Origin: Mesorhizobium atlanticum
GTDB taxonomy: Bacteria > Pseudomonadota > Alphaproteobacteria > Rhizobiales > Rhizobiaceae
NCBI RefSeq assembly: GCF_003289965.1
Contig: NZ_QMBQ01000005.1
Span: 1-64,000 of the forward strand
DNA length: 64,000 nt
Reading direction: 5' to 3'
Part shown: one piece after another, positions 1 to 64,000 of the stretch
Layout: the number at the start of each line of letters is the position of its first letter
Position numbering within the stretch: position 1 is the first letter of the stretch
Notes under the pieces: model-generated
What the model saw: the letters and a program-made list of their open reading frames with translations, nothing else
What the model was told of the DNA's origin: nothing
Databases searched by the model: none
Position numbers and translations under genes: made by a program

Positions 1-217
1 CCTTGATGCCCGCCCGCGCGCCCGCAGTCACGAAGTGGCGAGGACGCGCAAACAAGAAAACCGGCCGGCTAGTTCATCGTCGGGATGACGAACTCGGCGC
101 CGTCCTTGATGCCCGCCCGCGCGCCCGCAGTCACGAAGTGGCGAGGACGCGCAAACAAGAAAACCGGCCGGCTAGTTCATCGTCGGGATGACGAACTCGG
201 CGCCGTCCTTGATGCCG
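1..217. repeat. 103-bp direct tandem duplication covering the 3' end of mmsA
   Basis: Bases 1-103 and 104-206 are identical copies of one unit, and 207-217 begins a third copy that breaks off at the sequence ccttgatgcc. Each unit carries the last ~11 codons and stop codon of mmsA (stop at 172-174 in the intact gene, repeated at 69-71) plus about 68 bp of downstream DNA. The junction lies at a short shared stretch (about 10 bp), which fits slippage or microhomology-mediated duplication. More copies could lie to the left of the window. Confidence 0.9.
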
Positions 218-1668
218 GACGGCCAGCGCGAGGTGACCGTCTTGGTCTTGGTGTAGAAGCGGAACGCGTCCGGGCCGTGCTGGTTGAGGTCGCCGAAGGA
301 CGACGCCTTCCAGCCGCCGAACGTGTAATAGGCGATCGGAACCGGGATCGGCACGTTGATGCCGACCATGCCGACCTGAACGCGCGAGGCGAAATCACGG
401 GCGGCGTCGCCGTCGCGGGTAAAGATGGCGACGCCATTGCCCATCTCGTGATCGTTGGCGAGCTTGATGGCATCCTCGTAGCGCGGCGCGCGCACCACCG
501 AGAGCACCGGCCCGAAGATTTCTTCCTTGTAGATGCGCATGTCGGCGGTGACGTTGTCGAACAGGCAGCCGCCCATATAGTAGCCGTTCTCATAGCCCTG
601 CATCTTGAAGCCGCGGCCGTCGACGACGAGCTTGGCGCCTTCCTTGACGCCGATATCGACATAGCCCTTCACGCGCTCCAGCGCCTGCGCCGTCACCAGC
701 GGGCCGAAATCGGCGGAAGAATCCGTCGACGGACCGACCTTCAGGCTTTCCACGCGTGGCACCAGCTTTTCCATCAGCCGGTTGGCGGTGTCGTTGCCGA
801 CCGGGACGGCCACCGAGATCGCCATGCAGCGCTCGCCGGCCGAGCCGTAGCCGGCGCCGATCAGTGCGTCGACCGTCTGGTCCATGTCGGCGTCGGGCAT
901 GATGATCATGTGGTTCTTGGCGCCGCCGAAGCACTGCACGCGCTTGCCCGATGCCGTGCCGCGCGAATAGATGTAGTGGGCGATCGGCGTCGAGCCGACG
1001 AAGCCGATGGCCTTGATGTCCGGATCGTCGAGGATGGCGTCGACCACTTCCTTGTCGCCGTTGACGACGTTGAGGATACCGGCCGGAAGGCCGGCCTCGA
1101 TGAAGAGCTCGGCGATGCGGATCGGCACGCCCGGATCGCGCTCCGACGGCTTCAGGATGAAGGCGTTGCCGCAGGCAATCGCCGGGGCGATCTTCCACAG
1201 CGGGATCATGGCGGGGAAGTTGAACGGGGTGATGCCGGCGACGACGCCGAGCGGCTGGCGCATCGAATAGACGTCGATGCCGGGGCCTGCGCCGTCGGTG
1301 AACTCGCCCTTCATCATATGCGGCGCGCCGATGCAGACCTCGACCACTTCGAGGCCGCGCTGGATGTCGCCGCGCGCATCGGCGATGGTCTTGCCGTGCT
1401 CGCGCGCCAGGATGTCGGCCAACTCGTCATAGTCGCGCTGGACCAGCTCGAGGAACTTCATCAAAACGCGCACGCGGCGCTGCGGGTTGGTGGCGGCCCA
1501 TTTCGGCTGCGCCGCCTTGGCGTTCTCGACCGCGGCGCGCAGTTCCGCCTGCGAGGCGAGCCCCACCGTGCCGCGCACGGAGCCGTCCATCGGCTGCATC
1601 ACGTCCTGCTTGCGGCCGCTGGTGCCGGCGACACGCTTGCCGCCGATGAAATGACCGTATTCGATCAT
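172..1668 (-). CDS. mmsA: Methylmalonate-semialdehyde dehydrogenase (CoA-acylating)
   Basis: 498-residue member of the aldehyde dehydrogenase superfamily. It oxidises methylmalonate semialdehyde (and malonate semialdehyde) to propionyl-CoA/acetyl-CoA with NAD+ and CoA in valine and inositol catabolism. Visible marks are the N-terminal FIGG segment, the TPFNFPAMIPLW motif, the cofactor loop GFVGSTPIA, and the catalytic cysteine in SAGERCMA, followed by the EEIFGPVL motif typical of MmsA/IolA. I chose the ATG at 1668 because GGGAGAG lies just upstream and the protein then starts MIEYGHF; an upstream in-frame start would add 25 unlikely residues. It is divergent from a LysR gene, a plausible regulator. 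Its last codons are tandemly duplicated downstream, but the gene itself is intact. Confidence 0.95.
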   Translation of the reverse strand: MIEYGHFIGGKRVAGTSGRKQDVMQPMDGSVRGTVGLASQAELRAAVENAKAAQPKWAATNPQRRVRVLMKFLELVQRDYDELADILAREHGKTIADARGDIQRGLEVVEVCIGAPHMMKGEFTDGAGPGIDVYSMRQPLGVVAGITPFNFPAMIPLWKIAPAIACGNAFILKPSERDPGVPIRIAELFIEAGLPAGILNVVNGDKEVVDAILDDPDIKAIGFVGSTPIAHYIYSRGTASGKRVQCFGGAKNHMIIMPDADMDQTVDALIGAGYGSAGERCMAISVAVPVGNDTANRLMEKLVPRVESLKVGPSTDSSADFGPLVTAQALERVKGYVDIGVKEGAKLVVDGRGFKMQGYENGYYMGGCLFDNVTADMRIYKEEIFGPVLSVVRAPRYEDAIKLANDHEMGNGVAIFTRDGDAARDFASRVQVGMVGINVPIPVPIAYYTFGGWKASSFGDLNQHGPDAFRFYTKTKTVTSRWPSGIKDGAEFVIPTMN

Positions 1669-1827
1669 GGTTTCTCTCCCTTGTTTGGTGATGGCGCATT
1701 GTCCGCCTTTGCAGCGGCGATAGCAACGCGAGCCAAAACGCAACCGTTGTGCAAAAAATAGACAGCGGCGGCGGAGTGTGCATTAATTGTCGCAAATGAC
1801 AGGGCGCGCCTGTCGTCGGGGATCTTT

Positions 1828-2709
1828 ATGAACTGGGATGACGTTCGCATCTTCCTCGCCGTGGCGCGCGCCGGCCAGATCCTCGGCGCGGCCAAGCGCC
1901 TGGAGCTCAACCACGCCACCGTCTCGCGCCGCATCGCTGCACTGGAAGAGGCGCTGCGCACAAAGCTCTTCCGGCGGCTCACCACCGGCAGCGAGCTGAC
2001 GCCGGCCGGCGAGCGGTTCCTCGACATAGCCGAGCGCATGGAAGGCGACATGATCGCCGCGCGTTCGACCATTGCCGGCGAAGGCGACGACGTGTCCGGC
2101 ACTGTGCGCATCGGCGCGCCCGACGGCTTCGGCGTCGCTTTCCTGGCAAAACGGCTGGGCGAACTGACCGCCTTGCACCGCGAGCTCACTATTCAGCTGG
2201 TGCCGGTGCCGCGCTCCTTCTCGCTGTCGCGCCGCGAGGCCGATATCGCCATTACCGTCGAGCGGCCGACCGAAGGGCGGCTGGTGGCGGGCAAGCTGGT
2301 CGACTACACGCTCGGCCTCTTCGCCTCACGCGCCTATGCCGAGGCCAACGGCCTGCCGAAAGCACCAAGCGAGCTCGGCCGGCACACGCTGATCGGCTAT
2401 GTGCCAGACCTCATCGTCAGCCCGTCGCTCGACTATGCGGCCGAGTTCAGCCCCGAATGGCGCACCAGCTTCGCCATCTCCTCGGCGCTCGGCCAAGCCG
2501 AAGCGGTGCGCTCCGGCGCCGGCATCGGCATCTTGCACACTTTCGTCGCTCGCTCGATGCCGGAGCTGGTGCCCGTCGACATCGTCGCGCCGATCCGCCG
2601 CGCCTACTGGCTGGTCTATCATGAATCGGTACGGCCGCTGCGCCGCGTCCAGCTCGTCGCCAATTTCATCACCAAGGCGGTGGAACGCGAGCGCGGTCTT
2701 TTTGTCTAA
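1828..2709 (+). CDS. LysR-family transcriptional regulator
   Basis: 293 residues, the usual LysR length. Residues 1-60 form the winged helix-turn-helix (MNWDDVRIFLAVARAG ... NHATVSRRIAALEEAL), followed by a substrate-binding domain of two alpha/beta lobes. It starts 159 bp from the divergent mmsA start, so autoregulation and control of mmsA are the natural guess, but the ligand is unknown. The stop codon overlaps the convergent gene at 2706 by four bases. Confidence 0.9.
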   Translation: MNWDDVRIFLAVARAGQILGAAKRLELNHATVSRRIAALEEALRTKLFRRLTTGSELTPAGERFLDIAERMEGDMIAARSTIAGEGDDVSGTVRIGAPDGFGVAFLAKRLGELTALHRELTIQLVPVPRSFSLSRREADIAITVERPTEGRLVAGKLVDYTLGLFASRAYAEANGLPKAPSELGRHTLIGYVPDLIVSPSLDYAAEFSPEWRTSFAISSALGQAEAVRSGAGIGILHTFVARSMPELVPVDIVAPIRRAYWLVYHESVRPLRRVQLVANFITKAVERERGLFV

Positions 2710-3278
2710 TCCGCGTCGAGCACGAACGAGCTCACGATCTTGTCGGCCTGATCCGCAAACGGCGCCCATTTGCGCGCCGCCTCGTCGGCGCTGTCGCCGG
2801 TGACACCGCAATCGATGAAGCCGTAATGCGAGCTGCGCAGCGTCAGCGCGATGCGGGAATGGCCGTAGAAGCTGACATTCTCATCGGTATAGTGGAAATC
2901 CATGTCGGCGATCCGCACCGGATAGCCGTCCGGGAAATGCGCCAACCTGTCCTGGCTGAAGCTGGCCGATCGATAAGCGACGCCGACCGTGGTCTGCCAG
3001 TTGCTCATCTGCCAGTCTTTCTCCATGAACGCCCTGACATCAGGCGGATTGTCGGGAGCAGTCGGGTCGTAGGCATTTTGCGACACCCTGCAGGTCAGGC
3101 CTTTTTCGCCGGATTTGATCTTGAGCCGGATGGTATTGTCAAAGGCGGTTTCGCTCGCCCATTCCTCGGGATAGGTCAGCGAAAAGCCATGCTCCCTATC
3201 GTGAACAGTCTTGTCCGCGGCAAGTGCAGCCGAGGCGCAGGTCAGATGCGCGGCCGCCGCCAAAAGAAAAAGACGCAT
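2706..3278 (-). CDS. Secreted hypothetical protein
   Basis: 190 residues with a clear Sec signal peptide (MRLFLLAAAAHLTCASAALAA, cleavage after about residue 20), so it should be periplasmic. The mature part begins with a segment like HGFSLTYPEEW, a pattern of small PsbP-like or lipoprotein-type beta domains, but I do not recognise a named family. It has two cysteines in the mature part (LTCRV and DCGV) that could form a disulfide. The start has a good ribosome site (GGGGACTTTGGA). It is convergent and overlapping with the LysR gene, so it is not in its operon. Confidence 0.75.
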   Translation of the reverse strand: MRLFLLAAAAHLTCASAALAADKTVHDREHGFSLTYPEEWASETAFDNTIRLKIKSGEKGLTCRVSQNAYDPTAPDNPPDVRAFMEKDWQMSNWQTTVGVAYRSASFSQDRLAHFPDGYPVRIADMDFHYTDENVSFYGHSRIALTLRSSHYGFIDCGVTGDSADEAARKWAPFADQADKIVSSFVLDAD

Positions 3279-3396
3279 TCCAAAGTCCCCTCGCTGCCGC
3301 CGATCTTATCACAGGCAGTTGGTTGTTGCCGCCTTGCCTCCGCCACAAATTCCGCCACTGTGGCACCTGCGCGCCTGGCCATGTCATGACCGGACG

Positions 3397-3469
3397 CCAG
3401 AGCAATTTTAGGAATTGCGTCAGAACAAAGAGATAGAGCGGTCCGCCGTGAAACGGTGAAACGCTCTGG
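3397..3469. repeat. Intergenic repeat, family 2 (copy 1)
   Basis: About 73 bp bounded by complementary ends (ccagagc ... gctctgg), with an inner small hairpin around caattttaggaattg and a conserved core aacaaagagatagagcgg. A closely related copy lies at 22709-22807. It lies upstream of the phospholipase pair. Its role is unknown; such elements are dispersed in rhizobial intergenic regions. Confidence 0.7.
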
Positions 3470-3498
3470 GGGACAATCTTCGGAACGCCGGCGGGGAA

Positions 3499-3939
3499 AT
3501 GCGAGCCGTTCTTGCCATTCTGCCGCTGCTTTTTCTGTCGGACTGCGCCAATCCCTGGGCGAAGGTTCCGGAGGCGGAGCTGCCGAAGCCGGTCCGCAAT
3601 GCCATGTCGCGGCCCTCGCCTTTCGTTATCGGCAACTATTGCGGCCCGGGCACGCGCACCGGCGATCTGTCGGCAAAGCCGGTCGACCGCCTCGATGCCG
3701 CCTGCCGGGTCCATGATGCCTGCTACATTGCAAGGCACGATCATTGCGACTGCGACGGCGCGCTCGTCGCTTCAGCGCGGAAAATTCGAGACGACAGGAC
3801 GGCGCCGCGCAAGATGCGCAACGAGGCCGAACTTCTGATCGCCACCTTCGCATTTCCCGTCTGCCGGATCTTTCCGCAAGGCTTCCTGCCGCCGCGCGAC
3901 CCCGCCCAGCTCAAAGCCATGAACGGGGCAGCCGGATGA
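3499..3939 (+). CDS. Phospholipase A2-like secreted (lipo)protein
   Basis: 146 residues. The N-terminus is a short hydrophobic signal ending in LSDC at Cys16, a lipobox with an unusual Asp at -1; simple secretion is also possible. The body has the two signatures of the PLA2 fold: a calcium-loop-like NYCGPGTRTGD (from about residue 47) and the catalytic helix DAACRVHDACY with the His72-Asp73 pair, followed by HCDCD. These suggest Ca2+-dependent hydrolysis of the sn-2 ester of phospholipids in the periplasm or outside. It overlaps the following phospholipase D-like gene by ATGA, so the two are translationally coupled. Substrate and direction of action (own membrane or target cells) cannot be told from sequence. 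Confidence 0.75.
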   Translation: MRAVLAILPLLFLSDCANPWAKVPEAELPKPVRNAMSRPSPFVIGNYCGPGTRTGDLSAKPVDRLDAACRVHDACYIARHDHCDCDGALVASARKIRDDRTAPRKMRNEAELLIATFAFPVCRIFPQGFLPPRDPAQLKAMNGAAG

Positions 3940-6098
3940 GCGTCAAGCCTGCCGTCGCCAAGGCATTGCTTGGACTGGCGCTGACGGTGCTGGCCGGCTG
4001 CGCCGGCATGCCCGGACATTCGGCCTGCGCCTTCTTTCCGGGCGACGACGCCTGCGGGCGCCTGCCCGTCTCGGCGGACAGCAGCGGCGCCGGGATCGCC
4101 ACGGCGCACTACTTCGCCAGCGACGGCAACAGCGCCTACGAGAGAGAATTCCAGGCGCTGCTCGCCCAAAGCCGCCTCGATGCGCTCGACCGCGCCAACG
4201 GCACCGGCCGGTTCGGCCGCGACTGGCGCGATGTCCAGAACAGCGCCTTCCATGCGACCTATCCGGCGCTGCAACGGCTGGCCGCACCGCTCGACGACAC
4301 GGAACTTGCGCCGACACCAGGCAAGCCGGGCGAAGGCCATTTCGCGGGGCGCTGGCGCATGTCGCGGCAGACCCTCTATCTCGATGCCGCCGCGCGGCCC
4401 TCGGCACCCAAGACCTTCAGCTTCTCCGGCCTGCAGGCGCGCTCGGTCGAGATCGTGCTGCGCCAGGCAGGCCAGCAGACTGTCGACATTGGCGGCATCT
4501 GCAACGGCCCGCTCGCGATCCGCGCATCGGGCCGATCCGCCACCGTCGCCGCGGCCTCGCCATTCCATTTGAGCCTGCCGGTCGCCGAGACCTCGGTCAG
4601 CCTGTTTCCGGACCAGGCGCTGACCCGCTGCGATCTGCGCGTCGGCTCTGCCCTGGCGCCGGCCGGCGCGCCGTTGACCTTGCTGCGCGAGGAGACCGCC
4701 GATCCCTGGATTACGGCGCTGGACAGCCGCTACGATCGCTGCCCGGTGCCCGACCCAGCGGGGATGGAGGAGCTCGACCGCGTTTTTTATGCCAGCCGCT
4801 GGCTGTCGCAGACCTGCGCGCTGCCGCTGGGGTCGCCGACCCTGCTGCGCAAGTCGCGCGACGGCTTCAACGCCAAGGTCGAGGCCCTGCTCGGCAAGAG
4901 GCTGCCCGACAGCGCCTTCGACAAAGCCGATCCCGAGCTGCCGCTCGATTTCTCAAGCGCGCCGAAGCTTAGGCTGATCTATCTGTCGTCGCTGGAATTC
5001 AAGGCGGACTTCTCCGGCCGTGTCATGGAGCGGCTGATCCGCCATCACGCAGCACTTGGCACCAAGGTGCGCATCCTGGTGACCGACGTGCTGGAGCGCG
5101 AGAAGGACGACGCCATGCTGCACCGGCTGGCCTCCGAATTCCCCAATGTCGAACTGCAGGAATATCGCTGGCAGGCCGATCACGGCGCGCCGTTCGACGA
5201 GCAGATATCGCAGCTGCACAAGACTCACCACATCAAGATGCTGGCGACACTGGCCGAAGAGCCTGGACGCGCGCGCGTCATCATCGGCGGCCGCAACATC
5301 CATGACGGCTTTCTGTTCCATCGGCCAGTCGACCTGACCAGCTATCCGGACCTTCAGCAATACGGCAGGACCGAGGGCTTCTCGCTGAACTACTATTCGA
5401 ACTGGAGCGACTTCGACATCGAGATCGCCGACCAGGCGACCGTCGAGACGCTGGCCGCGCATCTGTCGACCATCTGGCTGCGCGACGCCGACACCAATTT
5501 GTCGCGGCCGTTTTCCATTCCGGTTCGTTCCATAGCTGCCCCGCGCGGCGTGACGCGGCATTTCATTTCCGTGCCCTACGAGGACGGGCACGCGCTGGAA
5601 GCCTATTTCGTCGAGCTGATCGACACAGCCGAGCAGCGCATCGAGATCGTCAATCCCTATCTCAACCTGACGCCCGCCATCGCCCGCGCCTTCGACCGGG
5701 CGCTGGCCAGGGGCGTGAAGATCGACGTGGTCGGCCGCATTGACCTCAAGGGCGATATCGGCGGCCGCTTCCTCACCGCGCTCAACAAGCTGTTCGTCGA
5801 GAGATATGGCGACCGCATCAACATCCGCGAGTTCAAGGCGCCGGACGTCGTGCTGCATTCCAAGATCATGATGATCGACGAGAGGCTGGTCGCCATCTCA
5901 TCGGTCAACCTCAACAACCGCAGCTTCTTCCATGACTCGGAAAACGGCATGGTCGTGCTGGATCCGGCGTTCTACCGCCGCATGAAGCCGGTCTATGACG
6001 ATTACCTTGCCCATTCGCGCCCGGTCGCCACCAATGTCACGATCGGCTGGGCCTACCGCCTGCTGTTCAGTGACAGCTGGGTCCGGCAGGCGTTTTGA
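3936..6098 (+). CDS. Phospholipase D-like lipoprotein
   Basis: 720 residues starting MSVKPAVAK, with a textbook lipoprotein signal (lipobox LAGC, Cys22). The ATG overlaps the stop of the phospholipase A2-like gene; an earlier in-frame start would lose the signal. The first ~320 residues are not recognised. The C-terminal half is a two-motif PLD domain: a first HxK motif (HHIKML, near residue 432) followed by GGRNI but lacking the usual Asp, and a second canonical HSKIMMID motif (near residue 640) followed by SSVNLNNRS. PLD enzymes hydrolyse or transfer phospholipid head groups through a His covalent intermediate using both motifs; the degenerate first motif leaves activity uncertain. Membrane anchoring with a PLA2 partner suggests lipid turnover in the envelope. 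Confidence 0.85.
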   Translation: MSVKPAVAKALLGLALTVLAGCAGMPGHSACAFFPGDDACGRLPVSADSSGAGIATAHYFASDGNSAYEREFQALLAQSRLDALDRANGTGRFGRDWRDVQNSAFHATYPALQRLAAPLDDTELAPTPGKPGEGHFAGRWRMSRQTLYLDAAARPSAPKTFSFSGLQARSVEIVLRQAGQQTVDIGGICNGPLAIRASGRSATVAAASPFHLSLPVAETSVSLFPDQALTRCDLRVGSALAPAGAPLTLLREETADPWITALDSRYDRCPVPDPAGMEELDRVFYASRWLSQTCALPLGSPTLLRKSRDGFNAKVEALLGKRLPDSAFDKADPELPLDFSSAPKLRLIYLSSLEFKADFSGRVMERLIRHHAALGTKVRILVTDVLEREKDDAMLHRLASEFPNVELQEYRWQADHGAPFDEQISQLHKTHHIKMLATLAEEPGRARVIIGGRNIHDGFLFHRPVDLTSYPDLQQYGRTEGFSLNYYSNWSDFDIEIADQATVETLAAHLSTIWLRDADTNLSRPFSIPVRSIAAPRGVTRHFISVPYEDGHALEAYFVELIDTAEQRIEIVNPYLNLTPAIARAFDRALARGVKIDVVGRIDLKGDIGGRFLTALNKLFVERYGDRINIREFKAPDVVLHSKIMMIDERLVAISSVNLNNRSFFHDSENGMVVLDPAFYRRMKPVYDDYLAHSRPVATNVTIGWAYRLLFSDSWVRQAF

Positions 6099-6118
6099 AC
6101 GCCACCGCTCGACATGAA

Positions 6119-6176
6119 TTAAGGTGTCTCGAGATACGGGTCAGGCCGGCATTGCTTGAATTTCGGCGCACCTTAG
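6119..6176. repeat. Short palindromic remnant related to the RIME-like element
   Basis: A hairpin of outer arms ttaaggtg / caccttag that contains gggtcaggccggc, the same wording as the ends of the larger elements at 22548 and 53810, but without their central core. It sits between the convergent phospholipase D-like gene and dadA and overlaps the dadA stop codon. It may serve as a terminator hairpin. Confidence 0.5.
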
Positions 6177-7435
6177 ATGGGTTTCAGATACCGCTCCGGA
6201 CTGAGGTCGCGCGCGTTGATCTCCGGGACCCGGTTGGACATGATGTCGGCCAGCACCTTGGCCGAGCCGCAGGCCATGGTCCAGCCGAGCGTGCCATGGC
6301 CGGTGTTGAGGTAGAGATTGGCAACCTCGCTTTGCCCGATCAGGGGCGGTCCGTCCGGCGTCATGGGCCGCAGGCCGCACCAGAAGCTCGCCGCCTTGAG
6401 GTCGCCGCCGCCGGGGAAAAGATCGCCGACCGAATGTTCGAGAGTGCGGCGGCGCGATTCATGCAGGCGAAGATCATAGCCCGAAATCTCCGCCGTGCCG
6501 CCGACGCGGATGCGGTTGCCGAGCCTGGTGATCGCCACCTTGTAGGTCTCGTCCATGACGGTCGACATCGGCGCGGCCCCGGCGTTGCTGATCGGCACGG
6601 TGATCGAATAGCCTTTCACCGGATAGACCGGGATCGGCCGTCCCAGCTCGCGCATGAATTGCGCCGAATAGCTGCCCATCGCCATGACGAAGGCGTCCGC
6701 GGATTTCCATCCGCTATCGGTTAGGATATTGGTGAGGCGGTTGCGGTTCCTCACGATGCGCCGGACGGTCGAGCCGTATTCGAAGGTGACGCCGCGCGCC
6801 ACGCAGAGTTCAGCGAGCTTGTCGGTGAACATCTTGCAGTCGCCGGTCTCGTCGCCGGGCAGCCTGAGGCCGCCGACGAATTTCTCGCGCACCGCCGCGA
6901 GCGCCGGCTCGGCCGCGATACAGCCGTCCCGATCGAGGATCTCATAGGGCACGCCGTATTTCTTCAACACCTCGACGTCGCCGCCGGTGCCGTCGAGCTG
7001 CTTCTGCTTGCGGAAGAGCTGCAGCGTGCCGTTGGTCCGTTCGTCGTAAGTGATGCCGGTTGATTCGCGCAGCGCCTTCAGCGTGTCGCGGCTGTATTCG
7101 GCAAGCGGCACCATGCGCGATTTGTTGAGCGCGTAGCGCTCGGCCGTGCAGTTGCGCAGCATCTTGAGGAGCCAGGTCCACATATTCGGGTCGAAAGCCG
7201 GCCGCACCACCAGCGGGCCGTATTTCATCAACAGCCATTTGACGGCTTTGATCGGAACGCCTGGCCCGGCCCAGGGCGAGGCATAACCCGGCGACACTTC
7301 GCCGGCATTGGCGAAGCTGGTTTCGAGCGCAGGCCCCGGCTGGCGATCGTAAACGGTCACTTCATGACCGGCTTCGGTGAGGAAATAAGCGGTGGTGACC
7401 CCAATCACGCCGCCGCCCAGCACGATGACTTTCAT
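6173..7435 (-). CDS. dadA: D-amino acid dehydrogenase small subunit
   Basis: 420 residues, the usual length of DadA. It is a FAD-dependent dehydrogenase at the inner membrane that oxidises D-alanine and other D-amino acids to 2-oxo acids, passing electrons to the respiratory chain. The Rossmann motif VIVLGGGVIGVTTAYFL is at the very N-terminus and the C-terminal segment NLYLNTGHGTLGWTM is typical of the DAO fold. The start at 7435 has GAGGGAG upstream. It lies 22 bp after the GreA/Rnk-like gene and in the same direction as alr, matching the alanine catabolism pair (racemase makes D-Ala, DadA oxidises it). Confidence 0.9.
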   Translation of the reverse strand: MKVIVLGGGVIGVTTAYFLTEAGHEVTVYDRQPGPALETSFANAGEVSPGYASPWAGPGVPIKAVKWLLMKYGPLVVRPAFDPNMWTWLLKMLRNCTAERYALNKSRMVPLAEYSRDTLKALRESTGITYDERTNGTLQLFRKQKQLDGTGGDVEVLKKYGVPYEILDRDGCIAAEPALAAVREKFVGGLRLPGDETGDCKMFTDKLAELCVARGVTFEYGSTVRRIVRNRNRLTNILTDSGWKSADAFVMAMGSYSAQFMRELGRPIPVYPVKGYSITVPISNAGAAPMSTVMDETYKVAITRLGNRIRVGGTAEISGYDLRLHESRRRTLEHSVGDLFPGGGDLKAASFWCGLRPMTPDGPPLIGQSEVANLYLNTGHGTLGWTMACGSAKVLADIMSNRVPEINARDLSPERYLKPI

Positions 7436-7457
7436 TCTATGCTCCCTCAAAGGCCGA

Positions 7458-7994
7458 TCATGCCGCGGAAGGGCCCGGATCGTCCCCTTCTGTCTGCCGG
7501 ATTTTGGCGCGCCCGCCAAGGGGCCAGTCAGCGGCGGGCGCGCTGTGGACCAGCTTGAGGACGTGGCGAGGCCGTTCGGCGGCCGGGTCCCGCGCCGCTC
7601 GCCGCGCGGCTTCCGGCTGATAGGCCACATCCTCGAGAAGAACCTCCTCGGCAGGGCCGTCGAGCCGCCCGGCCAGAGCCAATTGCCCCACGGTCATGCC
7701 AAGCAGACAGAGGCCGTGCCACGTGGCGACCGTCAGGCCGGAGCCGACCGGAGCGGATGCTTCGGCCTGCACCAGTGTCCGCGTCTGCGACGAACGGCCG
7801 CCGACGCGGAAAATCACCCGGCTGTTGAGCGTGGCAAGGTCGGGCTCGACCGCGCCCGCCGCAATGACGCGGCTTTCGGCGAGCTTGCGTTCGAGCATCG
7901 GCGCGATCGGATCGGCAAACGCGCGACGGCGCATCAGCATCGCCTCGATCACCGCGAAGTCCTTTGCCGTCAGGCGGTAGACGGTCCTGGTCAT
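7458..7994 (-). CDS. GreA/Rnk C-terminal-domain-like protein
   Basis: 178 residues starting MTRTVYRLTAKDF. Residues 1-140 resemble the Rnk/GreA-GreB C-terminal domain (short helical start, then a beta barrel with LNSRVIFRVG and a region ending near VLLEDVAYQPEA), but the match is weaker than for its upstream neighbour. The last ~35 residues are Arg/Ala/Pro-rich and unlike Rnk. The start overlaps the stop of the upstream rnk gene (ATGA), so the pair is translationally coupled. Such proteins bind RNA polymerase near the secondary channel or act as regulators of nucleoside diphosphate kinase; the exact role here is unknown. Confidence 0.65.
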   Translation of the reverse strand: MTRTVYRLTAKDFAVIEAMLMRRRAFADPIAPMLERKLAESRVIAAGAVEPDLATLNSRVIFRVGGRSSQTRTLVQAEASAPVGSGLTVATWHGLCLLGMTVGQLALAGRLDGPAEEVLLEDVAYQPEAARRAARDPAAERPRHVLKLVHSAPAADWPLGGRAKIRQTEGDDPGPSAA

Positions 7995-8404
7995 GGCGCT
8001 CTCCGAAATGGCTCGACGGCGTCGATCGTCGACGAGAGGACCCGGCTGTCGCGGCTGCGCCAGGAAACCGTGCGGCCGGCGCGCGCGCCGATCAGCGCCG
8101 TTCCAAGCGGCGTCAGCACCGATATGCGTTTTTCGGCGATGTCGGCCTCCGCCGGATAGACCAGCGTCACCCTCTGAATGCTTCCCTCCGGGTCCTGAAG
8201 CGTCACCGTCGAGCCCATCCTCACCACGTCGGCGGGCATTGCCGCCTCGGTGGCGATCCTGGCGCGATCCATCTCGGCAAGCAGGTCCTCGGCCATATCG
8301 GGCGCACGATCGAGAAAGGCCCTGGCGAGACTGCTCAGCCGGTCGTGATCCGCCGCGCTGACAAGGATGGTGTTTCGCGAACGCGATTGCGTTGCTGCAG
8401 GCAT
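7991..8404 (-). CDS. rnk: Rnk-type nucleoside diphosphate kinase regulator
   Basis: 137 residues, the length of E. coli Rnk. The N-terminal helix pair (ILVSAADHDRLSSLARAFLDR) is followed by the GreA-like barrel with DVVRMGSTVTLQD, VTLVYPAEADI and SVLTPLGTALIGARAGRTVSW, which is the characteristic Rnk/GreA C-terminal pattern (TPLGxALLG). Start 8404 is preceded by GAGG at a good distance. Rnk-type proteins bind RNA polymerase but lack the acidic GreA tip. It is the first gene of rnk - rnk-like - dadA. Confidence 0.8.
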   Translation of the reverse strand: MPAATQSRSRNTILVSAADHDRLSSLARAFLDRAPDMAEDLLAEMDRARIATEAAMPADVVRMGSTVTLQDPEGSIQRVTLVYPAEADIAEKRISVLTPLGTALIGARAGRTVSWRSRDSRVLSSTIDAVEPFRRAP

Positions 8405-8675
8405 GGCATACCTCATATGCTGGCGCATCGGTTTCCGAATGCGCGCAAGCCGCCACGTCGAAGGCGGCGAACAAAGCCTGGCGGCAAAGGCCCCGGCTCG
8501 ATGAAAATGTCTGGAATTCAAACGCCCCGGTTCACGCGGCCGCCGGCATTGGCGGCCACGCCGGGGCTACGCTCCCGCGATGGGGCAAACCCTGAAGCAG
8601 ATTCTGGTACAAGCGAGGTTGCTCATGCCTCGAACCTCGCCGAGAAGCACCGGCTTGTCAAGCAAGGCGCCTGCC

Positions 8676-9827
8676 TCAACCACCAATGTAGCGGCGGTGA
8701 AAGCGCGCGCCCAGGCTGGTCAATATCTCGTAGCCGATGGTGCCGGCGTGGCCGGCCGCGTCGTCGACGCTTTGCGAGGGACCGATGAGCTCGACGAGGT
8801 CGCCTTCGCCGAGCCGGTCTGCCGGAAGCGCCGAAATGTCGAGGATGATCGAGTCCATCGACACGCGCCCGACGAAGGGCAAACGCACGCCCTCGAACCA
8901 GGCGGCCGAAGCGGCGCGCCGGTGCCAGCCGTCGGCGTAGCCCAGCGAGATGGTCGCGAGATCGAGCGGCCCGTCCGCCTGGTGGGTGTGGCCATAGCCG
9001 ATGCCTGCGCCGGCGCCGATCCGCCGCGTCTGCGCCACCTTGGCTTGCAGCCTTATGACCGGCAGCATTGGGTTGGGTGCGTTGGGCGTCGGGTTGACGC
9101 CATAAAGCGCGGCTCCGGGACGGGCGAGATCGTGGTGGTAGGCCGACCCGAGAAAGATGCCGGACGAGTTGGCCAACGAGGCGGGTGCCCCGGGCAGCAT
9201 CTTGCGCAGCCGGTCGAATTCGCGCCGCTGCTTGTCGTTCGCCGCCTGTCGGGGCTCGTCGGCGCGGGCGAGATGGCTCATCACGAAACGGATGTCGATG
9301 CGGTCGAAGGCGCCGGCCTCGCGCGCGACCGCCTCAACCTCCGTCGGCGCCATGCCGAGCCGGGCCATGCCGCTGTCGACCTGAATGGCGGCGGGCAGGC
9401 TCCGGCCCGCGCCCCGCGCGGCCTGGCGCCAGGCCTTCAACTGCACAACGCTGTTGATGACCGGGCAAAGTCCGGCAGCCAGGGCTTCCGGCTCCGAACC
9501 CGGCGGCAGGCCGTTCAGCACGAAGATGTCAGGTCCGGGCCCGATCGCCTTGCGCAGCGCGATGCCCTCGCCGAGCAGCGCGACGAAGAAGATGTCGCAG
9601 CCCTCTTTCGCCAGCGCCGCCGCCACTTGGGCGGCGCCAAGTCCATAGCCGTCGGCCTTGAGCACGCCGGCGCAGCGAACGCCGCCCAGCCGCGCCTTCA
9701 GCCGGCGATAGTTTTCCCGGATGGCGCCAAGATCGATGGTCAGGATCGCGCCGGCCGCAGCCTCGCTGACGGTCGAATTGCCGTCCTCATCATTTGCCGG
9801 AAACTCGCGTCCGGTGTCGTCGTTCAT
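8676..9827 (-). CDS. alr: Alanine racemase
   Basis: 383 residues. A PLP-dependent enzyme interconverting L- and D-alanine, for peptidoglycan precursors or for D-Ala catabolism. The PLP lysine is in KADGYGLGA near the N-terminus of the TIM barrel, and the C-terminal beta domain contains GRVSMDS and the GEGDLVELIG region. The start at 9827 follows GGGGGT; an internal GTG before SEAAAGAIL would also give a normal Alr N-terminus. 271 bp without a recognisable gene separate it from rnk. Proximity to dadA suggests the catabolic role. Confidence 0.93.
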   Translation of the reverse strand: MNDDTGREFPANDEDGNSTVSEAAAGAILTIDLGAIRENYRRLKARLGGVRCAGVLKADGYGLGAAQVAAALAKEGCDIFFVALLGEGIALRKAIGPGPDIFVLNGLPPGSEPEALAAGLCPVINSVVQLKAWRQAARGAGRSLPAAIQVDSGMARLGMAPTEVEAVAREAGAFDRIDIRFVMSHLARADEPRQAANDKQRREFDRLRKMLPGAPASLANSSGIFLGSAYHHDLARPGAALYGVNPTPNAPNPMLPVIRLQAKVAQTRRIGAGAGIGYGHTHQADGPLDLATISLGYADGWHRRAASAAWFEGVRLPFVGRVSMDSIILDISALPADRLGEGDLVELIGPSQSVDDAAGHAGTIGYEILTSLGARFHRRYIGG

Positions 9828-9902
9828 GGCGACCCCCGCTCATTGTATCGGCAATCAATACGGCCATGCGGCCGCCGCGACAACCGCGACGGATGGCGAC
9901 TG

Positions 9903-10421
9903 TCAGGAAGCCAGGTGTTGGAAGGCCGCGACCACCTGCTCATAGACCTTGCGCTTGAACGGCACGATCAGCTCGGGCAGTTCCCGCATCGGCCGCCAGG
10001 CCCATTCGTCGAATTCGGCCGTGTGGCCGCCCGGCGGCGGATTGATCGCGATCTCGCTTTCATCCCCATCGAAGCGATAGGCGAACCATTTCTGCGTCTG
10101 GCCGCGATAACGGCCCTTGAAGGCGACGCCGACCAGATGCGGCGGCAGGTCGTAATTGATCCAGCGCGGCGCCTCGGCAAGCAGCGACACGCTGCGCATA
10201 CCGGTTTCCTCGTAGAGCTCGCGGCCTGCGGCCTCGATCGGCTCTTCGCCCTTGTCGATGCCGCCTTGCGGCATCTGCCAGAGCTGCGTCGTGCCAGCGA
10301 ACTCGCTGTCCGGCTCGGCGATACGGTGCCCAACCCAGACCAGGCCTGCCTTGTTGAGGATCATCAGCCCGACGCAGGGACGGTAAGGCAGCGTTTCGGG
10401 ATCGATCTTTTTCTTGGACAT
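9903..10421 (-). CDS. rppH: RNA pyrophosphohydrolase (Nudix)
   Basis: 172 residues. It removes pyrophosphate from the 5' triphosphate end of mRNA, starting RNase E-dependent decay; in alphaproteobacteria the same family also hydrolyses dinucleoside polyphosphates (IalA). The complete Nudix box [20 protein letters not shown] is present near residue 50, and the [10 protein letters not shown] start and QKWFAYRF region match RppH/NudH. The ATG at 10421 gives the normal [18 protein letters not shown] start. It is downstream of the polysaccharide deacetylase, separated by a palindromic repeat. Confidence 0.93.
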
Positions 10422-10443
10422 TGGGTTTTCCAGCCGTTTTGAG

Positions 10444-10561
10444 AATTCGCTCCGGCGAGGCAGGTGGCGAGTGGTTTCGAGAACCGGAGCGGAGCGTACT
10501 TTAAAGTACGTGAGCACCGGAAGCGCAGAAAACGCCGCCAGATGCCCGCCGGAGTAGAATT
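10444..10561. repeat. RIME-like palindromic element, copy A
   Basis: About 118 bp with complementary ends (aattcgctccggcg / cgccggagtagaatt) and the core gagaaccggagcggagcgtac, a short palindrome around ttaaagtacg, then gagcaccggaagcg. Three further copies share the core (22548, 50436, 53810). It lies between the deacetylase stop and the rppH start and would be transcribed with them as a long hairpin. It resembles the rhizobial intergenic mosaic elements (RIME). Confidence 0.85.
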
Positions 10562-10574
10562 ATCAAGACGGCTG

Positions 10575-11765
10575 CTAGCCTTTTTGCGGATCAATGGCCA
10601 CCGCCGAGATCGGCACGATCTCGATGCCGCGCTTCTTCGCTTCGGCAATCCAGGACGTCACCGTGTCGACGGTGATGTCGAAAGCCGAACCGATGCCGAC
10701 CGCTGAGCCCTTGGCCCGCGCCGTGGCTTCCAGGCTGTCCAGCTTCTTGAGGATTTCACCGCGGTCCTGCACGGCATCGATCGCCATGTCGCCGGCGACG
10801 AACGGCACGCCGTCCTTCAACGCCAGATCAGGCGCGACGCTGCGCGAGGACGAGCCGTCATCGATATAGGCAAGGCCGCGCTTGCCGAGCTCGGCCATGA
10901 AAGGCTCCATCGCCGAGGCGTCGGCCGAGAAGCGCGCGCCCATATAGTTCATGACCCCGGTATAGTTCGTGGTCCTGGACAGCGCCCAGTGCAGGCTCTT
11001 CAGGTTCTCGTCCGGGCTGGCCGAGACCGTCAGCGTGTTGCGGCCGGGATTAATGTTGGGATAGTCGAAAGGCTCGAGCGGCACCTGCATGACGATCTCA
11101 TGCCCGCTCTGCCTGGCCGCCTGCATCCAGCGGCCGATGCTGTTGCCTTGCGGCGCGAAGGCCAGCGTCACTTCAGCCGGCAGCTTGGCGATCGCGGCCT
11201 GCGTGCCGGTCTGCGAGACGGCGAGCCCGCCGATGACGATCGCCACGCGCGCGCCGCGCGTGCCCGACCACGGCCGCGCATAGGCGTCGAAGGGCCGCCT
11301 GCCGTCGGCCGAGCGCATCGGCAGCGGGCCGGTCGCGCTGGCCTCGATCAGCGACCTGTCCGGGATATGCGCGACCTTGAGGTTCTGGCCGAGCGTCGAT
11401 GGATCGCGGATGACAATCGCCGCTTTCGGCGGGCCATCGCCTTCCTCGGTCTGGACATGGATGATCTGCGGCCCGCCGCTCTTCATCGGCGTGCTGGCCT
11501 GTGGCGTCGCGGCCGCAACCGGGGCAGGAGCCGGCGCCGGTGCGGGTGTGGCGGGAGCAGCGACCACCTTCGGCGTCGAAACCGCCACCTCTTGCGGTTT
11601 ACGGAACGGCTTCTCCCGCAGCGCGATCGCGCCGGAAACGCCGATCACACCGAGTACGGCGGCCACCGCAGCAAGCGTGCCGCCGCTGAAGCCGCGCGAG
11701 GTTTTGCGCTGAGGCCGAAGCGTCTGTCCGAGCGGGCGTTCGATGTCCTTGCCGATGTCAGCCAA
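10575..11765 (-). CDS. Divergent polysaccharide deacetylase family protein
   Basis: 396 residues. Residues 1-25 are cytoplasmic, a membrane segment follows at about 27-48 (LAAVAAVLGVIGVSGAIAL), then a long Pro/Ala-rich linker (to about 95). The periplasmic domain has the divergent deacetylase (YibQ-type) pattern: VAIVIGGLAVSQ, VTLAFAPQGN, HEIVMQVPLEPFDYPN, NYMGARFSAD and GLAYIDDGSSS. It lacks the ordinary NodB metal triad arrangement. In many rhizobia and proteobacteria it follows ctpA and envC as here, which links it to peptidoglycan remodelling at division; no enzymatic activity has been established that I can name. Confidence 0.85.
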   Translation of the reverse strand: MADIGKDIERPLGQTLRPQRKTSRGFSGGTLAAVAAVLGVIGVSGAIALREKPFRKPQEVAVSTPKVVAAPATPAPAPAPAPVAAATPQASTPMKSGGPQIIHVQTEEGDGPPKAAIVIRDPSTLGQNLKVAHIPDRSLIEASATGPLPMRSADGRRPFDAYARPWSGTRGARVAIVIGGLAVSQTGTQAAIAKLPAEVTLAFAPQGNSIGRWMQAARQSGHEIVMQVPLEPFDYPNINPGRNTLTVSASPDENLKSLHWALSRTTNYTGVMNYMGARFSADASAMEPFMAELGKRGLAYIDDGSSSRSVAPDLALKDGVPFVAGDMAIDAVQDRGEILKKLDSLEATARAKGSAVGIGSAFDITVDTVTSWIAEAKKRGIEIVPISAVAIDPQKG

Positions 11766-11886
11766 GTTATGTTCCCCGGAAGCACGCCACCTGGGTGAAT
11801 GTCACATTCTCGTGACATCTCGCGTGAACTTCACAATCGCTGGCGCGATACCCCAGACGCGTGGCGCCTACCGCGGGTCCCCGAAT

Positions 11887-11916
11887 CAAACTGCCGGGAT
11901 CTCGCGGTCCCGGCAG
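11887..11916 (-). terminator. Possible terminator after ctpA
   Basis: Stem ctgccggga / tcccggcag with an 8-base loop. On the minus strand it is followed by tttgatt, a weak T tract. It lies about 50 bp after the ctpA stop and may partly separate ctpA from the deacetylase gene. Confidence 0.4.
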
Positions 11917-11968
11917 CATTGCATTGCTTCGCTCAGCCGGCCAGAGCCTTGCCCTGGCCGCGACGGCC

Positions 11969-13300
11969 TTACTGGTTCAGCACGGCCTTGTCCGGGTTCG
12001 GCGGGAAAGCCGGGTCGGTCTTCTCGCCGCGCAGCAGCTGCTCGGCATAGATCAGCTGCAGGTCGTCCTTCGGATCCGGCGGCACATAGGCGGCCGAGCC
12101 CGAACCGGTTGCGCTCTCGTCGGCGCCCTTGATGTGGCCCTTGAGGTCGGATTCGCCACGGGTCAGGTCGCGGCCCTGCAGATCCGGCGGCAGAGGCTGG
12201 TCGACCTTGATGTCGGGCGTGATGCCCTTGCCCTGGATCGACTTGCCCGACGGCGTGTAATAGAGCGCGGTCGTCAGCCTGAGCGCGCCATTCTCGCCGA
12301 GCGGTATGATGGTCTGCACCGAGCCCTTGCCGAAGGACTGCGTGCCGACCACCGTGACGCGGCGCAGATCCTGCAGCGCGCCGGCGACGATTTCCGAGGC
12401 GCTCGCCGAACCGCCGTTGACCAGCACAATCATCGGCTTGCCGTTGATGTCGTCGACCTGCTTCGGCTTGGCGTCGAAGCGGGTGACGTCCTTCGGATCG
12501 CGACCGCGCGTCGAAACGATCTCGCCGCGCTTGAGGAAGGCGTCCGAGACGCTCACCGCCTGGTCGAGCAGGCCGCCCGGATTGAGGCGCAGATCGAGCA
12601 CATAGCCCTTCAGCTTGTCGTTCGGCACCTGCTTCTTGATGTTCTCGATGGCGTTCTCGAGATCGTCATAGGTCTTCTCGGTGAAGGAGGTGATCTTCAT
12701 GTAGCCGATGTCGTTCTCGACCCGGTACTTCACCGCCTTGACCTTGATGATGTCGCGCACCACCGTCAGCTCGATCGGCTTGTCGGCGCCCTGGCGCAGG
12801 ATGGTGAGCTTGATCGGCGTGTTGACCGGCCCGCGCATCTTCTCGACCGCGTCGTTCAGGGTCAGGCCTCGAACCTCCTCGCCGTCGATCTTGGCGATGT
12901 AGTCGCCGGCAAGCACGCCCGCCTTGGCGGCCGGCGTGTCGTCGATCGGCGTGATCACCTTGACCAGGTCGTTTTCCATGGTGACCTCGATGCCGAGGCC
13001 GCCGAACTCGCCCTTGGTCTGCACGCGCATGTCCTGCGCCTGCTCGGCATTCATGTAGGAGGAGTGTGGGTCAAGCGAGGCCAGCATGCCGTTGATGGCG
13101 TTCTCGACCAGCGACTTGTCGTCCGGCGGCGTCACATAGTTGGCGCGCACGCGCTCGAAGATGTCGCCGAAAATCGCCAGCTGCTTGTAGGTTTCCGAAC
13201 CCGCAGCGTTCGCCGCCGAGCCCGGTGCGCCGTAGACCAGGCTCATTGCCGATGCGCCCATCAGCGCGCCGGCAAACAGAAGCGACAGTTTCCGCATCAT
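11969..13300 (-). CDS. ctpA: S41-family C-terminal processing peptidase
   Basis: 443 residues with an N-terminal signal/anchor (MMRKLSLLFAGALMGASAMS). Domain order is a helical N-domain, a PDZ domain (about 85-170, GGLGIEVTMEND), and the tail-specific protease core with the catalytic serine in GGSASASEIVAGAL and the lysine about 25 residues later in SFGKGSVQT. It cleaves envelope proteins near their C-termini; in rhizobia and Brucella CtpA affects envelope integrity. The start at 13300 follows AAGGACG; the envC stop is only one base upstream, so both are one operon. Confidence 0.93.
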   Translation of the reverse strand: MMRKLSLLFAGALMGASAMSLVYGAPGSAANAAGSETYKQLAIFGDIFERVRANYVTPPDDKSLVENAINGMLASLDPHSSYMNAEQAQDMRVQTKGEFGGLGIEVTMENDLVKVITPIDDTPAAKAGVLAGDYIAKIDGEEVRGLTLNDAVEKMRGPVNTPIKLTILRQGADKPIELTVVRDIIKVKAVKYRVENDIGYMKITSFTEKTYDDLENAIENIKKQVPNDKLKGYVLDLRLNPGGLLDQAVSVSDAFLKRGEIVSTRGRDPKDVTRFDAKPKQVDDINGKPMIVLVNGGSASASEIVAGALQDLRRVTVVGTQSFGKGSVQTIIPLGENGALRLTTALYYTPSGKSIQGKGITPDIKVDQPLPPDLQGRDLTRGESDLKGHIKGADESATGSGSAAYVPPDPKDDLQLIYAEQLLRGEKTDPAFPPNPDKAVLNQ

Positions 13301-13301
13301 T

Positions 13302-14636
13302 TCACGTCCTTCCAGAGAATCGATCCGCCCACCATGGGGCCGGATCGACGGGTTTTCCATCCTTGCGGAACTCGACATAGAGTTCCGACGTCGAATTTTC
13401 ATTCCGAGAGGCCGAGGTGCTTGCCACCCGGGCCTCTCCCATCGCGCCGATCGGCTCTCCCGCGAGCACCGACTGTCCCGTCGCGACGCTGATTCTGCTC
13501 ATCCCCGCCAGGACGACATGATACCCATCGCCCGCATTGAGGATCAAGAGTTGACCATAGGAGCGAAACGGCCCCGCATAAAGCACGTTTCCATCCACCG
13601 GTGCGGTGACGATGGCCCCCGATTGTGTCGCAACCATGTCGCCCTGCATCGCCTGGCCATTGCCGTCGTCGGTGCCGAAACGCCGCTTGATCTTGCCGAT
13701 GACCGGCAACGCGATCTGGCCTTGCAGTGCCGAAAACGGCGCCGACCCCGTGAGGCGGTTGGCCTCCGGCACCGGCAGCGCGGCGAGCTCGGTCGTCGAG
13801 GCTGTCGTGTCGCTGTCGGTCGATTTCCGCTCGCCTGCCTTGACCTGATCCTGCGCCTTGCGCGCCTTGTCGGCTTCGAGCGAGGCGATCAGGTCCTTGA
13901 GGCTGCTCGCCTTCGCCGCCAGTTCCTGCGAGTGCCGCTGCTCGGCCGCGATCGCCGTCTGGGTATCGGCCTGCAGCTTCTTCTTGGCCTCGAGCAGCAT
14001 GGTGAGCCGCTTCTTTTCCGCCGTCTGGTCGGTGACGGCGGCGGTGAGCCTCGCCCGTTCGGCCTCGATCGAGGCCGTCACCCTGGTCTGCTCCTTGAGA
14101 TCGGCCATCAGCCGGTCGGTCTGCTGGCGCAGCTCCGGCACCACGGCGCCAAGCAGGATGGCGCTGCGCACCGACGACAGCGCGTCTTCCGGCTTGACCA
14201 GGATCGCCGGCGGCGGATTGAGCCCCATGCGCTGCAGCGCCCCCAGCACTTCGGCCAGCACGTCGCGTCGCGCCGCAAGGGAGGCGCGCAGCTTCTGTTC
14301 CTCGGTCTTCAGCCCTTCGAGCTTGGCGCCGATGTCCTCGATGTCCTGGCCGAGCTTCTGCTCCGTCATCGCCGACTGGATGAGCGCGGCCGTGATCGAA
14401 GCATAGTCCTTGCGCACCGAGGCGATGTCGGCCGCAAGCTTGGCCAGCCGCTCCGACGACAGCGTGATTTCCTTGGAAACCTGCTCGTATTCGGCCCGGC
14501 TCTGGTCGGGATCCGGCGCCGTGTCGAGGGTATTTTCGGCCGCCCGGACCGGCCCGAACGCGACCACGGCGGCGACAAGGGTCAAGCCGCAGCGGCTGCG
14601 CCAGGTGCGCGTGATCGGGTACCAGCCTTCAGACAT
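13302..14636 (-). CDS. envC: Murein hydrolase activator, EnvC-type (M23-like domain)
   Basis: 444 residues with a signal peptide (about 1-32). Residues 40-270 are predicted long coiled coil (many Leu/Ala/Lys/Glu heptads), followed by a C-terminal LytM/M23 domain (about 320-440: RFGTDDGNGQAMQGDM, GNVLYAGPFRSYGQLLILNAGDGYHVVLAG). In active M23 peptidases zinc ligands are HxxxD and HxH; here HxH is not seen (YHVVLAG), as expected for an EnvC-like activator of amidases rather than an enzyme. A GAGG site precedes the ATG at 14636. It is followed after one base by ctpA. Confidence 0.88.
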   Translation of the reverse strand: MSEGWYPITRTWRSRCGLTLVAAVVAFGPVRAAENTLDTAPDPDQSRAEYEQVSKEITLSSERLAKLAADIASVRKDYASITAALIQSAMTEQKLGQDIEDIGAKLEGLKTEEQKLRASLAARRDVLAEVLGALQRMGLNPPPAILVKPEDALSSVRSAILLGAVVPELRQQTDRLMADLKEQTRVTASIEAERARLTAAVTDQTAEKKRLTMLLEAKKKLQADTQTAIAAEQRHSQELAAKASSLKDLIASLEADKARKAQDQVKAGERKSTDSDTTASTTELAALPVPEANRLTGSAPFSALQGQIALPVIGKIKRRFGTDDGNGQAMQGDMVATQSGAIVTAPVDGNVLYAGPFRSYGQLLILNAGDGYHVVLAGMSRISVATGQSVLAGEPIGAMGEARVASTSASRNENSTSELYVEFRKDGKPVDPAPWWADRFSGRT

Positions 14637-14780
14637 CAGGCCTCTAACCTATCCGCCGCTTCGTTAACGAACCATCAACCATGTTGGAAGCGCCCTACTC
14701 CAGCAGTGATGTTCAGCCTTTGAGGCGAAAATCCGAGCCGGGACAAGCAATCCCCAGCTTTTCGAGATGGCAAGCGCCAT

Positions 14781-15263
14781 TCACGAGCGATGATAAGGAT
14801 GTCCCGCCAGGATCGTCGCGATCCGGTAGAGCTGCTCGCCCAGCATCACGCGCACCAGCTGGTGCGGCCAGGTCAGTGCTCCGAAGGACAGCACCAGGTC
14901 GGCCTGCTCGCGCAAGACCTTGTCATGGCCGTCGGCGCCGCCGATGGCGACGACCAGCGCCTTGCGGCCGCTGTCGCGCAGCTGGCCGATACGGGCGGCC
15001 AGATCTTCCGAGGAAAGCGACTTGCCGCGCTCGTCGAGCAGGATGAGGACGGTGCCCGGCTGCAACTGGGCCTGCAGCCTCTGGGCTTCCTCGCGGCGGC
15101 GCTCGTCGGCGCTCTGTCCGCGGCTCTCGGGGACCTCGACGATGCCGGCGAATTCCAGCCCGACCGAAGGCCCGCTCTTGGCGAAGCGCTCGAAATAGCG
15201 GTCGGCCAGTTCTCTCTCGGGGCCGGTCTTCATCCGGCCCACGGCATGAACGGTGATCTTCAT
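14781..15263 (-). CDS. rlmH: 23S rRNA pseudouridine-1915 N3-methyltransferase
   Basis: 160 residues, the length of RlmH. A small SPOUT methyltransferase that uses SAM to methylate Psi1915 in helix 69 of 23S rRNA on assembled 70S ribosomes. The knot region is visible as ILLDERGKSLSSEDLA, VVAIGGADGH and SFGALTWPHQLVRVMLGEQLYR, with the C-terminal PYHR that lies near the substrate. It follows rsfS by 62 bp, the standard pairing. Confidence 0.95.
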   Translation of the reverse strand: MKITVHAVGRMKTGPERELADRYFERFAKSGPSVGLEFAGIVEVPESRGQSADERRREEAQRLQAQLQPGTVLILLDERGKSLSSEDLAARIGQLRDSGRKALVVAIGGADGHDKVLREQADLVLSFGALTWPHQLVRVMLGEQLYRIATILAGHPYHRS

Positions 15264-15325
15264 CCTCGCCCCGGCGAGCTTGTTTCAGCGCATACCGTGA
15301 TGGTTCACGGCACGCGGATCAAGGC

Positions 15326-15703
15326 TCAGTGCAAGGTCTCTTCCTCGAGGTCCGGCGCCTGCCACATCTTTTCGAGATTGTAGAATTCGCGGACTTCGGG
15401 GCGGAAGACATGGACGATGATGTCGCCCGAATCGATCAGGACCCAGTCGGCGCTGGCCAACCCCTCGACGCGCGCATTGCCGAGACCGGCATCTTTCAGC
15501 GCCTTGAGGAGATGATCGGCGACAGCCGAGACATGGCGGTGCGATCGGCCCGAGGCGATGACCATATAGTCGCCGAGGCTCGATTTTCCCTGGATGTCGA
15601 TTGAGACGATGTTTTCGGCCTTGGAGTCTTCCAGACTGGCAAGGACTGTGTCGAGGGCGAGGGTCGCGGCGGCGTTGCCGCTGATCCCGGCCGGCGAAGG
15701 CAT
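15326..15703 (-). CDS. rsfS: Ribosome silencing factor
   Basis: 125 residues from the ATG at 15703 (MPSPAGISG), matching the RsfS/Iojap length. It binds L14 on the 50S subunit and blocks subunit joining under starvation. The fold's typical pieces are present: SKAENIVSIDIQGKSSLGDY, ASGRSHRHVSAVADHL, ADWVLIDSGDIIVHVF and EVREFYNLEKMW. Upstream in-frame starts exist up to 15793 but would add an unusual N-terminus. In this cluster it would normally follow nadD directly; here mscS and an MFS gene intervene. Confidence 0.93.
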   Translation of the reverse strand: MPSPAGISGNAAATLALDTVLASLEDSKAENIVSIDIQGKSSLGDYMVIASGRSHRHVSAVADHLLKALKDAGLGNARVEGLASADWVLIDSGDIIVHVFRPEVREFYNLEKMWQAPDLEEETLH

Positions 15704-15945
15704 GATATCAGCCTTCTTCCGCAGTGCTGTTCTCAGTGTGTTTCCTTTCCCAACAAGAACAACCAAATCACCATGCAAATCAGGTGACACCACTTAGATA
15801 GGCAGAGTTCCATTGCAGTTTCAAGACGAGGGCTCTTCGGCGGTGCCGCGCATTGGTCCGGATCGCTGCTTTAGGAGGGCCTAAAAAGCAGGAACTGATC
15901 CCGGACGCGTGGGTTATCGGCTGACCGACCAATGGGATCCCCACC

Positions 15946-16797
15946 ATGCCAACCGATCCGCAAAGCGCCCTCGTCACCATCCAGGCCGGGCTCGCGCAGC
16001 TTTCTACGCTCATCGTTTCCTATTCCTTCTCCGCCATCGGCGCCGTCATCCTTCTGGTTGTCGGCTACTTCGTCGCCGGCGTTGCCGAGCGCTCGATCCG
16101 TGCCGGCCTCGGCCATATCCACGGCTTCGACGCCACCTTGCGGCATTTCTTTTCCAAGATCGTGCGCTACGCCATCCTGATCCTGGTCACCATCATGGTG
16201 CTCGGCCAGTTCGGGGTGCAGACCGCCTCCATCATCGCGGCAATAGGCGCAATCGGGCTCGCCATCGGGCTGGCGCTGCAGGGCACACTGCAGAACATCG
16301 CGGCCGGCATCATGCTGCTGGCGCTGAGGCCCTTTCGCATCGGCGAATATGTCGAGGTCGGCTCTATTTCCGGCACTATCGAGGAGATCGGCCTATTCGC
16401 CACCAAACTGCGCTCCGCCGACGGCGTCTATGTGCTGGCGCCCAATTCCACACTGTGGAACCAGCCGGTGCGCAACTTCACCCGCAACGGCGTGCGCCGC
16501 ACCGACGTCACCTTGAGCATCGGCTCCTGGAACGACATCGACCGCGCGCAAAAGACGCTGCTTGCCATCGCCGGCGCCGAAAAACGCATCCGGCGCGAAC
16601 CCTCGCCGATCGCCTTCGTGGCCAGCCTCGGCGACACGACGGTTTCGCTCACCTTGCGCTACTGGACTTCTGCATCCGACTATTTCTCCACCAAGATCGA
16701 CACGACCAAGCGCGCCAAGCAGGCTTTCGACAGCGAAGGCATCTCGATCCCGCTGCCGCCGCCGGAGGTGGCGGCGCCGGAGGCGCGCAAGCAGTAG
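15946..16797 (+). CDS. mscS: Small-conductance mechanosensitive channel, MscS family
   Basis: 283 residues, the short MscS type. Three membrane segments are seen (about 27-50, 72-95, 98-125); the third is the pore helix with the Ala/Gly pattern IAAIGAIGLAIGLALQGTLQNIAAGIML. The cytoplasmic beta domain follows (RPFRIGEYVEVGSISGTIEEI, VYVLAPNSTLWNQPVRN). It opens on membrane tension to release solutes on osmotic down-shock. It is on the opposite strand to its neighbours and its stop almost touches that of the MFS gene. Confidence 0.92.
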   Translation: MPTDPQSALVTIQAGLAQLSTLIVSYSFSAIGAVILLVVGYFVAGVAERSIRAGLGHIHGFDATLRHFFSKIVRYAILILVTIMVLGQFGVQTASIIAAIGAIGLAIGLALQGTLQNIAAGIMLLALRPFRIGEYVEVGSISGTIEEIGLFATKLRSADGVYVLAPNSTLWNQPVRNFTRNGVRRTDVTLSIGSWNDIDRAQKTLLAIAGAEKRIRREPSPIAFVASLGDTTVSLTLRYWTSASDYFSTKIDTTKRAKQAFDSEGISIPLPPPEVAAPEARKQ

Positions 16798-16798
16798 A

Positions 16799-18085
16799 TC
16801 AGTGCTTGGTTGCCGTCTCGTCCGACGAGAAGGCAAGCTCCACCGGCAGAGGAGTCTGCGCGCTCATCGGCGCGAAGCTGCCGCTTGTTGCGGCTGGCGT
16901 CGGCCGGCCCGCCGTCACGCGCCACAGCACGAACAGGCAGAAGGCCGACGCGATCACGATGCCGACATAGATGAAGGTGGCGGTACCGAAAACAGCGGAA
17001 AGCGCCGTGACGATGCCGGGCACGATGAAGCCGGCCAGCGACCAGGCAAACAGCATGGAGCTCGACAGCGCCAGAAGCTCGTCCTTGGCAGCGCGGTCGG
17101 CGGCATGCGCGCTAGAGAGCGCGTAGATCGATTCCGACGCCCCGTCCCAGATCAGATAGATCACCACCAGCGCCATCAGCGCGCCGCCGTCGAAGACGAT
17201 GGCAAGCACGCTGGCCACGGTCGCGAGCGCCGCGGCGCCAGCAAGCACGTAGCGCCGGTCGGTGCGGTCGGAAATCCACCCGAGCGGGATCTGCAGGATC
17301 AGCGTGCCGACCGGCATCGCCGACAACAGCAGCGCCACATCGGCCTGGCTGTAGCCCTTGGCGGTGGCGTGGATCGGCGCGAAGCCGGAAACGATCATCG
17401 ACAGGCCGCCGACGGCGAGCATGCCGGCGACGCCGACCGGCGAGATGCGCCAGGCACGCCGCAGCGCCACCGAGGCCGCCTGCGGCGCCGGCGGCTGCGC
17501 AAGCCTGGTCATGCCGACCGGCAGGATGGAGAGCGCGGTGAAGGTGATGCCAATCAGCGACGCGGCGGCCGTATGGATGTCGACCAGGGCGAGCGTGGCA
17601 TATCCCACGCCGAGCCCAGCAATATAGGCGACATAGAACACGGCCATCACCCGGCCGCGGATCGAATTCGGCAAGGCATCGTTCAGCCAGCTCTGCGCGA
17701 CGATGAACAACCCGCAGATGGCGAAGCCGTAAAGCGCCCGTGCGGCGATCCACAGAAGCGGGATCGGGCCGGCGCCGATCGCCGCGTTGGAAAGCGCGAT
17801 CAGCGCTGAGAGCACCATGAAGGCGCGGGCGTGGCCGACGCGCCGCACCAGCGGCCCGGTCAGGATGCAGCCGGCCAGCCCGCCGGCCGAAAGCCCGGTG
17901 ACGATGAGCCCGGCCCAGGTTGGGTCGAACCCGTCGGCACCGAGGCGCACCGGGATATAGGCGAACATCAACCCATTGCCGATCGCGATCAGCGCCATCG
18001 ACACGATGACGCTGGCAATGGCGATCAGCGGCGCCGATTGCGCGGCGCGGACGACATCGGTCGTGGTGGGGTTCTGCTTTAGCAT
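16799..18085 (-). CDS. MFS transporter
   Basis: 428 residues, 12 predicted membrane helices in two halves (LIAIASVIVSMALIAIGNG, LIVTGLSAGGLAGCILTG in the first, TLILQIPLGWISDRTDRRYV in the second). The motif GWISDRTDRR is the MFS loop 2-3/8-9 signature. Start at 18085 follows CTGGAGC. The pattern resembles the YcaD/UMF-like drug or sugar exporters in alphaproteobacteria, but the substrate is unknown. Together with mscS it is inserted between nadD and rsfS. Confidence 0.85.
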   Translation of the reverse strand: MLKQNPTTTDVVRAAQSAPLIAIASVIVSMALIAIGNGLMFAYIPVRLGADGFDPTWAGLIVTGLSAGGLAGCILTGPLVRRVGHARAFMVLSALIALSNAAIGAGPIPLLWIAARALYGFAICGLFIVAQSWLNDALPNSIRGRVMAVFYVAYIAGLGVGYATLALVDIHTAAASLIGITFTALSILPVGMTRLAQPPAPQAASVALRRAWRISPVGVAGMLAVGGLSMIVSGFAPIHATAKGYSQADVALLLSAMPVGTLILQIPLGWISDRTDRRYVLAGAAALATVASVLAIVFDGGALMALVVIYLIWDGASESIYALSSAHAADRAAKDELLALSSSMLFAWSLAGFIVPGIVTALSAVFGTATFIYVGIVIASAFCLFVLWRVTAGRPTPAATSGSFAPMSAQTPLPVELAFSSDETATKH

Positions 18086-18145
18086 GCTCCAGCATCGCCT
18101 ATTGGCGGGCAAAAAGCCGCCGCAAAAACGACATGGCGCGCCTTC

Positions 18146-18168
18146 CCTTCCCCCCTTGTGGGGGAAGG
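18146..18168. repeat. Small GC-rich hairpin
   Basis: Stem ccttccccc / gggggaagg around a short loop, located between the nadD stop and the MFS start. It could be a terminator-like hairpin for nadD but lacks a T tract. Similar short palindromes are scattered in this window. Confidence 0.45.
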
Positions 18169-18180
18169 TAAAATCAGCGC

Positions 18181-18813
18181 TTACCCCCTCGCTGCCTTGC
18201 GGATTGCGGTGGACGACAGCGACGACCGCGGCCCGTGGATGAAGGTCCAGGCCGGCGCCTGCATGCGGGCAAGCAGCAGCGCGTCGCCCTCGTCGATGCG
18301 GGCATAGTCGAAGGTCTTGGCGACCACCGACGACAGGAAGGACAGCGTCGCGCCCGGACGGTCGATGACCGCGATCGGGAAGGTCAGCACGATTTCGCGC
18401 CAGCGCTGCCAGCGGTGGAAGTCGCGCAAGGAGTCCGCGCCCATGATCCAGACAAAATCGACGCCCGGATTGCGCGCCTTGACCAGGGCCAGCGTGTCGG
18501 CGGTATAGCGCACATGCTGCGCCGCCTCGAAGGCGGTGACCTTGATCCTGGGATTCCTGGCGATCTTTTCAGACAGCTCGATGCGCTCGGCGAGCGGCGC
18601 CAGCTCCCGCGCGCTTTTCAGCGGATTGCCCGGTGTCACCATCCACCACAGCTGGTCGAGTGCCAGCCTGCGCAATGCGATCTCGGCAACCAGCGCATGG
18701 CCGGCATGCGGCGGATTGAACGACCCGCCGAACAGCCCGACGGTGAGGCCCTTGGCGGCGTGGGGCATGCGGAGATAGCGGGCGGGAACGACGGGCTGAG
18801 GGGACGAAAGCAT
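18181..18813 (-). CDS. nadD: Nicotinate-nucleotide adenylyltransferase
   Basis: 210 residues. It adenylates nicotinate mononucleotide to deamido-NAD in NAD synthesis. The nucleotidyltransferase motif GLFGGSFNPPHAGH is near residue 25, FVWIMGADSLRDFHRW lies mid-protein, and the second ATP motif SSTAIR is near the C-terminus. It follows proA as usual in the alphaproteobacterial obg-proB-proA-nadD order. Confidence 0.95.
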   Translation of the reverse strand: MLSSPQPVVPARYLRMPHAAKGLTVGLFGGSFNPPHAGHALVAEIALRRLALDQLWWMVTPGNPLKSARELAPLAERIELSEKIARNPRIKVTAFEAAQHVRYTADTLALVKARNPGVDFVWIMGADSLRDFHRWQRWREIVLTFPIAVIDRPGATLSFLSSVVAKTFDYARIDEGDALLLARMQAPAWTFIHGPRSSLSSTAIRKAARG

Positions 18814-18822
18814 GGTGCTAAG

Positions 18823-18978
18823 CCCCCCTCTCTGCCCTGCCGGGCATCTCCCCCGCAGGGGGGGAGATTGGCAGCTTGTCGGCAGGCGAAAATCCTGCGG
18901 TGTCGGCGATTGGCGAAAGCCGGAGAGACATCTGATCTCCCCCCCTGCGGGGGAGATGTCCGGCAGGACGGAGGGGGG
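18823..18978. repeat. Large imperfect inverted repeat
   Basis: Arms of about 45 bp at the two ends (left: cccccctctctgccctgcc...; right: ...ggcaggacggagggggg) are near-perfect reverse complements, each holding its own short palindrome ctcccccgcagggggggag. It lies between proA and nadD in the same transcript. This type of dispersed palindromic pair is common in Mesorhizobium-like genomes. Confidence 0.8.
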
Positions 18979-19018
18979 TGTCCAAGCGCAACGCTTCAGG
19001 CTCTAACGGCAAACAGCG

Positions 19019-20305
19019 TCAAGGCCTCACCTGTCCCGACCCGCGCACGCGGTATTTGAACGAGGTGAGTTGCTCGACGCCGACCGGCCCGCGCGCATGC
19101 ATCTTGCCGGTGGCGATGCCGATCTCGGCGCCCATGCCGAACTCGCCGCCATCGGCGAACTGCGTCGAGGCATTGTGTAGCAGGATCGCCGAGTCGATCT
19201 CGCTGAAGAAGCGTTCCACAGCCTTCGCGTCCTCGGCGATGATCGCCTCGGTATGGTGCGAGGAGAAGGTCTCGATATGCTCGATCGCGCCGGCGACGCC
19301 GTCGACCAGCTTCACCGCGATGATGGCGTCGAGATATTCCGTCACCCAGTCGGCGTCGGTCGCCGGGCTGGCGTCGGAAAAAGCCCGCAGGACCTCTTGG
19401 TCGGCATGGATCTCGCAGCCGGCGGCGCGCAGCGCTTCGAGGATCGGCACCAGATGTGTGGCGGCCACGGCGCGGTCGACCAGCAAGGTCTCGGCGGCGC
19501 CGCACACACCCGTGCGCCGCATCTTGGCGTTGACCGCGATCTTGACCGCCATGCCAAGATCAGCCGAGCGGTCGATATAAAGATGGCAGATGCCTTCCAG
19601 ATGCGCGAAGACCGGTACCCGCGCCTCGGTCTGCACGCGCCCGACCAGGCTTTTGCCGCCACGCGGGATGATGACATCGAGATTGCCGCTCAAGCCCTTG
19701 AGCATCTCGCCGACGGCGGCGCGGTCGGTGGTCGGCACCAGCTGGATGGCATCCTGCGGCAGGCCGGCGACTTTCAGGCCTTCGACCATGCAGGCATGGA
19801 TCGCCGCCGACGAATTGAGCGAATCCGAGCCGCCGCGCAGGATCACCGGATTGCCGGCCTTGAGGCAGAGCGCGCCGGCATCCGCCGTCACATTCGGGCG
19901 GCTCTCATAAATGACGCCGATAACGCCGAGCGGCGTGCGCACGCGCTCGATATGAAGACCATTCGGCCGGTCCCATTCGGCCATGACGTCGCCGACCGGA
20001 TCCTCGAGCGCGGCGATCTCGCGAATGCCGTCGGCCATCGCCTTGATGCGCGAGGTGTCAAGCTTCAGCCGGTCCATGAAGGAACCGGACAGCCCGGCCT
20101 CCTCGCCATTCGACATGTCGATGGCATTGGCGTCGAGGATGGCCTGCTCGTTGCGCTGGATGGCGTCGGCCATGGCGACGAGCGCGGCATTCTTGGCCTT
20201 GGTGGAAGCGACGGCCAGCGGTCGGGCGGCCGCACGTGCGCGGCGGCCGATATCGGCCATCAGCACCATCGTGTCTTCGCCGGATTTTTCATGCAGCTTC
20301 AGCAT
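19019..20305 (-). CDS. proA: Gamma-glutamyl phosphate reductase
   Basis: 428 residues. It reduces glutamyl-5-phosphate with NADPH to glutamate semialdehyde, the second step of proline synthesis. An aldehyde-dehydrogenase-fold protein with the catalytic cysteine in [12 protein letters not shown], plus [19 protein letters not shown] and VVPTTDR-like [15 protein letters not shown] chose the ATG at 20305 because GGAGG lies six bases upstream. It directly follows proB (30 bp). Confidence 0.95.
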
Positions 20306-20335
20306 GGTCATCCTCCGCCTGTCGTCGTTCAATGC

Positions 20336-22692
<2,357 letters not shown>

Positions 22693-22708
22693 AACCAAGG
22701 CGGGCCTC

Positions 22709-22807
22709 AGGGCAATTCCAGGAAAAGAGCGGTTTTCCGTCCGGAATTGCGTAAAAACAAAGGGATAGAGCGGTTCGCCGTTTCCTTGAAACGGTGAAAC
22801 GCTCCAG
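22709..22807. repeat. Intergenic repeat, family 2 (copy 2)
   Basis: Begins caattccagg and ends gaaacgctcc, with ggaattgcgtaaaaacaaag and gatagagcggttcgccg inside. It matches the copy at 3397-3469 apart from about 25 extra bases near its start. It directly follows RIME-like copy B, so two repeat families are stacked upstream of the EEP gene. Confidence 0.7.
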
Positions 22808-22898
22808 GGCGAGGCCGATTTGCGACTAAAGCGCCGGATGCCCTTTGGCCGGGGACGCGGTAGCACTGTTGCGGGGACGTGACTGGAGGGGCGCGGAA

Positions 22899-23762
22899 AT
22901 GAAGATCGTCACCTACAACATCCAGTACGGCATCGGCCTCGACGGCAAATACGATGTCGGCCGCATCGCCGATGCGGTGCGCGGCGCCGATGTCATCGCG
23001 CTGCAGGAAGTGACCCGCAACAACCCACGCAATGGCGGCCGCGACATGGTGGCCGAGATCGGCGAGGCGCTGCCCGATTATTTCGCCGCCTATGGCAGCA
23101 ATTTTGAGGTCAATATCGGCTCGCGGCTGGAGAACGGCCGCGCCGTCTCGACCTCTTTCCAGCTCGGCAACATGGTGCTGTCGAAGACGCCCATTCATTT
23201 GTCGCGCAATCTCCTTTTGCCGCGCAGCCGCAGCCTCGAGACCATGAACTTCCAGCGCGGCGCGCTGGAAGCGCTGATCGAGACGCCGCTCGGCTTCATC
23301 CGCTTCTATTCCACCCATCTCGACCATCGCAGCCCGGTCGAGCGCCAGGGCCAGATCCGGTTCCTGCGCCAGCGCCTGCTCAACTACGCGCTGGAAGGCG
23401 GCGGCCTGTCGGGCATTCCCGAGATCGGCCTGCCGGACCTGCCCTACCCGGAAGCCTTCATCGTCATGGGCGACTTCAACATGCTGCCGGGTTCGCCTGA
23501 ATATGTCGAGCTTGCCGGCCGCCCGGATCATGAGTTCGGCATGCCGCTGACTGCCGATCTCGCCGTCGACGTCGCCCAGCGTCTGGCCGTCGCCGACCTC
23601 ATCACCTGGGTCGATCCCGACCGCCCCGCCGACAAAAGCCGCTACAAATGCATCGACTACATCTTCACCAGCGCCTCGCTCGCCAGATCGCTGCAGCGCC
23701 TGTGGTCCGACCGGCAGGCGGTCGGATCGGATCATCTGCCGCTGTGGGCGGAGTTGGGCTGA
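22899..23762 (+). CDS. Endonuclease/exonuclease/phosphatase family protein
   Basis: 287 residues, starting MKIVTYNIQYGIG after a strong GGAGGGG site. The EEP fold is clear: VTYNIQYG (Asn metal ligand), VIALQEV (Glu metal ligand), YSTHLDHRSP, VMGDFNMLPGS (Asp/Asn pair) and the C-terminal KCIDYIFTS ... SDHLPLWAEL (catalytic His). It may be a phosphodiesterase acting on DNA, phosphoinositides or sphingomyelin; no signal peptide is seen. It stands alone on the plus strand between repeats. Confidence 0.88.
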   Translation: MKIVTYNIQYGIGLDGKYDVGRIADAVRGADVIALQEVTRNNPRNGGRDMVAEIGEALPDYFAAYGSNFEVNIGSRLENGRAVSTSFQLGNMVLSKTPIHLSRNLLLPRSRSLETMNFQRGALEALIETPLGFIRFYSTHLDHRSPVERQGQIRFLRQRLLNYALEGGGLSGIPEIGLPDLPYPEAFIVMGDFNMLPGSPEYVELAGRPDHEFGMPLTADLAVDVAQRLAVADLITWVDPDRPADKSRYKCIDYIFTSASLARSLQRLWSDRQAVGSDHLPLWAELG

Positions 23763-23775
23763 GCACCGGACACCG

Positions 23776-23866
23776 CCTCATCCGGCCGCTTCGCGGCCAC
23801 CTTCTCCCCGAGGGGCGAAGGGCTTGGCGCCGGCGCTTACCCTGCACCTCTCCCCTCGGGGAGAGG
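23776..23866. repeat. Cluster of short palindromes
   Basis: Contains the hairpin ggccgcttcgcggcc (about 23784-23798), the sequence ccttctccccgaggggcgaagg, and a perfect hairpin cctctcccctcggggagagg (23847-23866). It lies immediately downstream of the EEP gene. No T tract follows; it may be a dispersed repeat rather than a terminator. Confidence 0.65.
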
Positions 23867-23945
23867 TCGGATTGCCCCGAATGCCCTTCGCAATTCGGCT
23901 GGCAATCCGGGTGAGAGCGCGCCGCTCAACCTTCCGAAGCACCGA

Positions 23946-24533
23946 TCAATAGTGGATCCAGTTGCGAAGACTGTTCCACGTCTTGCGATCCAAGCGATAG
24001 CGCTCGACCGGCACCTGGCCGGCGACGATCGAGTTCAGCATGCCCTGGCCGGCATACTGGAAGCCGCATTTGTGGATGACCCGCCGCGACGCCGGATTGA
24101 TCACCCGGGTCGAGGCATGCAGCACCTGGATCGAGGTCCGCTGGAAAGCGAGGTCGACCAGCGCATGCGCGGCCTCGGTGGCATAGCCGCGCTTCCAATG
24201 GGGCTCGCCGATCCAGTAACCGAGCTCCAGCCCACGATCGGTCGTGTTCAGGCCCGCGCAGCCGACGAAGGTGCCGGTGTCCTTGAGCGTCAGGGCATAG
24301 ACGATGCCGGCGCGGCGCGACGCCGCCATGGCAAGGAAGGTGCGGCCCTCGGTCTCGCCATAGGGATGCGGCATGCGGGCCAGCATTTCGGCGACATGTC
24401 GGTTGTCGGCAAGCGTGACGAGTTGCTCGAGATCGCTTTCGCGCGGGGCGCGCATGACCAGCCGCTCGGTGGCCAGCGACGGGCAATCGATCGCGTAACT
24501 TTCGTCTTCGGTATCTTCCGCTTCGGCAACCAT
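23946..24533 (-). CDS. GNAT-family N-acetyltransferase (RimJ/RimL type)
   Basis: 195 residues. The start at 24533 has a perfect GGAGG seven bases upstream. The RimJ/RimL-like pattern is present: LATERLVMRAPRESDLEQL near the start, GRGLELGYW-like DRGLELGYWIGEPHWKRGYATEA (acetyl-CoA site), STRVINPASRRVIHKCGFQ. It transfers acetyl from acetyl-CoA to an amine, perhaps a protein N-terminus; substrate unknown. GNAT genes are commonly found between rpmA and obgE in Rhizobiales. Confidence 0.88.
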   Translation of the reverse strand: MVAEAEDTEDESYAIDCPSLATERLVMRAPRESDLEQLVTLADNRHVAEMLARMPHPYGETEGRTFLAMAASRRAGIVYALTLKDTGTFVGCAGLNTTDRGLELGYWIGEPHWKRGYATEAAHALVDLAFQRTSIQVLHASTRVINPASRRVIHKCGFQYAGQGMLNSIVAGQVPVERYRLDRKTWNSLRNWIHY

Positions 24534-24549
24534 TTTAGTCCTCCAGGCA

Positions 24550-24590
24550 AGAAAAAATGAAAAAGGAGAGAGGGCAAGCCCATCTCTCCT
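24550..24590 (-). terminator. Rho-independent terminator after rplU-rpmA
   Basis: On the minus strand aggagaga and tctctcct pair around an 11-base loop and are followed by tttttcattttttc. It lies 70 bp after the rpmA stop and just before the GNAT gene's own ribosome site, so it ends the ribosomal protein transcript. Confidence 0.85.
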
Positions 24591-24658
24591 GATCCTTTTC
24601 CTGGCCTGGCCAGACACCGGTTCCCGAGATGGGCGCCGGTGTTATGGTGCGGAACCGG

Positions 24659-24928
24659 CTACTCCGCTGCTTTGGTAATCGGGTTCACCGATACGTAGGT
24701 TCGGCCGTTGGCTTTTTTGTTGAAGGTGACTGCGCCGGCTTCGAGCGCAAAAAGGGTGTGGTCCGTGCCCATGCCAACATTGGTGCCCGGATGCCATTGC
24801 GTGCCGCGCTGACGAATGATGATGTTGCCGGCGACGACGGCTTCGCCGCCGAACTTCTTCACGCCCAGACGCTTGGAGTGCGAATCGCGCCCGTTGCGCG
24901 ACGAACCGCCAGCTTTCTTGTGTGCCAT
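24659..24928 (-). CDS. rpmA: 50S ribosomal protein L27
   Basis: 89 residues. The N-terminal tail reaches the peptidyl transferase centre ([16 protein letters not shown], no cleavable N-extension), followed by [26 protein letters not shown] and GRDHTLFAL-like [12 protein letters not shown]. It follows rplU by 98 bp in the standard operon. Confidence 0.97.
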
Positions 24929-25026
24929 TTGACTAACTCCGATGCGCCCTGAGGCGCTTGAATGGTCTTATGAACGCGTTCGCGTTCCGTTTCAAGTCCG
25001 TACCGGCGACGATCGTCGCCGGAAAA

Positions 25027-25710
25027 TTACTTCTTCGCCAGTTCCTTGGCCTGCTCGCGCCAGTCCTTGATCTGGTCGGCGCTGAACGGCATGTGCTCGT
25101 CGATCTTGGCAACGTCCTTGTCGGTAAGCTTGGCGAGCTGCGCGAAGGTGACGATGCCCTGCTCGGCGAGGTCCTTCGCCGCGACCGGGCCGATGCCCTT
25201 GATCACGGTCAGGTCGTCCGGCTCGCCCTTCGGCGCCTTGAACAGCGGCGCTGCCTTTGCCTCTTCGCCGGAAGCGACCTCTGCCTTGGTTTCCTTCTTG
25301 GCCTTCGGCTCCTTCGCAGCGACCTCGGCCTTCGCCTCGGCGGCGACTTCAGCCTTGGCTTCCGGCTTGGCGGCGGCCTTCTTCGACGGCTTGGCGCCGC
25401 CCAGCAGGATCTCGGCGATCCGGACGGTGGTCAGCAACTGGCGATGGCCGATCTTGCGGCGCGAATTCTGGCGGCGGCGCTTCTTGAAGGCGATGACGGT
25501 GCGGTTCTTGCCCTGCTCGACGACTTCCGCCGTGACCAGCGCGCCATCGACGAACGGCGCGCCGAAGGTGACATTCTCGCCCTCGCCATGCGCGAGCACA
25601 TTGCCGATCTCGACGATATCGCCGACCTTGGCTTCGAGCTTCTCGATCTTCAGGAGATCGTTGGCGGCGACGCGATACTGCTTGCCGCCCGTTTTGATGA
25701 CTGCGAACAT
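25027..25710 (-). CDS. rplU: 50S ribosomal protein L21 with C-terminal extension
   Basis: 227 residues, about twice the usual ~103. Residues 1-103 are a normal L21 ([31 protein letters not shown]). A lysine/alanine/glutamate-rich linker follows (about 110-160) and then a helix-hairpin-helix domain resembling those of NuoE or L21 tails ([20 protein letters not shown], residues 170-225). Such extended L21 proteins are known in Rhizobiales. The start at 25710 follows AAGG. Confidence 0.95.
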
Positions 25711-26036
25711 TTTTTGCCTTTCGCTGTTCGGTCGGCCTCGATGAACCGCCTCGGGCGGTTCGGCCGTCTTTTTGTCAGTCTGCGGGTTCAAAAAACAAGC
25801 GGCGCGGAAGAGCCTCCACGCCGAATGCGGGCTGTCCCTAACCGAAGGTTGCGTTGGAGTCAAGGCAAGCGGCCCTGTCTCTGAAGAGACCCCGAGCGGC
25901 GTTGCCGGCAAACATCGCTCCGTTCCCTCGCCGCTCCTTTCCAAGAAGCCGGAAATCGCGCGAATAGGGCCTTGTAACTCTGGCAGCCAGCCGTTATCTA
26001 GTGCGCCGCGCCGGCAACGGCCGACCATGACCTCGC
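25711..26036 (-). promoter_or_regulatory. Upstream region of rplU with leader hairpin
   Basis: 326 bp without a gene, between rplU and the divergent tRNA. A perfect hairpin gaaccgcc-tcg-ggcggttc lies at 25743-25761, about 35-50 bp before the rplU start in the mRNA leader; L21 operons are often controlled through leader structure, but I have no direct evidence here. No open frame looks like a gene. Confidence 0.45.
25971..25999 (+). promoter_or_regulatory. Candidate sigma-70 promoter of tRNA-Ser
   Basis: CTTGTA and TTATCT separated by 17 bp, close to the rhizobial CTTGAC-N17-CTATAT consensus. The -10 box ends 37 bp before the tRNA gene, leaving a short leader. Confidence 0.5.
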
Positions 26037-26126
26037 GGAGAGGTGGCAGAGTGGTCGAATGCACCGCACTCGAAATGCGGCATACTCGCAAGGGTATCGG
26101 GGGTTCGAATCCCTCCCTCTCCGCCA
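26037..26126 (+). tRNA. serX: tRNA-Ser (anticodon CGA)
   Basis: 90 nt including an encoded CCA. Acceptor stem GGAGAGG pairs with CCTCTCC; anticodon stem CCGCA/TGCGG encloses the loop CTCGAAA with anticodon CGA (reads UCG); a long variable arm (ACTCGCAAGGGT) marks a class II tRNA-Ser; the T arm is GGGGGTTCGAATCCCTC. The gene symbol is only a placeholder for the isotype. Confidence 0.95.
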
Positions 26127-26187
26127 TCCTGCTTCGCTCTCCGAGCTTCGCAGGATCGACGCGATCCTTCGCGCCAAGCAGGATGGC
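26125..26187. repeat. Palindrome just after the tRNA
   Basis: catcctgcttcgc at the left and its complement gcgccaagcaggatgg at the right, with a nested gatcgacgcgatc in the middle. It probably forms a hairpin ending the tRNA transcript; no T run is seen. Confidence 0.5.
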
Positions 26188-26287
26188 CTCAGCAGCAGCG
26201 TGAAGCAGTACACACTCGCGTGGCAAGAATTCGCTATGGTCAGTAGACTATGATCTCAAGGGATCATCCCGCGGAGGGTCGTTCGAC

Positions 26288-26752
26288 ATGCGCTCTGGAC
26301 AGAATCCAACGGTGTCTGGTCGCCATTCGGATCGGCAGATGATCGGGCGAACCATCGCCGTTGCCCTTGCAATCGCGTTTTCCGTTTCGCCTTCGCACGC
26401 AGCACAGCATCGTCTGCCGAGCGGTTACAAATGGGGCCGCTGCCTGCTTGTCGTTCACGGCGAGACGCGGATCTCCGGAAAATGTTCCTATCAGATCGAG
26501 CAGGGCGGCGATTTCAACATCCAGGGGCCCAACCAGGTTTTCGCAGGCATCGACTATCCCGACACGCATAGCGGGGCTGGCGAGATGTCGAAGGACTACT
26601 GGGCCGTCGTCTACAAGGACGGAAATTCCTGGGCAGGCTATGCCAACGGGGATATTCGCGACACCCACGGCGAGGCAGGCGATTGGGGAGAGCTTCGCCG
26701 TGAAGGCGCCTGCTATGTCGGGAAGGATGTCAAGGTCTGCCTTTGGCGTTAA
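26288..26752 (+). CDS. Small secreted hypothetical protein
   Basis: 154 residues from the ATG at 26288, which has GGAGGG eight bases upstream; a second ATG (26339) would start MIGRTIAVALAIAF. A signal peptide ends at about residue 38 (SPSHAA). The mature ~115 residues contain four cysteines (GRCLLVV, GKCSYQ, GACYVG, KVCLW), consistent with two disulfides, and many Gly/Asp/Tyr. I do not recognise a family. It precedes the caspase-like gene by 260 bp on the same strand. Confidence 0.75.
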   Translation: MRSGQNPTVSGRHSDRQMIGRTIAVALAIAFSVSPSHAAQHRLPSGYKWGRCLLVVHGETRISGKCSYQIEQGGDFNIQGPNQVFAGIDYPDTHSGAGEMSKDYWAVVYKDGNSWAGYANGDIRDTHGEAGDWGELRREGACYVGKDVKVCLWR

Positions 26753-27012
26753 TCGGCTCGAGGCGATTGCGGGGTTGAATTCAGGCAGATCGAATTGGTG
26801 GCGAATAAACCGGTCGCCGCCATGCTCCAGATCATGGAATGTCTTTGCGCGGCGCGGTGTATCGCCGAAGTCCCGACGGCGAGGCTCTGACCGCGAGAAA
26901 CCACAGGCTTACTGCCCGCGGATGTGCTATATTTCATAGACGCAAGCATCTTTGAATGAAATTGCCAAGGGGACTAGCAGCAGAGCCGCGACTTGAGTTG
27001 GGGATGCGCGCC

Positions 27013-28626
27013 ATGAGGTTCTGGGTCGCCATCGTTGGTTTCTTCCTCCTGACCGCGGCAGATCTGCTGCTGCAGCCCGGGGCCCTTGCCGCCCAGGGCA
27101 ACCGGGTTGCGCTGGTCATCGGCAACAGCAAGTATGTCTATGCGCCCGCTCTCCCCAATCCCGCGAGCGACGCCCGCCTGATGGCCGACGTGCTGCGCAA
27201 GGTGGGGTTCAACGTTATCGAAGGCGTCGATCTCGACTATGCCGGAATGCGGGATCGGCTGAACAAGTTTACCGAGGCATCCTACGACGCGGATACGGCG
27301 CTGATCTATTATGCCGGCCACGGCATGCAGGTGAACGGCAAGAATTATCTCATCCCGGTCGATGCCGAGCTTACCGCGCCGGCGCATCTCAAGACCCGCA
27401 CCATCCAGATGGACGAGTTGCTGGCTGCTCTGCCGCCGGACCCGGCCGTCGGCATCGTCATTCTCGACGCCTGCCGCGACAATCCGCTGGCGAGGACCTT
27501 GGCGGCCTCCTTGCCGAAAAGCCGCTCGACCACGGCTCCGGGCCTGGCGCCCATTGATGTCAGCGGGTCGGACGTCGGCACCGGCGGCGTGCTGATCGCC
27601 TTTGCCACCGACCCCGGCGCCGTATCCTATGACGGCGGCGGCGCCAACAGTCCCTATACGACCTCCCTTGCCAAGCATATCGCCGAGCCCGGCGTGGAGC
27701 TCCAGAGCGCGCTGACCCGGGTGCGGGGCGAGGTGACGGCCGAGACGAACGGCAAGCAACGACCCTGGCACAACGCATCGCTCGGCCGCGAGGTCTTCAT
27801 CGGTCCGCAGACCCCGCAGCCGCCGGCACCGGTTCAGCCGGCTCAGCCATCGGCGACCGCGACGCAGGCGGAGCCCGCCAGCACCGACGGGCGCGGATGG
27901 GAAATCGAGCAGCGGGTGTGGGATGAGGCTTCGAAGCGCAACACGCTGGCGCACTATGAAGCCTATTTGCAGCAATTCCCCAACGGGGCGTTCGCCGATC
28001 TGGCGCGTCTCAACATCGACCAGCTCAAGAAGCAGCCGCCCACCGTGGTCGCCAATGTACAGAGCGAGACCTCGCGGTCGGCAACCGCCGTGGAACCTCC
28101 GGCCGCCGCGCCCAAGCCGGAAGCCGACACCGGGACCGAACTGACGGAAAGCGCGATCGGGCTTGATCGCCACGGCAAGATCGACTTGCAGGAACGGCTT
28201 CTGGCGATCGGCTACGACCTGGACGCGGCCGACGGTGACCTCGGCACCAAGACCCGCCGCGCCATCGGCCAGTGGCAGGAGGCGAACAGCTTGCCCCCGA
28301 CCACCTTCCTCACCCCGAAGCAATATGCCCGCCTGAAGCTCGACACGGACGACGCGCTGAAGACGTACCGCGCCAAGCAGGCATCCGAAGCGCGAGCAAA
28401 GAAACAGGAAAGCGTGGTGCCGCAAAAGCCGCAGAAACCGCAACCGGTCGTCCGCGCCAGGCCGAGGCGCCAGGAGCAGCGCGAGGCTGCCAATCCAGGA
28501 CCGGCGCCGAGGCCAAAAGCAACACCAGCGCGGAAATCCGCATACCACATGTGCAGCGGGATTGACGGCACCTTCCAAATTCCGGCATCGCAGAGATGTC
28601 CTTTGAGCGGCTACGCCAACCACTGA
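27013..28626 (+). CDS. Caspase-family (C14) protein with peptidoglycan-binding-like domain
   Basis: 537 residues from 27013 (27004 is also possible; TTGGGG fits 27013 better). Order: signal peptide (1-28), caspase p20-like domain (about 30-250) with NRVALVIGNSKY, catalytic His103 in YYAGHGMQ and Cys154 in ILDACRDNP; a Pro/Ala-rich linker; a short helical repeat segment (YEAYLQQFPNGAFADLARL, about 310-335); a peptidoglycan-binding-1-like domain (about 390-440, LQERLLAIGYDLDAADGD); and a basic Lys/Arg/Pro-rich tail to the end. Bacterial caspase-like peptidases cleave after Arg/Lys or Asp; the target here is unknown. Exported, presumably periplasmic and near the cell wall. Confidence 0.85.
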   Translation: MRFWVAIVGFFLLTAADLLLQPGALAAQGNRVALVIGNSKYVYAPALPNPASDARLMADVLRKVGFNVIEGVDLDYAGMRDRLNKFTEASYDADTALIYYAGHGMQVNGKNYLIPVDAELTAPAHLKTRTIQMDELLAALPPDPAVGIVILDACRDNPLARTLAASLPKSRSTTAPGLAPIDVSGSDVGTGGVLIAFATDPGAVSYDGGGANSPYTTSLAKHIAEPGVELQSALTRVRGEVTAETNGKQRPWHNASLGREVFIGPQTPQPPAPVQPAQPSATATQAEPASTDGRGWEIEQRVWDEASKRNTLAHYEAYLQQFPNGAFADLARLNIDQLKKQPPTVVANVQSETSRSATAVEPPAAAPKPEADTGTELTESAIGLDRHGKIDLQERLLAIGYDLDAADGDLGTKTRRAIGQWQEANSLPPTTFLTPKQYARLKLDTDDALKTYRAKQASEARAKKQESVVPQKPQKPQPVVRARPRRQEQREAANPGPAPRPKATPARKSAYHMCSGIDGTFQIPASQRCPLSGYANH

Positions 28627-28691
28627 AGAGGCGCCGGGCTTTCGCCGATCCCGCCGGCGGGCGTTCCCCGGGACTTGTACCAGGGACGCGC

Positions 28692-30188
28692 TCAGACTTC
28701 GCCGAGTTTCACATCTACCCCGCGAATGAAATCGCGCAGAGTCTCCATGTCCCAGGACAGCGGGCGATCGTCGCTGTAATGCGCGATGCGTTGGCGCACG
28801 GCGCGGTAGATGGCGTCCGTGCCGGGCGCCCGCGCGGCCTTGCAGGACAGGAAGTCATGCGCCTGTGCGGCGGCCATGAGTTCGATCGCCAGGATGTATT
28901 CGGCGTTGTCGATGACGGCCAGAAGCTTGTTGGCCGCCACTGTCGGATGGGCGAGGAAATCCTCCTGCAGGCCGGAAGTGACGCCGCCATCCGTCGCCGC
29001 CGGCGCGGCGAGGCGCCGGTTGACGTTGCTGAGCGACGCGGCGGTGTACTGGGCGATCATGAAGCCCGAGTTGCAGCCGCCTTCGGCGGCGAGGAATGCC
29101 GGCAGATTGTTGACCAGCGGATTGACGAGGCGATCGATGCGGCGCTCGCTCATGGCCGCGACCTGCGCCAGCGCGATCGTCAGACCGTCTGCTGTCTGCC
29201 CGAGCGCCGGCGCCACCGGATGCGCCTGCGAAAACACTTTCGGTTCATCGGGCGTGCCGGCGACGGCGGGATTGTCGGTCACTGAAGCGAGCTCGCGGTC
29301 CACCAGCAGTGCCGAGCGTTCCAGCACCTCGCGCGCCGCGCCATGCACATGCGGCACGGCGCGCAGGCTGAGCGCGTCCTGCGTGCGGCTGCCATGCGCC
29401 GCCTGGATCAGCCCGCTGCCGTCGAGCAGACGCCGCATCGAGGCGCCGACCGCCTCGATCCCGGGCGACGGCCGCATGGCCAGCACGGTTTCGTCGAAGG
29501 CCGCCATCTGTCCGCCTGCCGCTTCCAGCGTAAGTGCCGCCGCCGCATCGGCCCAGGCAAGCAGACGCTCGGCGCGAACCAGGGCGATGCTTGTGAGGCC
29601 GGTAGCGCATGCCGTGCCGTTGACGAGGCTCAAGCCTTCCTTGGCGCCCAGCACCAGCGGCTCCAGGCCGATCTCGGCCAGCGCCTCGCGGCCGCTCATC
29701 CTGCACCCGGCGACAGTTGCCCTGCCCTCGCCGATCAGCACCAGCGCGATATGGGCGTTGTGCGTGAGATACCCGGCCGATCCTCGCGACGGAACGTCCG
29801 GAACGCAGCCCCGCTCGAGCAAGGTGAGCAGGTTGCGCACGATCTGCGGCCGCACGCCCGAATGGCCATGCGCGAAATTCGCCACCTGCGCGGCAATGAC
29901 AGCGCGGATGCTGCGTTCCGACACCAGTTCGCCGACGCCGCAGGCATGGCTCAGGATGATGTTGCGCGACAGCTTCTCCTGCAGGGCCGGCGCCACCACC
30001 TTGCTTGCCAGCGCGCCAACCCCTGTGTTCACGCCATAGGCGCGAATGCCCTTCTCGACGAGGCTTGCGACGATGCGGTTCGCATGGGCGATGCGATCCC
30101 AGGCGGCCGGCGCCAGGGCGAGCATTTCGCCGTCGCCGACACGCGCGATGTCGCGCCAGCTTGCGGCATTGTCGATGATTACTGTCAT
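28692..30188 (-). CDS. Aromatic amino acid lyase-fold protein lacking the MIO triad (HutH-like)
   Basis: 498 residues with the full length and helical layout of histidine/phenylalanine ammonia-lyases: YGVNTGVGALAS near residue 50, VRPQIVRNLLTLLERG, and QEDFLAHPTVAANKL near 410. At the cofactor site canonical enzymes have GSVGASGDLAPL; here residues 136-146 read GSAGYLTHNAH, so Tyr140-Leu141-Thr142 replaces Ala-Ser-Gly and no MIO group can form. Ergothionase, which eliminates trimethylamine from ergothioneine, belongs to this fold without MIO, so that is a candidate; urocanate-forming activity is unlikely. No hut genes are nearby. Start 30188 follows GGGTGGG. Confidence 0.85.
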   Translation of the reverse strand: MTVIIDNAASWRDIARVGDGEMLALAPAAWDRIAHANRIVASLVEKGIRAYGVNTGVGALASKVVAPALQEKLSRNIILSHACGVGELVSERSIRAVIAAQVANFAHGHSGVRPQIVRNLLTLLERGCVPDVPSRGSAGYLTHNAHIALVLIGEGRATVAGCRMSGREALAEIGLEPLVLGAKEGLSLVNGTACATGLTSIALVRAERLLAWADAAAALTLEAAGGQMAAFDETVLAMRPSPGIEAVGASMRRLLDGSGLIQAAHGSRTQDALSLRAVPHVHGAAREVLERSALLVDRELASVTDNPAVAGTPDEPKVFSQAHPVAPALGQTADGLTIALAQVAAMSERRIDRLVNPLVNNLPAFLAAEGGCNSGFMIAQYTAASLSNVNRRLAAPAATDGGVTSGLQEDFLAHPTVAANKLLAVIDNAEYILAIELMAAAQAHDFLSCKAARAPGTDAIYRAVRQRIAHYSDDRPLSWDMETLRDFIRGVDVKLGEV

Positions 30189-30408
30189 TGCGAACCCACC
30201 CAGGCTGATAGCCGTCAAAAAGTTTGCGCCCTGTGACAAGTCCCCAGCGGCAGGGTGGTACCTAAAGCTTCTCGAACACGGCCCTTGTCGGAATTTCGCC
30301 GTGGCGGCGGGCAAATTTGAAAATATTGGCGCAACTCGGCTGGTCCCGATCAGCTTCCGGCGTTTGCGGCCCCGTAGTTGTCTCTCGATACTGGCGGCAG
30401 CGGGAGAC

Positions 30409-32241
<1,833 letters not shown>

Positions 32242-32255
32242 GGCAATCTCTTGCG

Positions 32256-33938
32256 TTATGAGGCTTGGGGAAGGTCGTAGCCGAATTCTCGGCAGAAAGC
32301 CTCGATGCGGCCGAGAAACGACCTCGGCAAGGTGTGGAGATAGGTGCGGAATTCCTCATTGCGTTCCCATTTCCGCAGCGAGCTCCGTCGAATCGGATTG
32401 TTTGGATCGGAGCTGAAGCGAAGCCTTGCCGCAAGGCCGAATGCATCGGCAATTGCCTGCTGTGCCGCATCGGGTCCGGCAATCAGGTCCTCATAACGCA
32501 GATAGTGGATGGCGCGCCGTGGCTGGGCCCGCCTCAGTCGCAGCAGCCCGTCATACTCAGCCTCCCAGCGTTCGGTCGTGACGTGGAAGCGGCGCACATG
32601 CATCGTCTCGGGATGCTGGCTCGTCAGCACATCGAAAGGATGGCGCACGCAGTAGATCAGGCCGATTTCAGCCGGCAAATGGCTGAGCAGTTCATGACTT
32701 TCGGCGGTGCGCTTGACCACGACATTGGCTTCCCGGCGCTTCAGGTCGATCAGCACCGGAAACGGGGCTTCGCCGCCGAGGACATAGGTGTCGTCGAAGC
32801 ACGCCATCAGGTCGCGGGTCAGCGTGGTGCCGCTGCGCGCGCAGCCGGCGATGAAGATCCTGTTTGGCTGCTTCGGCCTCTTTCGGTCGAGAACCCGGCC
32901 GATCGCCTGCGCCAGGTGAGCGGTATGGTCTTCGAGAGCGGCGACGGCGCGCGATGCCGACATCGGTCGCGCTGTCTGCGGGCAAATTTCGGCCAGCGCT
33001 ATGCCGCTCTCGCCGGCGGCTGCGTAGAGAAGCCAAACCCGCCCGTCTTCCTCGAAGATCGCGGGATCGCGCAGCGCGTTCTCCCTACCTTCGGCGGGAC
33101 CCGTCCGGCTTCTGCGCAGCGGCAGATCCGCCCCTTCGAAGTCAGTCCCTGGTCTCAGCAGCTCGATCCTTTCGCGCACGGTCCAGCGCCGCCAGCCGCG
33201 CGAGAGATCGACCGTGCCATAAAAGATCCGCTCCGGCTGGTCGCCCTTGCGCGTATAAAAAACCCGCAGCCAGCGGCCTTGTTGCTGAACGGCGACATGC
33301 CTTGGCGGCAATCGCCCCCGCGAAGCTTGCAGCAGGACAGGCCCTGTCTCGAAACCGGAGAGACCATCGCTCGACCGGCAAAGCGTGACGACGTCCGTAC
33401 CAAAGAGGCCGTACCACCAATGGCCATGCCGGAAAATCCGCGCATAGGACGGTCCAAGCGCGTTTGCACGGGGACTGAAATGCAGCCCGTCGGCGGATGT
33501 GGCGACGAAGGTCGTCTGCGCACGGCCGCCATTCCCGGTCGGACCATGGAAATAGAGGACGATGCGTCGGTTCTGTTCGTCGACATGCAGGTCGGGGGAA
33601 GCGATGTGCTCTTTAAGAAAAGGACATTCGGCAAGCGACAGGACGCCGCGCGGGTGGATATGCCAAGGACCTTCCAAAGCGTCGGCATAGGCAAGCCGGA
33701 TATAGGTGCCGTTGTGATGCGCGAAATAGAGGTAGTAGGCGCCAAGCCTGCCGGGCACCCAGTCCGGCATCTTGATCAGCGACGGACCGTTTATGTTGGC
33801 GCCGTCGTCGCCGGGCAGCATGTCCGGCGTGATCAGCGCACCGAGCCGCCTTGCCGTGATGCCGCCGGGACGTTTGTGCCGCTGGATATCGCTCAAGCTT
33901 TGTTTCCCGAAAAACGAACAGCCGCCAGATAAGTCCAT
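32256..33938 (-). CDS. Fused beta-propeller (GH43-like) / sulfotransferase protein
   Basis: 560 residues. Residues ~25-325 form repeated beta units like a five-bladed GH43/GH32-type propeller (LITPDMLPGDDGANINGPSL, SPDLHVDEQNRRIVLYFHG, RDPAIFEEDGRVWLLYA). Residues ~355-560 are a P-loop sulfotransferase: the PAPS 5'-phosphosulfate loop IFIAGCARSGTT (from about 360) and the 3'-phosphate part IYCVRHPFDVLTSQHP. The propeller is very similar to the separate gene at 34752-35729 and the sulfotransferase to 35726-36472; DNA identity is visible too, so this is a paralogue with the opposite domain order. Activity on a sulfated or to-be-sulfated glycan is inference. No signal peptide or membrane segment is evident. 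Confidence 0.85.
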   Translation of the reverse strand: MDLSGGCSFFGKQSLSDIQRHKRPGGITARRLGALITPDMLPGDDGANINGPSLIKMPDWVPGRLGAYYLYFAHHNGTYIRLAYADALEGPWHIHPRGVLSLAECPFLKEHIASPDLHVDEQNRRIVLYFHGPTGNGGRAQTTFVATSADGLHFSPRANALGPSYARIFRHGHWWYGLFGTDVVTLCRSSDGLSGFETGPVLLQASRGRLPPRHVAVQQQGRWLRVFYTRKGDQPERIFYGTVDLSRGWRRWTVRERIELLRPGTDFEGADLPLRRSRTGPAEGRENALRDPAIFEEDGRVWLLYAAAGESGIALAEICPQTARPMSASRAVAALEDHTAHLAQAIGRVLDRKRPKQPNRIFIAGCARSGTTLTRDLMACFDDTYVLGGEAPFPVLIDLKRREANVVVKRTAESHELLSHLPAEIGLIYCVRHPFDVLTSQHPETMHVRRFHVTTERWEAEYDGLLRLRRAQPRRAIHYLRYEDLIAGPDAAQQAIADAFGLAARLRFSSDPNNPIRRSSLRKWERNEEFRTYLHTLPRSFLGRIEAFCREFGYDLPQAS

Positions 33939-34115
33939 TTCCGGATTCGCGCCAATGGCTGGACGCGTTCAGCCGGCGATAGCAGCCGGCCTCGACCGGC
34001 GTCTCTGTCTAGATCAACCATCACATCGGATGCGGAATTCCATCGACTCGGCTTGCGATGCTATGGTCCCGACCAGCCCGCTGCCGAGCGGCGGCAGACT
34101 TACAGGAGCCTTCGC

Positions 34116-34742
34116 ATGATCGATCCCGCCACGCTCATCACCTATATCGCGGTCGTGTTCGGCTTCGTCTTCATTCCGGGACCGGCGACGCTGCTCACCG
34201 TTGCGCGCGCGACGAGCTCGGGCACGAAGGTCGGCATCGCCACCGGCGCCGGTGTCGCGGCGGGCGATGTCATCCACACCATCATGGCCATTGTCGGCAT
34301 CTCGGCCATCATCGCCGCCTCGGCGGTGCTGTTCAGCATCATCAAATATATCGGCGCGGCCTATCTCGTTTATCTCGGCATCCGCGCCATTATCGAAAAG
34401 GCGCCGGCCGATCTGGCGGGCAGGTCGCTGCCAATCTCGGCGGGCCGAGCCTTCCGGCAGGCGATCCTGACCGAAGTGCTCAACCCGAAGACGGCTCTGT
34501 TCTTCCTCGCCTTCCTGCCGCAATTCGTCCACCCGCAAAGCGGTTTCGTGGTGCTGCAGCTGATGGTGCTGGGCATCATCTTTGTCCTGCTCGGCCTCTT
34601 CAGCACGGTCGTCTTCGCCGTCAGCGCCGGCGGCCTGGGTTCCTTCCTGCGCCGCAATCCGGCGGTGCTGAAATGGCAGGGCAAGGTGGTCGGCGGCATC
34701 TATTGCGCGCTCGGCGTGCGGCTCGCGCTGCAGCAGCGCTGA
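34116..34742 (+). CDS. LysE/RhtB-family amino acid exporter
   Basis: 208 residues, six predicted membrane helices, with the family start LITYIAVVFGFVFIPGPATLLTVARA and the middle motif ILTEVLNPKTALFFLAFLPQFV. Exports amino acids or related metabolites across the inner membrane. Start at 34116 follows CAGGAG. It lies alone on the plus strand between the two propeller/sulfotransferase loci, with its stop 10 bp from the propeller gene's stop. Confidence 0.93.
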   Translation: MIDPATLITYIAVVFGFVFIPGPATLLTVARATSSGTKVGIATGAGVAAGDVIHTIMAIVGISAIIAASAVLFSIIKYIGAAYLVYLGIRAIIEKAPADLAGRSLPISAGRAFRQAILTEVLNPKTALFFLAFLPQFVHPQSGFVVLQLMVLGIIFVLLGLFSTVVFAVSAGGLGSFLRRNPAVLKWQGKVVGGIYCALGVRLALQQR

Positions 34743-34751
34743 ACGAGCGGC

Positions 34752-35729
34752 TTACGCCAGCAAGGTCGCATCGCCTCCGATACGGCCCAACAGCGCCGCG
34801 ATTAGTTTCCGCAGGCCCGTCGTCCTCGGTTCAACCGGGCAGAGTTCGGCCAGCGCTATGCCGCTTTCGCCGGCTACGGCATAAAGCAGCCAGGTCCGCC
34901 CATCTTCCTCGAAAATGGCTGGATCGCGCAGCGCATTCTCCCTGCCCTTTGCAGCGCCCATTCGGCCACGCCTGAGGGGCAGATCGGCGCCCTCGAAATC
35001 GGTGCCGGGCCTAAGCAGCTCGCTCCTGCCGCGTACCGTCCAGCGCAGCCAGTCGTCGGAGAGATCGATACTGCCGTAAAGCACACGTTCGGGCGCGTCG
35101 CCCTTGCGTGTGTAATAGACGATCAATGAGCTGCCGTTTTTCTGCACCGCGACATGCCTGGGCCGAACCCGCCATGAGCCGGGCAGCACGACCGGTCCCT
35201 CCTCGAACCCGGAGAGGCCGTCATTTGACCGGCGAAGCCGCACGTTGGCCGTGCCGAAGAGCCCATACCACAAGCCATCATGCCGAAAAATCCGCGCGTA
35301 GAATGGTCCAAGCGGTTCGGGATTGGCTGTGAAACGCAGACCGTCGGCGGACGTGGCCGCGAAGGTCGTCTGCCCCTGGCCGTTCGAGGCCGGACCGTGG
35401 AAATACATGACGATCCGCTGGTTTTGCGCATCGACATGCACGTCGGGAGACGCAATATGCCCCGTGAGGAACGGACACGCGGCGAGCGAAAGCGCGCCAC
35501 CTGGATGGATCCGCCAGGGACCCTCTATCGCGTCGGAATAGGCAAGCCGGATGTAGGTGCCGTTGTGATGCGCGAAATAGAGATGGTAGGCCCCGAGCCG
35601 ACCCTTCGCCCAATCGGGCATCCTGACCAGCGACGGCCCGTTTATGTTGGCGCCGTCATCGCCAGGCAGCATGTCGGGCGTGATCAAAGGTCCATGCCGT
35701 CTGGCCAAAAGGCCAAATGCCGGCCTCAT
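34752..35729 (-). CDS. Stand-alone beta-propeller (GH43-like) protein
   Basis: 325 residues. It aligns from residue 15 with the N-terminal part of the fusion at 32256-33938: LITPDMLPGDDGANINGPSL, LYFAHHNGTYIRLAY, ADLPLRR, RDPAIFEEDGRTWLLYA. The catalytic acids of GH43 cannot be assigned by eye. Its ATG overlaps the stop of the upstream sulfotransferase (ATGA), so both are made together, in the order sulfotransferase then propeller, the reverse of the fusion. No signal peptide is evident. Confidence 0.8.
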   Translation of the reverse strand: MRPAFGLLARRHGPLITPDMLPGDDGANINGPSLVRMPDWAKGRLGAYHLYFAHHNGTYIRLAYSDAIEGPWRIHPGGALSLAACPFLTGHIASPDVHVDAQNQRIVMYFHGPASNGQGQTTFAATSADGLRFTANPEPLGPFYARIFRHDGLWYGLFGTANVRLRRSNDGLSGFEEGPVVLPGSWRVRPRHVAVQKNGSSLIVYYTRKGDAPERVLYGSIDLSDDWLRWTVRGRSELLRPGTDFEGADLPLRRGRMGAAKGRENALRDPAIFEEDGRTWLLYAVAGESGIALAELCPVEPRTTGLRKLIAALLGRIGGDATLLA

Positions 35730-36472
35730 CCGCGGGCCCAGTCCGGCATATCATAGCCAAACTCGTCGCAGAACCCTTTGAGGCGTGCGAGAAATATTGG
35801 CGGCAGCGTGCGCAGATAGGTTCGGAACTCTTCGTTCCGTTCCCATTTCTTCAGGGAGGTCGCACGTATGGGATTGCTTGGATCCTCGCTGAAGCGGATA
35901 CGCGGTTTGAGGTCGAATGCCTGCGCGATCCGCTCCTGCACCGCATCCGGCCGGGCGATCATGTCTTCATAGCGGGCATAGACGATCGCACGGCTGGGCT
36001 GTGCTTTCCTCAGCCGCAGCAAAGCGTCATATTCCGCCAGCCAGCGTTCGGGCGTGACGTGGAACCGGCGCTGTGCCCTGCTCTCGGGGTGCGAACTTGT
36101 AAGCACGTCGAAAGGATGGCGGACGCAATAGATCAGGCCTATCGCGCTTGGCAATCTGGCCAGATGCGCATGAGTCCGCTCGGAGCGCTTGACCACTAGG
36201 CTGACTTCCGGGCGGTCCAGCAGGTCCAGTTGGGCATATCTCGCCTCGGCCTGATGGACGAAAGTGTCTTCGAAGCATCCCATCAGGCGCTGTGTAAGCG
36301 TCGTTCCGCTGCGCGCGCAGCCGGCGATGAATATCTTGTTGTAGCGCGCCGTGTCCGATTTCACCCAAAGTCGCCACAGCCGCTTCAAGTCCAGCGCCAA
36401 TCGCCGGATCTCCCTGATCGGTCGCCTGGCGGCCTCGCGCAAAAGCGCTTCTGACTTGCGTGCAAGGTCCAT
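35726..36472 (-). CDS. Stand-alone sulfotransferase
   Basis: 248 residues. A basic amphipathic N-terminal stretch (about 1-45, RRPIREIRRLALDLKRLWRLW) precedes the PAPS-binding loop IFIAGCARSGTT, then VVKRSERTHAHLARLPS and the 3'-phosphate motif IYCVRHPFDVLTSSHP; the C-terminal part (FRTYLRTLP) matches the fusion protein. It transfers sulfate from PAPS to an unknown acceptor, probably a carbohydrate. GGGAGAGAG precedes the start. First gene of the two-gene operon with the propeller. Confidence 0.85.
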   Translation of the reverse strand: MDLARKSEALLREAARRPIREIRRLALDLKRLWRLWVKSDTARYNKIFIAGCARSGTTLTQRLMGCFEDTFVHQAEARYAQLDLLDRPEVSLVVKRSERTHAHLARLPSAIGLIYCVRHPFDVLTSSHPESRAQRRFHVTPERWLAEYDALLRLRKAQPSRAIVYARYEDMIARPDAVQERIAQAFDLKPRIRFSEDPSNPIRATSLKKWERNEEFRTYLRTLPPIFLARLKGFCDEFGYDMPDWARG

Positions 36473-36532
36473 TCCCGACTCTCTCCCGCCGGCTATGTTC
36501 CGCTGCCGGCGCCGGCATGCGAGGTCGAACGA

Positions 36533-36619
36533 TCATCTCCGATCCGCCGTCTCTTTGGCCGATATGCGGGCAAAGTTCCAGTCCTCTTCGTTAAGCCAAT
36601 CTTCACCCTGTTGCGGCAC
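36533..36619 (-). CDS. Possible 28-residue peptide
   Basis: GTG start at 36619 with GGAGGGCAACC just upstream; the frame encodes MPQQGEDWLNEEDWNFARISAKETADRR-like acidic residues (two DW repeats). It lies just upstream of the sulfotransferase gene. Only the ribosome site and the balanced composition support it; it may be non-coding. Confidence 0.25.
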   Translation of the reverse strand: MPQQGEDWLNEEDWNFARISAKETADRR

Positions 36620-36681
36620 GGTTGCCCTCCTGCGGCGATGTTTCGAGTACCGCGGCGGCGCCCCAGGCGCCCAGGCAACAA

Positions 36682-36713
36682 GCCCGCGCTTCACGGCGCG
36701 GGCTTTTCGTTTT
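36682..36713 (+). terminator. Rho-independent terminator-like hairpin
   Basis: Perfect 8-bp stem gcccgcgc / gcgcgggc with a 6-base loop, followed on the plus strand by ttttcgtttt. No plus-strand gene precedes it, so it could end an antisense or small RNA, or act in both directions. Confidence 0.65.
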
Positions 36714-36765
36714 GAATAGCCGGCCAGATCTTTGTTTCTTTCAGTTTTAAACGGGCAGGGAACAA

Positions 36766-37533
36766 TTACCGCGCCAGCCAACCGCCGTCGACCGGCACCA
36801 CGGCGCCGTGCATATAGTCCGATGCCGGCGCCAGCAGGAACACGGCCGCGTCGCCGATGTCGTCGGGCCGGCCCCAGCGCCCAGCCGGGATACGCCCGAG
36901 GATGGCGGCGCTGCGGTCGGGGTCGGCGCGGAGCGCTTCGGTGTTGTTGGTCTCGATATAACCTGGCGCGATGCCGTTGACGTTGATGCCTTTCGCTGCC
37001 CATTCGCAGGAGAGCAGCCTCGTCAAGCCGAGCACGCCATGCTTCGAAGCCGTATAGGAAGCAACGCGGATGCCGCCCTGGAAGCTCAGCACCGAGGCGA
37101 TGTTGACGATCTTGCCGCGCCGTCCCGGTTCGGCAAGCACGCGCCTTGCAAAACCCTGGCAGAGGCGGAAGACCGTCTTCAGATTGACGTCCATCACCTC
37201 GTCCCAATCGGCCTCGCTCAGATCGACCGCATCGGCGCGCCGGATGATGCCGGCATTATTGACGAGCCCGTCGATCGGGCCGTTTTGATCCCAGATGCGG
37301 TCGAGCATCGCGGCGGCCCCGGCCGGGTCGCCGAGATCGGCCTGCACCGCTTCGAAGCTGCCGCCCGCGGCCGCGATCTTGCCGGCCGTGTCGTCCATCG
37401 CCGAGCGGCCGACGCCGACGACCAGACCGCCGGCACGCGCGACCGACATGGCGATGCCTTGGCCGATGCCGGTGTTGGCGCCGGTGACCAGGATGCGCTT
37501 GCCCGTGAGGCTGAAGGCGGCAAGATCGCTCAC
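36766..37533 (-). CDS. kduD: SDR oxidoreductase, 2-deoxy-D-gluconate 3-dehydrogenase-like
   Basis: 255 residues from a GTG start at 37533, the length of KduD (253). Short-chain dehydrogenase features: ILVTGANTGIGQGIA (NAD site), LVNNAGI, catalytic Ser near IASVLSFQGG and YTASK (Tyr-x3-Lys), and PGYIETNNTEAL typical of KduD. It oxidises 2-deoxy-gluconate or reduces 2,5-diketo-3-deoxygluconate in uronate breakdown. It follows uxaC (61 bp) in the same operon. Confidence 0.85.
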   Translation of the reverse strand: MSDLAAFSLTGKRILVTGANTGIGQGIAMSVARAGGLVVGVGRSAMDDTAGKIAAAGGSFEAVQADLGDPAGAAAMLDRIWDQNGPIDGLVNNAGIIRRADAVDLSEADWDEVMDVNLKTVFRLCQGFARRVLAEPGRRGKIVNIASVLSFQGGIRVASYTASKHGVLGLTRLLSCEWAAKGINVNGIAPGYIETNNTEALRADPDRSAAILGRIPAGRWGRPDDIGDAAVFLLAPASDYMHGAVVPVDGGWLAR

Positions 37534-37594
37534 GCTCGTTCTACCTTTCGCTTCCCGCCGCTCGAAGGATCGGCCGTTCTGTGGCGCCGCGTCT

Positions 37595-39004
37595 TCACAG
37601 GCGATATGCCTTCTTGGCAAGCGTATAGGCAAGGTCGCGCGCCAGCTCATGCGCCTCGTCCTCGCGCAGCCGATGCTCGGCGACCAGCCGCGCCAGGAAG
37701 GCGCAGTCGACGCGGCGTGCGACGTCGTGCCGTGCCGGGATCGACGGAAAGGCGCGCGTGTCGTCGTTGAAGCCGACAGTGTTGTAGAAGCCTGCCGTCT
37801 CGGTGGTCATCTCGCGAAAGCGGCGCATCCCTTCCGGGCTGTCGTGGAACCACCAGGCCGGACCCAGCTTCAGCGCCGGATAGGCGCCGGCAAGCGGCGC
37901 CAGCTCGCGCGCATAGCTCGACTCGTCGAGCGTAAACAGGATGACCGTGAGGTCGCGTTCCAGCCCGACGCAGTCGAGCAGCGGCTTCAGCGCCGTCACA
38001 TAGTCGGCGCGCGTCGGGATATCGAAGCCCTTGTCGCGGCCGAATTTCTGGAAGACGGAAGGCGAATGATTGCGCCATGACCCGGGATGGATCTGCATCA
38101 CCAGGCCGTCGTCACGGCTCATCTTGGCCATTTCGGTCAGCATCTGCGCCCTGAACAGCCGCCGCTCGCGCTCGTCGTCGGAGCCGCGGCGGATACGGTT
38201 GAACAGCTCCTCGGCCGCCGCGTCGGAGAGATTGGCGGTCTCGGCGGTCGGATGGCCATGATCGGACGAGGTGGCGCCGAATTGCTTGAAATAGGCGCGA
38301 CGCTGCCGATGCGCATCGAGATAGCCCGTCCATGTGCCGGTGTCGCAGCCGGCGATGTCGCCGAGGCGATCGAGATTGGCCGAAAACCCTTCGAAATCGG
38401 GATCGACCACCGCGTCCGGCCGGTAGGCCGTGACGACGCGGCCGCTCCAGCCGCTGTCGCGGATCATCCGGTGCCATTTGAGATCGTCGAGCGCGCCCTC
38501 GGTCGTGGCGATCACCTCGATGTTGAAGCGCTCGAACAGCGCACGCGGACGATAGTCTTCGCGTTGCAGCAGCATGGCGATCCTATCGTAGGTGCGGTCG
38601 GCGCTGGCTGCCGTGAGCGGCTCCTCGATGCCAAACAGATGCGCGAACACGTGGTCGAGCCAGAGCCGCGTCGGCGTGCCGCGGAAGAGATAATAATGCT
38701 CGGCGAAGCGCTGCCAGATGGCACGGCCATCAGTCTCGACCGGCGCGCCATCAAGCGTCGGCACGCCGAGCTCTTCCAGCCGCAAGCCCTGGCTGAACAG
38801 CATACGAAGGACGTAGTGATCCGGCACGATGAGTAGCTGTGCGGGGTCCGGAAACCGCTCGTTGAGCGCATACCAGCGCGGGTCGGTGTGACCGTGCGGG
38901 CTGACGATGGGCAGGTCCCGGACCGAGGCGTAAAGCGCGCGTGCGAGCGAAAGCGGACGTCCCTCGGCGGCGAACAGCAGATCCGGATCGGTCAATGCGG
39001 CCAC
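37595..39004 (-). CDS. uxaC: Glucuronate/galacturonate isomerase
   Basis: 469 residues (E. coli UxaC 470), GTG start at 39004 after a strong GGAGGAGGGATCGAC. It interconverts D-glucuronate and D-fructuronate (D-galacturonate and tagaturonate) in the first step of hexuronate catabolism. A metal-dependent amidohydrolase-fold protein with SPHGHTDPRWYA and SDHGHP, and LVMQIHPGSWRNH in the barrel. Divergent from uxuB across a 182-bp shared control region. Confidence 0.93.
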   Translation of the reverse strand: MAALTDPDLLFAAEGRPLSLARALYASVRDLPIVSPHGHTDPRWYALNERFPDPAQLLIVPDHYVLRMLFSQGLRLEELGVPTLDGAPVETDGRAIWQRFAEHYYLFRGTPTRLWLDHVFAHLFGIEEPLTAASADRTYDRIAMLLQREDYRPRALFERFNIEVIATTEGALDDLKWHRMIRDSGWSGRVVTAYRPDAVVDPDFEGFSANLDRLGDIAGCDTGTWTGYLDAHRQRRAYFKQFGATSSDHGHPTAETANLSDAAAEELFNRIRRGSDDERERRLFRAQMLTEMAKMSRDDGLVMQIHPGSWRNHSPSVFQKFGRDKGFDIPTRADYVTALKPLLDCVGLERDLTVILFTLDESSYARELAPLAGAYPALKLGPAWWFHDSPEGMRRFREMTTETAGFYNTVGFNDDTRAFPSIPARHDVARRVDCAFLARLVAEHRLREDEAHELARDLAYTLAKKAYRL

Positions 39005-39186
39005 GTCGATCCCTCCTCCGGAGCCCCACCGGTAGGGTCCGGGAGAAATGCTGTCAACACACGAAAAGCTGCGCCCTCGCGCGCCCCGCGCCCATTGTCG
39101 GCGGCGGTGGCCAGTGCTACGCCGCCATCCATCTTTGCCGTCATCCCTGGCGGCTTGGCCGCAAGCGATTGGAGACTTCACATCCG

Positions 39187-40692
39187 ATGACGAAGCGCCT
39201 GTCGAACAATACGATTGCGAATGTGCCGGCGGCGATCCCGCGCTATGACCGCGGCGCTGTCACCCCCGGTATCGTCCATCTCGGGGTCGGCGCCTTCCAC
39301 CGCGCCCACCAGGCGGCCTATGTCGACGCCTGCCTGGCGGATGGCGAGAGCGATTGGGGCATCGTCGGCGTCTCGCTGCGCAGTCCCGACACGCGCGACG
39401 CGCTCAAGCCGCAGGATGGGCTCTACACGCTGGCAATCCGCGACAGCGCCGGCGAACAGCTGCAGGTGATCGGTTCGATCCAATCCTTGCTCGTCGCTCC
39501 GGAAGACCCCGGCGCGGTGCTCGCCGCGCTGACCGACCCGCGCATCCGCATCGTCACGCTCACCATCACCGAGAAGGCCTATCTCAGGGCAGCCGACGGC
39601 ACGCTCGACAGCGCACATCCCGATATTGTGCATGACCTCGCTAACCCTGGCTCGCCGAAGACGGCGCACGGCTTTCTCGCCGAAGCACTGGCGCGCCGTC
39701 GTGCCGCCGGCTCGCCTCCCTTCACCGTGCTCTGCTGCGACAACCTTCCGGCCAACGGCGCCACGCTGCACCGGTTGATGGTCGAATTCGCAAAGCTGCG
39801 GGACGCTCATGGTGGCGCCGGCCTGGCATTGGCCAGCCACGTCGCGAACGAAGTCGCCTTCCCGTCTTCGATGGTCGACCGCATTGTGCCGGCGACCACG
39901 GATGCCGACCGGGCGCGCATCGGCCAGCAAATCGGCGTCGAGGATGCCTGGCCGGTGACGACCGAGCCGTTCCGGCAATGGGTGATCGAGGACCGCTTTC
40001 CCGCTGGCCGGCCGGCCTGGGAGAAATTCGGCGTCACCATGGTCGAGAATGTCGGCCCCTTCGAGGATATGAAGCTGAGGCTGCTCAACGGCGCGCATTC
40101 AGGCATCGCCTATCTTGGCCTGCTCAGCGGCCATGCTACCGTCGACCGCGCCTTCGCCTATCCGGCAATAAGGCAGTTCGTCGACCGGCTCTGGGCCGAG
40201 GCCATCCCGACGCTGCCGCAGGATGCCGGGCTCGACACAAGCGCCTACACGGCCGAGCTCGCCGATCGCTTTTCCAATACCGCGCTCGCCCACCGCACGG
40301 CGCAGATCGCCAGTGACGGCAGCCAGAAGCTGCCGCAGCGCATCGTCGCTTCAGCGCTTGCCAGGCTTGAGGCGGGCCTGCTGCCGGAACATCTGTCGCT
40401 GGTCGTCGCCGCCTGGATCGCTGCCTGCGCCGCGCGCGGCGGTGCTTTGCCCGAGGGCCATTTCACCGATCCACTTGATGCCGCCCTGAATGACCTGTTC
40501 GGCCGCAATCCGCCGACGGCGACAATGGCCGAGGCCGTGTTCGACCTCGCCGGTTTCGCCATGGGCCACACGGAGCGCCAAAGGTTGATCGAGTTTGTCG
40601 CCACCCATCTCGTCCACTTCAAGCAGGGCGGTCCGAAGCTGGCTCTTGCCGCGCTCGGCATTAGCAACGAGCCGCCCAGGCTGGCCGAGTGA
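39187..40692 (+). CDS. uxuB: Fructuronate reductase (D-mannonate oxidoreductase), mannitol dehydrogenase family
   Basis: 501 residues. Rossmann domain with IVHLGVGAFHRAHQAAYVD; catalytic motif of polyol-specific long-chain dehydrogenases Lys-x4-Asn-x2-His in KLRLLNGAH. It reduces fructuronate to mannonate with NADH; mannitol dehydrogenase is the alternative, but the neighbouring uxaC points to UxuB. The ATG at 39187 gives the normal start MTKRLSNN. Confidence 0.88.
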   Translation: MTKRLSNNTIANVPAAIPRYDRGAVTPGIVHLGVGAFHRAHQAAYVDACLADGESDWGIVGVSLRSPDTRDALKPQDGLYTLAIRDSAGEQLQVIGSIQSLLVAPEDPGAVLAALTDPRIRIVTLTITEKAYLRAADGTLDSAHPDIVHDLANPGSPKTAHGFLAEALARRRAAGSPPFTVLCCDNLPANGATLHRLMVEFAKLRDAHGGAGLALASHVANEVAFPSSMVDRIVPATTDADRARIGQQIGVEDAWPVTTEPFRQWVIEDRFPAGRPAWEKFGVTMVENVGPFEDMKLRLLNGAHSGIAYLGLLSGHATVDRAFAYPAIRQFVDRLWAEAIPTLPQDAGLDTSAYTAELADRFSNTALAHRTAQIASDGSQKLPQRIVASALARLEAGLLPEHLSLVVAAWIAACAARGGALPEGHFTDPLDAALNDLFGRNPPTATMAEAVFDLAGFAMGHTERQRLIEFVATHLVHFKQGGPKLALAALGISNEPPRLAE

Positions 40693-40755
40693 CAGCTCGC
40701 CCGCCTGCTCGCCAGGGATTGCGCCCCAAGCAAAACTGATCTCGCAACACCAAAC

Positions 40756-40782
40756 AAAAAAGCGGGGCAAGCCCGCTTTTTT
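40756..40782. terminator. Bidirectional rho-independent terminator
   Basis: aaaaaagcggg / cccgctttttt around a short loop, giving a T tract in both directions. It lies between the convergent uxuB and atpC genes. Confidence 0.9.
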
Positions 40783-40805
40783 CAATCTCGCATTTTCAAC
40801 GACGA

Positions 40806-41213
40806 TCAGGCCGGCAGCAGCGCGCCTTCCAGCGTGGTAAGCTGGGCGAGGAACTGCTCGGCGCGGCTGCGCGCCACGTCGTCCTTGGCGTCGGCGGCGT
40901 CTTCCTTGGCATCCTGGATGCGGCGGGCAAGGTCGGCGCGATCGATGTCGTTCACATGCACGGCCGATTCGGCAAGCAGCGTGCAGCCGGACGGCAGGAT
41001 GTCGGCGAAACCGCCGAAGACGACATAGCGGTCTTCCTTGCCACCCGCGGCCTTCACCGTGACGACGCCGGGCTTGATGGTGGTCATGACCGGCGCGTGC
41101 TGCGCCATCACCGTCATCTCGCCTTCGGCGCCCGGGATGACGACCGACTCGACCTGCTCCGAAACGAGCAGCCGCTCCGGCGAGACCAGTTCGAACTTGA
41201 AAGCTTCAGCCAT
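40806..41213 (-). CDS. atpC: ATP synthase epsilon subunit
   Basis: 135 residues, ATG at 41213. N-terminal beta-sandwich (FELVSPERLLVSEQVESVVIPGAEGEMTV) and C-terminal helical hairpin (ADLARRIQDAKEDAADAKDD). It regulates F1 rotation and ATP hydrolysis. Last gene of the operon, separated from atpD by a repeat-rich 115-bp stretch with no clear ribosome site. Confidence 0.95.
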   Translation of the reverse strand: MAEAFKFELVSPERLLVSEQVESVVIPGAEGEMTVMAQHAPVMTTIKPGVVTVKAAGGKEDRYVVFGGFADILPSGCTLLAESAVHVNDIDRADLARRIQDAKEDAADAKDDVARSRAEQFLAQLTTLEGALLPA

Positions 41214-41224
41214 GATCAATTTAG

Positions 41225-41328
41225 CGAATGGTGAATGGTGAGTGGTGAATGGCCCAAATGACCTTCACCTCAGTCCGATTTCCTATCCGCTACTCCCTAT
41301 TCACCATTCACTATTGACCATTCACCAA

Positions 41329-41329
<1 letters not shown>
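41225..41329. repeat. Heptamer direct and inverted repeats between atpD and atpC
   Basis: The unit gaatggt(g) occurs about four times at the left (41225-41252), and its complement ttcacca/ttcacta about four times at the right (41298-41328). The two halves can pair into a long hairpin with a loop of about 45 bases in the atpD-atpC mRNA, ending at the atpD stop codon. Confidence 0.8.
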
Positions 41330-42924
<1,595 letters not shown>

Positions 42925-42974
42925 CTATCCGTTGTTCACGCCGCTGCGAGGTCTCGGACCCCGCCCGCGCGCGC

Positions 42975-43859
42975 CTAGAGCGCCTCGGCGCCCGAAATGA
43001 TTTCGATCAGTTCCTTGGTGATCTGCGCCTGCCGCTGGCGGTTGTAGGTGATCGACAGCCTGTTGATCATGTCGCCGGCGTTGCGCGTCGCATTGTCCAT
43101 CGCGCTCATCTTGGCGCCCATCTCGCCGGCCGCGTTTTCCAAAAGCGCCCGGAAGATCTGCACGGCGATGTTGCGCGGGATGAGGTCGGAGAGGATCTCG
43201 CCCGGCTCCGGCTCGTATTCGTAGACCGCGGCGGCGCCGTTGCCCGTCGCGGCGGCGGCCGAAGCCGGCGCCGCCGGGATGATCTGCTGCGCCGTCGGGA
43301 TCTGGCTGATCACCGATTTGAACTGCGAATAGAACAGCGTGCAGATGTCGAAGCCGCCCTCGTTGAAGAGATGGATGACCTTGCGCGCGATCGCGTCGGC
43401 ATTGACGAAGCCGAGCGTCTTGACCTCGCGCAGGTCGACGCGCTCGAGAATCAGCGAGCCGTAGTCGCGGCGCAGTATGTCAAAACCCTTCTTGCCGACG
43501 CAGATGATCTTGACCTGCTTGCCGTCGGCCAGAAGCCTGCGGATATGGTCGCGGGCAAGCCGTGCGATCTGCGAGTTGAAGCCGCCGCACAGGCCACGCT
43601 CGGCGGTGCAGACGATGAGCAGATGCACGTCGTCCCTGCCGGTACCCGTCATCAGCGCCGGGGCATCGCCGCCGCCACCGATCGCCTGGGTGATGTTGGC
43701 CAGCACCGCGCCCATGCGCTCGGAATAGGGCCTGGCGGCTTCCGCCGCCTCCTGCGCGCGACGCAGCTTCGCCGCGGCGACCATCTGCATCGCCTTGGTG
43801 ATCTTCTGCGTCGCCTTGACCGAGGCGATGCGGTTACGAAGGTCTTTTAACGAAGCCAT
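42975..43859 (-). CDS. atpG: ATP synthase gamma subunit
   Basis: 294 residues. Central stalk subunit, with the N-terminal helix [33 protein letters not shown] (start) and C-terminal [31 protein letters not shown] end. It carries an extra alphaproteobacterial stretch rich in Ala/Gly (around 195-215). Between atpA and atpD as expected. Confidence 0.97.
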
Positions 43860-43891
43860 GCTTCAACCTGATCCCGTGCGTCCGGCTTCGT

Positions 43892-45421
43892 TCAAGCGAA
43901 GGTCTTGGCGAAAGCGTCGATTTCCGCCTTCAGCTTGGCGCGCAGATCGTCCGACAGCGCCTTCTCCTTGCGGATGCCATCGAGCACGTCCTTGCCGGCC
44001 GAGCGCATATGGCTGAGCAGGCCATGCTCGAACTTGCCGACCTGGTTGAGCGGCAGCTTGTCGAGATAGCCGTTGACGCCGGCGAAGATCACCGCGACCT
44101 GCTCTTCCGTCTTCAGCGGCGAGAACTGCGGCTGCTTGAGCAGCTCGGTCAAGCGCGAACCGCGGTTGAGCAGGCGCTGCGTGGCGGCGTCGAGGTCCGA
44201 GCCGAACTGCGCGAAGGCCGCCATTTCGCGGTACTGCGCGAGCTCGCCCTTGATCGAGCCTGCGACCTGCTTCATCGCCTTGATCTGCGCCGACGAGCCG
44301 ACGCGCGACACCGACAGGCCGACGTTGACCGCCGGGCGGATGCCCTGGAAGAACAGGTTGGTCTCGAGGAAGATCTGGCCGTCGGTGATCGAGATCACGT
44401 TGGTCGGGATGTAGGCCGACACGTCGTTGGCCTGCGTCTCGATGACCGGCAGCGCGGTCAGCGAACCGGCGCCGTTGTCGTCATTGAGCTTGGCGGCGCG
44501 CTCGAGCAGGCGCGAGTGCAGGTAGAAGACGTCGCCCGGATAGGCCTCGCGGCCCGGCGGGCGGCGCAGCAGCAGCGACATCTGGCGATAGGCGACGGCC
44601 TGCTTCGACAGGTCATCATAGCTGATGAGGGCATGCATGCCGTTGTCGCGGAAATACTCGCCCATCGTGCAGCCGGCGAACGGCGCCAGGAACTGCATCG
44701 GCGCCGGATCGGAAGCGGTGGCGGCGATGATGATGGAGTAGTCGAGCGCGCCGCGCTCTTCCAGCACCTTCACGAACTGCGCGACGGTCGAGCGCTTCTG
44801 GCCGACGGCGACGTAGACGCAGTAGAGCTTTTCCTTCTCCGGACCGTTGTCGTGCACCGACTTCTGGTTCAGCATCGTGTCGAGGATGATCGCGGTCTTG
44901 CCGGTCTGGCGGTCGCCGATGACCAGCTCGCGCTGGCCGCGGCCGACCGGGATCAGCGCGTCGATGGCCTTGAGGCCGGTCGACATCGGCTCGTGCACCG
45001 ACTTGCGCGGAATGATGCCGGGCGCCTTGACGTCGACGCGCTTGCGCTCGGTCGCCTTGATCGGGCCCTTGCCGTCGATCGGGTTGCCGAGCGCGTCCAC
45101 CACGCGGCCGAGCAGGCCGGGACCGACCGGAACGTCGACGATGGCGCCGGTGCGCTTGACGGTGTCGCCTTCCTTGATGTCGCGGTCGTTGCCGAAGATG
45201 ACGACGCCGACATTGTCGGCTTCGAGGTTCAGCGCCATGCCGCGGATGCCGCCCGGAAATTCGACCATCTCGCCGGCCTGGACATTGTCGAGGCCGTAGA
45301 CGCGGGCGATGCCGTCACCGACGGACAGAACCTGACCGACTTCGGAGACCTCGGCCTCCTTGCCGAAATTCTTGATCTGGTCTTTCAGAATTGCGGAAAT
45401 TTCCGCGGCGCGGATGTCCAT
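43892..45421 (-). CDS. atpA: ATP synthase alpha subunit
   Basis: 509 residues. Start of [21 protein letters not shown]-loop GDRQTGKTA, and the arginine finger region [15 protein letters not shown]. Non-catalytic nucleotide-binding subunit of F1. Its ATG overlaps the atpH stop by one base (TGATG), so translation is coupled. Confidence 0.97.
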
Positions 45422-45981
45422 CAGCCGACCTCTTTCAGTGCAAGCTTGAGCGAATTGAGTTTGGTTTTGAGCGACGTATCGATCTGGCGCGAGCCCATCT
45501 TGACGATCAGGCCGCCGAGCAGCGACGGATCGACGGTCATGGCGATGGCCACATCCTTGCCGGCGATGCTCTTCAGCGTCGCCTTCAGTTCAGTCTGCTG
45601 CGCAGCCGTCAGCGCGTGCGCCGAGGTGACCTCGGCGGAAGCCTCGCCGCGATGGTCGGCGGCGATCTGGCGGAATGCCTTGATCATGCCGGGCACCGCG
45701 AACAGGCGACGGTTCCTGGCGACGACGCGCAGGAAATTGCCGACCAGTCCGGTGATCTTGGCCTTGTCGACGATGGCGGCGATGGCCTTGGCCTGGTCCT
45801 CGCTGGAAAACACCGGGCTGTTGATCAGCCGCTTGAGATCGTCGCTGCCGTTGAGCATCGCCTCGAAGCTGGCGAGGTCGGCCTCGACCTTGGCGACTGA
45901 ATTTTCCTGCAGAGCAAGCTCAAACAGCGAGCCTGCATAGCGTTCTGCGACAGCTGAGATTGGCGATGACGATTGGGCCAC
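45421..45981 (-). CDS. atpH: ATP synthase delta subunit
   Basis: 186 residues from a GTG start at 45981. The pattern is [19 protein letters not shown] near the start and [25 protein letters not shown] at the C-terminus. It links F1 to the b subunits. An upstream ATG would add about 30 residues unlike the family. First gene of atpHAGDC, the Fo genes being elsewhere as is usual in alphaproteobacteria. Confidence 0.95.
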
Positions 45982-46117
45982 GGACCGTCTTTTCTCTTGT
46001 CTGACAGGCCGCAGATTGTTGGCGCGAGCGAAAACTCTGGCTAAATCTTTGACCTTACTGCATTTTTCCAAGCACGGAGGCGCGGCTTCCGCTATCCCCG
46101 GTCGAAAGTCGATTGCC

Positions 46118-46145
46118 GTCTAGCACAGGCTTTTTAAGACCGCAA
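46118..46145 (-). promoter_or_regulatory. atpH: Candidate promoter of the atp operon
   Basis: On the minus strand TTGCGG, a 16-bp spacer and CTAGAC lie about 135 bp upstream of atpH. The boxes are imperfect; this is a suggestion only. Confidence 0.35.
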
Positions 46146-46216
46146 TGCATCGTCCAGCATGCTTTTCAGGCACTTTTGTCGCATCAGGCAGCGAAGGCCA
46201 AGCTCAAGCACCGAAT

Positions 46217-46612
46217 TCACGGCACGAAGCCGAAGGCAAAGGCCAGCGGCAGCGCCGCCAGCGCCAATTCAACCACGATCGAAACCCAGTTGAAAGGGGT
46301 GTTGGCGCCATCCGACATCATAGACAGCAGCCGGCCGAAGGCAGTGAACAGCCAGGAGAAGCCCAGCGCCATGTAGAGCAGGGGCTGTGCGAGCAGGATG
46401 CAGCACAGGCTGACGCCGAGATAGAAGCCGGACATGCGGCCGCGCCCCTCGGCGATCGCCGCCGCTTTCTCCGGCCTGGGCTGCAGGCGAAGCACGCGAA
46501 AGGCAAGCCCCGGCGCCAGGAACAGGAAGAGGCCGAGCGCCAGGGTCACGACAGCGCTCGACCAGGCCAGCCATTCGCCCTGGCTCGCGGGCCACGGAAA
46601 CGCGAAGTCCAT
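46217..46612 (-). CDS. Small integral membrane protein (DUF4345-like)
   Basis: 131 residues, about four membrane segments (LAWSSAVVTLALGLFLFLA; FYLGVSLCCILLAQPLLYMAL; WLFTAFGRLLSMMSD; WVSIVVELALAALPLAFAF). The start at 46612 follows a perfect GAGGGGGGACTTT. The GFYLGVSLC and GANTPFNW parts suggest the DUF4345 family, of unknown function. It stands alone between the atp operon and the racemase gene. Confidence 0.7.
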   Translation of the reverse strand: MDFAFPWPASQGEWLAWSSAVVTLALGLFLFLAPGLAFRVLRLQPRPEKAAAIAEGRGRMSGFYLGVSLCCILLAQPLLYMALGFSWLFTAFGRLLSMMSDGANTPFNWVSIVVELALAALPLAFAFGFVP

Positions 46613-46708
46613 AAAGTCCCCCCTCATATTTCTTGTTCTGAAACACCGGCATTCTAGCCAGGGAATGGCAGCGCGCCAGAGCATGGCCGACACATTAGGA
46701 ATCGCGCA

Positions 46709-47404
46709 TCAGGAGAGCGCGAAGTCGACCGCGGCCTCGGCATGGATGCGCGTCGTGTCGAACAGCGGAATGTCGAAATCGCCCTGGCCGATCAGCATGG
46801 TGATCTCGGTGCAGCCCATGATGACGCCGTCCACGCGGTCGGCGCGCTGCATCCGGCCGACCTCGTCGAGATAGGCGGATTTCGATTCGGGCCTGACGAT
46901 GCCCTGGCAGAGCTCGTCATAGATCACCCTATGCACCATGTCGCGGCCGGCATGGTTCGGCACCGCCGGCTCGAGGCCGTATTTGTCACTAAGCCGCCCT
47001 TTGTAGAAATCCTGCTCCATGGTGAAGCGCGTCGCAAGCAGCGCCGGCCGCTTGACGCCGGCCTCGACGACGGCGCGCCCGGTCGCGTCGGCGACGTGGA
47101 TGAGCGGAACCGATACTGCTGCCTGCACCGCGTCGGCCAGCTTGTGCATCGTGTTGGTGCAGATCACCAGGCCTTCGGCGCCGGCCGCCTCCAGCTTATG
47201 GGCCGCTTCCACCAAAAGCGCGCCGGCGCCTTCCCAATCGCCCGCATGCTGCCGTTCGGCGATCTCGGCAAAATCGAACGACCACAACAACAGCTTCGCC
47301 GAATGCAGCCCGCTCAGCCGCTCACGCACGATCTCGTTGAGCAGGCGATAGTAGATCGCCGTCGATTCCCAGCTCATGCCGCCGATCAGGCCAAGGGTTT
47401 TCAT
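46709..47404 (-). CDS. Aspartate/glutamate racemase-family protein
   Basis: 231 residues. Cofactor-independent racemase fold with the start MKTLGLIGGMSWEST and two catalytic-cysteine motifs, VICTNTMHK and IMGCTEITMLI. Both cysteines are present, so racemisation of aspartate, glutamate or a close relative is possible; substrate not assignable. It follows priA by 34 bp. Confidence 0.9.
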   Translation of the reverse strand: MKTLGLIGGMSWESTAIYYRLLNEIVRERLSGLHSAKLLLWSFDFAEIAERQHAGDWEGAGALLVEAAHKLEAAGAEGLVICTNTMHKLADAVQAAVSVPLIHVADATGRAVVEAGVKRPALLATRFTMEQDFYKGRLSDKYGLEPAVPNHAGRDMVHRVIYDELCQGIVRPESKSAYLDEVGRMQRADRVDGVIMGCTEITMLIGQGDFDIPLFDTTRIHAEAAVDFALS

Positions 47405-47438
47405 GGGTAGGGCACTCCGTTGGGACTGTCTCTCACGC

Positions 47439-49622
47439 TTACAGGAAGCTCTGCGGGTCGATGTCGACCTGCACGCGCACCGAGCCGCGCAGCTTCGGGC
47501 CCTCCGCCAGCATAGCCCGGATGAAACCCTGCATATCGGCGCGCCTCTCGCCCTGCACCAGGAGGCGGAAGCGGTGACGGCCGCCGATCAGCGACAGCGG
47601 CGCCTCGGCCGGCCCGAGCACGAACACGTCCGAAGCCTGCGGTGCGGCGCGTCGCAAGCCGCGCGCATGGCTTTCGGCCTCAGCTCGTGTCGCCGCGCTC
47701 ACAATGATGCCGGCGAGCCGGCCGAACGGCGGCAGTCCTGCCCGCTCGCGCTCGGCGATCTCGCGCTCGTAAAAGGCTTCCGAATCGCCGGAGACGATGG
47801 CCCGCATCACCTTATGGTCGGGCTGGTAGGTCTGGAGCAGGCCGAGGCTTTTCTTGCCGGTGCGGCCGGCGCGCCCCGTTACCTGGCTGAGCAGCTGGAA
47901 AGTGCGCTCGGCGGCGCGCGGATCGCCATTGGCCAATCCTAGGTCCGCGTCGACCACGCCGACCAGCGTCATGCCGGGAAAATTGTGGCCCTTGGCGACG
48001 AGCTGCGTGCCGATAACGATATCGGCCTCGCCATTGGCGACGGCCTCCAGCTCCAGCCTGAGCCGGCGCACGCCCCCCAGGAGGTCCGAGGAAAGCACGA
48101 TGGTGCGGGCATCCGGGAAATGGGCGACCACTTCCTCGGCGATTCGCTCGACACCCGGCCCGCAAGCCACCAGATGGTCGAGCGTGCCGCATTCCGGACA
48201 GGCCTCCGGCCGCCGCTCATTATGGCCGCAATGATGGCAGACGAGTTGGCCGCGAAACCGATGCTCGACCAGCCAGGCCGAACAGACCGGACAGCCGAAA
48301 CGGTGGCCGCAAACGCGGCAGAGCGTCAGCGGCGCATAACCGCGCCGGTTGAGGAAGAGCAGCGACTGTTCCTTCCTCTCCAGCGTGCGCTGCATCTGTT
48401 CAAGCAGGACCGGCGACAGGAAGCCGCCGCGGGCCGGCGGCGAACGCCGCATGTCGATCGACTTCAAATCGGGGAGCGCGGCTTCCGCGAAGCGCGACGA
48501 CAGCACGGCCCGGTCGTATCGGCCCTGGCTGGCGTTGACCCGGCTTTCCACCGACGGCGTGGCCGAGGCGAGCACGACGGGAAAGCCGCCGATATGGCCG
48601 CGCACCACCGCCATGTCGCGCGCATTATAAAAGACGCGATCCTCCTGCTTGTAGGCAGGATCGTGCTCCTCGTCGACGACGATCAGGCCGAGATCCTTGA
48701 ACGGCAGGAACAGCGCCGAGCGCGCGCCCGCGACAACGCGCACGCCGCCTTCTGCCACCTGCCGCCAGACGCGTTCGCGCATCCGCGGCGGCAGGTCCGA
48801 ATGCCACTCCGCGGGCTTGGCGCCGAATCGGTCCTGGAAACGTTCGAGGAAGGCATGGGTCAGCGCGATTTCCGGTAGCAGAATCAGCACCTGCTTACCC
48901 TTGTCGAGGGCCGCCGCCACCGCTTCGAAATAGACTTCCGTCTTGCCCGACCCGGTGACGCCGTCGAGCAGGGTGACGTTGAAGGCGTCGGCAGCGATTG
49001 CCGCGCGCAGCTTCTCTGCCGCCGCTTTCTGGTCCGGCATCAGTTCCGGTAACGTGTGAGAGGGGTCGGGCGCCACCACCACCGGGCGCGGCGGGATCAT
49101 CACCGTCTCGAACACGCCCTGCGCCCTCAGGCCGTCGATCACGGTCGATGAGACGCCCGCCGCATGCGCCAGTCCCGAGCGCGTCCAGGCCAGCCCGCCT
49201 TCGGCCGTCTCCAACACGCGTCGCCGCGCGTCCGTCAACCGGTCCGGCTCGGCCAGCGTACGCTGCAATCCCTCGATCCAGGGCTCCGGGTCGAAAGCCT
49301 CCGGGGCCCTGAGCAGCATGCGCGCCACCATGCCGGGGGCAGACAGTGTGTATTGCGCGATCCAGTCGACGAAGCGGCGCATTGGCTTGTCGATCGGTGG
49401 GCAGTCGAACACCTCCTCGATCGGCCGCAATTTCTTCGCATCGACCGTCTCGACCGCGCCGTCCCAGACGATGCCCGCGACCTGACGCGGCCCGAGCGGC
49501 ACGCGCACGATCGAGCCCGGCACCACGCGCATGCCGGGCGGCACGGCATAGGTGTAGGGCCGTTCGGCCGGCATCGGCACCAGCACGGGCGCGGCTGCGA
49601 CAAAGGGCGAATCTTCCATCAT
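47439..49622 (-). CDS. priA: Primosomal replication protein N' (PriA helicase)
   Basis: 727 residues. 3'-5' helicase that restarts stalled replication forks. N-terminal 3'-DNA-binding domain (VPMPAERPYTYAVP), Walker A GVTGSGKTEVYFEA, DEEHD box, zinc-binding cysteines CRVCGHRFGCPVC and CHHCGHN/CPECG, and the QMVAKGHNFP-like LVAKGHNFPGMTL and GRAGR motifs. It is divergent from the transaldolase gene. Confidence 0.96.
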   Translation of the reverse strand: MMEDSPFVAAAPVLVPMPAERPYTYAVPPGMRVVPGSIVRVPLGPRQVAGIVWDGAVETVDAKKLRPIEEVFDCPPIDKPMRRFVDWIAQYTLSAPGMVARMLLRAPEAFDPEPWIEGLQRTLAEPDRLTDARRRVLETAEGGLAWTRSGLAHAAGVSSTVIDGLRAQGVFETVMIPPRPVVVAPDPSHTLPELMPDQKAAAEKLRAAIAADAFNVTLLDGVTGSGKTEVYFEAVAAALDKGKQVLILLPEIALTHAFLERFQDRFGAKPAEWHSDLPPRMRERVWRQVAEGGVRVVAGARSALFLPFKDLGLIVVDEEHDPAYKQEDRVFYNARDMAVVRGHIGGFPVVLASATPSVESRVNASQGRYDRAVLSSRFAEAALPDLKSIDMRRSPPARGGFLSPVLLEQMQRTLERKEQSLLFLNRRGYAPLTLCRVCGHRFGCPVCSAWLVEHRFRGQLVCHHCGHNERRPEACPECGTLDHLVACGPGVERIAEEVVAHFPDARTIVLSSDLLGGVRRLRLELEAVANGEADIVIGTQLVAKGHNFPGMTLVGVVDADLGLANGDPRAAERTFQLLSQVTGRAGRTGKKSLGLLQTYQPDHKVMRAIVSGDSEAFYEREIAERERAGLPPFGRLAGIIVSAATRAEAESHARGLRRAAPQASDVFVLGPAEAPLSLIGGRHRFRLLVQGERRADMQGFIRAMLAEGPKLRGSVRVQVDIDPQSFL

Positions 49623-49712
49623 GAGGCGTGACCTTGCCCCGACTTTGCTCTAGATCAAAGGGGACCCTCTTATGTGCCTGGCCGACGCCGGGCGATCCCC
49701 AAGGAGACAGCC

Positions 49713-50369
49713 ATGAAGTTTTTTGTCGACACCGCTGACATCAAGGAAATTAAGGAGCTGCACGATCTGGGGCTTCTCGACGGCGTCACCACCAACCCGT
49801 CGCTGATTCTGAAATCGGGCGGCAAGATCGCTGAAGTCACCAAGCAGATCTGCGACATCGTCGAGGGCCCGGTCTCGGCCGAGGTCGTGGCGACCGAATT
49901 CAATCAGATGATGGCCGAGGCCGAGGTGCTGGCCAAGATCGCGCCCAATGTCTGCATCAAGGTGCCGCTGACGCTGGACGGCCTGAAGGCCTGCAAGACG
50001 ATCCGCACCGAGATGAAGCGCATGGTCAACGTCACGCTCTGCTTCTCGGCCAACCAGGCGCTGCTTGCCGCCAAGGCCGGCGCTTCCTTCATCTCGCCCT
50101 TCGTCGGCCGCATCGACGACACCGGCTCGGACGGCATGGAGCTGATCTCCGAGATCCGCACCATCTACGACAATTACGACTTCAAGACCGAGATCCTGAC
50201 CGCCTCGGTGCGCACGGTGAACCATGTCAAGCAGGCGGCGCTGATCGGCGCCGACGTCGTCACCGCGCCGCCGGCGACGCTGAAGGCGCTTGTCAACCAC
50301 CCGCTGACCGACAAGGGCCTCGCCGCCTTCCTCGCCGACTGGGCCAAGACCGGCCAGAAGATCGGCTGA
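49713..50369 (+). CDS. tal: Transaldolase / fructose-6-phosphate aldolase
   Basis: 218 residues, the short transaldolase subfamily 3 (FSA type). The start [13 protein letters not shown] follows AAGGAGACAGCC. Core features: [18 protein letters not shown] with the Schiff-base Lys, [13 protein letters not shown] and SPFVGRIDD. It links pentose phosphates and glycolysis; subtype (transaldolase or FSA) cannot be settled by eye. Confidence 0.93.
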
Positions 50370-50390
50370 AGCCGACATCTCGTCAGAACA

Positions 50391-50414
50391 AAAGGCCAGG
50401 TGACCGGCCTTTTT
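50391..50414 (+). terminator. Rho-independent terminator of tal
   Basis: aaaggcc / ggccttt stem with loop aggtgacc, followed by tttttatttc, 22 bp after the tal stop. Confidence 0.85.
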
Positions 50415-50435
50415 ATTTCAAACGGTGCGCGAAGG

Positions 50436-50570
50436 CGTGCCGAGATTCAGGTGAGGCCGGCCTGCGAACGGTGGTTTACGAGAACCGGAGCGAAGCGTAC
50501 TGAAGTACGTGAGCACCGGAAGCGGAGAAAACCGCCGTTCGCAGGCCGGCCTCACCTGAATATCGGTACG
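50436..50570. repeat. RIME-like palindromic element, copy C
   Basis: Near-perfect 40-bp arms (cgtgccgagattcaggtgagg... and its complement) around the family core cgagaaccggagcgaagcgtac ... gtgagcaccggaagcgg. It abuts the lptE stop codon and lies between the tal terminator and lptE. Confidence 0.9.
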
Positions 50571-50572
50571 GC

Positions 50573-51154
50573 TCAGGCGTTCTTGCCGTGCTTGGCCAGA
50601 TCCTGCGCGATCGACAGCCGCAGCAGATCAGCCAACTCCCGCGCGGCGCGGTTCTCCGCATCGATCTGTGCTCGGTAGGCCGCGAATTCCTGGCGCGGCC
50701 GGTCGAAGGACGACGGGATCGAGCGCTTGCCGACGGCGATCACCGTGTTGGTCGCGGTATCGCGCAACACATAATTGGCCGTCAGCGTGACCGTGCCCGC
50801 CGTCGGCTCGTCTTCCTGCGTCTGCACCTGCACGATGGCCGCCGATTCGACCAGCTCGGTAACGCCGAGGTCGAGCGTGTAGGCCGGCGAGGCCGGCTCG
50901 CCCGAGCCTTGCCCGAAAGCGAAGATCAGATTGTTGCGCACCTGCTGCGCGTAGCGCGTCTTGACCGGCTTGATCGAGATCGAGGCGAGCTCGGCGGAGG
51001 CGCTGAGCTGCGATCCGGGCGAGAGCGGCTGGTTGGAATAGAGCGGCCGCACGGTGCAGGCCGAGACCAGCGCCAGCGCGGCGGCCATGCCGCAGACCGC
51101 AAGACGGCCGCGCAGGCGGATCGCATGTGACTTCACCGGATCAGGCAACGACAT
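50573..51154 (-). CDS. lptE: LPS assembly lipoprotein LptE
   Basis: 193 residues, lipoprotein signal with lipobox LVSAC (Cys33). Then CTVRPLYSN, the conserved alphaproteobacterial LptE start, and [24 protein letters not shown]. It plugs the LptD barrel in the outer membrane for LPS insertion. It overlaps the leuS stop by 14 bp, the standard leuS-lptE pairing. Confidence 0.93.
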
Positions 51155-53768
51155 TGACGATCCTCTGCGGGACGATGATCACCTTGCGCGGAGCCTTACC
51201 TTCCAGTGCTTTTTGCACGAAGTCGAGAGCCAGCACCGCTTTTTCGACGGCACCTTGATCCGCGTCGCGGGCAATTGTCAAATCCCCGCGCTTCTTGCCG
51301 TTGACCTGCACCGGCAGCACGATCTCGTTGTCGACGACCAGCGCCGGATCGTAGACCGGCCAGGGCCGCTCGGCGACCATCTCCATGCCGCCCAGCGCCT
51401 CCCAGCATTCCTCCGCCAGATGCGGCATGACCGGCGCGATGATGTGCACCAGGATCTCCACCGCCTCGCGGCAAGCGCCCTTCAGCGCCGCGTCGGCTTT
51501 GCCCTCGGCAACGTCGTTGAGCGGCGTCGCCAGCGCATTGGCGAGCTCGTAGATGCGGGCGATCGCACGGTTGAAGCCGAGCTTCTCGATGTCCTCGCCG
51601 ACCGCCTTCAGGATCTTGTGCGCGGCCTTGGACACGGCGCCCGCCTCGCCATCCTTCGCCGCCGCCGGCTTCACGCCGGGCAGAGATTCGGCGGCAATCT
51701 GCACCAGGCGCCAGATGCGCTGCACGAAGCGATGCGCGCCGGCGGCGCCGTCGTCGGTCCATTCGACATCGCGTTCCGGCGGCGAGTCCGACAGCATGAA
51801 CCAGCGCGCCGTATCGGCGCCGTAACCGTCGGTGATCTCTTCGGGGCTAACCGTGTTCTTCTTCGACTTCGACATCTTCTCCAGCGCGCCGATCGTCGCC
51901 TCCTCGCCGGTGGCGATCTCGACGGCCCGGCGCTTGCCGTTGACGTCCTCGAACCTGACCTCGCTCGGCGACAGCCAGCGTCCGTTGTTCGACGGGCCGC
52001 CGACACGGTAGGTCTCGTGCACCACCATGCCTTGCGTGAACAGCCCTTTGAACGGCTCGGCGAGGTTCAGGTGCCCGGTCTCGCGCATGGCGCGGGTGAA
52101 GAAGCGCGAATAGAGCAGGTGCAGGATCGCGTGCTCGATGCCGCCGATATACTGGTCGACCGCCAGCCACTCGTCGGCCGCTTTCGGCTCGGTCGGCTCA
52201 TTCGCCCAGGGCGCGGTGAAGCGCGCGAAATACCACGACGAATCGACGAAGGTATCCATCGTGTCGGTCTCGCGCCGCGCGTCGCGGCCGCATTGCGGGC
52301 ACTTCACATGCCGCCAGGTCGGGTGACGGTCGAGCGGATTGCCCGGGCGATCGAACTCGATGTCGTCGGGCAGCTTCACCGGCAGGTCGGCCTTCGGCAC
52401 CGGCACGACGCCGCAGGCTTCGCAATGGATCATCGGGATCGGGCAGCCCCAGTAGCGCTGGCGCGAAATGCCCCAGTCGCGCAGGCGGAAATTCACCTTG
52501 CGCTCCGCCATCGGCCGGCCGCCGATCGTCTTTGCTTCCAGCAGCTTCGCCACTTCGTTGAAGGCCTTTTCGGGCTTCATTCCGTCGAGGAAGCGCGAAT
52601 TGATCATCACGCCGTCGTCGACATAGGCCTCCTCGATGACCTGGAAGGTCTTGGCGTCGCCGTCTTCCGGCATCACCACCGGGATCACCGGCAGGCCGTA
52701 TTTGTTGGCGAAATCGAGGTCGCGCTGGTCGCCCGACGGGCAGCCGAAAATGGCGCCGGTGCCATATTCCATCAGCACGAAATTGGCGACATAGACCGGC
52801 AGCGTCCAATTCTCGTCGAACGGGTGGACGACGCGGATGCCGGTGTCGAAACCCTTCTTCTCGGCCGTCTCCAGCGCCGCCACCGAGGTGCCCATGTGGC
52901 GGACCTCCTCGATGAACTTCGCCAGCTCGACATTCTCCTCCGCGGCCTTTCTCGCCAGCGGGTGGTCGGCCGCGACCGCCATGAAGGAAGCGCCGAAGAT
53001 GGTGTCCGGCCTTGTCGTGTAGACTTCCAGCTCTTGGTGGTCGCCGACAGGCTTTGCCAGCGGCCAGCGGATCAGCAGGCCTTCGGAGCGGCCGATCCAG
53101 TTGTGCTGCATCAGCTTGACCTTCTCCGGCCACTCTTCGAGCAGGTTGAGCGAATCCAGCAGATCCTGCGCGAAGTCGGTGATCTTGAAGAACCACTGCG
53201 TCAACTCGCGCTGCTCGACCAGCGCGCCCGAGCGCCAGCCGCGGCCGTCGATGACCTGCTCGTTGGCAAGCACGGTCATGTCCTCCGGATCCCAGTTGAC
53301 CTTGGAGGATTTGCGCGTCACCAGCCCTTTCTCGACGAAGTCGAGGAACAGCATCTGCTGGCGGTGGTAATAGTCGACGTCGCAGGTGGCGAACTCGCGC
53401 GCCCAGTCGAGCGACAGGCCCATCATCTTGAGCTGCTCGCGCATGACGGCGATATTTTCGTAGGTCCAGTCCTTGGGATGGACCTTGTTCTGCATGGCGG
53501 CGTTTTCGGCCGGCATGCCGAACGCGTCCCAGCCCATCGGATGCAGCACGTTGAAGCCCTTGGCGCGCTTGTAGCGCGCCACCACGTCGCCCATCGTGTA
53601 GTTGCGGGTATGGCCGATATGGATCTTGCCCGACGGATAGGGGAACATCTCGAGCACGTAGTATTTCGGCTTCGGATCGTCGTTGCGAGCCTCGAACAGC
53701 TTCTTTTCGGCCCAGGCCTTCTGCCATTTGGGCTCTGACGTGCGCGGATTGTAACGTTCGGTTGCCAT
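51141..53768 (-). CDS. leuS: Leucyl-tRNA synthetase
   Basis: 875 residues. Class I synthetase with the HIGH motif as HIGHTRNY near residue 50 and KMSKSKKN near 620, a CP1 editing domain, zinc cysteines CEACG / CPQCG, and the C-terminal anticodon part. It charges tRNA-Leu. Upstream lies RIME-like copy D. Confidence 0.97.
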
Positions 53769-53809
53769 CGGATGTTTTTCACTTAAAAGCGGATGCGCGG
53801 TGCTGGATC

Positions 53810-53952
53810 AGGACGTGTTGATATTCAGGTCAGGCCGAGCCGAAAATGGCGGGTTCCGAGTACCGGAGCGGAGCGTACTTAAAGTACGTGAGCACCGGAA
53901 GCGCAGGAAACCTGCATTTGCAGGCCGGCATCACCTGAATATCGACACGCCT
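53810..53952. repeat. RIME-like palindromic element, copy D
   Basis: aggacgtgttgatattcagg at the left and its complement cctgaatatcgacacgcct at the right, with the core gagtaccggagcggagcgtac and cgtgagcaccggaagcgc. It lies in the divergent interval between leuS and yggS (53769-54058); no gene is seen there. Confidence 0.9.
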
Positions 53953-54058
53953 GGGCCGGCAGCCGAGACAATGTCGTCGCGGTGTTCACCATGGATTGCC
54001 GGACCCGTCAACTGCGGCGAGCCGGCCCGGCCATGAAAACTATAGGCAGGATAGTGGC

Positions 54059-54721
54059 ATGACGAACGCCGTAGAGCAGCTTCACGCGGTCAAGGCGAAG
54101 ATCGCGAGCGCCGAACGCGAGGCAAGGGGCGAGCCCGGCACTGTGACGCTGGTGGCGGTGTCGAAGACCTTCGCGGCCGAAGACGTTCGCCCTGTGATCG
54201 AGGCCGGCCAGCGCGTTTTCGGCGAGAACCGCGTGCAGGAAGCCCAGGGAAAATGGCCCGCGCTGAAGGAGGCATTTCCCGATCTGGAGCTGCATCTGAT
54301 CGGCCCGCTCCAATCCAACAAAGCCAAGGAAGCCGTCGCGCTTTTCGATGTCATCGAGACCGTCGACCGCGAGAAGATCGCCGCGGAGCTTTCAAAGGAA
54401 ATGGCCCGGCAGGGCCGGACGCCAAGACTCTACGTCCAGGTCAACACCGGCTCCGAGCCGCAAAAAGCCGGCATCGAGCCGCGCGAGGCGGTAGCCTTCG
54501 TCAAGCGCTGCCGCGAGGTGCATGGCCTCGCCATCGAGGGCCTGATGTGCATTCCGCCGGCCGATGAGAATCCCGGCCCGCATTTCGCGCTGCTGGAAAA
54601 GCTGGCCCGCGCGGCCGGCGTCGAAAAGCTCTCGATGGGCATGTCCGGCGACTACGAGACGGCGATCGCCTTCGGCGCGACCAGCGTCAGGGTGGGCTCG
54701 GCGATCTTCGGTAGTCGTTGA
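54059..54721 (+). CDS. yggS: YggS-family PLP-homeostasis protein
   Basis: 220 residues. Single-domain alanine racemase-type TIM barrel binding PLP; the lysine is in LVAVSKTF. GENRVQEAQGKW, LHLIGPLQSNKAKEAV, QVNTGSEPQKAG, GLMCIPP and LSMGMSGDYETAIAFGATSVRVGSAIFG are all typical. It acts in vitamin B6 homeostasis rather than as a racemase. Confidence 0.94.
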   Translation: MTNAVEQLHAVKAKIASAEREARGEPGTVTLVAVSKTFAAEDVRPVIEAGQRVFGENRVQEAQGKWPALKEAFPDLELHLIGPLQSNKAKEAVALFDVIETVDREKIAAELSKEMARQGRTPRLYVQVNTGSEPQKAGIEPREAVAFVKRCREVHGLAIEGLMCIPPADENPGPHFALLEKLARAAGVEKLSMGMSGDYETAIAFGATSVRVGSAIFGSR

Positions 54722-54809
54722 GTGCCGTCACCAGCTACCTTTCGCCTGGAGTTGATTGATAATCCGCTGTTGCCGCGTTATATCTAGCCAAGCTAGCTAG
54801 GAGCTACGG

Positions 54810-55064
54810 ATGAACTGGCATCTTCAGGACGCGAAGAACAATTTTTCAAAAGTGGTCCAGCGCGCGCGAACCGAGGGGCCGCAGACCGTGACGCTTCGCG
54901 GCGAACGGGCTGCGGTCGTGCTTTCCGCCGAGGACTACGACCGCCTAGCCGGGAAGAAGAAATCGCTCGCTGAGTATCTTCTGACTGGCCCCGGCTGGGA
55001 CGATGAGTTTGATAAGGAAATCACCCGCCGCTCGGATACGATGATCCGGGACGTCGACCTCTGA
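54810..55064 (+). CDS. Type II antitoxin, Phd/YefM family
   Basis: 84 residues. The Phd start WHLQDAKNNFSKVVQRA, QTVTLRGERAAVVLSAEDYDRL (DNA-binding fold) and a flexible C-terminus (EYLLTGPGWDDEFDKE) that would bind the toxin. AGGAGC precedes the ATG. It probably represses its own operon together with the toxin. Confidence 0.9.
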   Translation: MNWHLQDAKNNFSKVVQRARTEGPQTVTLRGERAAVVLSAEDYDRLAGKKKSLAEYLLTGPGWDDEFDKEITRRSDTMIRDVDL

Positions 55065-55465
55065 TGTATCTGCTGGATACGAACGTTGTTTCAGACGCGC
55101 AAAGGCGGCTGCCTAAGCCGACCGCCTGGATAGCTTCGATTGATCCCGCGTCGATCAGTCTTAGTGTCATTACACTGGGTGAGATCGAGCGAGGAATCGT
55201 CAAACAGCTCAAGATCGACCCTGAAAGGGCGGCTCGAGTTGATATCTGGCTGCGAGAACTTCGAAGAGACAATGCAGACCGCATTCTTCCCATCACCGAA
55301 GAGATTGCATTGACTTGGGGTCGAATTACGGCAGGTCGTACAAGAGGTAATGCGGACACGCTCATAGCAGCGACCGCCCTCGTGCACGACCTTATCCTGG
55401 TCACGCGAAACGTCGCCGACTTCGACGGCCTAGGCGCTACAGTCCTCAATCCCTGGGAAGTCTGA
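55064..55465 (+). CDS. Type II toxin, PIN-domain ribonuclease (VapC/FitB-like)
   Basis: 133 residues. PIN domain with acidic metal ligands in YLLDTNVVSD (Asp), TLGEIERG (Glu), NADTLIAATA (Asp) and TRNVADFDGLG (Asp). It would cleave RNA, commonly a tRNA in this family. The start overlaps the antitoxin stop (TGATG). Codon use is less GC-rich than the neighbours (note the second half), which hints at transfer. Confidence 0.9.
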   Translation: MYLLDTNVVSDAQRRLPKPTAWIASIDPASISLSVITLGEIERGIVKQLKIDPERAARVDIWLRELRRDNADRILPITEEIALTWGRITAGRTRGNADTLIAATALVHDLILVTRNVADFDGLGATVLNPWEV

Positions 55466-55593
55466 CCATCCTGGGATCCGCCGTTGGGAACCTCACGCCA
55501 AGTTGACCGCCGCACTTGCGCCGGCGCTTGAAACGAAACGGGCCGTTCCTATTTGCCTGTTGTCATTCAATCCTTTTCTCGGGGAATCCCACA

Positions 55594-56643
55594 ATGCGCT
55601 ACAACCAGCTTGGCAATACCGGCCTGTTCGTCTCGGAACTCTGCCTCGGCACCATGACGTTCGGCGCCGCCGGCCAGAATGCCCAATGGGGGCTGATCGC
55701 CAGCCTCGACCAGAAGGGTGTCAACGAGATCGTCGCCCGCTCGATCGCCGCCGGCGTCAATTTCTTCGACACGGCGGATGTCTATTCCTTCGGCCAGTCC
55801 GAGCAGTTGCTGGGACAGTCGTTCAAGGACCTCGGTGTAAAACGCTCGGACGTCATCATCGCCACCAAGGTGCATGGCGCCATGGGCAACGGGCCGAACG
55901 AACGCGGCTCCTCGCGCGGCCACATCATGGATTCGGTCGACGGCAGCCTGGAGCGGCTGCAGACCGACCATATCGATCTCTATCAGTTGCACGGCACCGA
56001 CACGGTGACGCCGATCGACGAGACGCTGCGCGCGCTCGATGATCTCGTCGCCAGCGGCAAGGTGCGCTATGTCGGCGTCTCCAACTGGCAGGCCTGGCGC
56101 ATCGCCAAGGCGCTGGGCATTGCCGAGCGGAAGGGTTTTGCCCGCTTCGAGACCATCCAGTCCTATTACTCGATCGCCGGCCGCGATCTCGAGCGCGAGA
56201 TCGTGCCTTTGATCGGCGAGGAAAAGCTCGGCCTGATGGTCTGGTCGCCGATGGCCGGTGGGCTGCTTTCCGGCAAATACGGTCCTGGGGCGCCCGGCAA
56301 TGGCGAAGGCCGCCGCGCTTCCTTCAACTTCCCGCCGGTCAATGAAGACCGCGCCTGGGCGGCGGTCGCCGTCATGCGCGAGGTGGCGAAGAAGCATGAT
56401 GTCAGCGTCGCCACGGTGGCGCTGGGCTACGTGCTGGCCAAGCCTTTCGTCATGAGCGTCATCATCGGCGCCAGCCGCATGGACCAGCTTGAGCAGAACC
56501 TTGCCGCGACCGGTCTGAAGCTCGATACCGACGACCTCGCCAGGCTCGATGAGGTGAGCGCGCTGCCCGCCGAATATCCCGGCTGGATGCTGGAGCGGCA
56601 GAGTGCCGGCCGGCGTCCGGCGCCTTTCGTGCCGAAGGCGTGA
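55594..56643 (+). CDS. Aldo/keto reductase (first of two)
   Basis: 349 residues from the ATG at 55594 after GGGGA. AKR TIM barrel: LGTMTFG, FFDTADVYSFGQSEQLLGQ (Asp/Tyr), TKVHGAMG (Lys), IDLYQLHGTD (His), IVPLIGEEKLGLMVWSPMAGGLLSGKYG and VIIGASRMDQLEQNL. It belongs to the YakC/voltage-gated K channel beta-like subgroup; NADPH-dependent, substrate unknown. Downstream is an inverted-repeat terminator, then a LysR gene. Confidence 0.93.
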   Translation: MRYNQLGNTGLFVSELCLGTMTFGAAGQNAQWGLIASLDQKGVNEIVARSIAAGVNFFDTADVYSFGQSEQLLGQSFKDLGVKRSDVIIATKVHGAMGNGPNERGSSRGHIMDSVDGSLERLQTDHIDLYQLHGTDTVTPIDETLRALDDLVASGKVRYVGVSNWQAWRIAKALGIAERKGFARFETIQSYYSIAGRDLEREIVPLIGEEKLGLMVWSPMAGGLLSGKYGPGAPGNGEGRRASFNFPPVNEDRAWAAVAVMREVAKKHDVSVATVALGYVLAKPFVMSVIIGASRMDQLEQNLAATGLKLDTDDLARLDEVSALPAEYPGWMLERQSAGRRPAPFVPKA

Positions 56644-56673
56644 TCCGCCTTCAAATAGGCCGACTTTTTTCGG

Positions 56674-56708
56674 GAGCCGCGCTTGTTCAAGCGCGGCTCT
56701 TCCGTTTC
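56674..56708 (+). terminator. Terminator between convergent aldo/keto reductase and LysR genes
   Basis: gagccgcgctt / aagcgcggctc with loop gttc, followed by ttccgttt on the plus strand; overlaps the LysR stop region by a few bases. Confidence 0.75.
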
Positions 56709-57612
56709 AGAGGCGGACAGTCTCCGCAAGAAAGTCGAGAAAGGCGCGCACCCGGGCCGGCAGGTGCTTGCCCTGGCCGACATAGACGGCGTGCGTCGGC
56801 TCCTCGTCGCCGGGATTGAACGTCTCCAGCAACGGTACGAGCCGCCCGGCGGCGATGTCGGGCTCGACATGCCAGCGCGCCAGTCTTGCGATGCCCGCTC
56901 CGGCCAATGTCGTCAGCCGCATCGCCTCGCCGTCGCTCACCGTCGAATTGCCAACGATCGGAACCACGACTGGTGTGCCTTTCGCATCCACGAACGGCAT
57001 GCCGTCGATATGACGCACGAAGCCGAACGCCAGCAGATTGTGGCGGGCCAGTTCGGCCGGCGTCTGTGGCGTGCCGCGCGCTTCCAGATAGGCGGGCGCC
57101 GCGACCACCACCATCGGGCTCTGGCCGAGCTTGCGCGCCACCAGCCGTGATTCGCGCAGCGGCCCGGCGCGGATCGCAATATCGGCACGCTCCTCCATCA
57201 AGTCAATGACGCTGTCTGTCAGCACCGCCTCGACCGAGATTTCCGGGTAGCGCTCGAGGAAACGCGGCAACAGCGGCATCAGCCGGTGCTGGCCGAACGG
57301 CACATAGGAGTTGACCCTGAGCCTGCCGCGCGGCGCCGCGCCCGCGGCCGCCTCGCGCTCGGCCGCGTCGAGATCGGCGAGGATGCGCAGGCCGCTGTCA
57401 TGGAAAGCGACCCCTTCCGGCGTCAGTTGCAGCTTGCGTGTCGACCGGCTGACCAGCCGCGCGCCGAGCCGTGCCTCCAGCCGCGCGATCAGCTTGCTCA
57501 CGGCTGACGGCGTCATGCGCAAGGCCCGCGCCGCGGCGGAAAAACTGCCTGTCTCGACGACGCGGACGAACACTTCGATCTCGCCGGAGCGGTTGATTTC
57601 GGGTCTCGCCAT
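56707..57612 (-). CDS. LysR-family transcriptional regulator
   Basis: 301 residues from the ATG at 57612. N-terminal winged helix-turn-helix (IEVFVRVVETGSFSAAARALRMTPSAVSKLIARLEARLG, given here only as the fold region; key segment SAVSKLIARLE) and a type-2 periplasmic-binding-like effector domain. It is divergent from an MFS gene (121-bp gap), suggesting that it controls that exporter. Confidence 0.92.
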   Translation of the reverse strand: MARPEINRSGEIEVFVRVVETGSFSAAARALRMTPSAVSKLIARLEARLGARLVSRSTRKLQLTPEGVAFHDSGLRILADLDAAEREAAAGAAPRGRLRVNSYVPFGQHRLMPLLPRFLERYPEISVEAVLTDSVIDLMEERADIAIRAGPLRESRLVARKLGQSPMVVVAAPAYLEARGTPQTPAELARHNLLAFGFVRHIDGMPFVDAKGTPVVVPIVGNSTVSDGEAMRLTTLAGAGIARLARWHVEPDIAAGRLVPLLETFNPGDEEPTHAVYVGQGKHLPARVRAFLDFLAETVRL

Positions 57613-57733
57613 TCGTGAATCTATTTCACAGAAAATATGCCTGATGCAAGGCTGGTTCACAGCTCGACGGATCACGATTTTTCGCATCGGGGCGCGGGAC
57701 TTGGGCGTCCTTCAGCACCAAACGGATCCTGCC

Positions 57734-58921
57734 ATGCCCCTTGCTCTCTATGCCCTCACCGCCGGCGCCTTCGGCATCGGTGTCACCGAATTCGTCATCA
57801 TGGGCCTGCTGCTCGATGTCAGCGCCGATCTCGGCGTCTCGATCTCGGCCGCGGGCCTGCTCATTTCCGGCTACGCGCTGGGTGTCGTCGTCGGCGCGCC
57901 GCTGCTTGGCGCCTTGACCGGCCGCCTGCCGCGCAAGACCTTGCTGCTTGCGCTGATGGTGGTCTTCACCGTCGGCAACCTCGCCTGCGCGCTGGCGCCC
58001 GACTACTGGACGCTGATGGCGGCGCGTGTGCTCACCGCCTTCGCCCACGCCTCCTTCTTCGGCGTCGGCTCCGTCGTCGCCACCAGCCTGGTCGCGCCCA
58101 ACCGGAAAGCTTCGGCCATCGCATTGATGTTCACCGGCCTCACCGTCGCCAACATCCTCGGCGTGCCCTTCGGCACCTGGCTCGGCCAGGCCTATGGCTG
58201 GCGCTCGACCTTTCTGGCCGTCACGCTGGTCGGCGTCATCGCCTTTGCGGTGATCGCGCTGCTGGTGCCGCGCGACGAACCGGCCGCAGCGGACGAGGAG
58301 GAAAGCTCCGAAGGCACGCTCGCCGTGCTCGGCCGCCGGGCGGTGCTGCTCGGCCTTCTGACCACGGTGCTGAGCTGGGTCGGGGTCTTTGCCGCCTTCA
58401 CCTATCTGGCGCCGATCCTTACCCGCGTCACCGGCTTTTCCGAGGGAGCCGTCTCGCCGATCCTGCTCGTCTTCGGCGGCGGGCTGGTCGCCGGCAACCT
58501 GCTTGGCGGACGCCTCGCCGACCGCCATCTGGTGCCGACGGTCGTCGGCACTCTGGTCGCGCTATCGGCGGTGCTGTTCGTCATGACCGCGGCGATCCAT
58601 CAGCCGATCACGGCGATCATTGCCGTGGGCCTGCTTGGTGCCGCCGCCTTCGCCACTGTCGCGCCGCTGCAGATGTGGGTGCTGGAGAAGGCCAAGGGCG
58701 CCGGCCAGGGCCTGGCCTCCTCCTTCAACATCGCCGCCTTCAATCTCGGCAATGCCATCGGCGCCTGGCTCGGCGGCTTCGTCATCGACCACGGGCCCGG
58801 CCTCGGCGCCGTCCCCCTCGTCGCCGGCCTGGTGCCGATCGCCGCGCTCGGCGTGGTGCTCACGGCGCTGCGTCTCGAACGCGGCCAAGCGATCGGCGAA
58901 CCGGTCACGGCCCAGTGCTGA
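57734..58921 (+). CDS. MFS transporter, DHA1/AraJ type
   Basis: 395 residues, 12 predicted membrane segments. Starts MPLALYALTAGAFGIGVTEF, with the DHA1 motif A loop GALTGRLPRKTLL and VLTAFAHASFFGVGSV (antiporter motif C area). Resembles sugar/drug effluxers of the AraJ/YdhP type. It is likely to be an exporter controlled by the divergent LysR; the aldo/keto reductase follows after 40 bp. Confidence 0.9.
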   Translation: MPLALYALTAGAFGIGVTEFVIMGLLLDVSADLGVSISAAGLLISGYALGVVVGAPLLGALTGRLPRKTLLLALMVVFTVGNLACALAPDYWTLMAARVLTAFAHASFFGVGSVVATSLVAPNRKASAIALMFTGLTVANILGVPFGTWLGQAYGWRSTFLAVTLVGVIAFAVIALLVPRDEPAAADEEESSEGTLAVLGRRAVLLGLLTTVLSWVGVFAAFTYLAPILTRVTGFSEGAVSPILLVFGGGLVAGNLLGGRLADRHLVPTVVGTLVALSAVLFVMTAAIHQPITAIIAVGLLGAAAFATVAPLQMWVLEKAKGAGQGLASSFNIAAFNLGNAIGAWLGGFVIDHGPGLGAVPLVAGLVPIAALGVVLTALRLERGQAIGEPVTAQC

Positions 58922-58960
58922 CCAACTGAATTCCGCCTTCGACATCCAAGGAGAAAAGTC

Positions 58961-59995
58961 ATGGACTATCGATCTCTCGGCGCCTCCGGCCTGAAGGTGC
59001 CGGCGCTTTCCTTCGGCGCCGGAACTTTCGGTGGCTCCGGCCCGCTCTTCGGCCATTGGGGCAACAGCGACGCGCAGGAAGCGCGCCGCCTGGTCGACAT
59101 CTGCCTGGAGGCTGGTGTCAATCTCTTCGACACGGCCGATGTCTATTCGGCCGGCGCGTCGGAGGAGGTGCTTGGCCAGGCGATCAAGGGCCGCCGCGAC
59201 GCGGTGCTGATCTCGACCAAGACGTCGCTGCCGATGGGCGACGGTCCGGCCGACTGGGGCTCGTCGCGCTCGCGCCTGATCCGCTCCGTCGACGCGGCGC
59301 TGAAGCGCCTCGGCACCGACTACATCGACCTGCTGCAGCTTCACGCCTTCGACGCCTCGACGCCGGTCGAAGAGGTGCTGTCGGCGCTCGACGACCTCGT
59401 GCGCTTGGGCAAGCTGCGCTATGTCGGTGTCTCCAACTTTTCCGGCTGGCAGGTGATGAAGTCGCTCGGCCTGGCCGACAAACACGGCTACCCGCGCTAT
59501 GTCGCGCATCAGGTCTATTATTCGCTGGTCGGCCGCGACTATGAGTGGGAATTGATGCCGCTCGGCCTCGACCAGGGCGTCGGCGCCCTGGTGTGGAGCC
59601 CGCTCGGCTGGGGCCGACTGACCGGCAAGATCCGCCGCGGCCAGCCCTTGCCGGAAAAAAGCCGGCTGCACGGCACCGCTGATTTCGGGCCGCCGGTCGA
59701 GGACGAGCATCTTTTCAAGGTAGTCGACGCGCTGGAGGCGGTCGCGGTCGAGACCGGCAAGACCGTACCGCAGGTCGCCATCAATTGGCTCTTGCAGCGG
59801 CCGACCGTGTCATCGGTGATCATCGGCGCGCGCAACGAAGAGCAGCTCCGCCAGAACCTCGGCGCCGTCGGCTGGGCATTGACGCCCGAGCAGATCAAGG
59901 CGCTCGACGAAGCCAGCGCGGTGACGGCGCCCTATCCTTACTTCCCCTATCGCCGGCAGGAAGGCTTTGCCCGACTCAATCCGCCGGCGGTCTGA
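58961..59995 (+). CDS. Aldo/keto reductase (second)
   Basis: 344 residues, strong AAGGAG site. AKR motifs: LFDTADVYSAGASEEVLGQ, STKTSLPMG (Lys), IDLLQLHAFD (His) and VIIGARNEEQLRQNLGAVGW. Related to the gene at 55594 (both have TIM-barrel AKR, VIIGA end), with different residues in the substrate loops. In the same direction as the MFS gene, so an operon is likely. Confidence 0.93.
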   Translation: MDYRSLGASGLKVPALSFGAGTFGGSGPLFGHWGNSDAQEARRLVDICLEAGVNLFDTADVYSAGASEEVLGQAIKGRRDAVLISTKTSLPMGDGPADWGSSRSRLIRSVDAALKRLGTDYIDLLQLHAFDASTPVEEVLSALDDLVRLGKLRYVGVSNFSGWQVMKSLGLADKHGYPRYVAHQVYYSLVGRDYEWELMPLGLDQGVGALVWSPLGWGRLTGKIRRGQPLPEKSRLHGTADFGPPVEDEHLFKVVDALEAVAVETGKTVPQVAINWLLQRPTVSSVIIGARNEEQLRQNLGAVGWALTPEQIKALDEASAVTAPYPYFPYRRQEGFARLNPPAV

Positions 59996-60038
59996 GACGC
60001 GGCCTGCGAAAACGCTCGTAAATGGCCGCAGCCTCTGA

Positions 60039-60228
60039 ACTTCGTCATTCACGGGCGAAGCAGCCGCGAAGCGGCGTCGCGAAGACCCGAGGATCCATTC
60101 CGTTACCTCGATCGTAGGGCGCGGCGGAGCAGAATTCTGCACCGTTGCCTAGCGTCAAAGTCACGGAATGGATCCTCGGGTCTGCGCCGCGTCGCTTCGC
60201 TCCTTGCTCCGCCCGTGGATGACGAAGT
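60039..60228. repeat. Long inverted repeat (65-bp arms)
   Basis: Left arm acttcgtcattcacgggcg... to ccgaggatccattccgt and right arm acggaatggatcctcgg... to gacgaagt are reverse complements at most positions, separated by about 60 bp. It lies between the convergent aldo/keto reductase and usg genes, where it could form a strong hairpin. The form is that of a small non-autonomous repeat element. Confidence 0.85.
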
Positions 60229-60280
60229 GATGGGCGTTGCCGCCAAACACTCGACGTTCAGAGAACCTCGGCCTCGCCGC

Positions 60281-60553
60281 TCAGTGCACCAGAAACTCCC
60301 CATCCACCTTCCGCCATTCGTTCGGCGCGATCAGCTTGTGATGCGTGTACGTCACCGAATGCAGCGGTCCGTCGAGCTTGGTCTTCCAGAATTCGATGAA
60401 GCGGATCAGCACCGGGAACGTCGGCGCGATGTCGTAGTCCTGCCAGATGTAGCTCTGCAGCAAATGCGGATGGTCCGGGAAGTGATAGAGAATCTTGGCC
60501 GTGGTCAGCCCGTAGCCCCTGAGCATAAGGTCCAATTCAGAATGGTCGCTCAT
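60281..60553 (-). CDS. usg: Usg-family protein
   Basis: 90 residues. The protein matches the rhizobial usg family by its ILYHFPDHPHLLQSYIWQDYD, PVLIRFIEFWKTKLDGPLHSVTY pattern; the function is not known. In some rhizobia usg lies next to trpF; here it lies alone, divergent from acs. Confidence 0.85.
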   Translation of the reverse strand: MSDHSELDLMLRGYGLTTAKILYHFPDHPHLLQSYIWQDYDIAPTFPVLIRFIEFWKTKLDGPLHSVTYTHHKLIAPNEWRKVDGEFLVH

Positions 60554-60858
60554 TGCAGCCCCTAACGGTCGATCTCCTTTCCTCCCAACGTCCGAGTCTG
60601 CGCTCAGTTGCTTAACTGTCTATTGATTTTAGCACCTCCAAGGCGAGTTTTCCATCATTAAAACAGTTGGTTAGCAGCGACGGGCAGCGAGTGCTGACAG
60701 CGTTTCGCGTTGCCCCTGCGTCATCCCGCCACGCGAATCCAACGTCTAATGTTGCCGTCGCCGCGGAACTGTTAATAATGCCCGCGAATTCGCGGCCGCT
60801 TCGCCGCGATGCCGCTGGCGGCTCAAGCCGGTGGAGTGGTTTGGGAGGAAAGCGAGAA
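60554..60858. other. Divergent intergenic region usg/acs
   Basis: 305 bp without a gene. Somewhat AT-rich in its first third (ttgattttag, ccatcattaaaacag), likely holding the promoters of both genes; no clear boxes could be fixed. A short GC palindrome gcggccgcttcgccgc precedes acs. Confidence 0.4.
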
Positions 60859-62813
<1,955 letters not shown>

Positions 62814-62814
<1 letters not shown>

Positions 62815-63557
62815 TGGCCGGCGAGCTCGGCACCGTCAGCCAGCTCTGGCGCTATCCGGCGAGCTCGCTCGCCGGCGAGCGGCTTGATGCCATCTCGGTC
62901 GGGCTGAAGACCGTCGAGGGCGACCGGCTGTTCGGGCTGGTCGACGCTTCCGACGGCGAGATCGCCAGGCCTGACCGCGAAACAAAGTGGCACAAGGTGC
63001 CGCTGATCCGTGCCCGGCTGACCGGAGACCGGCGGCTGGAAGTGGTGGTGCCCGGCGGCGGCTGGCTGCCGGCGCCCGATCCGGAAAGCGACCGTGCGGT
63101 GTCGGCCTTTCTCGGCTTTGAGGCCTCCATCCGGCCGTTCGGCGCTGAGAACGCGGCGCCCGGTTACGCCGGCCCGCTGACCGAAGCCCGCTATGCCAAG
63201 GCGCCGATCCATCTGCTCACCACCGCTTCGCTCGCCAGGCTGAAGGCGCTGCATCCTGAGGGCACACCCGATCCGCGCCGCTTCCGGCCCAACATCGTCG
63301 TCGACATGGCGCCGGTCGAAGGCGCCTTCCCGGAGACGGAGTGGATCGGCAGGAAGCTCGCCGTCGGCGATCTCGAGCTCACCGTCTCCGAACCCTGCCG
63401 CCGCTGCGGCTTCACCATCATCGCCCAGGACGGCTTCGACACCGACCCCGGCATCCTGCGCAATCTGGTGCGCCACAACGCCCACAATCTCGGCGTCTAC
63501 TGCACTGTCGACCGGCCGGCGCGGATCGAGAACGGCGCGCCGATGCGCTTCCTCTGA
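62814..63557 (+). CDS. MOSC-domain protein (YcbX-like)
   Basis: 247 residues. N-terminal MOSC beta-barrel domain (about 1-85) and a C-terminal MOSC domain (about 120-247) with RRFRPNIVVD and the cysteine EPCRRCGFT, which in the mARC/YcbX family would be the molybdenum ligand. Likely binds molybdenum cofactor and reduces N-hydroxylated compounds; substrate unknown. It overlaps acs by one base (TGATG). Confidence 0.9.
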
Positions 63558-63630
63558 CCCACCCCTTGTCTTTTGCTGCAACGCACCCCATCATTGGGGC
63601 GTGTTCAACGAACTGAAAGGAGGTGATCCG

Positions 63631-63702
63631 ATGTCGAGTGATTTCGTTTTCCATAACGTGAGCTCTGCGGATTGCACTTCCGGGAAGCAGTCTCCCCGTT
63701 AA
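63631..63702 (+). CDS. Micro-ORF with a near-perfect Shine-Dalgarno sequence
   Basis: 23 residues (starts MSSDFVFHN, ends KQSPR). The upstream AAAGGAGGTGATCC is complementary to 14 bases of the 16S rRNA 3' end, far stronger than any other site in the window. Downstream lie a small hairpin (ggtagccc-gaag-gggttacc, 63721-63740) and a terminator, so the whole 63610-63810 looks like one short transcript. It might be a small protein or an RNA that binds 16S; neither can be settled here. Confidence 0.55.
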   Translation: MSSDFVFHNVSSADCTSGKQSPR

Positions 63703-63771
63703 GGCGCGAGACGCGCGGCAGGTAGCCCGAAGGGGTTACCGCCAGGAGCCGCGTCATGGACGGAAACACGG

Positions 63772-63809
63772 AAGGCCGCCGGCTTCTTGAAGAAGCGGCG
63801 GCCTTTTCC
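63772..63809 (+). terminator. Terminator after the micro-ORF
   Basis: aaggccgcc (one bulge) gcttc-ttga-gaagc ggcggcctt, then ttttccg. A long GC stem with a short T tract ends the micro-ORF transcript and lies just before the convergent partial gene. Confidence 0.85.
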
Positions 63810-63844
63810 GTTTGGAGGCGGCTTATCGGGCGGCGCGACAGCCG

Positions 63845-64000
63845 CTACCTGGTTACCGTCAGCTTGTCGATGTTGCGAACGATGTCCTGGAAGGCCTGGT
63901 TGAGCTCGGTGCCGTTGGCGGCCTGGTAGAAATGCTTGGCATTGCCCGTGTCCGGGCTGGCGCAGGACTGCAGCGTCGACTTGGCGTTCGTCTCGCTCAG
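63845..64000 (-). CDS. C-terminal end of a Tad-pilus-type (TadE/TadG, VWA-domain) protein, partial
   Basis: The last 51 codons read LSETNAKSTLQSCASPD..., with TGNAKHFYQAANGTELNQAF and IDKLTVTR at the end. This LQSCA...HFYQAANGTELNxAFxxI pattern is the end of the TadG-like pilus proteins whose C-terminal VWA part lies in the periplasm. The start lies beyond the right edge. Confidence 0.75.
   Translation of the reverse strand: MSETNAKSTLQSCASPDTGNAKHFYQAANGTELNQAFQDIVRNIDKLTVTR

Follow-up and report, generated by a model that had tools for sequence, protein, structure and literature searches.

According to passages of a review, Mesorhizobium loti produces sulfated lipopolysaccharides, PAPS serving as the donor, and sulfation of rhizobial surface glycans is tied to nodulation (PMC6192434); a second review, in the passage at hand, files NodH with the Pfam family PF13469 (PMC11625862). 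M. loti KpsS and Sinorhizobium NodH, which in rhizobia stand for the sulfation of Nod factors or surface glycans, offer one comparison for the sulfotransferases presented here, the likeness being one of description. Unlike our sulfotransferases, which are accompanied by a beta-propeller, KpsS and NodH are not credited with a propeller partner in the parts of their descriptions at hand. A second comparison is with the GH43 and GH130 propeller enzymes (3qz4, 5b0p, 9gph, 5a8c), whose fold is common to the propeller domain studied here (P); P itself is often fused to transferases. No description of a module uniting P with a sulfotransferase (ST) was found among the titles and the opening lines of abstracts listed from the open-licence literature.

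Our results favor the hypothesis, at a probability of roughly 0.6, that the locus encodes, in two paralogous versions, a module composed of ST and P that modifies a glycan in the cytoplasm and in which P aids sulfation of that glycan. The window, i.e. the whole stretch of 64,000 nucleotides of Mesorhizobium atlanticum DNA that was analysed, contains three intact module ORFs, all on the minus strand. The P-ST fusion gene (32256..33938, 560 aa) encodes a five-bladed GH43/GH130-like propeller (residues ∼26-323; 32970..33863), a helical linker (∼324-356, with the helix at 328-350; 32871..32969) and a sulfotransferase domain (∼357-560; 32256..32870; PF13469, E 5.9e-13). In the split copy the order is reversed: the ST gene (35726..36472, 248 aa; PF13469, E 5.6e-12) begins with an N-terminal head of ∼46 aa and is followed by the P gene (34752..35729, 325 aa), the stop codon of ST and the start codon of P sharing an ATGA overlap (35726-35729, minus strand) through which the two genes are probably translationally coupled. 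The fusion linker resembles both the head of the split ST and a tail at the C-terminus of the split P. These ORFs bear out the initial annotation, including its argument that, with opposite domain orders, the fusion is no simple in-place joining of the neighbouring split pair.

Between the split P and the fusion lies a lysE-type exporter gene on the plus strand (34116-34742, PF01810 match), to which the initial annotation makes no reference. It occurs at the same place in many relatives' sites and in 2 of the 18 module-less genomes examined, and nothing ties it to the module. The resulting order, ST-P-(lysE)-P-ST, is symmetrical, but since all P and ST genes lie on one strand it is no inverted repeat. 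An origin by inverted repeat, mobile element or phage is not favored, given the co-stranded copies in the window and the single chromosomal site common to nearly all positive genomes. Named by eye, the neighbouring genes comprise recQ, an SDR gene and others resembling hexuronate-catabolism genes; the locus does not lie in a polysaccharide cluster, which speaks against the glycan hypothesis.

The fused and split copies are paralogous. Nucleotide identity between them amounts to 75.6% over 857 bp for P (E 7e-175) and 70.7% over 593 bp for ST (E 6e-74), so that the similarity previously noted at the start of the propeller is real but was too narrowly drawn, both domains being covered. At the protein level the values are 73% (E 4e-150) and 58% (E 1e-85), respectively, and a search of the 6.5-Mb genome with the fusion gave, at E<=1e-3, no further match beyond the split P and split ST. 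All three genes are under purifying selection, with a median dN/dS of 0.24 for the fusion, 0.22 for the split P and 0.24 for the split ST.

By profile score, ST belongs to the Sulfotransfer_3 family: the two window domains reach 50 and 46.8 bits against PF13469 (cut-off 27). The earlier label of “Stf0-like” is not supported, as PF09037 gave no match at E<=1 in either of them. Both carry two motifs, in the fusion the P-loop GCARSGTT and RHPFDVLTS, which are of the PAPS-binding type, and within Sulfotransfer_3 they form a subfamily of their own with an RHPxDVxTS-like motif. Among solved structures, those closest by profile are CurM (E 1.2e-7) and a sulfotransferase of a polyketide synthase. In the AlphaFold model of the fusion the sulfotransferase part is confident, and the Foldseek and VIA matches listed concern the propeller; a model of ST alone, built without an alignment, was set aside (pLDDT 49). 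ST probably uses PAPS, and the genome contains two strong matches to APS kinase.

The initial annotation had predicted a propeller in the N-terminal half, and the structure model and Foldseek matches agree with it: P adopts the five-bladed beta-propeller fold known from GH43, and the GH130 propeller fold is likewise recognised in P. Identity to GH43 and GH130 structures is 10-19% among the 50 matches listed. The window domains score 13.7 and 13.3 bits against PF04616, where the Pfam cut-off is 32.2, and the 10 of 120 listed relatives that bore the PF04616 label in source tables reached 24.3-30.5 bits when rescanned, all below that cut-off. As judged by these profiles P is a distant GH43 relative, none of the scanned P proteins reaching the Pfam cut-off. 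PF04041 (GH130) was absent from the window matches at E<=1, and the window's proteins gave no NCBIfam match. The family is strongly conserved and comprises at least 5,867 relatives.

What P is joined to elsewhere was tallied in the best 120 of 338 matches from a partner-unbiased search of proteins of 401-1276 aa, using annotation labels that were confirmed for a part. Among these 120, the partner was a sulfotransferase in 66, a sulfatase in 5, a glycosyltransferase in 6, a lyase or glycosidase in 5, esterase-like in 5 and of another kind in 10, while 23 had no annotated partner. The fused sulfotransferases come from two Pfam families, PF03567 being the second (5 rows of the best 120). The P-Sulfotransfer_2 fusions (P0217, P0218, P0229, P0230, P0232) and the P-sulfatase fusions (P0177, P0181, P0187-P0189) unite the same P family with other catalytic domains, from enzyme families that add and remove sulfate, respectively; both are known here only as database proteins. 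Fusions in the P-ST order comprise the Mesorhizobium type and a separate clade among P0137-P0169, and those in the ST-P order are P0125-P0131, P0133-P0136, P0158 and P0160. Propeller and sulfotransferase thus co-occur beyond this clade, and in both orders, so that the refuting case named by the initial annotation, co-occurrence confined to this clade, does not apply. Recurrent fusion to glycan-modifying enzymes marks P as a widespread and highly conserved glycan module.

Unfused arrangements were seen as well. Many P proteins stand alone, including most Planctomycetota P among those examined; in a genome from a different genus of this family (G409), 3.4 kb separates the P gene from the ST gene, and genes for GT8, a sugar-transfer ATP-grasp protein and sulfatase lie with them; and on three contigs, two from Planctomycetota and one from Chloroflexi, ST relatives without an adjoining P are followed by GT2/GT4 genes. 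Neighbour genes, at 18 loci, were longest-ORF calls read by eye, few of which were scanned with Pfam. Sulfatases are not clearly enriched near Planctomycetota P, with 5 observed in 3 of 14 loci against ∼1.5 expected (496 in 79.2 Mb of Planctomycetota genomes, or ∼1.5 per 235 kb), and were dropped as support; the observed count may be low since it came from tblastn with four sulfatases.

How P would aid sulfation can be read in two ways. It could edit the glycan as an active glycoside hydrolase, phosphorylase or transglycosylase, after which ST would sulfate the product, a two-step scheme to which we give a little less than even odds. In GH43 enzymes, blades 1, 3 and 4 carry the three catalytic acids. 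These acids are not recognisable in P: the corresponding positions, matched by strand starts, hold N/G, Y/R and R/H, and a GH43 Asp aligns with an invariant Ser of P in a partial profile mapping to 5a8c. For GH130, hhalign gave a probability of 15-26% and no reliable residue alignment (the GH130 side consisted of 5 ORFs that passed the filter from 14 GH130 loci, one of them, L200, apparently in the wrong frame). Alternatively, P may be a non-catalytic, lectin-like reader bringing a variety of modifying enzymes to a single class of glycan, a credible reading that we nonetheless hold just short of an even chance. That the canonical GH43 acids were not seen is in its favor, and chemically unrelated partners, on either side of P, fit a targeting module; however, P is more conserved than expected for a binding module, and a partner domain is lacking in many P proteins.

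The swap of domain order may have arisen by circular permutation, in which a tandem P-linker-ST array lost one P and one ST and left a linker-ST then P-linker pair. We consider this possible but doubtful. The head of the split ST and the tail of the split P are lacking in some relatives (ST-P proteins, G409), and likeness to the fusion linkers reached z>=2.2 (best 6.9) for 12 of the 19 distinct heads of ST and for 8 of the 11 distinct tails of P, those of the two window genes among them; the comparison used 300 shuffles each, 8 of 22 distinct linkers and ST heads whose P-loop starts with [IV]FIAGC. Seven heads and three tails, however, gave z <2.2, the linkers are short basic helices, and plain joining yields the same linker similarity. 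The trees are similarly divided. In the best P tree the fused rows are not one clade, but a single fused clade is not rejected (p-AU 0.27 and 0.38); in the ST tree p-AU is 0.06 with P0038, and without P0038 the fused rows are monophyletic. Two ungrouped entries, the P fragment P0013 and L110, were left out of the AU tests. Moreover, tails occur in the stand-alone P0041 and P0043, and basic heads in the STs of L104 and L112, so both features may be older than the fusion.

Among the 50 positive genomes P was never found at the locus without ST sequence, the ST match being broken by a stop in G055 and G065, and 17 had ST without P; P is thus not required for retention of ST. Among module-less genomes (20 of 96 sampled), the emptied site was present in 17 of the 18 in which recQ was found, and no convincing module relic was seen at it in those examined. 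Two weak P-like matches (E 0.009) past the SDR gene, as viewed from recQ, were taken as chance. Some losses of module pieces have occurred among the relatives. The initial annotation's view of the two domains as acting on one substrate needs widening, P being no dedicated partner of ST, given its other partners and the ST genes without it. A purely incidental proximity and fusion, with P and ST acting on different substrates, would accommodate these ST genes and the many bacteria with P alone, but is very unlikely against recurrent fusion to two sulfotransferase families, in both orders and in separate clades.

We accordingly retain the hypothesis of a duplicated glycan-sulfating module. The module would have been duplicated, probably once, near the base of the Mesorhizobium-type clade. 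Of the two copies, one is now a single P-ST chain and the other a probably coupled gene pair, ST followed by P, different species having kept different pieces. P would hold, select or trim the glycan, trimming or reading being its presumed role, and the attached or co-translated, PAPS-dependent Sulfotransfer_3 enzyme would then sulfate that common substrate, most likely a cell-surface polysaccharide or a lipid-linked precursor still in the cytoplasm. A broader claim strikes us as unlikely: that P is the founder of a new family of carbohydrate-active propellers over several phyla, reading or cleaving a single conserved type of sulfatable glycan and repeatedly joined in cis to enzymes adding or removing sulfate, sugar or acyl groups, with the Mesorhizobium locus as a version of such a module in which the domain order is permuted.

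In conclusion, a soil Mesorhizobium retains one module in its two domain orders at a single locus. P represents a large, strongly conserved and unnamed family that reaches no Pfam cut-off in the proteins scanned, and its fusion partners hint at the substrates of the glycan module. Related strains with P-ST, ST and P, ST alone or nothing at the site constitute a natural experiment on what P contributes.

On the minus strand of the window, the split sulfotransferase (ST) gene (36472-35726) runs into the split propeller (P) gene (35729-34752), whose start lies inside the ST stop as ATGA, so that the overlap reported in the initial annotation is confirmed. lysE follows on the plus strand (34116-34742), then the P-ST fusion on the minus strand (33938-32256) and, next in gene order, recQ. 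The fusion and the split genes are 73% (P) and 58% (ST) identical in protein sequence, far above chance (E 4e-150 and 1e-85), and the fusion has no other match in the genome at E<=1e-3. The nucleotide similarity previously seen at the propeller start is real and spans both domains (75.6% for P, 70.7% for ST). The sole RNA gene detected in the window is tRNA-Ser (cga), at 26037-26126. A caspase-like protein, judged by eye, is encoded at 26956-28626; similar genes appear close to the site in 4 of the 51 loci, the fetched stretches often stopping short of this position.

Of 146 genomes in the genus, 50, with the window's own counted, matched the module (E<=1e-5), and the loci of all 49 others were fetched and classed with it. 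Wherever the contig permits a view, the pieces share one site, flanked by an SDR/uxaC/mtlK-like block and recQ, except in genome G065, which has the fusion on the opposite side of recQ; in G045 and G129 recQ falls outside the fetched stretch. Nineteen of the 50 carry the fusion only (interrupted by a stop in G055 and G065), 17 ST only and nine the ST and P pair only (ST in two frames in G069 and G068). The full set occurs in three (the window, G083 and G091, with ST broken in G091), ST plus fusion in one (G105), and ST plus a 44-aa P stub in one (G056). None of the 50 has P at the site in the absence of ST sequence. Median dN/dS was 0.24 for the fusion (208 of 210 pairs), 0.22 for split P (66 of 66) and 0.24 for split ST (336 of 435), and all three are under purifying selection. 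An additional, more divergent P (48-49% identity) lies away from the recQ site at loci L048 (G069:C52) and L049 (G079:C208); G079 is among the ST-only genomes at the site.

Some of the smaller sets derive by erosion from a larger one: in G104 and G066, which have only the fusion, a 15-aa remnant of the split-ST C-terminus adjoins lysE (93-100% identity; E 1e-5 and 9e-5), and G056 retains its P stub. When 20 of the 96 module-less genomes were queried, recQ was found in 18, with flanking SDR or uxaC genes in place in 17 of these and a convincing module relic in none of the 18. A weak P-like similarity recurs in three relatives (L233:7339-7416, L234:1545-1634 and L082:7117-7194), past the SDR gene as viewed from recQ, matching P residues ~143-173 at 57-58% over 25-29 residues (E 0.009-0.04); it was taken as chance.

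Trees were built from corrected row sets with and without the relative P0038. All Mesorhizobium-type modules group together in a single clade, at 96/84 (with P0038) and 100/98 (without) for P and at 97/85 and 99/96 for ST; the split rows likewise group as one clade in each tree (100/90 and 99/92 for P, 100/97 and 99/97 for ST). A single clade of fused rows was not rejected for P (p-AU 0.27 and 0.38); for ST, p-AU was 0.06 with P0038, and the fused rows were monophyletic at 88/84 when it was left out. A single duplication and a single order change, in either direction, near the base of the Mesorhizobium-type clade would explain this most simply. Circular permutation would fit the change of order, as short linker-like ends occur on split P (tails, z>=2.2 for 8 of 11 distinct sequences) and split ST (heads, z>=2.2 for 12 of 19). 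However, these ends are no proof of it, because similar ones are carried by the unfused relatives P0041 and P0043 and the STs of loci L104 and L112.

Co-occurrence of P and ST only in this clade, which the initial annotation named as evidence against its reading, is contradicted by fusions of both orders outside it. The listed relatives of the fusion include a second P-ST clade among P0137 to P0170 (~35-42% identity) and ST-P proteins (P0125-P0131, P0133-P0136, P0158 and P0160), of which P0136 carries the name Mesorhizobium marinum. In the ST tree this other P-ST clade is set apart from the remaining rows at 100. The Mesorhizobium type has an ST-P protein as its closest outgroup there, and stand-alone P as its closest relative in the P tree. 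The ST label of P-ST and ST-P rows rests on their match to the window's ST, since among six scanned, P0125 and P0128 were over the PF13469 cut-off, P0133, P0137 and P0139 just below, and P0155 had no hit in the family scan.

We also searched with the P part alone of a sulfatase-P protein, a query that carries no partner and leaves the length range (401-1276 aa) as the sole selection. The best 120 of 338 matches, whose rows are clusters and not independent events, comprised 27 Mesorhizobium-type P-ST, 11 ST-P, 18 other P-ST, five further Sulfotransfer_3, five Sulfotransfer_2, five sulfatase, six glycosyltransferase, five lyase or glycosidase (one a BNR repeat protein, P0195), five esterase-like, 10 with another partner and 23 with no annotated partner (one a P-P protein). 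In hmmscan, all further Sulfotransfer_3, Sulfotransfer_2, sulfatase, glycosyltransferase, lyase or glycosidase and esterase-like rows had a partner family above cut-off; ten unannotated rows scanned gave no family over its cut-off. Partner domains occur both N- and C-terminal to P. Among the listed proteins, P0193, P0194, P0197 and P0210 are labelled at source as fusions of P to a PF09224 domain.

In the family sample at least 9 of 394 genomes match, six of them non-Mesorhizobium, a lower bound with at most three candidates scored per genome. One of the six, G409, from another genus, has P and ST as separate genes 3.4 kb apart, amid GT8, sugar-transfer ATP-grasp, AraC and sulfatase genes. G409 also has a second P gene with an apparent Tat-type leader, judged by eye (L142:6030-7049), and ~3.5 kb from it a Stf0-type sulfotransferase gene (PF09037; L142:1715-2515). 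An ST-P query matched 4 of 289 genomes in the class sample, one being the window's own, and 16 of 199 Planctomycetota genomes matched, 15 via P and one via ST. ST relatives are followed by GT2 and GT4 genes in L104 (Planctomycetaceae), L112 (Planctomycetota) and L105 (Chloroflexi); P was not found in these genomes in a search run without a positive control.

P has 62 invariant columns across 21 sequences, with named members from Mesorhizobium, Verrucomicrobiota and an Armatimonadaceae bacterium, and 29 in a 73-row alignment; such invariance favors catalysis. Against it, at the strand starts where GH43 has its catalytic acids P has N/G, Y/R and R/H, and one acid position aligns to an invariant Ser. 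Alignment of P to GH130 gave no reliable residue correspondence. The odds between enzyme and glycan reader are near even. GH130 has an anion-binding Arg/His pocket for phosphate, and by analogy we speculate that P may have one suited to sulfate.

What P's named partners share is glycan chemistry, with sulfate most often involved. Fused to ST or encoded with it on one mRNA, P would most likely present or prepare a glycan for sulfation by ST. No signal peptide is visible by eye in the window's P and ST, and both are therefore expected to work in the cytoplasm, the compartment that contains PAPS. Supply of PAPS is supported by two APS kinase genes in the genome. Our best guess for the substrate is a surface polysaccharide or its precursor, because of the glycosyltransferase neighbors elsewhere and the sulfated lipopolysaccharides reported for M. 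loti. According to a review (PMC6192434), M. loti makes these with PAPS as donor and a nodPQ mutant nodulates more poorly; another (PMC11625862) cites M. loti KpsS as a sulfotransferase with fucosyl activity. The window's genome has three more PF13469 sulfotransferase genes in a 9-kb stretch (G000:C13:531415-540144), a possible sulfated-glycan cluster, and others on contigs C1, C2 and C4.

No published description of a P/ST glycan module was found in the literature searched, in keeping with the initial annotation, which knew of no described system of this form. P/ST is a real, well-conserved glycan module, a novel variant made of known folds, and the P family merits a name of its own.
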